NCBI GenBank assembly: GCA_029268265.1
Contig: JAJUGH010000005.1
Coordinates: forward strand, 1-32,653
Direction of reading: 5' to 3'
DNA from: Alcaligenaceae bacterium
GTDB lineage: Bacteria; Pseudomonadota; Gammaproteobacteria; Burkholderiales; Burkholderiaceae_B
DNA: 32,653 nucleotides
Part shown: positions 1-32,653 of the stretch, one piece after another
Layout of the letters: every line of letters begins with the position of its first letter
How positions within the stretch are numbered: the stretch's first letter is position 1
Translations under genes and position numbers: made by a program
Notes under the pieces: model-generated
Told to the model about the DNA's origin: nothing
What the model saw: the letters and a program-made list of their open reading frames with translations, nothing else
Databases searched by the model: none

Positions 1-1351
1 AGAAGTCCAGTTCCTGACGAGAGAACTGAACGCACATCTGGTTGATCTTCTCGATGCCGACGCCGTGCTCCCCCGTGATGGTTCCCCCGACCTCTACACA
101 TAGCTCGAGAATGGCGGCCCCGAATTTCTCGGCGCGCTCCACTTCCCCGGGCGAATTGGCATCAAAGAGGATGAGGGGATGCAGGTTGCCATCCCCCGCA
201 TGGAACACATTTGCGCAACGTAGGCCGAACTCCTCTTCCATATCGGTAATGGCGTTGAGCACGCGTGCCAGATGCCTTCGCGGTATGGTGCCGTCCATGC
301 AGTAGTAGTCCGGAGATACACGGCCGGCTGCGGGGAACGCGTTTTTGCGGCCCGCCCAGAAGCGCAGCCGCTCCTCTTCCGTAGACGATACCTGCAGGCG
401 GGTCGCCCCGGCGGCGGCAAAGACGGCGTTCATACGTTCGATTTCGTCTTCCACTTCTTCCTGGGTGCCGTCCGACTCGCAAAGCAGAATGGCTTCGGCA
501 TCAAGATCGTAGCCGGCCTTCACGAAGGGCTCGACCATATGCACCGCCTGCTTGTCCATCATTTCGAGGCCCGCGGGCACGATGCCCGTGGCGATCACGT
601 TGGCGACCGCGTCGCCGGCGCTCTCGACAGTCGGGAAACTGGCCATGATGACGCGCGCACAGGTTGGGCTCGGGATCAGCTTGACAGTGGCCTGCGTGAC
701 GATGCCCAGCATGCCCTCGGAGCCGATGAAAGCCGCCAGAAGATCAAGCCCCGGGCTATCCGGTGCGTCGGAGCCGAGCTCCACGACTTCGCCGTCGATG
801 GTGACGATACGCACGCGCAAGATATTGTTGACCGTCAGGCCATACTTGAGGCAATGCACGCCTCCGGAGTTTTCGGCAATATTGCCGCCGATGGAGCAGG
901 CAATCTGGCTCGAGGGGTCGGGCGCATAGTACATGCCATAAGGCGCTGCGGCCTCCGAGATCGCCAGGTTGCGCACACCCGGCTCGACGACCGCCGTGGC
1001 CGATTCGGGGTCTATGGAAAGAATCCGGTTGAGCTTGGAGACGCCCAGCAGCACCCCTTCTGCGTGCGGTGTCGCGCCGCCGGACAACCCGGTGCCCGCG
1101 CCGCGCGGCACGATGGGGATATTGAATGCCTTGCATGCCTGCACCACTTCGATCACCTGCGCCTCGTCTTCGGGCAGGATCACCACCGGCGGCAGGCTGC
1201 GAAACAGGGAAAGCCCGTCGCACTCGTACGGGCGGGTGTCTTCTGCACGGGTGAGTATGCAGTGTGCCGGAATGCGCCCCGTCAACCGCTGAAGCAAGCC
1301 GGCAAAATCGGCGGGGCTGGATGTGGCAGGCGTGGCGGGATTGGCGCTCAT
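1..1351 (-). CDS. glcD: FAD-linked oxidase, glycolate oxidase GlcD-like subunit (3' end truncated by window edge)
   Basis: Not in the ORF track because it runs off the window. Reverse-complement reading from ATG at 1351 gives MSANPATPATSSPADFAGLLQRLTGRIPAHCILTRAEDTRPYECDGLSLFRSLPPVVILPEDEAQVIEVVQ..IPIVPRGAGTGLSGGA..., ending at the edge with ..GIEKINQMCVQFSRQELDF, typical of GlcD. Confidence 0.88.
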   Translation of the reverse strand, partial: MSANPATPATSSPADFAGLLQRLTGRIPAHCILTRAEDTRPYECDGLSLFRSLPPVVILPEDEAQVIEVVQACKAFNIPIVPRGAGTGLSGGATPHAEGVLLGVSKLNRILSIDPESATAVVEPGVRNLAISEAAAPYGMYYAPDPSSQIACSIGGNIAENSGGVHCLKYGLTVNNILRVRIVTIDGEVVELGSDAPDSPGLDLLAAFIGSEGMLGIVTQATVKLIPSPTCARVIMASFPTVESAGDAVANVIATGIVPAGLEMMDKQAVHMVEPFVKAGYDLDAEAILLCESDGTQEEVEDEIERMNAVFAAAGATRLQVSSTEEERLRFWAGRKNAFPAAGRVSPDYYCMDGTIPRRHLARVLNAITDMEEEFGLRCANVFHAGDGNLHPLILFDANSPGEVERAEKFGAAILELCVEVGGTITGEHGVGIEKINQMCVQFSRQELDF

Positions 1352-1384
1352 GGTCTCAAAGGCAGAGGGGCCGCCACAGTGGCA

Positions 1385-2818
1385 TCAGGCGGCGAGCTCG
1401 ACGCCGGGCGCGAGCGGAATGATTTTCCCCGGATTCAGGATGTCGTGGGGGTCGAAGGCATGTTTCAGGGCGGCCATGAGATCCAGCGCATCTCGACCGT
1501 GCTCCAGCTCCATGAAGGCCATCTTGTGGAGGCCGACGCCGTGTTCTCCCGTACAGGTGCCGTCCATGCGGATCGCGCGTTCCACCAATCGTCGGTTCAG
1601 CACCTCGGACTCCTCGAATTGGCGAGGGTCATCAGGATCCAGCAGCATCAGAACATGGAAATTGCCGTCTCCGACGTGGCCCACGATGGTATAGGGAAAG
1701 CTGGCCTGATCCATGTCGGCCGCCGTTTCCGTGACGCACTCCGCCAGGCGGGAGATGGGCACACAGACGTCGGTAGTGCTCGCCCGGCACCCCGGGCGCA
1801 GCTGCAAGCCGGCGAAATAGGCGTTGTGACGCGCCGTCCAGAGGCGGCTGCGGTCTTCGGGGCGCTCCGCCCACGCGAAGTCCTCACCACCGTTAGCCCG
1901 GGCGATTTCCTGCACCACTTCAGCCTGCTCACGCACGCCGGCGGGACTTCCGTGAAACTCAAAAAGCAGCAGCGGCGATTCCTTCAGCTCGAGCTTGCTG
2001 TAGGCATTGGTGGCACGCACGGCCGCGGTATCCATGAATTCGACGCGCGCGACGGGCACGCCCATCTGAATGATCTCGATCACGCTCTGTACGGCGGAGC
2101 TCAGTTCAGGAAAGTTGCAGATGGCCGCCGAGATGGCTTCCGGCTGCGGATACAGCCTGACGGTGACCTCGGTAATGATGCCCAGCGTACCTTCACTGCC
2201 CACGAATACTCGGGTGAGGTCATATCCGGCCGATGACTTGCGGGCACGGCTCGCTGTGTCGATGACGCGGCCGTCCGCCGTGACAACTTTCAGAGACACC
2301 ACGTTTTCGCGCATGGTGCCGTAACGCACGGCATTCGTGCCGGATGCGCGCGTGGCCGCCATGCCGCCCAGACTGGCGTCGGCGCCCGGGTCAATCGGGA
2401 AGAACAGGCCGGTATCGCGAATGGAATCGTTCAGCTGCTTGCGTGTAACGCCGGCTTGCACCGTGACGGTGAAATCTTCCGGGTGCACGGCGACGATCTG
2501 GTCCATACGGGATAGATCGAGCGACACTCCGCCCTGGACCGCCAGCAGATGCCCTTCCAGGGACGAACCGGCCCCGTAGGGAATGAGCGGCACGCGATGC
2601 GTGTTGCAGTGCGCGGCCACCCATGCGACTTCCTCGGTGTTCAGGGCGTACACCACCACATCCGGAGGGGTGGTCGGATAAGGCGATTCGTCTCGGCCAT
2701 GGTGTTCGCATGCAGCGGGCGACGTGACGACGCGATCGCCAAGGCGTTCGCGCAAGACTTCGATGAAGCCCGGCGGGATGGTTCTGCGCCGGCCCTGCAC
2801 CGGATGAATGGCATTCAC
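1385..2818 (-). CDS. FAD-binding oxidase, D-lactate dehydrogenase (cytochrome)/GlcD-like
   Basis: 477 aa; FAD-binding motif PLIPYGAGSSLEGH and C-terminal GEHGVGLHKMAFMELEHG...LNPGKI. Confidence 0.88.
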   Translation of the reverse strand: MNAIHPVQGRRRTIPPGFIEVLRERLGDRVVTSPAACEHHGRDESPYPTTPPDVVVYALNTEEVAWVAAHCNTHRVPLIPYGAGSSLEGHLLAVQGGVSLDLSRMDQIVAVHPEDFTVTVQAGVTRKQLNDSIRDTGLFFPIDPGADASLGGMAATRASGTNAVRYGTMRENVVSLKVVTADGRVIDTASRARKSSAGYDLTRVFVGSEGTLGIITEVTVRLYPQPEAISAAICNFPELSSAVQSVIEIIQMGVPVARVEFMDTAAVRATNAYSKLELKESPLLLFEFHGSPAGVREQAEVVQEIARANGGEDFAWAERPEDRSRLWTARHNAYFAGLQLRPGCRASTTDVCVPISRLAECVTETAADMDQASFPYTIVGHVGDGNFHVLMLLDPDDPRQFEESEVLNRRLVERAIRMDGTCTGEHGVGLHKMAFMELEHGRDALDLMAALKHAFDPHDILNPGKIIPLAPGVELAA

Positions 2819-2910
2819 TCTATGTTCCTCGTTGTTGCAGACGCGGCGCTACTGCCCGCGCGTCTTCCCTGCGGACGGAGTACCGCAAGGATGACGCGAT
2901 ACTACCGGAT

Positions 2911-4017
2911 TCAGGCAGCGCTGCCGATCAGGGCATTTGCTGATTGCGACGCCACCTCGCGGCGCTTGCGCACCGCTGCAGCGAGACGGTCGAGAACGGC
3001 CACGGACTCGTCCCAGTCGATACAACCGTCGGTAATGCTCTGACCATAGGTGAGTGGCTGGCCCGCGACGAGATCCTGCCGCCCCGCCACCAGGTTGCTC
3101 TCGACCATGACGCCGCAGATGCGGTCATCGCCCTGTTCCATCTGGGCCGCCACATCGTCGATCACGAGCGGCTGCTTCCGGTAGTCCTTGGAACTGTTGG
3201 CGTGGCTGGCATCGATCATCAGACGGGGAAGCACGCCGGCCTTGGCGATCATCTGTGCAGCTTCTTCAACGCTCGCGGCGTCGTAATTCGGTTGCTTGCC
3301 GCCGCGCAGAATCACGTGGCAGTCCTTGTTGCCTACCGTGGAGACGATGGCGGAGTGGCCGCCCTTGGTCACGGAAAGGAAATGATGAGGCTGCGATGCG
3401 GCAAGCATGGCGTCGATCGCAATCTTGGTGTTGCCATCGGTTCCGTTCTTGAAGCCCACCGGGCAGGACAGGCCGGACGCCAGTTCGCGGTGAACCTGGC
3501 TCTCGGTGGTACGCGCCCCGATTGCTCCCCAGGAAACCAGGTCGGCAATATATTGCGGCGTAATCATGTCCAGAAACTCGCAACCTGCCGGCAGGCCCAG
3601 TTCGTTGACCTGAATCAGCAGTTCGCGCGCCGTGCGCAGCCCCTTGTTGATATTGAAGCTGCCATCGAGACCCGGGTCATTGATGAGCCCCTTCCAGCCC
3701 ACGGTGGTACGGGGCTTCTCGAAGTACACCCGCATGATGATCTCGAGGTCCTGGGCATGGCGTTTGCGCTGCTCCACGAGCTTGCGGGCATATTCGAGAG
3801 CCGCGGCCGGATTGTGGATGGAGCACGGCCCGATCACGACCACGAGGCGGTCGTCTTCGCCGTCGAGCACATCGTGAACCGCCCGGCGCGATTGGTAGAC
3901 CACCGATGAGATATCCGGAGTGCATGGAAATTCCCGCATGATATGCGAGGGGGGGGACAGTTCCTTGATTTCCCGGATTCGAAGGTCATCAGTATTGTGC
4001 GACACGGTGTGCTCCAT
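2911..4017 (-). CDS. aroG: 3-deoxy-7-phosphoheptulonate synthase (DAHP synthase, class I AroF/G/H type)
   Basis: 368 aa; VVVIGPCSIHNPAAALEYA, MRVYFEKPRTTVGWKGLINDP, ARTTESQVHRELASGLSCPVGFKNGTDG, DASHANSSKDYRKQ motifs. The paralog label (F/G/H) is not resolved. Confidence 0.95.
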   Translation of the reverse strand: MEHTVSHNTDDLRIREIKELSPPSHIMREFPCTPDISSVVYQSRRAVHDVLDGEDDRLVVVIGPCSIHNPAAALEYARKLVEQRKRHAQDLEIIMRVYFEKPRTTVGWKGLINDPGLDGSFNINKGLRTARELLIQVNELGLPAGCEFLDMITPQYIADLVSWGAIGARTTESQVHRELASGLSCPVGFKNGTDGNTKIAIDAMLAASQPHHFLSVTKGGHSAIVSTVGNKDCHVILRGGKQPNYDAASVEEAAQMIAKAGVLPRLMIDASHANSSKDYRKQPLVIDDVAAQMEQGDDRICGVMVESNLVAGRQDLVAGQPLTYGQSITDGCIDWDESVAVLDRLAAAVRKRREVASQSANALIGSAA

Positions 4018-4047
4018 TTTGGTTTGCCAGCCGGCCCAGGCAGAAAC

Positions 4048-4084
4048 AAAAAAAGCCGCCTGGCTGTGCGCTGGCGGCTTTTTT
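4048..4084 (-). terminator. Intrinsic terminator/attenuator between the aromatic leader peptide and aroG
   Basis: Minus strand reads AAAAAAGCCGCC-AGCGCACAGCCA-GGCGGCTTTTTTT: a GCCGCC/GGCGGC stem extended by A/T pairs, followed by a U tract, 31 nt upstream of the aroG ATG. Confidence 0.85.
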
Positions 4085-4100
4085 GGGAATTTGGCTTGTT

Positions 4101-4187
4101 TCAGTGCGTACGACAGTTCCCTTCCTCCACCAGCGGCTTAGGAAAAGCATAAAAGTAAAAAAAGAAAAACTGGAAAGCGGTACGCAT
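4101..4187 (-). CDS. Aromatic-rich leader peptide MRTAFQFFFFYFYAFPKPLVEEGNCRTH (7 Phe and 2 Tyr within residues 5-15), putative attenuator leader of aroG
   Basis: Decoded codon by codon from the reverse complement (ATG 4187, TGA 4101). AGGA lies 8 nt upstream of the ATG. An intrinsic terminator sits between this ORF and aroG. Too short for the ORF track. Confidence 0.85.
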   Translation of the reverse strand: MRTAFQFFFFYFYAFPKPLVEEGNCRTH

Positions 4188-4194
4188 GAGATAA

Positions 4195-4223
4195 ATCCTA
4201 GCACGGCGAACGCAGCGTGCCAA
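4195..4223 (-). promoter_or_regulatory. Candidate sigma70 promoter for the aroG leader: TTGGCA-N17-TAGGAT
   Basis: Minus-strand TTGGCA (4223-4218), 17-nt spacer, TAGGAT (4200-4195), directly upstream of the leader peptide ATG. Confidence 0.45.
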
Positions 4224-4278
4224 GATAAAGCGCAAATTCTGTTGTATGAAGTGCGATATGGTTCGGATGTGGAATCAT

Positions 4279-4308
4279 TTGGGTCGAAATATTTATTCAG
4301 TGTATGAT
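4279..4308 (+). promoter_or_regulatory. Candidate sigma70 promoter for ehuBCDA: TTGGGT-N18-TATGAT
   Basis: Hexamers at 4279-4284 and 4303-4308, 84 nt upstream of the ehuB ATG. Confidence 0.45.
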
Positions 4309-4391
4309 TTTTCGCGAAACGATCCCGCCTGCGGCAGCCACCCGCCACCCATGTCGGCTGCCACGGAAAACGCAAAGAACAGGAGCTCACC

Positions 4392-5252
4392 ATGCCAGCA
4401 ATCGCATCCCGCCTCACCATGGCACTTGCCGTGGGAGTGGCTCTGTGTGCACCTCTGGGAGCCGCACAAGCGGCAAGCCTGGAAGAGATCAAGCAAAAAG
4501 GGCAGATCCGCATCGCCGTCGCCAACGAAATCCCTTATGGCTACGTCGACCTGAGCGGTGATGCCAAGGGCGCGGGCCCGGATGTCGCACGCCAGATCAT
4601 GAAACAACTGGGCATCGACAAGATCGAATGGGTAAGCACCAGCTTCAGCTCGCTGATCCCGGGGCTACGCGCAGACCACTTCGACATGGTGGCGGCAGAA
4701 ATGGCCGTGCTTCCCGAGCGCTGCAATCAGGTGCTGTTCTCCGAGCCGAACAGCTCATATGGCGAAGGCCTGCTCGTGGCGAAAGGCAACCCGCAGGATC
4801 TGCACAGCTACGAAGATTTCGCAAAGTCCGAGCATAAGGTCGCCATCATGGCGGGAGCGGATCAGCTCGAGATGCTCCAGGCGCTGGGCGTCCCGTCCAA
4901 CCGCATGGTGACGATTTCCAACAATGCGGACGCCATCTCCACGGTTTCCACGGGACGCGCCGCCGCTTATGCCGCGACTAGCCTCACGGTTGGCGAACTG
5001 GCCAAGCAAAGCGACCGCGTCGAGGCCGCAGCCAACTTCACCGATCCGGTTGTAAACGGCTCACCGGTCCGTAGCTGGGGCGCGTTTACGTTCAGCCTTG
5101 AATCGGAAGACCTCCGTGATGCCGTGAGCGCCGAACTGGCCAAATTCAAGGAAACCGATCAGTGGAAGGAAATTCTCAGCAACTACGGGTTCAGTGATAC
5201 CGATATTGCCGAATCGACTTCCCGCAGCACCGAGCAACTGTGCGCCGGATGA
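4392..5252 (+). CDS. ehuB: ABC transporter substrate-binding protein, ectoine/hydroxyectoine EhuB family
   Basis: 286 aa with signal peptide; ANEIPYGYVDLSGDAKGAGPDVARQIMKQLGIDKIEWV..LIPGLRADHFDMVAAEMAVLPERCNQVLFSEP and C-terminal TEQLCAG resemble EhuB. AGGAG Shine-Dalgarno at 4381. Confidence 0.8.
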   Translation: MPAIASRLTMALAVGVALCAPLGAAQAASLEEIKQKGQIRIAVANEIPYGYVDLSGDAKGAGPDVARQIMKQLGIDKIEWVSTSFSSLIPGLRADHFDMVAAEMAVLPERCNQVLFSEPNSSYGEGLLVAKGNPQDLHSYEDFAKSEHKVAIMAGADQLEMLQALGVPSNRMVTISNNADAISTVSTGRAAAYAATSLTVGELAKQSDRVEAAANFTDPVVNGSPVRSWGAFTFSLESEDLRDAVSAELAKFKETDQWKEILSNYGFSDTDIAESTSRSTEQLCAG

Positions 5253-5259
5253 TTGATTC

Positions 5260-5931
5260 ATGAACTGGACGGCGTACTTACCGCCCCTGCTTGAAGGCGC
5301 ATGGGTCACGGCCCAGCTCACTTTCTATTCGACGGTACTGGGCGCGGTGTTCGCGTTCGCCTTCGGTCTGGGCCGGATCTCCAGCAACTGGGCGCTGAAG
5401 GGCTTCTCGATAGCCATGATCGAGGTATTCCGCGGCACCTCGCTGCTGGTACAGCTCTTCTGGCTGTATTTCGCCTTGCCGCTGGTGGGCCAGATGTTCG
5501 GCATGGACTGGCGTCTTCCTCCGGTGGTGGCAGGCACCCTGGCGCTGAGCCTCAATATCGGTGCCTACGGTGCCGAAGTGGTTCGCGGCGCCGTGCAGGC
5601 AGTGCCGCCGAACCAGTATGAAGCCGCCAAGGCGCTGGACTTCACGCCTCGGCAAACCCTGTGGCGCATTGCCCTGCCCCAGTCGATTCCTGAAATGCTG
5701 CCCAGCTTCGGGAACCTGGCGATCCAGAACCTGAAGGACACGGCGCTCGTCTCGCTCATCAGCCTGGGAGACATGACGTTCCGGGCCGAACAAATACGCA
5801 ACTTCACGCAGGACAGCACGACCGTCTATACCTTGTTGCTTTTCATGTATTTCGGCATGGCGCTCGTCCTGGCCGCACTCATGAAGCTGCTGGAGCGCTC
5901 TGTGGGCCGCTGGCGGCCGGGGAGGGCCTGA
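5260..5931 (+). CDS. ehuC: Amino-acid-type ABC transporter permease, EhuC family
   Basis: 223 aa; HisM/GlnP-type permease with EVFRGTSLLVQLFWLYFALP and the EAA motif YEAAKALDFTPRQTLWRIALPQSIPEMLPSFGN; within the ehu operon. Confidence 0.8.
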   Translation: MNWTAYLPPLLEGAWVTAQLTFYSTVLGAVFAFAFGLGRISSNWALKGFSIAMIEVFRGTSLLVQLFWLYFALPLVGQMFGMDWRLPPVVAGTLALSLNIGAYGAEVVRGAVQAVPPNQYEAAKALDFTPRQTLWRIALPQSIPEMLPSFGNLAIQNLKDTALVSLISLGDMTFRAEQIRNFTQDSTTVYTLLLFMYFGMALVLAALMKLLERSVGRWRPGRA

Positions 5932-5932
5932 C

Positions 5933-6625
5933 ATGCTTTTTGGTATCGAATGGGACACCTCCAGTCACTGGGCATTCGCGGTTTCCATCTTCCCCATCCT
6001 GATGAAGGGTCTGCTGGTCACCCTGCAAGCGACCGTGGTGGGGTTTTTCATCGCCATGATGCTCGGGCTGGTACTCGCTGCCCTCAAGGCCGCCCGCCTC
6101 AAGCTGATCTCGTGGCCGGCCCGCTTCATCACCGAGTTCATTCGCGACACACCGTTGCTCGTCCAGCTGTTCTTCCTCTATTACGTGTTGCCCGAATACG
6201 GCATCGTTCTGCCGGCTTTCATGACGGGTGCGCTGGCGCTGGGTCTGCAATACAGCGCCTACATGTCCGAGGTCTACCGTGCCGGTATTGAGTCGGTGCC
6301 GATGGGCCAGTCCGAGGCCGCCCGGGCGCTGGACCTTTCACCGCGGCGCACGTTCAGCGTGATCATTCTTCCGCAGGCTATTCCGCGCATTATTCCGGCG
6401 CTGGGAAATTACCTGGTTTCGATCATGAAAGACGTGCCGCTGCTGTCGGTCGTTGCCGTGCTGGAAATGCTCAACGTTGCCCGCATTATTGGCGACCGCA
6501 CGTTCAACTACCTAATACCGCTATCCATGGTGGGCCTGATTTACCTGATTCTGACCCTGGTCGCCGCGTCGGCCATCCGGTATCTGGACAGCCGCCTGCC
6601 GAAACATGGGATCCCGCTGAAATGA
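5933..6625 (+). CDS. ehuD: Amino-acid-type ABC transporter permease, EhuD family
   Basis: 230 aa; EFIRDTPLLVQLFFLYYVLPEYGI, SEAARALDLSPRRTFSVIILPQAIPRIIPALGNYL; operon position. Confidence 0.8.
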   Translation: MLFGIEWDTSSHWAFAVSIFPILMKGLLVTLQATVVGFFIAMMLGLVLAALKAARLKLISWPARFITEFIRDTPLLVQLFFLYYVLPEYGIVLPAFMTGALALGLQYSAYMSEVYRAGIESVPMGQSEAARALDLSPRRTFSVIILPQAIPRIIPALGNYLVSIMKDVPLLSVVAVLEMLNVARIIGDRTFNYLIPLSMVGLIYLILTLVAASAIRYLDSRLPKHGIPLK

Positions 6626-7443
6626 ACATCAATCCGGCTGAAGCACAGCCACTGCCCACGTCCGCGAGCCCAGACGCCATCATCCACTTCGACAAGGTGG
6701 TGAAGCGCTTTGGTCCGGTGACCGTATTGGATTCGCTGGATTTCGAGGTGCGCAAGGGCGAGAAGGTGACGATCATCGGGCCCTCGGGGTCCGGCAAATC
6801 GACCGTGCTGCGTATTCTGATGACCCTGGAAACCATAGACGAAGGCGTCATACACGTGGCCGGGCGACCGTTGTGGCATGAACAACGGAACGGCTCACTG
6901 GTGCCCGCAGGGGAAAACCACTTGCGCGAGATGCGCAAGGAAATGGGCATGGTGTTCCAGCAATTCAACTTGTTCCCGCACATGACCGTGCGCCGCAACG
7001 TGACCGAGGCACCGGTGCATGTGCTGGGACTCTCGCGCAAGGAAGCCAATGAGCGCGCTGAGGAATACCTGAACCTCGTGGGTCTCAGCGATCAGGCCGA
7101 TAAATTCCCCAGTCAGTTGTCGGGCGGCCAGCAACAGCGTGTAGCCATCGCCCGCGCACTGGCCATGCGGCCCAACATCATGCTCTTCGATGAACCCACA
7201 TCGGCGCTCGACCCCGAGCTCGTCGGCGAAGTGCTGAACGTCATTCAGCGCCTCACCGAGGAGCACGATCTGACCATTCTGCTGGTCACACACGAAATGC
7301 AGTTCGCCAAGCGCGTCTCAGACCGCGTGTGCTTCTTCGACAAGGGACGTATCGTGGAACAGGGGCCGCCAGAGCAGGTTTGCGGCGATCCCCAAGAGGC
7401 CCGCACCCGCGACTTTCTGAAAAACTTTCTGGACAAGGAATAA
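6622..7443 (+). CDS. ehuA: ABC transporter ATP-binding protein, EhuA family
   Basis: 273 aa; Walker A GPSGSGKST, signature LSGGQQQRVAIARAL, Walker B IMLFDEPTSALD; ATG overlaps the ehuD stop. Confidence 0.82.
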   Translation: MNINPAEAQPLPTSASPDAIIHFDKVVKRFGPVTVLDSLDFEVRKGEKVTIIGPSGSGKSTVLRILMTLETIDEGVIHVAGRPLWHEQRNGSLVPAGENHLREMRKEMGMVFQQFNLFPHMTVRRNVTEAPVHVLGLSRKEANERAEEYLNLVGLSDQADKFPSQLSGGQQQRVAIARALAMRPNIMLFDEPTSALDPELVGEVLNVIQRLTEEHDLTILLVTHEMQFAKRVSDRVCFFDKGRIVEQGPPEQVCGDPQEARTRDFLKNFLDKE

Positions 7444-7490
7444 GCGCCGGCTGGCAGGCGCAACAGGAGTAAGCCTTACCCGGGTCGGCC

Positions 7491-8738
7491 TTACGTCCGA
7501 CTTTCCAGTACCTCGGCGACCGAGCGGTCGAGCACCTCGAGGCCCTGGACCAGCAGATCTTCGTCGATGGTCAGGGCGGGTTGCACCTTGAGCACTTCGT
7601 CATGGGCGCCGGTGGTCAACGCCACAAGGCCGCCCGCCAGAGCCTTGTTGGCGATTTCGGTAGCCGCACCCAGCGCGGGCGGCGTCACCAGGCCCTGAAT
7701 GAGACCGCGGCCGCGGACGCCCAGACCGAGATGCCCATATGCCTGGACCAGGTTTTCGAGCCAGTCTCGTACCAGCCGTTCTTTTCGCCGTACGTGCACG
7801 GCAAAGCTTTCGTCGGCCCAATACGCTTCAAGTACGTGTTCTGCCGTGAGCAGGGCCAGCCCTGCGCGCTCGTCTGCCACGGCGGGGAGGTAGTTCACCG
7901 GAGGCAAGTCCGACCGATACAGCAATACCGACATGGGAAGCCCGAAGCCGGACAGCGAACGCGACATGGCCACCATGTCGGCCCGTACACCGGAAGCCTC
8001 AAAGCTGAAGAACCTGCCAGTGCGCCCACAACCGACAATGGTTTCATCCATTACGAGCAACATGCCGTGGCGACGGCACAAGGCCTCCAGGTCACGCAGC
8101 CAGCGCCAGCTGAGCACGTCGATCCCCCCTTCGCCCAGGACCGTCTCCACCACCACTGCAGCGGGCTTCTCCTCGCTACGGCGGCACATGTCGAGCTGAC
8201 GCTCGAGATAGGCCATGGTGTCGACGTCGGGCCCGAAGCTGCCGTCGTACGGCATGAACAGCGTATCACCCACACCAGTACAGGCGGCCCACACCACGCT
8301 TGTGGAACGGGGGTCGGGGCGGAAGGAGTCGCAGCGGGTGAAGGACACCACCTTGTGGCGCCCCGTGGCGCGCCTCGCAATCTTCAGGGCCGCTTCCACG
8401 GCACCGGCCGCAGTCGTGCCGGTGTAATGGACGCCGTAGTCCCAGCCGCGCGGGCGCAGCAGATAGCCGCCAATGGCGTCGGCAAAGCGCGCCAGCGCGA
8501 TAGCCGGTTCCGGCACACAGCCTTCTTCCTTCAGCCGGCGCCGCAGCATCTGCATCAGTAGCGGATTGTCGTGCCCGTAGTTCAGCGCACCGGCTGCGCT
8601 GCTGAAATCGATATATTGACGGCCGCAGGCATCCGCGAGCATGGAGCCGTGGGCGCGTGTGAAGAGATGGCTATCGGTACAACGCGCGAAATCCCGGACA
8701 TGGGACTGGACACGCTCAAGAATGCTTGGTTCGATCAC
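7491..8738 (-). CDS. EctB-like class III aminotransferase homolog lacking the PLP-binding lysine (putative pseudo-enzyme)
   Basis: 415 aa, GTG start with upstream GGGGAG. EctB-like blocks: YIDFSSAAGALNYGHDNP, RPRGWDYGVHYTGTT, MPYDGSFGPDVDTMAYLE, VVETVLGEGGIDVLSWRWLRDLEALCRRH, GCGRTGRFFSFEASGVRADMVAMSRSLSGFGLPMSV, VRGRGLIQGL. Codon 260 (7959-7961) is CGT (Arg) where the family has Lys. Confidence 0.82.
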   Translation of the reverse strand: MIEPSILERVQSHVRDFARCTDSHLFTRAHGSMLADACGRQYIDFSSAAGALNYGHDNPLLMQMLRRRLKEEGCVPEPAIALARFADAIGGYLLRPRGWDYGVHYTGTTAAGAVEAALKIARRATGRHKVVSFTRCDSFRPDPRSTSVVWAACTGVGDTLFMPYDGSFGPDVDTMAYLERQLDMCRRSEEKPAAVVVETVLGEGGIDVLSWRWLRDLEALCRRHGMLLVMDETIVGCGRTGRFFSFEASGVRADMVAMSRSLSGFGLPMSVLLYRSDLPPVNYLPAVADERAGLALLTAEHVLEAYWADESFAVHVRRKERLVRDWLENLVQAYGHLGLGVRGRGLIQGLVTPPALGAATEIANKALAGGLVALTTGAHDEVLKVQPALTIDEDLLVQGLEVLDRSVAEVLESRT

Positions 8739-8787
8739 GGTCTACTCCCCTGGCAGGCCTGGCCTGTAGTTCGAGTCCCCGCCCCCG

Positions 8788-9330
8788 TCAAACCGCTATG
8801 CCCGATTCCGGTTGGGCGCCGGCTTCCAGAAGAACGTCCAGCATGGGCGAAGCCGCTTCGGTAGGAACGGTATCGACGGAATGGCTGGATTCCATCAATG
8901 CCACAATGCGTTCCAGCGAAAGCGTGATGGTCGCTTGCTCGAGTTCGGGTAGGTCATTGAGGGCTTCGGCCAATTTCTGCTGCATGGGCGACGGTGTATC
9001 GCGCACGAGGCGACGACCGGCTTCGGTGGCGGAAACCATTACGATCCGACGGTCTTCGCGGCTGCGTTCACGCAGCACCCATCCCTTGTCTTCCAGACGG
9101 TCGAGAATGCCCACCACCGTGCTGGGGCTGACATGGATCTCGCGGCTGATGGCCGTGGTGGTCAGCGGCCCGTTTTCAACGACGGCACGCAGGCATACAA
9201 GTTGGGGCGCCGTAATGTTGCTGTAGGCGGCCAGCTGACGGGAATGCAGTGCGATGGCGCGCGTAATGCGGCGCAAGGCCCGCAGGATACGAAGATCGTA
9301 CTGAGGCGCAGAATCAACGGAGACCATCAT
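8788..9330 (-). CDS. MarR family transcriptional regulator, EctR-like
   Basis: 180 aa; winged-helix LTTTAISREIHVSPSTVVGILDRLEDKGWVLRERSREDRRIVMVSATEAGR; same strand and 49 nt upstream of the EctB-like gene. Confidence 0.82.
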   Translation of the reverse strand: MMVSVDSAPQYDLRILRALRRITRAIALHSRQLAAYSNITAPQLVCLRAVVENGPLTTTAISREIHVSPSTVVGILDRLEDKGWVLRERSREDRRIVMVSATEAGRRLVRDTPSPMQQKLAEALNDLPELEQATITLSLERIVALMESSHSVDTVPTEAASPMLDVLLEAGAQPESGIAV

Positions 9331-9370
9331 CCACCAGAAAAGATCAGGACTAAACTAACTATATTGAAGA

Positions 9371-9400
9371 ATGGTATTAGCCCGGGGAAGAGAGTGTCAA
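9371..9400 (-). promoter_or_regulatory. Candidate sigma70 promoter of the marR/EctB-like unit: TTGACA-N18-TACCAT
   Basis: Minus-strand TTGACA (9400-9395), 18-nt spacer, TACCAT (9376-9371), 41 nt upstream of the MarR ATG. Confidence 0.45.
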
Positions 9401-9506
9401 CCGCAGCCCCGGATGTGACCCTTTTCAGCGCGTTTCAGGCCGCTTTTGTGGATCCGGCACCACGACAGTGCCTTTTCTGCCGCAGCACTCAACGCATCGG
9501 CTCATA

Positions 9507-10964
9507 TCAGGCGGTGCCACCCACCGTGAGACCGTCCATGCGCAGCGTGGGCATGCCCACCCCCACAGGGACGCTCTGCCCTTCCTTGCCGCAGGTCCCC
9601 ACGCCGGAATCGAGCTGCATGTCGTTGCCGATCATGCTGACCCGCGTCATGGCATCCGGACCGTTTCCGATGAGTGTCGCCCCCTTTACCGGTGCGGTCA
9701 CCTTGCCGTTTTCGATGAGATAGGCTTCGGATGCAGAGAACACGAACTTGCCACTCGTGATGTCGACCTGGCCGCCACCAAAGTTGACGGCATAGAGACC
9801 GTTCTTGACCGAAGCCACAATTTCCTCGGGCGGCGTGTTGCCCCCCAGCATGTAGGTGTTGGTCATACGCGGCATCGGAAGATGCGCGTATGATTCGCGG
9901 CGCCCGTTGCCGGTGACGCCCTGCTTCATCAAGCGCGCGTTCAGGGTGTCCTGCATGTAGCCGCGGAGAATGCCGTCCTCGATCAGCACATTACGCTGGG
10001 TGGCATTGCCCTCGTCGTCGATATGCAGGGAACCACGGCGGCCTTTCAGCGTACCGTCATCCACAACGGTGACGCCCGGAGCGGCTACCCGCTCCCCGAC
10101 ACGGCCCGAGAATACGCTCGAGCCCTTGCGATTGAAGTCGCCCTCGAGGCCGTGACCGACCGCCTCGTGCAGCAGGATGCCGGGCCAGCCGGCACCCAGC
10201 ACGACCGTCATTTCGCCGGCAGGCGCCGGGCGTGCGCGCAGATTCGTGAGGGCTTCGTGGGCCGCCCTCTCGGCGTACCCGCGCAGAATGTCGTCGGAGA
10301 AATACTCCAGGCCACTGCGCCCGCCGCCCCCTGCATGCCCCATTTCGCGTCGGCCGTCCTGTTCTGCGATCACGGTAAGCGACAGTCGGACCAGAGGACG
10401 GACGTCAGCTGCCAGACGGCCATCGCTACCGGCCACCAGGATCACGTCGTATTCAGCGCCCAATCCCGCCATCACCTGAATGATGCGCGGGTCCGCTGCG
10501 CGGGCCATGGCCTCCACCCGTTCCAGCAATTTGACTTTGGCGGCGGCCTCCAGAGAGGCGACCGGGTCGATGGCGGGATAAAGCGTAGACGGGGCAGCCA
10601 CGACAGGTGACTTCACCTTGCGCCGACCGGCGCCTCTTGCGGCGATGCTGCGCACTGCCCGGGCCGAGGACAGCAAGGCATCCGACGATAGCGAATCGGA
10701 ATAGGCGAACGCGGTCTTTTCACCGCTGATGGCTCGCACTCCGACGCCCTGCTCGATGGAGAAGCTCCCCGTTTTTACGATGCCTTCTTCCAGGCTCCAG
10801 CCTTCGCTACGCGTATATTGAAAATAAAGGTCGGCATAATCGACGCGATGCGTGAGAATTTCACCGAGTGCCGCCGACATATCGGACTCCGTCAGACCCC
10901 ATGGGTCCAGCAATACGGATTTTGCGGTGTCCAGGGCGTTCACTGCAGGATCTACGGGTTTCAT
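9507..10964 (-). CDS. tldD: Metalloprotease TldD
   Basis: 485 aa; [66 protein letters not shown]. Confidence 0.95.
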
Positions 10965-10985
10965 TTGAATATGGACTCTCGTGAT

Positions 10986-11828
10986 TTACATCGTGCGATG
11001 TTTCAATGCGGGAAGGGACTGGCGAATTTCTTCAAGGCGCGCGAAATCAATATCGCCCATGACGATGCCCTCGCCTTCCGGCAGGCAATCCATGACGTCA
11101 CCCCAGGGATCGACGAGCATCGAGTGCCCCCAGGTACGACGGCCGTTTTCGTGCAGGCCCCCTTGAGCCGCTGCCAACACATAGCACTGGTTCTCTATGG
11201 CGCGGGCTCTCAGCAGGACTTCCCAATGCGCCGATCCGGTCGTATAGGTAAACGCGGAAGGCACAACGATCAGATTGACCGGCGCCATCGCCCGATACAG
11301 TTCCGGGAAACGCAAATCGTAGCAGATCGACAAACCGACGCGCCCCGCGTCCGTATCAACCGTGGCGGCCGGCCCCGTGCCGGGGCGAATGGTCGCTGCT
11401 TCATCATACGATTCATTCCCCTTTCGGAAGCCGAATAAATGGATTTTGTCGTAACGCTGCACGCGGCGCCCGCCGGGATCATGAACCAGCATGGTGTTGT
11501 ATATGCGGCCAGCGTCATCAGTTTGCAAGGGCAGACTTCCGCCGAATAACCAGATCGCGTGACGCTTGGCCGTTGCGCTCAGAAATTGCTGAATCGGGCC
11601 GCCTTCGTCACTTTCCCGAAGCGCCAGTTTATCGGTATCGCGCCTGCCCATGAAACAGAAATACTCCGGCAATACGACGAGCCTGGCGCCTGTCTGGGCC
11701 GCCCGCTCAATAAGCGCGGCGGCGCGCGCGAGGTTTTCCTCGAGTGACAATCCTGACACCATCTGCACCGCTGACACGCGAATCGATTTATCGTCCGGCA
11801 TGTTGTTTATCCAGTTAAATAAATTCAA
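10986..11828 (-). CDS. Carbon-nitrogen hydrolase (Nit/deaminated glutathione amidase-like)
   Basis: 280 aa; LVVLPEYF, RYDKIHLFGF, VGLSICYDLRFPELYRAMA (Glu-Lys-Cys triad context). Confidence 0.88.
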   Translation of the reverse strand: MNLFNWINNMPDDKSIRVSAVQMVSGLSLEENLARAAALIERAAQTGARLVVLPEYFCFMGRRDTDKLALRESDEGGPIQQFLSATAKRHAIWLFGGSLPLQTDDAGRIYNTMLVHDPGGRRVQRYDKIHLFGFRKGNESYDEAATIRPGTGPAATVDTDAGRVGLSICYDLRFPELYRAMAPVNLIVVPSAFTYTTGSAHWEVLLRARAIENQCYVLAAAQGGLHENGRRTWGHSMLVDPWGDVMDCLPEGEGIVMGDIDFARLEEIRQSLPALKHRTM

Positions 11829-11943
11829 TGCAATAAATAGCGAAACTGTTCACTCGCCTATTTACATGCAGTTAGAATGACGAGGCAATTTCCCCTTATC
11901 ATTAAAGGGAAGTACGCTTTAGAACCAATCTATCGGGAACCAC

Positions 11944-12303
11944 ATGACACTAGCCACATACGCAGCACAGCGTCGCAAACTCGAGAAAGAAATTCAGCGC
12001 CTGCAAAAGCAGGCGGCGGCACTCGAGAAGAAACAACGGGCACCGGTAATCAATACTATCGTGCGCAGCATGCGCGAGCACGACATCACGCCAGAAGAGA
12101 TTGCGAACGCGTTCAGCCGCAAGAGCCGCAGTGCTTCCAAGCCGGCCAACGCAAACTCCGGCGGCGCACGCGCTCCCGTGCCGCCCAAATTCCGCAACCC
12201 TGAGACCGGCGCCACCTGGTCAGGCCGTGGAAAAGCGCCTCGCTGGATCACCGAAGCCGAAGAACAGGGCAAGAGTCGCGATGACTTTCTGATCGAGCGT
12301 TGA
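11944..12303 (+). CDS. H-NS family histone-like nucleoid-structuring protein
   Basis: 119 aa; N-terminal coiled coil and C-terminal TWSGRGKAPRWI motif as in BpH3/H-NS-like proteins. Confidence 0.9.
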   Translation: MTLATYAAQRRKLEKEIQRLQKQAAALEKKQRAPVINTIVRSMREHDITPEEIANAFSRKSRSASKPANANSGGARAPVPPKFRNPETGATWSGRGKAPRWITEAEEQGKSRDDFLIER

Positions 12304-12341
12304 ACGGCATGGCTGCCATTGCTCGATGATTGAACGCTAAT

Positions 12342-12377
12342 GCAATATGCCGCGGGTTGCCGCGGCATATTGCTTTT
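12342..12377 (+). terminator. Intrinsic terminator after the H-NS-like gene
   Basis: GCAATATGCCGCGG-GTTG-CCGCGGCATATTGC-TTTT: perfect 14-bp stem, 4-nt loop; between convergent genes. Confidence 0.88.
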
Positions 12378-12387
12378 ATGCCTTGAC

Positions 12388-13038
12388 TTAGCGCGGCACC
12401 TGATACTTCACCACCCTGACTTGCCCGTTATTGCCGGGGAAACCGTCAAATATTGCCTGCATCAGATATGGCATTACCGCATCAAGATTGGGTGAATCGC
12501 TTTCATGCACTGCGGTCGCCCGATAAACCTCCCGACCATTCTGCTGACGATCCGATATCGTGACGGTCAGCGTATTGCGATAAATCGTCACTGGCGTATT
12601 TACCACGGAAGGCGAATAGAAAATCCCGCCGCCCCAGCCGCGCCATCCTCCGTAATATCCTCCGAAGGCAGGGCCCATCCAGCCATCGTTAAGATAATAC
12701 GGGTCGTTATAACGCTGTACCCACACCCGCTCGCTCGGGCTCGAATACATCATGCTGACGTCGAAGCGCGCTTCAACCCCCTGCCCGGCCTCGCGCAGCC
12801 CCACCGGCCCGATGGCCGCGCGCAGCATATCGGTAAATGCGCCATACTGCAGATTGCCCGATTGCTCCGGGCTCGGCACGATACGATAGTATTCGCCCTG
12901 AACCCCCACCGGCCATTCCTGATAAGTGGTCACACGCGCCGATAGGCTGGAGGCACATCCTCCCAGGGCCATCAACGTCACCGCCAGCCACAGCCCACAC
13001 ATACGTCGGAAGCAATTCGATACGGTGTAGCTTCTCAT
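12388..13038 (-). CDS. DUF4136-type lipoprotein
   Basis: Lipobox LMALGGC after hydrophobic leader; start set to 13038 (MRSYTVSN) preceded by AGGAG; Gly/Tyr/Trp-rich central region. Confidence 0.72.
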   Translation of the reverse strand: MRSYTVSNCFRRMCGLWLAVTLMALGGCASSLSARVTTYQEWPVGVQGEYYRIVPSPEQSGNLQYGAFTDMLRAAIGPVGLREAGQGVEARFDVSMMYSSPSERVWVQRYNDPYYLNDGWMGPAFGGYYGGWRGWGGGIFYSPSVVNTPVTIYRNTLTVTISDRQQNGREVYRATAVHESDSPNLDAVMPYLMQAIFDGFPGNNGQVRVVKYQVPR

Positions 13039-13114
13039 GATGCTCTCCTGCACCCCTCGGGCGCGACTTCTTAAACACTACAATAGCCGTACTGATAATC
13101 GGTGATGCCCCATT

Positions 13115-15832
13115 ATGCGAACTGACACGCCACCCAGCATTTCCCGCCATGACTACGAGCCTTATCCGTACTGGCTGCCCGAGCTGTCGCTGGAGCTTGA
13201 CCTCGATGCAGATTGCACCCGCGTCACATCAGATATGGAGTTTGAGCGTGCAGTGGACACGTCAGTTCCATTGGTTCTGAACGGGCAAGATCTGGACCTG
13301 GAATCGATCTCCATCGATGGCCGCGAATTGGCTCAAAACGAGTACACGGTCGGGAACGAAACGCTGGTGCTCCGCCCTCAGGCGAAACGGTTCCGGCTGC
13401 GTATCATCAGCCGGTGCCGGCCGAAAGAAAATTCCAGCCTGATGGGGCTTTACGTCTCCGGCAAGCATCTGTTCACGCAGTGCGAGGCCGAGGGGTTTCG
13501 CCGCATTACGTGGTTTCCGGACCGCCCCGACGTCATGTCGCGTTACCGGGTCACCCTGCGCGGATCGAAGCAACAGTATCCGCTGCTGCTGTCGAACGGC
13601 AACCTGATCTCCAGCCGTGATCTTCCCGGTGGCCGGCATGAGGCCGTGTGGGAAGACCCGCACCCCAAGCCGAGCTATCTCTTTGCCGTAGTGGCAGGCG
13701 ATTTCGCATGCCGCGAGCAGCGGATCACCACGCGTAGCGGCCGAGACGTACTGCTGCAGGTATTCAGCGACCACGGCTCTGAAGACAAGACCGAGTGGGC
13801 GATGGATTGCCTGGTACGTTCGGTACGCTGGGACGAGCAGCGCTATGGTCTGGAACTCGATCTGGACCGTTTCATGATCGTGGCCGCGCGTGACTTCAAC
13901 ATGGGGGCCATGGAAAACAAGGGCCTCAATGTTTTCAATTCTGCCTACGTGCTGGCCGATCCGGCTACCGCCACCGACACGACATATCGGGCAATCGAGG
14001 CAGTGATCGGCCACGAGTATTTCCACAACTGGACCGGCAACCGCGTGACGTGCCGCGACTGGTTCCAGCTTTCGCTCAAGGAAGGGCTGACGGTCTTTCG
14101 TGACCAGGAGTTCTCGGCCGATATGTTGGCCGAAGGAATGGACGGCGCCGCCGCGGCCAGCGCTCGTGCGGTCAAGCGTATAGACGACGTATCTACATTG
14201 CGTATCTCGCAGTTTCCGGAAGACAGCGGCCCGATGGCTCACCCGATCCGTCCGGAAAGCTATCAGGAGATCGCAAACTTCTATACGGCCACGATCTACG
14301 AGAAAGGTGCAGAGATCATTCGCATGCAGCAGACGCTGCTGGGCCGCGAAGGTTTCCGCGAAGGATTGGACGAGTATTTCCGCCGGCATGACGGCCAAGC
14401 CGTTACCTGCGACGATTTCATTGCCGCCATGGAGTCGGTCTATTCAGCGCGCCGCCCTGGCCACGACCTGCAGGTGTTCCGTCGCTGGTACAGCCAGGCC
14501 GGCACCCCCCGCGTCCAAATTCAGCTCGAGCATGACGCCAGCAACGCCACCGCCACCTTGACCCTGACACAATCCTGCCCGCCCGTCGGCATTGAGCGGT
14601 TGCAGAACCCGCCGCCCGAAAAGCTCCCACTGCACATCCCAATGGCGCTGGGGCTGCTCACACCAGACGGAACTCCCATCTCGCCCGAGGGTTACGCGCA
14701 GCGGGATGGCGCAGCGCCGGGAACCGTACTGCTCGAGCTCACTGAACAACGCCAATCGTGGACTTTCCAGGGCATCGCGCAACGCCCGGTGCTTTCGCTG
14801 CTGCGTGATTTCTCGGCACCTATCATCGTCGAATATGATCGGCCGGATGCCGAGCTGGCCTTGCTTGCCCGCCAGGATCCGGATCCCTTTGCGCGGTGGG
14901 AAGCTGGTCAGGAATTGCTGCGCCGGCTGCTGCTGGCGCGCGTGCGCGCCATCCTGGAAGACGGCCCTGCGCCTTCCAGCGATCTGGTGATCGACACCTG
15001 GGCCGCGCTCCTCGCCGACAACACGCTCTCACCCGCATATCTGTCTCGAGTGCTGTCGCTGCCCTCGCAGCGCGAACTGCTGGAACAGACGCAGCCCATG
15101 GAACCTCAGGCTGTCGTGCAGGCTTACCAGGAATTGAAGCAGGAACTGGGGCGGCGGCTCGCCGCCGAATGGGAACGTCGCTACGAAGCGATGGACGACA
15201 CCGGCGCACCCTATTCCCCCGATCCCGAGTCAGCCGGACGGCGGGCGTTGCGGGGCTCGGCACTGGGCTTTCTGCTCGCCGGCGAACACCGCGAGGCTAC
15301 ACGTCTGGCCATCCGCCAATACGAGAACGCCAGCAATATGACGGACCGGATGGCTGCCATGTCGGCTTTGTCGGCCTGGGGCACTCCCGACGCCCGAAGC
15401 GCGGTTTACCGGCATTTCTACGACAGCTGGCAAAACGACCCGCTGGTCATCGATCGCTGGTTCGCCGTGCAGGCAGCATCGCCACATGCCACCGTAGAGG
15501 AAGTCGAAGCCCTGATGCTGCATCCGGCCTTTTCGCTCCGGAATCCGAATCGTGCCCGTTCGGTCGTGTTCCAGTTCTGCATGAACAACTTCGGTAACGC
15601 CCACAGCGTGGAAGGCTACGAATTCTGGGCCGACCAGGTGCTTGCGCTGGACAGCCTGAATCCGGAGATCGCCGCACGCCTGGCGCGCGCCTTCGATAAT
15701 TGGGCACGCCTGACCCCGCGCTTGCGAGAGCCGGCACGCCGCGCGCTGGAGCGCATACGACAACACCCGACGCTATCGCGCAATGTCGCGGAAATCGTCA
15801 ATAAATCCTTGAGCATCCATCAGGAGCACTGA
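13115..15832 (+). CDS. pepN: Aminopeptidase N (M1 family)
   Basis: 905 aa; [46 protein letters not shown] zinc motif. Confidence 0.96.
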
Positions 15833-15834
15833 CA

Positions 15835-16866
15835 ATGAAGTACAAATCCCTGACCCAGTATCTGGTCGAGCAGCAACGCTGCGAGCAGGCCGTCACTGCC
15901 GAACTTCGGTTGCTGATCGAAACCGTGGCCCGCGCCTGCAAGGCTATCGGCCATGCCGTGGGCAAAGGCGCACTTGGCGGCGTACTGGGCAGCCTGGACA
16001 GCGAGAACGTGCAAGGTGAAGTGCAGAAAAAGCTCGATGTCCTTTCGAACGAGATCCTGCTGGATGCCAACGAATGGGGTGGTCACCTGGCGGCCATGGC
16101 GTCGGAAGAAATGGAGACCATCCACCTGATTCCGAACCGCTATCCCAAGGGCGAATACCTGCTGCTTTTTGATCCTCTGGACGGCTCCTCGAACATCGAT
16201 GTGAACGTCTCGATCGGCACCATCTTCTCGGTGTTGCGCGCGCCGGCAGACGCCTCGGGGAGGGAAATCCAGGAGTCCGATTTCCTGCAGCCCGGCACGC
16301 GGCAAGTCGCGGCGGGCTATGCGGTGTACGGTCCGCAAACCATGTTGGTACTGACCGTGGGAACCGGCGTGGTGGGCTTTACGCTGGATCGCGAAACGGG
16401 GGCCTGGCGGCTCACGCACGACGATATCCGGATTCCCGAGCAAACGAAGGAGTTCGCGATCAACGCCTCGAACATGCGCCACTGGGAAATGCCGGTACGC
16501 CGCTACATCCATGAGTGCCTGGCCGGCAAAGAAGGGCCGCTCGAAAAGGACTACAACATGCGCTGGATCGCCTCGATGGTGGCCGACGTCCATCGCATAC
16601 TGAGCCGTGGCGGAATCTTCATGTACCCACGAGACGAGCGGGCGAGCGGCAAGGCCGGCAAGCTGCGCCTGATGTATGAAGCCAACCCCATGAGCTTTAT
16701 TGTGGAGCAGGCAGGCGGCCTGGCCATCGACGGCGAACGCCGCATCATGGACATCGAGCCCTCCGCCCTGCACCAGCGAGTGGGCGTGGTGCTGGGGTCG
16801 CGCGAGGAAGTGGAACGCGTGCAGCGCTATCACGAAGAAAGCGCACAGACCGCTCAACAGGCCTGA
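15835..16866 (+). CDS. fbp: Fructose-1,6-bisphosphatase class 1
   Basis: 343 aa; [72 protein letters not shown]. Confidence 0.96.
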
Positions 16867-16902
16867 CCGGCCTGGGGCGGCTTGCCGTCCCCGCAGACCA
16901 GC

Positions 16903-16930
16903 AAGGCCGCTGCATGAGCAGCGGCCTTTT
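16903..16930 (+). terminator. Intrinsic terminator between convergent fbp and qor
   Basis: AAGGCCGCTGC-ATGA-GCAGCGGCCTT-TT: perfect 11-bp stem with T tract. Confidence 0.87.
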
Positions 16931-16935
16931 CTACA

Positions 16936-17934
16936 TCACTCGATCGTGAAGATGGTTGCGCCGGTGGTCTTTCGAGCCGCCAGCGCTTCCTGCGCCTGGG
17001 CGGCTTCCTGCAACGGGAAGCGCTGCCCGATCATCACCTTGATGCGACCATCCACAATGAGGCCGAACAACTCGTCTGCAGCGGCCTGCATGTCTTGCTG
17101 GGTCGGCACGTAGTCGGCGAGCTTCGGGCGTGTCACGAAGAGCGAGCCCTTATTGTTCAGGAGCGCCAGGTCCACTCCTTCGACCGGCCCGGAGGCATTG
17201 CCAAAGCTGACCATCAGGCCGCGAGGCTTCAGGCAATCGAGCGAGGTCATCCAGGTGTCCTTGCCGACACCGTCGTATACCACCGGCAACTTGGCGCCAC
17301 CGGTGAGCTCCTTCACCCGCTCAGCCACGTTCTCGCGGCTGTAGTCGATCATTTCCCAGGCGCCGTGTTCCTTGGCGATGGCGCATTTTTCTGCACTTGA
17401 CGCGGTGCCGATCAACTTCACGCCGAGCGCCTTTGCCCACTGGCATGCGATCAGGCCTACGCCACCGGCAGCGGCATGGAATAGCACCGTTTCGCCTTCC
17501 TGCAGGCGATAACACTGCCTGAAGAGGTATTGCACCGTCAAACCCTTGAGCATCACTGCGGCGGCATCTTCATAGCTCACCGCGTCAGGCAGCTTCACCA
17601 CTTTGGCGGCCGGCACGTTGCGCAGATCGGCATAGGCGCCAATCGGACTCTGGCCATAGGCCACCCGGTCGCCCACCTTGACGTGCGTCACGCCCTCGCC
17701 CACTGCCACGACATCCCCGGCCGCCTCGAAGCCGAGCCCGTGAGGCAATGCATGCGGGTACAGGCCGGTGCGAAAGTAGATATCGATGAAATTCAGACCG
17801 GCCGCCTTCTGGCGTATCATCACTTCGCCCGTGCCGGGCTCGGCGACATCGACGGTGGTGAGTTTCAGTACTTCCGGGCCGCCGTGGCTCTCGATTCGTA
17901 TTGCTTTAGCCTGTTTGCTCAAGTCTGCCTCCAT
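16936..17934 (-). CDS. qor: NADPH:quinone oxidoreductase (zinc-independent MDR family)
   Basis: AAGLNFIDIYFRTGLYPHALPHGLGFEAAGDVVAVGEGV, LFHAAAGGVGLIACQWAKALGVKLIGTASS; start set at 17934 (MEADLSKQAKAIR). Confidence 0.9.
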   Translation of the reverse strand: MEADLSKQAKAIRIESHGGPEVLKLTTVDVAEPGTGEVMIRQKAAGLNFIDIYFRTGLYPHALPHGLGFEAAGDVVAVGEGVTHVKVGDRVAYGQSPIGAYADLRNVPAAKVVKLPDAVSYEDAAAVMLKGLTVQYLFRQCYRLQEGETVLFHAAAGGVGLIACQWAKALGVKLIGTASSAEKCAIAKEHGAWEMIDYSRENVAERVKELTGGAKLPVVYDGVGKDTWMTSLDCLKPRGLMVSFGNASGPVEGVDLALLNNKGSLFVTRPKLADYVPTQQDMQAAADELFGLIVDGRIKVMIGQRFPLQEAAQAQEALAARKTTGATIFTIE

Positions 17935-18011
17935 ATTGCTCAGGTACAGTGGAAAGCGGCTAGTGTAATGCCTTCGCCCCGCGCTTCTCATTCGTATCCG
18001 TTACTTGACCC

Positions 18012-18872
18012 ATGACCCGTCAGCACGCCTTGATTGCCATACACAGCGCCGCCGTACTTTTCGGGCTCACGGGAATCTTTGGTGAATTGATCAAGGCCGA
18101 CGCCATGGTGATCACTGCCGGGCGCGCCTTGTTTGCCGTACTGGCGCTCGTGGTGTTCATGCGCTGGCACGGTGTCTCGGCCCGCGCGGGCATCGACCGC
18201 CGTGCTGCCATCACGCTCCTCGTGGCCGGTGTGCTGCTGGCCATACACTGGGTGACTTTCTTTGTCGCCGTGAAGGTGGGTGGAGTCGCCATCGCCACCT
18301 TGGGATTTGCCAGCTTCCCCGCATTCATCACCCTATGCGAATGGCTGGTGCTCCGGGAACGCATACGCCGCGATGAGTGGACGATCCTGGCGCTCGTGAG
18401 CGGCGGCCTGGTGCTCGTCACCCCCTCGCTCGACTTCGGCGATCAGGCCACGGTGGGGCTGATGTGGGCGGTGGCCTCCGGTCTGTCATTCGCGCTTTTT
18501 ACATTGGTCAACCGCCGTGCGGCCGCCCGCCTTTCAGCCTATCAGGTGGCGTGCTGGGAAAACCTGGTAGTGGTGCTTGTAACCCTGCCCTTCTGCCTGG
18601 GCGGCCTTGGTGGAATCAGCACGCTGGACCTCTTCTGGATTGCGATGCTGGGCGTGTTCTGCACCGCTCTTTCTCACTACCTGATGGTGTCCAGCCTGAT
18701 GGTGCTCAAAGCCCGCAGTGCCGGCATCGTCATTGCGCTTGAGCCGGTTTACGCGATTTTTTTTGCGGCCGTGCTATTCGGCCAGTACCCCGGGCTTCGG
18801 GCCCTGCTCGGCGGAGCCATCATGATCGGCGCCATCGTGTGGTCGGGGCTGCGCAAGCCGTCTCGCAACTGA
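18012..18872 (+). CDS. DMT superfamily (EamA) transporter
   Basis: 286 aa, about 10 hydrophobic segments, two EamA repeats, EPVYAIFFAAVLFGQYPGLRALLGGAIMIGAI. Confidence 0.87.
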   Translation: MTRQHALIAIHSAAVLFGLTGIFGELIKADAMVITAGRALFAVLALVVFMRWHGVSARAGIDRRAAITLLVAGVLLAIHWVTFFVAVKVGGVAIATLGFASFPAFITLCEWLVLRERIRRDEWTILALVSGGLVLVTPSLDFGDQATVGLMWAVASGLSFALFTLVNRRAAARLSAYQVACWENLVVVLVTLPFCLGGLGGISTLDLFWIAMLGVFCTALSHYLMVSSLMVLKARSAGIVIALEPVYAIFFAAVLFGQYPGLRALLGGAIMIGAIVWSGLRKPSRN

Positions 18873-18947
18873 AGCCTGGAACAAGCCGCCGTAGGGGTCC
18901 ACGCGGCGCCAAATCGACTGCCGTGGGCGCCCGCAGTGAAAAATCGC

Positions 18948-19895
18948 TTAGTAGCCGGTATCGCGAGCGACAAGCCCCGGAGCTTGCTGACCACGCTCCA
19001 GCAGCCGAATCCCTTCCGTGATCTGTTGCACCGCCTGATCTTCCAGCGTGACAGCCGCGACATGAGGCGTAATGCGCACGCGCGGATGCCGCCAATACGG
19101 GTGGTCCTGTGGCAAGGGCTCGTCGTTGAAAACATCCAGTACCGCGGATTGCAGTTGACCGGAGTCGAGGGCGGCCAGAACGTCAGCATCCACGACATGC
19201 CCACCTCTGGCGATGTTGATGAGGACGGCATGCGGCTTGAGCTTTGCGATCAATGCGGCGTTGATGATGCCTGCGGTTTCGGCCGTAAGCGGAAGAAGGT
19301 TCACCAAGACACGCGTACGCGCCAGAAAAGCCTCAAGCTGCCCATCGCCATGAAAAGTTTCGATGCTCTGGTCTTCGCGGGGACTACGCGCCCATCCGGC
19401 CACCGGATATCCCATTGCCGCCACGCTTTGTGCGACATGGCTGCCGAGCTTGCCCAGACCCATGATCCCGACCGGCCACTCCGCATGGCGAACGGCCGGC
19501 AAGGGCGACCACGCGGCCTCTTTCTGACGCCGCCGATAGATTTCGAAACCGCGAGACAGTTCGGCAATGCTATGAATCACGTACTCCGCCATCTGACCCG
19601 CCATGCCCGCGTCCTGGAGCCGGTAGACAGGAGTGTCGGCCGTCAGGCTCGGAAGCTTCATGATCCCGTCGACCCCCGCGCCCAGATTGAACACCGCGCG
19701 CAGGCCCGGCTGGTTGCGGAACACTTCATCCGGGGGAGACCAGACGATGGCATACCGGGCCTGCGTATCGGGCATTCCCGGCCGCCATGCGATCACTTCA
19801 AACTCGGGTAAGGCCGCCTGCATGATGCCCTGCCAGCGCTCGGTCTCGGCTGCCACCGGAGTGGCCACAATTACTTTCACTGCTGCTTCCTTCAT
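18948..19895 (-). CDS. ghrA: Glyoxylate/hydroxypyruvate reductase A-like 2-hydroxyacid dehydrogenase
   Basis: VGIMGLGKLGSHVAQSVAAMGYPVAGWARS, LLPLTAETAGIINAALIAKLKPHAVLINIARGGHVVD, HPYWRHPRVRITPHVAA; start set at 19895. Confidence 0.87.
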   Translation of the reverse strand: MKEAAVKVIVATPVAAETERWQGIMQAALPEFEVIAWRPGMPDTQARYAIVWSPPDEVFRNQPGLRAVFNLGAGVDGIMKLPSLTADTPVYRLQDAGMAGQMAEYVIHSIAELSRGFEIYRRRQKEAAWSPLPAVRHAEWPVGIMGLGKLGSHVAQSVAAMGYPVAGWARSPREDQSIETFHGDGQLEAFLARTRVLVNLLPLTAETAGIINAALIAKLKPHAVLINIARGGHVVDADVLAALDSGQLQSAVLDVFNDEPLPQDHPYWRHPRVRITPHVAAVTLEDQAVQQITEGIRLLERGQQAPGLVARDTGY

Positions 19896-19896
19896 C

Positions 19897-21390
19897 TCAA
19901 CGTCGTCCGGTGAGCGAGCCCAGCACACCTCTTACCAACTGATTTGCCGCCCGCCGCACCATACTTTTGGCCACCGACTGCACCACGCCATCCCGCCGCC
20001 CGCCACGTGGGCCCGTGGAGCCGAACAGGAACTCATTTACCGATTTCAGGATGCCATCGTCGCGAAGCGTTTCTGCCGGCGCCGCCGCGGATCCATTCTG
20101 TACCGGCATCTCTTCGGCCCGCTTCTGGAGCACCTCGTAGGCCGACTCCCTGTCGAGCGCCTGCTGATACTTGCCGCCCATGAGCGACCCATTGATGATC
20201 TGTTGCCGCTCGGTTTCGGAGACAGGTCCGATACGGCTGCCTGGCGCCACCACCCAGGCTCGCTGGGTGGGTGTCGGAGTGCCCTTTTCATCCAGAGTCG
20301 ACACCAGGGCTTCGCCCACCCCCAGTTCGGTAATGGCGGACTCGATGTCAAGCCCTGGATTTGGCCGCATGGTCTGCGCTGCGGTGCGTACGGCACGCTG
20401 GTCGCGCGGCGTGTAGGCGCGCAGGGCGTGCTGAACACGGTTTCCCAGCTGACCCAACACCACTTCGGAGATATCCAGCGGGTTCTGGGTAACGAAATAA
20501 ACGCCCACACCTTTGGAGCGTATCAGACGCAGCACCTGCTCGATTTTGTCAGTCAGTGCCTTGGGCGCGTCCTCGAACAGCAGGTGCGCTTCGTCGAAGA
20601 AGAACACGAACTTGGGGCGGTCGAGGTCGCCAACTTCCGGCAGGGTTTCGTACAGTTCCGCCAGCAGCCACAATAGGAAGACAGCATAAAGGCGAGGCGA
20701 CTGCATCAGCCGGTCGGCCGCCAGAATATTGATAACACCGCGTCCCGATGCGTCGGTTCGAATCAGATCGTGGATCTGCAGCATGGGTTCGCCGAAGAAA
20801 TTTTCGGCGCCCTGCGACTCCAGCCTCAGCAAGGCCCGCTGGATTGCTCCAACTGACGCGCTGGAAATATTGCCGTAACGCAGGCGCAGCTCGGTTGCGC
20901 GATCGCCAACCGCCAGCAGCATCGCGCGCAGGTCCTTCAGGTCCAGCAGAAGGAGACCCTCTTCGTCGGCAACGCGGAAGACGATGTCCAGGACCCCGGC
21001 CTGCGTGTCGTTCAGTTCGAGTATGCGAGAAAGCAGCAGCGGGCCCATGTCTGAAATGGTGGCCCGCAACGGATGACCCTTCTCGCCGAAGATGTCCCAG
21101 AACTCCACCGGCGCACTGGCCCAGGCCGGCTGGGCGATCCCGAGCCGGTCCAGACGCTCCAGCAGCTTCGGCGTCGGTTCACCGGCCGCCGCGAGACCCG
21201 AAAGGTCGCCCTTGACGTCGGAGACAAACACTGGCGTGCCGAGTCTACTGAAAGCTTCAGCGAGCACCTGCAAGGTGACGGTCTTGCCCGTCCCGGTGGC
21301 ACCCGTGATGCAGCCATGCCGGTTCGCGAGCCGGGGCAATAAAACACACGGGCCGCTTGCACCTTGCGCGACGATGATCGGTTCAGCCAT
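19897..21390 (-). CDS. HerA-like/DUF853 ATPase (YjgR family)
   Basis: 497 aa; [45 protein letters not shown] and [13 protein letters not shown] Walker B. Confidence 0.88.
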
Positions 21391-21502
21391 CTGTCTTTGA
21401 CCCCCGCGACTAAATTGGACACAATGGCCGGAGTGTAATGCATGGTTAAACGCCCCGAAGGGGTAAAATCTGCTTCATCTAGCATTCTCGAATATTGCAA
21501 AT

Positions 21503-22243
21503 ATGGCCGGACACAGTAAATGGGCGAACATCCAGCACCGCAAGGGTAGGCAAGACGCCAAGCGGGGCAAGCTCTGGACGAAAATCATCCGTGAGATCAC
21601 GGTGGCGGCACGCGCCGGGGGAGCCGATCCTGACGCCAATCCGCGCTTGCGCCTGGCATGGGACAAGGCCACGGCGGCCAACATGCCCAAGGACAACATC
21701 CAGCGCGCCATCCAGCGTGGCGCCGGCGGCGCCGACGGCGACAACTTCGAAGAAGTCCGCTACGAAGGCTACGGCCCCGGTGGAGCCGCCATCCTGATCG
21801 ACTGCATGACCGACAACCGCACCCGTACGGTCGCAGAAGTGCGCCACGCGCTTTCCAAGAATGGCGGCAACCTTGGCCAGGACGGCTCAGTGACATTCAT
21901 GTTCAAGCACTGTGGCCAGTTCCTGTTTGCCCCGGGCGTGTCCGAGGAGCAGGTCATGGAAGTCGCCCTCGAGGCAGGAGCCGAAGACATCATTACCGAT
22001 GAAGAAGGCATGATCGAAGTCATCTGCGAGCCATCCGCCTATACCGATGTCAAGGCCGCTTTCGAACAAGCCGGCCTGCAGCCCGAAGTGCAAGACGTCA
22101 TCATGAAGGCGTTGAACGAAACGGAACTCACTGGCGCCGATGCCGAGCGCACGCAGAAACTCATCGACATGCTCGAATCCCTCGACGACGTGCAACAGGT
22201 CTACACCACCGCCGTCTTCGACGAAGCCGCTCAACCCTCCTGA
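21503..22243 (+). CDS. yebC: YebC/PmpR family protein
   Basis: 246 aa; [43 protein letters not shown]. Confidence 0.95.
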
Positions 22244-22294
22244 TCCCTATGCTGCCCGGTTCGCCGGGCAGACCACCCACTCCACAACGAAAAA

Positions 22295-23605
22295 ATGAAA
22301 CTACTCGTCATCGGCAGCGGCGGACGTGAGCACGCCATGGCTTGGCGACTCGCTCGCTCACCGCGCGTGCAGACCGTGTACGTCGCACCAGGCAATGGTG
22401 GCACAGCCCGCGCATCGCAAATACAGAATGTCGCCCTGTCGGAAATCGACGATCTCATCGACTTTGCCCGCAAGGAAAAGATTGCCTATACGGTCGTCGG
22501 CCCCGAAGCACCGCTGGCAGCCGGCATCGTCGACGCCTTCCAGGCGGCCGGCCTCAAGATTTTCGGTCCCATCCGCGAGGCGGCACAGCTGGAAAGCTCC
22601 AAGGATTACGCCAAGGCGTTCATGGTTCGCCACGCAATTCCGACGGCCGGCTACGCGACCTTCACCGACCCGGAAGCGGCACACCGGCATATCGATGAAC
22701 AGGGCGCGCCCATCGTCGTCAAGGCGGACGGACTCGCTGCCGGCAAGGGCGTGGTCGTGGCCACCACCGTTGAAGAGGCCCACGCCGCCATCGACGACAT
22801 GCTCGGCAAAGGATCCTTCGGGCAGGCGGGCGCACGCGTCGTCATCGAGGAGTTCCTGGAAGGCGAGGAAGCCAGTTTCATCGTCATGTGTGACGGCCAC
22901 AATGTGCTGCCCCTGGCCACCAGCCAGGACCACAAGCGCCTGCTCGATGGTGACCGCGGCCCCAATACGGGCGGCATGGGTGCTTATTCGCCGGCGCCCG
23001 TCATCTCGCCTGCGCTGCATAACCGCATCATGCGGGAAGTCATCAACCCTACCATCGTCGGCATGGCTCGCGACGGCGTGCCCTATTGCGGCTTCCTCTA
23101 CGCCGGCCTCATGATCGGGCCCGGCCCGGACGCGACCCGTACCCTGAAGGTACTCGAGTTCAATTGCCGCATGGGCGATCCTGAAACGCAACCGATCATG
23201 ATGCGGATCAAGAGTGATTTCAGCGAGACGCTCGAGCTCGCGATCGCCGGTCGCCTGAACGAAGCCGACATCGAATGGGACCGGCGTACCGCCCTGGGCG
23301 TCGTGCTGGCTGCCGCGAACTACCCGGCGACCCCGCGTACCGGCGACACCATCAGTCGCCTGGCGCAAGACACCGACGACTGCGTAATCTTCCACGCCGG
23401 CACACGGCTGGACAACGGAATACTCAAGACGTCAGGCGGGCGAGTGCTGTGCGTCACGGCGCTGGGCGATTCGCTGAAACGTGCCCAGGCCACTGCTTAT
23501 GAGGCGATCGTCCGGACCCACTTCGAGGGCCAGCAATACCGGCGCGACATCGGCTGGCGCGCGCTGCCCAACGCAACCGCCGGTCAGGCACCGGCCGCCG
23601 AATAG
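22295..23605 (+). CDS. purD: Phosphoribosylamine-glycine ligase
   Basis: 436 aa; [68 protein letters not shown]. Confidence 0.96.
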
Positions 23606-23607
23606 TC

Positions 23608-24513
23608 ATGAGCATTCAGGAAGAGCAGACGCGACAGTGGCTCACCGGACTGCAGTCCGACATCGTGGCCGCATTCGAACAATGTGGTCAGGCGGCGTTT
23701 GCCAGTGATGCCTGGACCCGTAAGGAAGGCGGCGGCGGACTGAGCCGCTACCTTGAGGACGGCCCCGTATTCGAGCGGGCCGCGGTACTCTTCAGCCATG
23801 TGCAAGGCACGAAGCTGCCGCCATCGGCCAGCGCACAGCGGCCGCATCTGGCCGGCCGGCCGTGGCAGGCCATGGGCGTATCGCTGGTCATCCACCCGCG
23901 CAATCCCTTCGTGCCAACGGCGCACATGAACGTGCGCTGTTTCGTGGCGAAGGCCACGACTCCTGAAGAAGAGGACGTCTTCTGGTTTGGAGGGGGCCTG
24001 GACTTGACGCCCTACTACCCTTTCGAAGAGGACGTCAGGCACTTTCACCGTAGCTGCCATGATGCGCTCCAACCCTTAGGGCCGGAAAAATACCCGGTGT
24101 GGAAGAAAGCCTGCGATGAATACTTCTACCTGAAACATCGCCAGGAGACCCGCGGCGTCGGCGGCCTGTTCTTCGACGACCTGAACGAGGGCGGCTTCGA
24201 GCATAGCTTTGCCCTGACCCGTGCGGTTGGCGAAGCGTTTCTGCCGGCTTATCTGCCCATCGTCGAACGGCGCAAGGACACGCCTTACTCAGAACACCAC
24301 CGTGAGTTTCAGGCTTACCGCCGTGGCCGGTACGTGGAGTTCAACCTGGTCTTCGATCGCGGCACGCTATTCGGCCTGCAATCGGGCGGGCGCACGGAGT
24401 CCATCCTGCTGTCCATGCCGCCCAAGGCTATCTGGAAGTACGACTGGCACCCCGAACCAGGTACGCCCGAAGCGGCCTTGCAGGACTACCTGCGGCCGCG
24501 GGAGTGGGTTTGA
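23608..24513 (+). CDS. hemF: Oxygen-dependent coproporphyrinogen-III oxidase
   Basis: 301 aa; [70 protein letters not shown]. Confidence 0.96.
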
Positions 24514-25133
24514 AGGGGGCGGTCACCGGCGAGCGCCAGCGGATCGGCCTGCTTGGAGGAAGCTTCGATCCGGTACACGTGGCGCACCTGCAGCTTGCGG
24601 CCCATGCCCGCGATCAACTTGCGCTACAGCAGGTACTGCTGGTGCCGGCCGCCCAGCCATGGCAACGCGAAGCCCTGGGGGCCGCCGCAGATCAACGGCT
24701 CGAGATGCTCCGGATCGCCACGGCCGATCAGCCCGGCCTGGGGGTCAGCGACGTTGAAATACGACGTGGCGGCCCCACCTACACCATCGACACGTTGCGA
24801 GCGTTGCCGGCCGGGCACGAGTACTACTGGATACTTGGGGCCGATCAACTGCAGAATTTCTGCACCTGGAAGGACTGGCAACACATTGCGGCGACGGTGC
24901 ACCTCGCAGTCGCCGCCCGGCCTGGCTCACCACTCCAGGCGCCGCCCGCCCTGCAGGCGCAGCTCGATGCGGTCGGGCACACGCTGCACGTTCTGTCCAT
25001 GCCCCCCACCGATGTATCGGCGACAGCAATCCGCCAGCGCGTGGCCGAAGGCCGAGATACAGAAGGCATGCTGCACCCCGGCGTGGCAAAATACATTCGT
25101 CAACACGGACTCTACCGACACTCTTCGGCCTAA
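24504..25133 (+). CDS. nadD: Nicotinate-nucleotide adenylyltransferase
   Basis: 209 aa; [44 protein letters not shown]; overlaps the hemF end. Confidence 0.93.
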
Positions 25134-25152
25134 GGCCACGAACCACCCCCAT

Positions 25153-25554
25153 ATGGATATACAAAAATTGCAACGCCTGGTCATTGACGCCCTTGAAGAC
25201 GTCAAGGCCCAGGACATCAAGGTTTTCAATACCTCGCACATCACCAGCCTGTTCGACCGCGTGGTGATTGCGAGCGGGACCTCGAATCGGCAGACCCGCG
25301 CACTGGCCTCCAGCGTGGCAGACGCCGCCCGAGAACACAATGTTCCTGTTCTGGCCTTTGAAGGCGAGGATACGGGTGAATGGGTGCTGGTGGATCTCGG
25401 CGATGTCGTCGTGCATTGCATGCAGCCGGCCATCCGCCAGTACTACAACCTTGAGGAAATCTGGGGAGGCAAGCCCGTGCGTGTGAAACTGCTTCCGCAG
25501 TCCACTCTTCCCTCCATCCCCGGCACCTTCGACATCGACGACGAAGAGAACTGA
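25153..25554 (+). CDS. rsfS: Ribosome silencing factor
   Basis: [52 protein letters not shown]..; 133 aa from ATG 25153. Confidence 0.93.
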
Positions 25555-26024
25555 TGAAGCTCATCGTGGCTGCCGTCGGGGCGCGCATGCCCTCATGGGT
25601 CGATGAAGCGTGGTCCGATTACGCGAAGCGAATGCCGTCTGATTGCACGCTTGAGCTGCGCGAGATCAAACCGGAGCCACGCAAATCCGGCAAAACCGCC
25701 GCCCAACTGATGGCGGCCGAAGCTCGCCGCATCGAGGCGGCACTGCCTCCGGGTTGCCATCGCGTGGCCCTGGACGAACGCGGCCGCGACCTCACCACCA
25801 TGCAGCTGTCGTCCCGCCTTGAGCACTGGCGCGGCCTGGGCACCGACATCGCCTTCCTTATCGGGGGGCCGGACGGCCTCGATGCCGACCTGAAGCGGCA
25901 GTGCCACGAGATGCTCCGGTTGTCTGCACTCACCCTTCCCCATCCGATGGTACGCATACTCCTGGGCGAACAGCTGTATCGCGCCTGGGCTATCATGACC
26001 GGCCACCCCTACCATCGGGCCTGA
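25554..26024 (+). CDS. rlmH: 23S rRNA (pseudouridine1915-N3)-methyltransferase
   Basis: 156 aa; [62 protein letters not shown] overlap with rsfS. Confidence 0.95.
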
Positions 26025-26047
26025 CCTCACTGACCAAGGGCTCTTCC

Positions 26048-27487
26048 ATGACGAAACGTCGTACCAAGATCGTTGCCACGCTGGGTCCGGCCAGCTCCAG
26101 CCCCGAAAGCATCGAACAGTTGCTGCTCGCCGGCCTGGACGTCGCGAGGCTGAACTTCTCGCACGGCACGCCGGACGAACATCGCGAGCGCGTGCACCGG
26201 CTGCGCGAGATTTCCGCACGCCTGGGTCGTCATATCGCCATCATGGGGGACCTGCAGGGCCCGAAGATTCGGATTGCACGTTTCCGCGACACGGTGGTCA
26301 CTCTGCAAAAGGGCCAGCCGTTCACACTCTCCAACCTGCACCCGAACGATGAAGGCACGGAATCGATCGTGGGCATCGACTATCCCAGTCTTGTGCAGGA
26401 TTGCCGCCCGGGCGACGAACTGTTGCTGGACGACGGGCGCGTGGTGCTTCAGGTCGACAGCGTCGACGACCATGCCGTCCACACCACGGTGATCGTGGGT
26501 GGATCGCTCTCAAACAACAAGGGCATCAACCGCCGCGGCGGCGGGATCTCGGCACCCAGTCTCACAGAAAAGGATCACGACGATATTCGTCTTGCCGCTG
26601 AGCTGGAACTCGATTATGTCGCGGTTTCGTTCCCGCGCTATGGGCGCGACATGGAAGCGGCGCGTGAACTCGTTCGACAGGCCGGCAGCCATGCCTGGAT
26701 CATCGCAAAGATCGAACGTGCCGAGGCGGTGGTGGATGATGCCGCCCTCGACGAACTGATCCAGGCCAGCGACGGCGTCATGGTGGCGCGTGGGGATCTT
26801 GGCGTGGAAGTGGGCGACGCCCGTCTGGTCGGTATACAGAAACGCATCATTCAGCACGCGAGACATCAGAACAAACTGGTGATCACGGCCACGCAGATGA
26901 TGGAGTCCATGATCGCCAGCCCGCTGCCCACCCGCGCCGAGGTTTCCGACGTGGCCAACGCTGTCCTGGATTACACCGACGCCGTGATGTTGTCTGGCGA
27001 AACGGCGTCCGGAAAATACCCCGTGGAAGCGGTGGCGGCCATGGCGCGCATCGCCCAGGGGGCTGAAGAGGAACCCATGACGACCCGGTCTCAGCACCGC
27101 GTGGGTACCTCGTTCGAGCGCTGCGATGAGACCATCGCGCTGGCATCCATGTATGCGGCCAATCATTTCCACGGCGTGAAGGCGATCATCAGCCTGACCG
27201 AGTCCGGCAACACACCGCTGATCATGTCCCGGATCCGTTCCGGCATTCCGATCTACTGCTTTACGCCCCATCCGGTCACGCAGCGCCGTGTCGCCATGTT
27301 CCGCGGCGTTTACCCAGTCCCCTTCGACCCCACCGCTTACGCACCCGCCGAGGTGAGTGATGAAGCGCTCGCCCTGCTCCAGCGCAGTGGCGTGGTTCAA
27401 CCGGGCGATTGGGTCATACTCACCAAGGGCGATTCATATCACAGCACCGGCGGCACCAACACAATGAAGATACTGAAGGTCGAATGA
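26048..27487 (+). CDS. pyk: Pyruvate kinase
   Basis: MTKRRTKIVATLGPASSSPESIEQLLLAGLDVARLNFSHG, IMGDLQGPKIRIA, GVMVARGDLGVE, ITATQMMESMI. Confidence 0.96.
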   Translation: MTKRRTKIVATLGPASSSPESIEQLLLAGLDVARLNFSHGTPDEHRERVHRLREISARLGRHIAIMGDLQGPKIRIARFRDTVVTLQKGQPFTLSNLHPNDEGTESIVGIDYPSLVQDCRPGDELLLDDGRVVLQVDSVDDHAVHTTVIVGGSLSNNKGINRRGGGISAPSLTEKDHDDIRLAAELELDYVAVSFPRYGRDMEAARELVRQAGSHAWIIAKIERAEAVVDDAALDELIQASDGVMVARGDLGVEVGDARLVGIQKRIIQHARHQNKLVITATQMMESMIASPLPTRAEVSDVANAVLDYTDAVMLSGETASGKYPVEAVAAMARIAQGAEEEPMTTRSQHRVGTSFERCDETIALASMYAANHFHGVKAIISLTESGNTPLIMSRIRSGIPIYCFTPHPVTQRRVAMFRGVYPVPFDPTAYAPAEVSDEALALLQRSGVVQPGDWVILTKGDSYHSTGGTNTMKILKVE

Positions 27488-27527
27488 CCATGCTGACCGG
27501 GAAGCCATATCCGGTTTGGGAGTGACC

Positions 27528-28136
27528 ATGCAGTTTCAGAAAGTGTATCTGGCCTCCGCCAGTCCGCGCCGACGCGAGATCCTGGAGCAAATGGGCGTGC
27601 CGCACGAGGTGCTGCGCCTGCCTCCCGTGGCCGGTGAAGACGAACCTCGGTTGCCTGGCGAAACTCCCGCCGACTATGTGGTGCGCACGGCGGCAGACAA
27701 AGCAATCCGGGCATTGGACTATCTGTCGCGAGCTGACACTGCGCAATGGCCGCCCAGGCCGGTATTGACTGCAGATACAACAGTAATCCTCGGGTCTGAC
27801 ATCCTGGGCAAGCCGGCGGACACAACCGAGGCGCGTCAGATGCTGGAGCGACTTTCGGGAACGGAGCATGAAGTACGGACGGCTGTCGTGATCGCCACGC
27901 CGCAGCGTTCGCTTCAGTCGGTCTCCATCACACGTGTGAAGTTTGCGACGCTGTCGTCCGACGACATCGAGGCCTACTGCGCCACGGGTGAGCCCATGGA
28001 CAAGGCCGGTGCGTACGGGATCCAGGGGCGAGCGGGTCTCTTCGTGGAGCATATCGCCGGCAGCTTCACCGGCGTAATGGGACTGCCCGTATTCGAAACG
28101 GGCAAACTGCTCCGCGAGTTCCGCGAAGACGCCTGA
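27528..28136 (+). CDS. maf: Maf family nucleotide pyrophosphatase
   Basis: VYLASASPRRREILEQMGV, VLTADTTVILGSDILGKP, DKAGAYGIQGRAGLFVEHIAGSFTGVMGLP; start set at 27528. Confidence 0.93.
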   Translation: MQFQKVYLASASPRRREILEQMGVPHEVLRLPPVAGEDEPRLPGETPADYVVRTAADKAIRALDYLSRADTAQWPPRPVLTADTTVILGSDILGKPADTTEARQMLERLSGTEHEVRTAVVIATPQRSLQSVSITRVKFATLSSDDIEAYCATGEPMDKAGAYGIQGRAGLFVEHIAGSFTGVMGLPVFETGKLLREFREDA

Positions 28137-28146
28137 ACGGTTCTCC

Positions 28147-28168
28147 GGCGCCGCCTACCGCCGGCGCC
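28147..28168. terminator. GC-rich hairpin between convergent maf and sixA-like genes
   Basis: GGCGCCG-CCTACCGC-CGGCGCC; 7-bp stem, no clear U tract. Confidence 0.35.
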
Positions 28169-28179
28169 CAGCAGAACGG

Positions 28180-28692
28180 TTACTCGGCGGTTTCTGGTGT
28201 CTCGAAGCGCTCCAGACGGCCGGACTGCACATCCAGCCCTGACCATTCCGAGACGTCGAAATCGATGACGGCCAGGCCTCCCACGACGAATTCCCGTTGC
28301 AGTCGCGCCAATGCCACTGGATCACCGTTGCCGATCAGCCAGGCCGCCAGGCGCTCCATGCCCGGGTTATGCCCGACCAGCATGATGCTGGCGAGTGTGG
28401 ATGCCTGGGCCCGGGCGACTTCCAGCAGATCACCGGCGGCGGATTCGTAGATTCGCGGTTCGTTGACCTTGCTGGTATCGAAACCGCCGGCCTTCCTGGC
28501 GTCTTCCCAAGTTTCCTGCGTACGGCGTGCCGTGGAGACAATAGCGAGCTCAGGCACCAGGCCGTGCGTGCCGATGTAGGCGCCCACCCGCTGCGCCTGT
28601 TGGTGGCCTTTAGGCGACAAAGGCCGCTCGTGGTCCGCTACGTTGTCGGGGCGGTCGGCGTGGGCATGACGAAACAGCATTAATCTCAACAT
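28180..28692 (-). CDS. sixA: SixA-like phosphohistidine phosphatase (histidine phosphatase family)
   Basis: MLRLMLFRHAHADRPDNVADHERPLSPKGHQQA, MLVGHNPGMERLAAWLIG; start set at 28692. Confidence 0.83.
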   Translation of the reverse strand: MLRLMLFRHAHADRPDNVADHERPLSPKGHQQAQRVGAYIGTHGLVPELAIVSTARRTQETWEDARKAGGFDTSKVNEPRIYESAAGDLLEVARAQASTLASIMLVGHNPGMERLAAWLIGNGDPVALARLQREFVVGGLAVIDFDVSEWSGLDVQSGRLERFETPETAE

Positions 28693-28717
28693 GGTGGTTC
28701 CTGTAGTCCTTGAATGA

Positions 28718-29647
28718 TTATGTCCTGTTTCCCTGGCTCGGGACAGCGCCGGCACGCGACCACGCGCGAGCCTTGTCGACGACGAAATCAATCAGGGTAC
28801 GCGCCGCGAGCGTCTGGTAGCGGCCCGGCATGCGCAAGAGAAACATTTTCGTGCCAAATACGCTGAGCCGCCAATCGTCCAGCGAGGTGACGACTCGCCC
28901 TTTGACGAGCTCTTCTGCGATCACGTAATCCGGCATAAGCCCCACTCCCAACCCGCCCAGGACCGCCTCGCGCAGGAACTGGAAGTTCTCCGATGCCAGC
29001 GTCGGGTGCAAGATGATTTCCTCTCGTGAATCGCCCCGATATGCGGCGAGCCGCAGCTGTCGGCCCACGACGGCTGAAGTAATGATCGGCACGCGGCTCA
29101 GGTCCTCGAGGCGCGACGGTAAGGGATGCCGCTGGGCATAGGCCGCTTCGGCCCACACAACGTAGCGGACATCCGCCAGCTCGATGGCCACCGTTTGCTC
29201 GGGCGGCTCGGACATGACGCGTATCGCAATATCGACTTCGTCGCGCACCAGGTCATCGACACGGTTCTCGAACAGCACGTTCAACGAGATATCGGGATAC
29301 CTGCGCTTGAACTCGATGAGCCAGTCCGACATGACCAGATTCCCAAAGCCGGTGGGCATACTCATACGCACCTGGCCGTGCAGGCCCTTGCCCAGCGAGC
29401 TGGCCGATTCACGCGCCGCCATCAGCTCGTCGCGGATGACGCAGCCATGCTGATAGAGTCGGAAACCGAGTTCAGTGGGCTCGAGCCGCCGGGTGGTTCG
29501 GCGCAACAGTTGCTGGCCCAGTGTCTTCTCCAGCTGCGCCAGGTGATAGCTGATATTCGCCCGGCTCATTTTCAGCCGACGCGCAGCGCGACTCAAATTG
29601 CCCGCCTCCACGATGTCAGCCAAAAGCACCAATGCTTGTGCGTCCAT
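28718..29647 (-). CDS. LysR family transcriptional regulator
   Basis: MDAQALVLLADIVEAGNLSRAARRLKMSRANISYHLAQLEKTLGQQLLRRTTR HTH and LysR substrate domain; start set at 29647. Confidence 0.9.
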   Translation of the reverse strand: MDAQALVLLADIVEAGNLSRAARRLKMSRANISYHLAQLEKTLGQQLLRRTTRRLEPTELGFRLYQHGCVIRDELMAARESASSLGKGLHGQVRMSMPTGFGNLVMSDWLIEFKRRYPDISLNVLFENRVDDLVRDEVDIAIRVMSEPPEQTVAIELADVRYVVWAEAAYAQRHPLPSRLEDLSRVPIITSAVVGRQLRLAAYRGDSREEIILHPTLASENFQFLREAVLGGLGVGLMPDYVIAEELVKGRVVTSLDDWRLSVFGTKMFLLRMPGRYQTLAARTLIDFVVDKARAWSRAGAVPSQGNRT

Positions 29648-29782
29648 ATTTAGTGTCGAACTTCTTTGACAGTACTTTCTATATTCTCGCAATTGTAGGA
29701 AATAATCGACGACTGCATAATGGCTCAAACACCGCGTGTCTGCGCATCCGCTCAGCCACGCCTCATTCAATTGGAAGCATTC

Positions 29783-30940
29783 ATGGCCCTTGACCAAGAA
29801 ACTTTTGAGCTGCTGCTAGCCTCGGTGCAGCGCTTCGTGCAAGAGCGGCTGATGCCGGCCGAAGACCACGTGGAAGAACACGATGAGGTGCCGGACGACA
29901 TCGTGGCCGACATGAAAGAGATCGGCCTGTTCGGCCTTTCCATTCCTGAGGAGTACGGTGGCATCGGCCTGACCATGGAGCAGGAATGTCAGGTGGCCTA
30001 TGAGCTCGGGCACACCGCACTGGCATTCCGTTCCCTGGTGGGAACCAACATCGGTATCGGTTCTCAGGGCATCCTCATGGATGGAACGGAAGCGCAAAAG
30101 TCTGAATACCTTCCAAGGATTGCGAGCGGCGAACTGATAATTTCGTTTGCCCTCACCGAACCGGATGCGGGATCCGATGCAGCCTCGCTGAAGACGCGAG
30201 CGGTGGAGGATGGCAGCGACTACCTCATTAGCGGCACCAAGCGCTTCATCACCAATGCTCCTCGGGCCGGGGCCTTCACCCTTATGGCGCGCACCGGTGG
30301 ACAGGACGCGTCTGGTATTTCTGCCTTCATCGTGCCCGCCGACCTTCCGGGGTTGAGCCTGGGCAAGCCAGACCGAAAGATGGGGCAGCGCGGGACCAAG
30401 ACCTGCGACGTGAACCTTGATAGCGTCCGAGTGCCGGCCGACAACATCATCGGAGGCGTTCCAGGAAAAGGCTTCAAAACGGCCATGAAGGTGCTGGATC
30501 GCGGCCGGCTGCATATCTCGGCTATCGCCTGCGGCATGGCGAACCGAATTCTGCAGGAAAGCATTGCCTACGCCCAGCAGCGCAAGCAGTTTGGCCAACG
30601 GATCGGCGACTTTCAGCTGATCCAGGCCATGCTGGCCGACAGCCAGGCCGAGCTGCTGGCAGGCTGGTCCCTCGTGCAATCAGTGGCCCGCCGCTACGAT
30701 GCCAAACCTTTTGGCAAACATGATCCGGAAGTCAGCATGCAGGCGTCATGCACGAAGATGTTCACCACCGAAATGGTGGGACGCGTGGCGGATCGGGGCG
30801 TGCAGATACACGGCGGCTCCGGCTACATCAATGAATACAAAGTCGAACGTTTCTACCGCGATGTGCGTCTGCTGCGCCTGTATGAAGGCACCACACAGAT
30901 CCAGCAACTCGTTATCGGCCGGCATCTGATGAAGGCGTAA
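29783..30940 (+). CDS. Acyl-CoA dehydrogenase
   Basis: ALTEPDAGSDAASLKTRAV, YAQQRKQFGQRIGDFQLIQAMLAD, VQIHGGSGYINEYKVERFYRDVRLLRLYEGTTQIQQLVIGR; start set at 29783. Confidence 0.92.
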   Translation: MALDQETFELLLASVQRFVQERLMPAEDHVEEHDEVPDDIVADMKEIGLFGLSIPEEYGGIGLTMEQECQVAYELGHTALAFRSLVGTNIGIGSQGILMDGTEAQKSEYLPRIASGELIISFALTEPDAGSDAASLKTRAVEDGSDYLISGTKRFITNAPRAGAFTLMARTGGQDASGISAFIVPADLPGLSLGKPDRKMGQRGTKTCDVNLDSVRVPADNIIGGVPGKGFKTAMKVLDRGRLHISAIACGMANRILQESIAYAQQRKQFGQRIGDFQLIQAMLADSQAELLAGWSLVQSVARRYDAKPFGKHDPEVSMQASCTKMFTTEMVGRVADRGVQIHGGSGYINEYKVERFYRDVRLLRLYEGTTQIQQLVIGRHLMKA

Positions 30941-31108
30941 TTGAAACGGCGCCTCATGCGCGGGGCGCCAATCAGACCGGCGGACACGTCGCCGTAGAGC
31001 AGGCTTGGCGACAAGATCAATGTAAAGGCCGTCTTCATGAAAAGTGAATTGCCTTACCCCCCGATAGCCACGAGACTGGGTAGCTCCACGTTACAAGGGA
31101 CGGGCGGC

Positions 31109-32608
31109 ATGCATTTCATCCACGAAGTCCTGCAAGACCGGGCGCAACAAGAGCCCGGCGCCGTATGCCTTTACCCGGAAGGCCAGGCGCCGCTTTCTTA
31201 CGGACAGTTGCAAGACCTGGTGAACCGGGCGGCCGCCTGGTTGCGCTCCCTGGGAGTGCGCGCCGGCCACCGCGTCATGATCGTAGGGGAAAACTGCCCC
31301 GAGCAGATCGCCATGCTGTTTGCCTGCAGCACCCTCGCCGCATGGCCGGTCAGTGTGAACGCGCGCCTAAGCGGGCACGAGATCGACACCATTACGCGTC
31401 ATTGCGAGCCGTTTCTTGCGTTCTATACCGCCAGATGCTCACCGGATGCCCGTGCGCACGCGCAGACTCAGGCCTGGGAATCCTGCCCGCCCGACCTGTT
31501 CCCGACCGGCAACCGTTACGCCGTTATCTGTCCGGATGCTGCACCCGAAGTAGCCTCGCTCGCTCATTCGGTGGCCACGCTGATTTACACGTCGGGTACG
31601 ACCGGAGTTCCGAAAGGCGTCATGGTGACCCACAAGGGACTGCTGCACTTTGCAGGCGTATCAGCAGCTTCCCGCAAGCTGGTCCCCGATGACATCGCCT
31701 ATGCGGCACTGCCGATGTCGCACATTTTTGGAATCGCCACGGTGCTGATGGCGACCCTGCACGCCGGCGCCAGCCTTGTGGTTCGGTCCCGCTTTGATCC
31801 AGATGACCTCGCGGCGTCGCTGGCACAACCGGGGATCAGCATCCTGCAAGGCGTACCCACCATGTTCGTGCGCCTGCTGGCCGCGGTCGGGAACGGACCC
31901 GTACAGGCCCCTCGGCTGCGTTACGTCTACACCGGCGGCGCAGCGCTGGACCCAGCGCTGAAGCAGAGGGTCGAACGCCTTTTCGGCCTTCCCATGCATC
32001 ATGGCTACGGCATCACGGAATATGCCGGCTCCATGTTTGTGACGCGAATCGATGCGCCGCGTAGCGACACGTCGGCAGGTTATGCGGTCGACGGGGTGGA
32101 ACTGAAGATCACGCGCGACGGCCAGCCGGTACAGGCGGGCGAGACGGGCGACATCCTGATACGCGGGCCAGGCGTGATGCTGGGTTATTACCGTAACCCC
32201 GAGCAGACGGATGAGGCCTTACTGCCGGGTGGCTGGCTCAACACGGGGGATATCGGCCATGTGGCCGATGATGGCGCACTATTCCTTACCGGTCGCTCCA
32301 AGGACATGATCATACGGTCCGGCTTCAACGTCTATCCGCTCGAGGTCGAGGCGCTGATCAACGCCTTTCCCGGCGTGCAACTATCGGCCGTCGTGGGCCG
32401 GCCGACAATCGACGGCAACGAGGAGGTGATCGCCTTCTATGAGCCCGCAGCCGGTGCGGAAGTGGATATTGAGTCCCTGAAAGCGCATCTCGCGGCCCGG
32501 CTGGCCCCGTATAAGCGGCCTTCGCGCTATATCCGGATGGAGCGGATACCCACCACCGCGAGTGGAAAAATCCGCAAGGAGCCCCTCAGGCAGCATCTCG
32601 AGGCGTAA
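31109..32608 (+). CDS. Acyl-CoA synthetase (AMP-binding, fatty-acid CoA ligase-like)
   Basis: LIYTSGTTGVPKGVMVTHKGL, GYGITEYAG, GWLNTGDIGHVADDGALFLTGRSKDMIIRSGFNVYPLEVE, PTTASGKIRKEPLR; start set at 31109 (AGGGA upstream); an ATG at 31037 is also possible. Confidence 0.9.
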   Translation: MHFIHEVLQDRAQQEPGAVCLYPEGQAPLSYGQLQDLVNRAAAWLRSLGVRAGHRVMIVGENCPEQIAMLFACSTLAAWPVSVNARLSGHEIDTITRHCEPFLAFYTARCSPDARAHAQTQAWESCPPDLFPTGNRYAVICPDAAPEVASLAHSVATLIYTSGTTGVPKGVMVTHKGLLHFAGVSAASRKLVPDDIAYAALPMSHIFGIATVLMATLHAGASLVVRSRFDPDDLAASLAQPGISILQGVPTMFVRLLAAVGNGPVQAPRLRYVYTGGAALDPALKQRVERLFGLPMHHGYGITEYAGSMFVTRIDAPRSDTSAGYAVDGVELKITRDGQPVQAGETGDILIRGPGVMLGYYRNPEQTDEALLPGGWLNTGDIGHVADDGALFLTGRSKDMIIRSGFNVYPLEVEALINAFPGVQLSAVVGRPTIDGNEEVIAFYEPAAGAEVDIESLKAHLAARLAPYKRPSRYIRMERIPTTASGKIRKEPLRQHLEA

Positions 32609-32653
32609 ACCGAGCGCCTTGATAACGAGCACGCTGGACCGACAGCACTCGAA

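Follow-up and report, generated by a model that had tools for sequence, protein, structure and literature searches.

The window analyzed here, a 32,653-nt stretch of a draft Alcaligenaceae genome (2.4 Mb, 249 contigs, completeness about 70%), carries on its minus strand an aroG-type gene for DAHP synthase, the enzyme of the first step of the shikimate pathway, preceded by a short leader open reading frame (ORF) and an intrinsic terminator (Table 1). The product matches NCBIfam NF006723/TIGR00034, identifying it as a DAHP synthase; the E. coli type closest to it in sequence is the Phe-regulated one, and its nearest named relatives are Alcaligenaceae. The start codon is probably GTG 4005, because translation from this codon gives a gapless N-terminal alignment with the Phe-regulated AroG of E. 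coli (MSHNTDDLR/MNYQNDDLR) and a GGAG lies 6 nt upstream. The ATG at 4017, given as the start in an earlier note on this DNA, probably lies four codons ahead of the true start. The neighbor upstream of the leader is divergent, and positions 4392 to 7443 of the plus strand encode an EhuB-type (ectoine/hydroxyectoine) substrate-binding protein, two permease-like ORFs, and one ATPase-like ORF.

The leader ORF is a small, unannotated frame that was missed by gene callers. Direct reading of the minus strand retrieved the 28 codons that the earlier note had described between 4187 and 4101, encoding the peptide MRTAFQFFFFYFYAFPKPLVEEGNCRTH with nine aromatic residues among residues 5 to 15.

Table 1. 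Coordinates of aroG and of the elements of its leader region in the window
Feature	Positions	Strand	Remarks
-35 element TTGGCA of the leader promoter	4218..4223	-	Same place in most close relatives
-10 element TAGGAT	4195..4200	-	7 nt before the leader ATG
Leader peptide ORF	4101..4187	-	MRTAFQFFFFYFYAFPKPLVEEGNCRTH and stop, probably leaderless; ATG 4187, TGA ends at 4101
Segment 1, P1 5' strand CGUAC, codons 2-3	4180..4184	-	Pairs with 4107-4111
Aromatic codon run F5-F15 (F Q F F F F Y F Y A F), putative stall region	4143..4175	-	
Segment 2, antiterminator 5' strand CGCUGGUGG, codons P18-V20	4127..4135	-	Pairs with 4069-4077
Inner antiterminator strand GGGAA	4117..4121	-	Pairs with UUCCC 4085-4089
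P1 3' strand GUACG	4107..4111	-	Fold; homologous helix covaries in relatives
Inner antiterminator strand UUCCC	4085..4089	-	Pairs with GGGAA 4117-4121
Intrinsic terminator, AAAAAAGCCGCC / GGCGGCUUUUUU	4049..4084	-	Folding and conservation
Segment 3, antiterminator 3' strand CCGCCAGCG	4069..4077	-	Folding, conservation
aroG-type DAHP synthase	2911..4005	-	GTG 4005 preferred as start over ATG 4017

The search for AroG covered the source's genus, family, order, and phylum, plus a named genome set. DNA upstream of 247 aroG loci was retrieved, and 244 upstream regions entered the leader count. With a threshold of at least six aromatic residues in 12 codons, a leader ORF was found in 140 of these 244 regions, compared with 10 on the antisense strand and 3.2 expected from dinucleotide shuffles; with at least five, the values were 157, 27, and 15.4, respectively. 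The leader is present in all eight genomes of the source genus, in 38 of 39 further sampled orthologues of the family, and in nearly all sampled family genera, among them Pollutimonas, Achromobacter, Advenella, Bordetella, and Castellaniella. It also occurs in other Burkholderiales (Massilia, Oxalicibacterium, and others), in Xanthomonadales (Dyella, Rhodanobacter, and Pseudoxanthomonas), and in Rhizobiales (Devosia, Kaistia, Rhizobium, and Methylosinus), and it is absent at many of the more distant aroG genes among the 244 regions. A covariance model built from the family leaders gave a strong full-length match in 22 of 25 family genomes. The matches were nearly always single and located at aroG, with one genome having a second copy.

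Locus L258 (G011:C1:1193300-1196500, positions ~210-1236) carries the leader and terminator complete for a second time (covariance-model E 6.5e-20). Behind them come the first aroG codons (GTGTCGCACAATCCTGATG), which continue in frame into the C-terminal portion of an ORF that we take, from its motif, to be MnmA-like. The junction AATCCTGATG looks like aroG/mnmA microhomology, and the regulator has apparently been relocated to a different gene or a piece of one. Genome G012 has two DAHP synthases, and the leader is found only at the closer orthologue (L112) and not at the second paralogue (L207). Some family members have no leader, among them G021, G033, and a metagenome-assembled genome (loci L111, L198, and L045); there, aroG starts about 30 to 190 nt after a C terminus that, judged by its motif, is TldD-like, as if aroG had either joined the TldD-like transcript or been deprived of the promoter and leader it once had. 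In Rhizobiales, an AroG-type DAHP synthase with the attenuator occurs at loci L058, L060, L077-L079, and L085-L110, and a joint horizontal transfer of aroG and leader is possible.

Comparison of 83 family leaders indicates that the aromatic half of the leader is kept as codons. Over the last eight codons of the run, 85.5% encode F, Y, or W in frame, compared with 36% and 43% in the other two frames. The first codon position is almost always T, the second switches between T and A (F/Y), and the third switches between T and C, with variation nearly confined to TTT/TTC, TAT/TAC, and F/Y changes. Indels in this half are multiples of three, and the run also varies in length among leaders. The earlier proposal depended on conservation of the Phe/Tyr codon run in orthologous leaders, and it withstands this comparison, the run being conserved with synonymous drift. 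The aromatic residues of the 83 family leaders comprise 470 F, 187 Y, and 9 W. Trp is present in all 11 Xanthomonadales leaders, 19 of 25 alphaproteobacterial leaders, and 18 of 29 other betaproteobacterial leaders, and the amino acids sensed may differ between lineages.

T-rich DNA yields Phe codons in every frame, as the out-of-frame values above illustrate, and the ORF and hairpin could on this ground be regarded as incidental, a T-rich stretch followed by the terminator of an upstream transcript. A chance ORF in T-rich DNA is ruled out by the frame, antisense, and shuffle controls. Conservation, frame-specific composition, and the promoter, antiterminator, and P1 covariation described below are all contrary to an incidental origin, and the divergent neighbor in the window leaves no upstream transcript to end here, making such an origin exceedingly improbable.

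The C-terminal half of the leader appears to be kept mainly as RNA, because frameshifted and truncated relatives retain the RNA of segment 2. The frame is shifted through segment 2 in L020 and L053, a stop codon lies inside it in L038 and other Advenella leaders, and the GGCGG-type RNA is kept throughout. These relatives disfavor the C-terminal peptide as a functional element. They also bear on whether the leader is an arrest peptide, whose nascent chain, together with a bound aromatic amino acid, would stall the ribosome, as TnaC does with tryptophan. The high conservation of the leader peptide in the family, C-terminal PKPLVEEGKRCTQ included, would suit such a peptide, but this C-terminal part coincides with segment 2 and is frameshifted or cut by an early stop in the leaders just named. 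Moreover, F and Y replace each other along the run and its length differs among leaders, which is what codon counting would predict, and direct stimulation by an end product would have the wrong sign for a biosynthetic gene. Nascent-chain arrest is thus very unlikely, and the elements described next are those of ribosome-mediated attenuation.

The -35 and -10 elements, separated by 17 nt and including an extended -10 TG, form the only sigma-70-like site between positions 3900 and 4450 (9 of 12 matches). The location of the -10 element predicts a transcript start at, or about 1 nt ahead of, the leader ATG. A TANNNT hexamer lies 6 to 9 nt (once 4 nt) before the ATG in 81 of the 83 family leaders, compared with 2 to 7 of 83 in equal control blocks upstream. 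The -10 element is less canonical in alphaproteobacterial and Xanthomonadales leaders, with TANNNT in 4 of 25 and none of 11, respectively. A C occupies position -1 in 54% of the family, 96% of the alphaproteobacterial, and 82% of the Xanthomonadales leaders, in agreement with initiation at the A of the AUG. No Shine-Dalgarno sequence was detected before the leader ORF in the 83 family leaders, where the mean anti-Shine-Dalgarno pairing is at control level (-3.28 versus -3.10). That of aroG is clear, with a mean pairing of -6.13 and all 83 at or below -5. TAGGAT itself is ruled out as a Shine-Dalgarno sequence by the relatives, which have TAACAT, TACCAT, TATCAT, or TACGAT at this place, as well as by its spacing of about 17 nt to the -35 element and the control-level pairing. 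Promoter spacing and the lack of a Shine-Dalgarno sequence suggest that the leader ORF is most likely leaderless.

Between the leader ORF and aroG, the RNA folds into a hairpin with arms and loop AAAAAAGCCGCC-AGCGCACAGCCA-GGCGGCUUUUUU, consisting of 12 bp and a 2-bp inner stem. Its ΔG is -20.2 kcal/mol (z -4.7), and none of 200 shuffles is as stable. In the alignment, its 11 pairs are 96.7% paired and show GC-to-AU compensations, and the terminator is kept in 83 of 83 family leaders, confirming the intrinsic terminator noted earlier at this place. The hairpin is absent from a simple minus-strand pattern scan because the 8-nt loop limit of the scan excludes it.

The putative antiterminator is formed by the PLVEEG codons of the leader paired with the 5' arm of the terminator. 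The two structures are mutually exclusive, because CCGCC (4073-4077) of CCGCCAGCG is common to the antiterminator and the terminator 5' arm, and in the window the antiterminator (-21.2) is as stable as the terminator (-20.2). Across 39 diverse sequences, 91% of the cells of the outer helix are paired, whereas sliding the whole structure gives 24 to 60%; the inner GGGAA:UUCCC helix is weaker, with 68% paired. The outer helix presents GC-to-AU and UA changes, and pair 55:140 is changed on both sides in three sequences. Its covariation in the 39 sequences is not significant on its own against the shuffle control, because the helix hardly varies. The complementarity of segment 2 to the terminator arm exceeds that of shuffled segment 2 in 80 of 83 family leaders and all 27 other betaproteobacterial leaders, and likewise in 16 of 18 alphaproteobacterial and 9 of 10 Xanthomonadales leaders.

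A further helix, P1, pairs the first codons of the ORF with its end, after segment 2, and competes with the antiterminator. When the halves of P1 were swapped between leaders, the mean pairing dropped from -12.75 to -9.99 (z -7.5; 0 of 5,000 swaps, which ignore phylogeny), while three other segment pairs used as controls were null and the antiterminator was weaker (z -2.8). In fixed register, 72% of the cells are paired, versus 32 to 50% when slid, and there are 20 compensatory cells, versus a mean of 10.2 after block swaps (0 of 1,000, again ignoring phylogeny). These counts are strong support for P1, not probabilities. The pairing is plain in Achromobacter, as CGCGUCCC/GGGACGCG in L039 and CGCUUCCC/GGGAAGCG in L046. 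Covariation of P1 is clear in Betaproteobacteria and is not seen in alphaproteobacterial or Xanthomonadales leaders. RNAalifold alone retrieves the terminator and a small hairpin (UUUCC:GGAGGAA), but gapping at the 5' end makes it miss P1, which emerges only in the swap and fixed-register tests.

The leader and its switch are very likely a cis-acting, ribosome-mediated transcription attenuator of aroG. The architecture of ribosome-mediated attenuation had been claimed from the window alone, and it is now supported by the conserved codon run, the terminator, the antiterminator, and the covarying 1:2 helix. From these features, we infer the start site, translation, stalling, and Phe and Tyr response of the leader as follows. 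The sigma-70 promoter would start the RNA at, or within about 1 to 2 nt of, the leader AUG, and the ORF would be translated as a leaderless mRNA. When Phe- or Tyr-tRNA is short, the ribosome would stall in the F/Y run and cover segment 1, so that P1 would be blocked and CGCUGGUGG would pair with CCGCCAGCG; the terminator would thereby be pre-empted, and RNA polymerase would enter aroG. When these tRNAs are charged, the ribosome would lie over segment 2 during the synthesis of segment 3, or would leave and allow P1 to form. With the antiterminator blocked, the terminator would form and a short RNA of ~140 nt would be released.

Masked folding, in which a ribosome-sized mask was placed on the nascent RNA up to segment 3, gave a mean antiterminator probability of 0.89 (1.00 in the window) for a ribosome positioned on the early aromatic codons, 0.54 (0.01 in the window) with no ribosome, and 0.09 (0.00 in the window) for a ribosome that has just left the run and sits on segment 2. 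In this folding model, the three states fit stalling-induced antitermination. With the ribosome on the stop codon, the mean probability is 0.71 (0.92 in the window). A ribosome at this position fails to block the antiterminator because the stop codon lies ~24 nt after CGCUGGUGG, and the model thus works only if transcription and translation are coupled or if the ribosome is released and P1 forms again. Termination with charged tRNAs, by coupling or by release followed by P1, is the least certain step of the scheme.

Ribosome-mediated attenuation through aromatic codons is classical in E. coli pheL-pheA, which shares with the present element a Phe-rich leader peptide, alternative hairpins, and an intrinsic terminator but has pheA, not a DAHP synthase gene, as its target. 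The match of the window to the Rfam family RF01859 (Phe_leader) is below threshold, scoring 19.8 bits (E 0.82) where the gathering score is 55. No Rfam 15 family reaches its gathering threshold in the window or in ten relatives, and the best sub-threshold matches are other amino acid leaders. The aromatic-rich leader ORF, the terminator, the exclusive antiterminator, and, in Betaproteobacteria, the competing 1:2 hairpin are all present, and by all features testable here the element can be assigned to the ribosome-mediated attenuators, though not to Rfam Phe_leader.

The DAHP synthases of E. coli are controlled by TyrR/TrpR and by feedback inhibition. A Phe/Tyr attenuator acting on this step had accordingly been put forward as a different control logic; the logic is not new at a DAHP synthase gene. 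In C. glutamicum, a leader with Phe-Tyr-Phe upstream of the DAHP synthase gene aroF (aroR-aroF) has been reported experimentally (Neshat et al. 2014, as described in PMC11802643; also PMC4046766); Phe limitation is reported to lead to ribosome stalling and higher expression, with Tyr being irrelevant. As described there, aroR resembles the present leader in being an aromatic-codon leader peptide upstream of a DAHP synthase gene and differs in being actinobacterial and having three aromatic codons, the two being compared by description only. In Acholeplasma, the predicted uORFC-13-1 has its Phe codon(s) ahead of the DAHP synthase gene aroF, together with a promoter and a terminator (PMC8632094). 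It differs in having a ribosome-binding site and at least one Phe codon and in being confined to Acholeplasma and environmental sequences. In a large reconstruction of proteobacterial regulons, those of TrpR and TyrR are described for gammaproteobacterial lineages (PMC5343134).

The predicted position of the leader ORF at the 5' end of the RNA would be shared with the S. meliloti attenuator rnTrpL/trpL, where the ORF begins at the first RNA nucleotides and is leaderless, and where both the RNA and the peptide have functions in trans (PMC10117765). That system differs in its Trp codons and in its location upstream of trpE. Modelled on rnTrpL/peTrpL, the terminated ~140-nt RNA, with AUG at its start, or the leader peptide might act in trans, with or without attenuation in cis. 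The cis helices and codons account for the conservation seen here, and action in trans is unlikely. The broader proposal of a leaderless Phe/Tyr sensor, with Trp in many lineages, that integrates all three end products, spread with aroG through beta-, gamma-, and alphaproteobacteria, and also acts in trans through its terminated RNA or peptide is, as a whole, unlikely.

No description of the element in Proteobacteria was found in the open-access literature, where papers on attenuation screens and proteobacterial regulons do not mention it; an earlier prediction in subscription papers is possible. The element is widespread and is unannotated in the collections searched. With their conserved promoter-to-AUG spacing, these leaders also form a wide natural collection in which to study how leaderless translation is coupled to transcription. 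The flow into all aromatic amino acids is set by how DAHP synthase is controlled, and the element is a concrete candidate regulator of aroG in a large part of the Betaproteobacteria, including relatives of Bordetella, Achromobacter, and Advenella, and also in some alpha- and gammaproteobacterial lineages.
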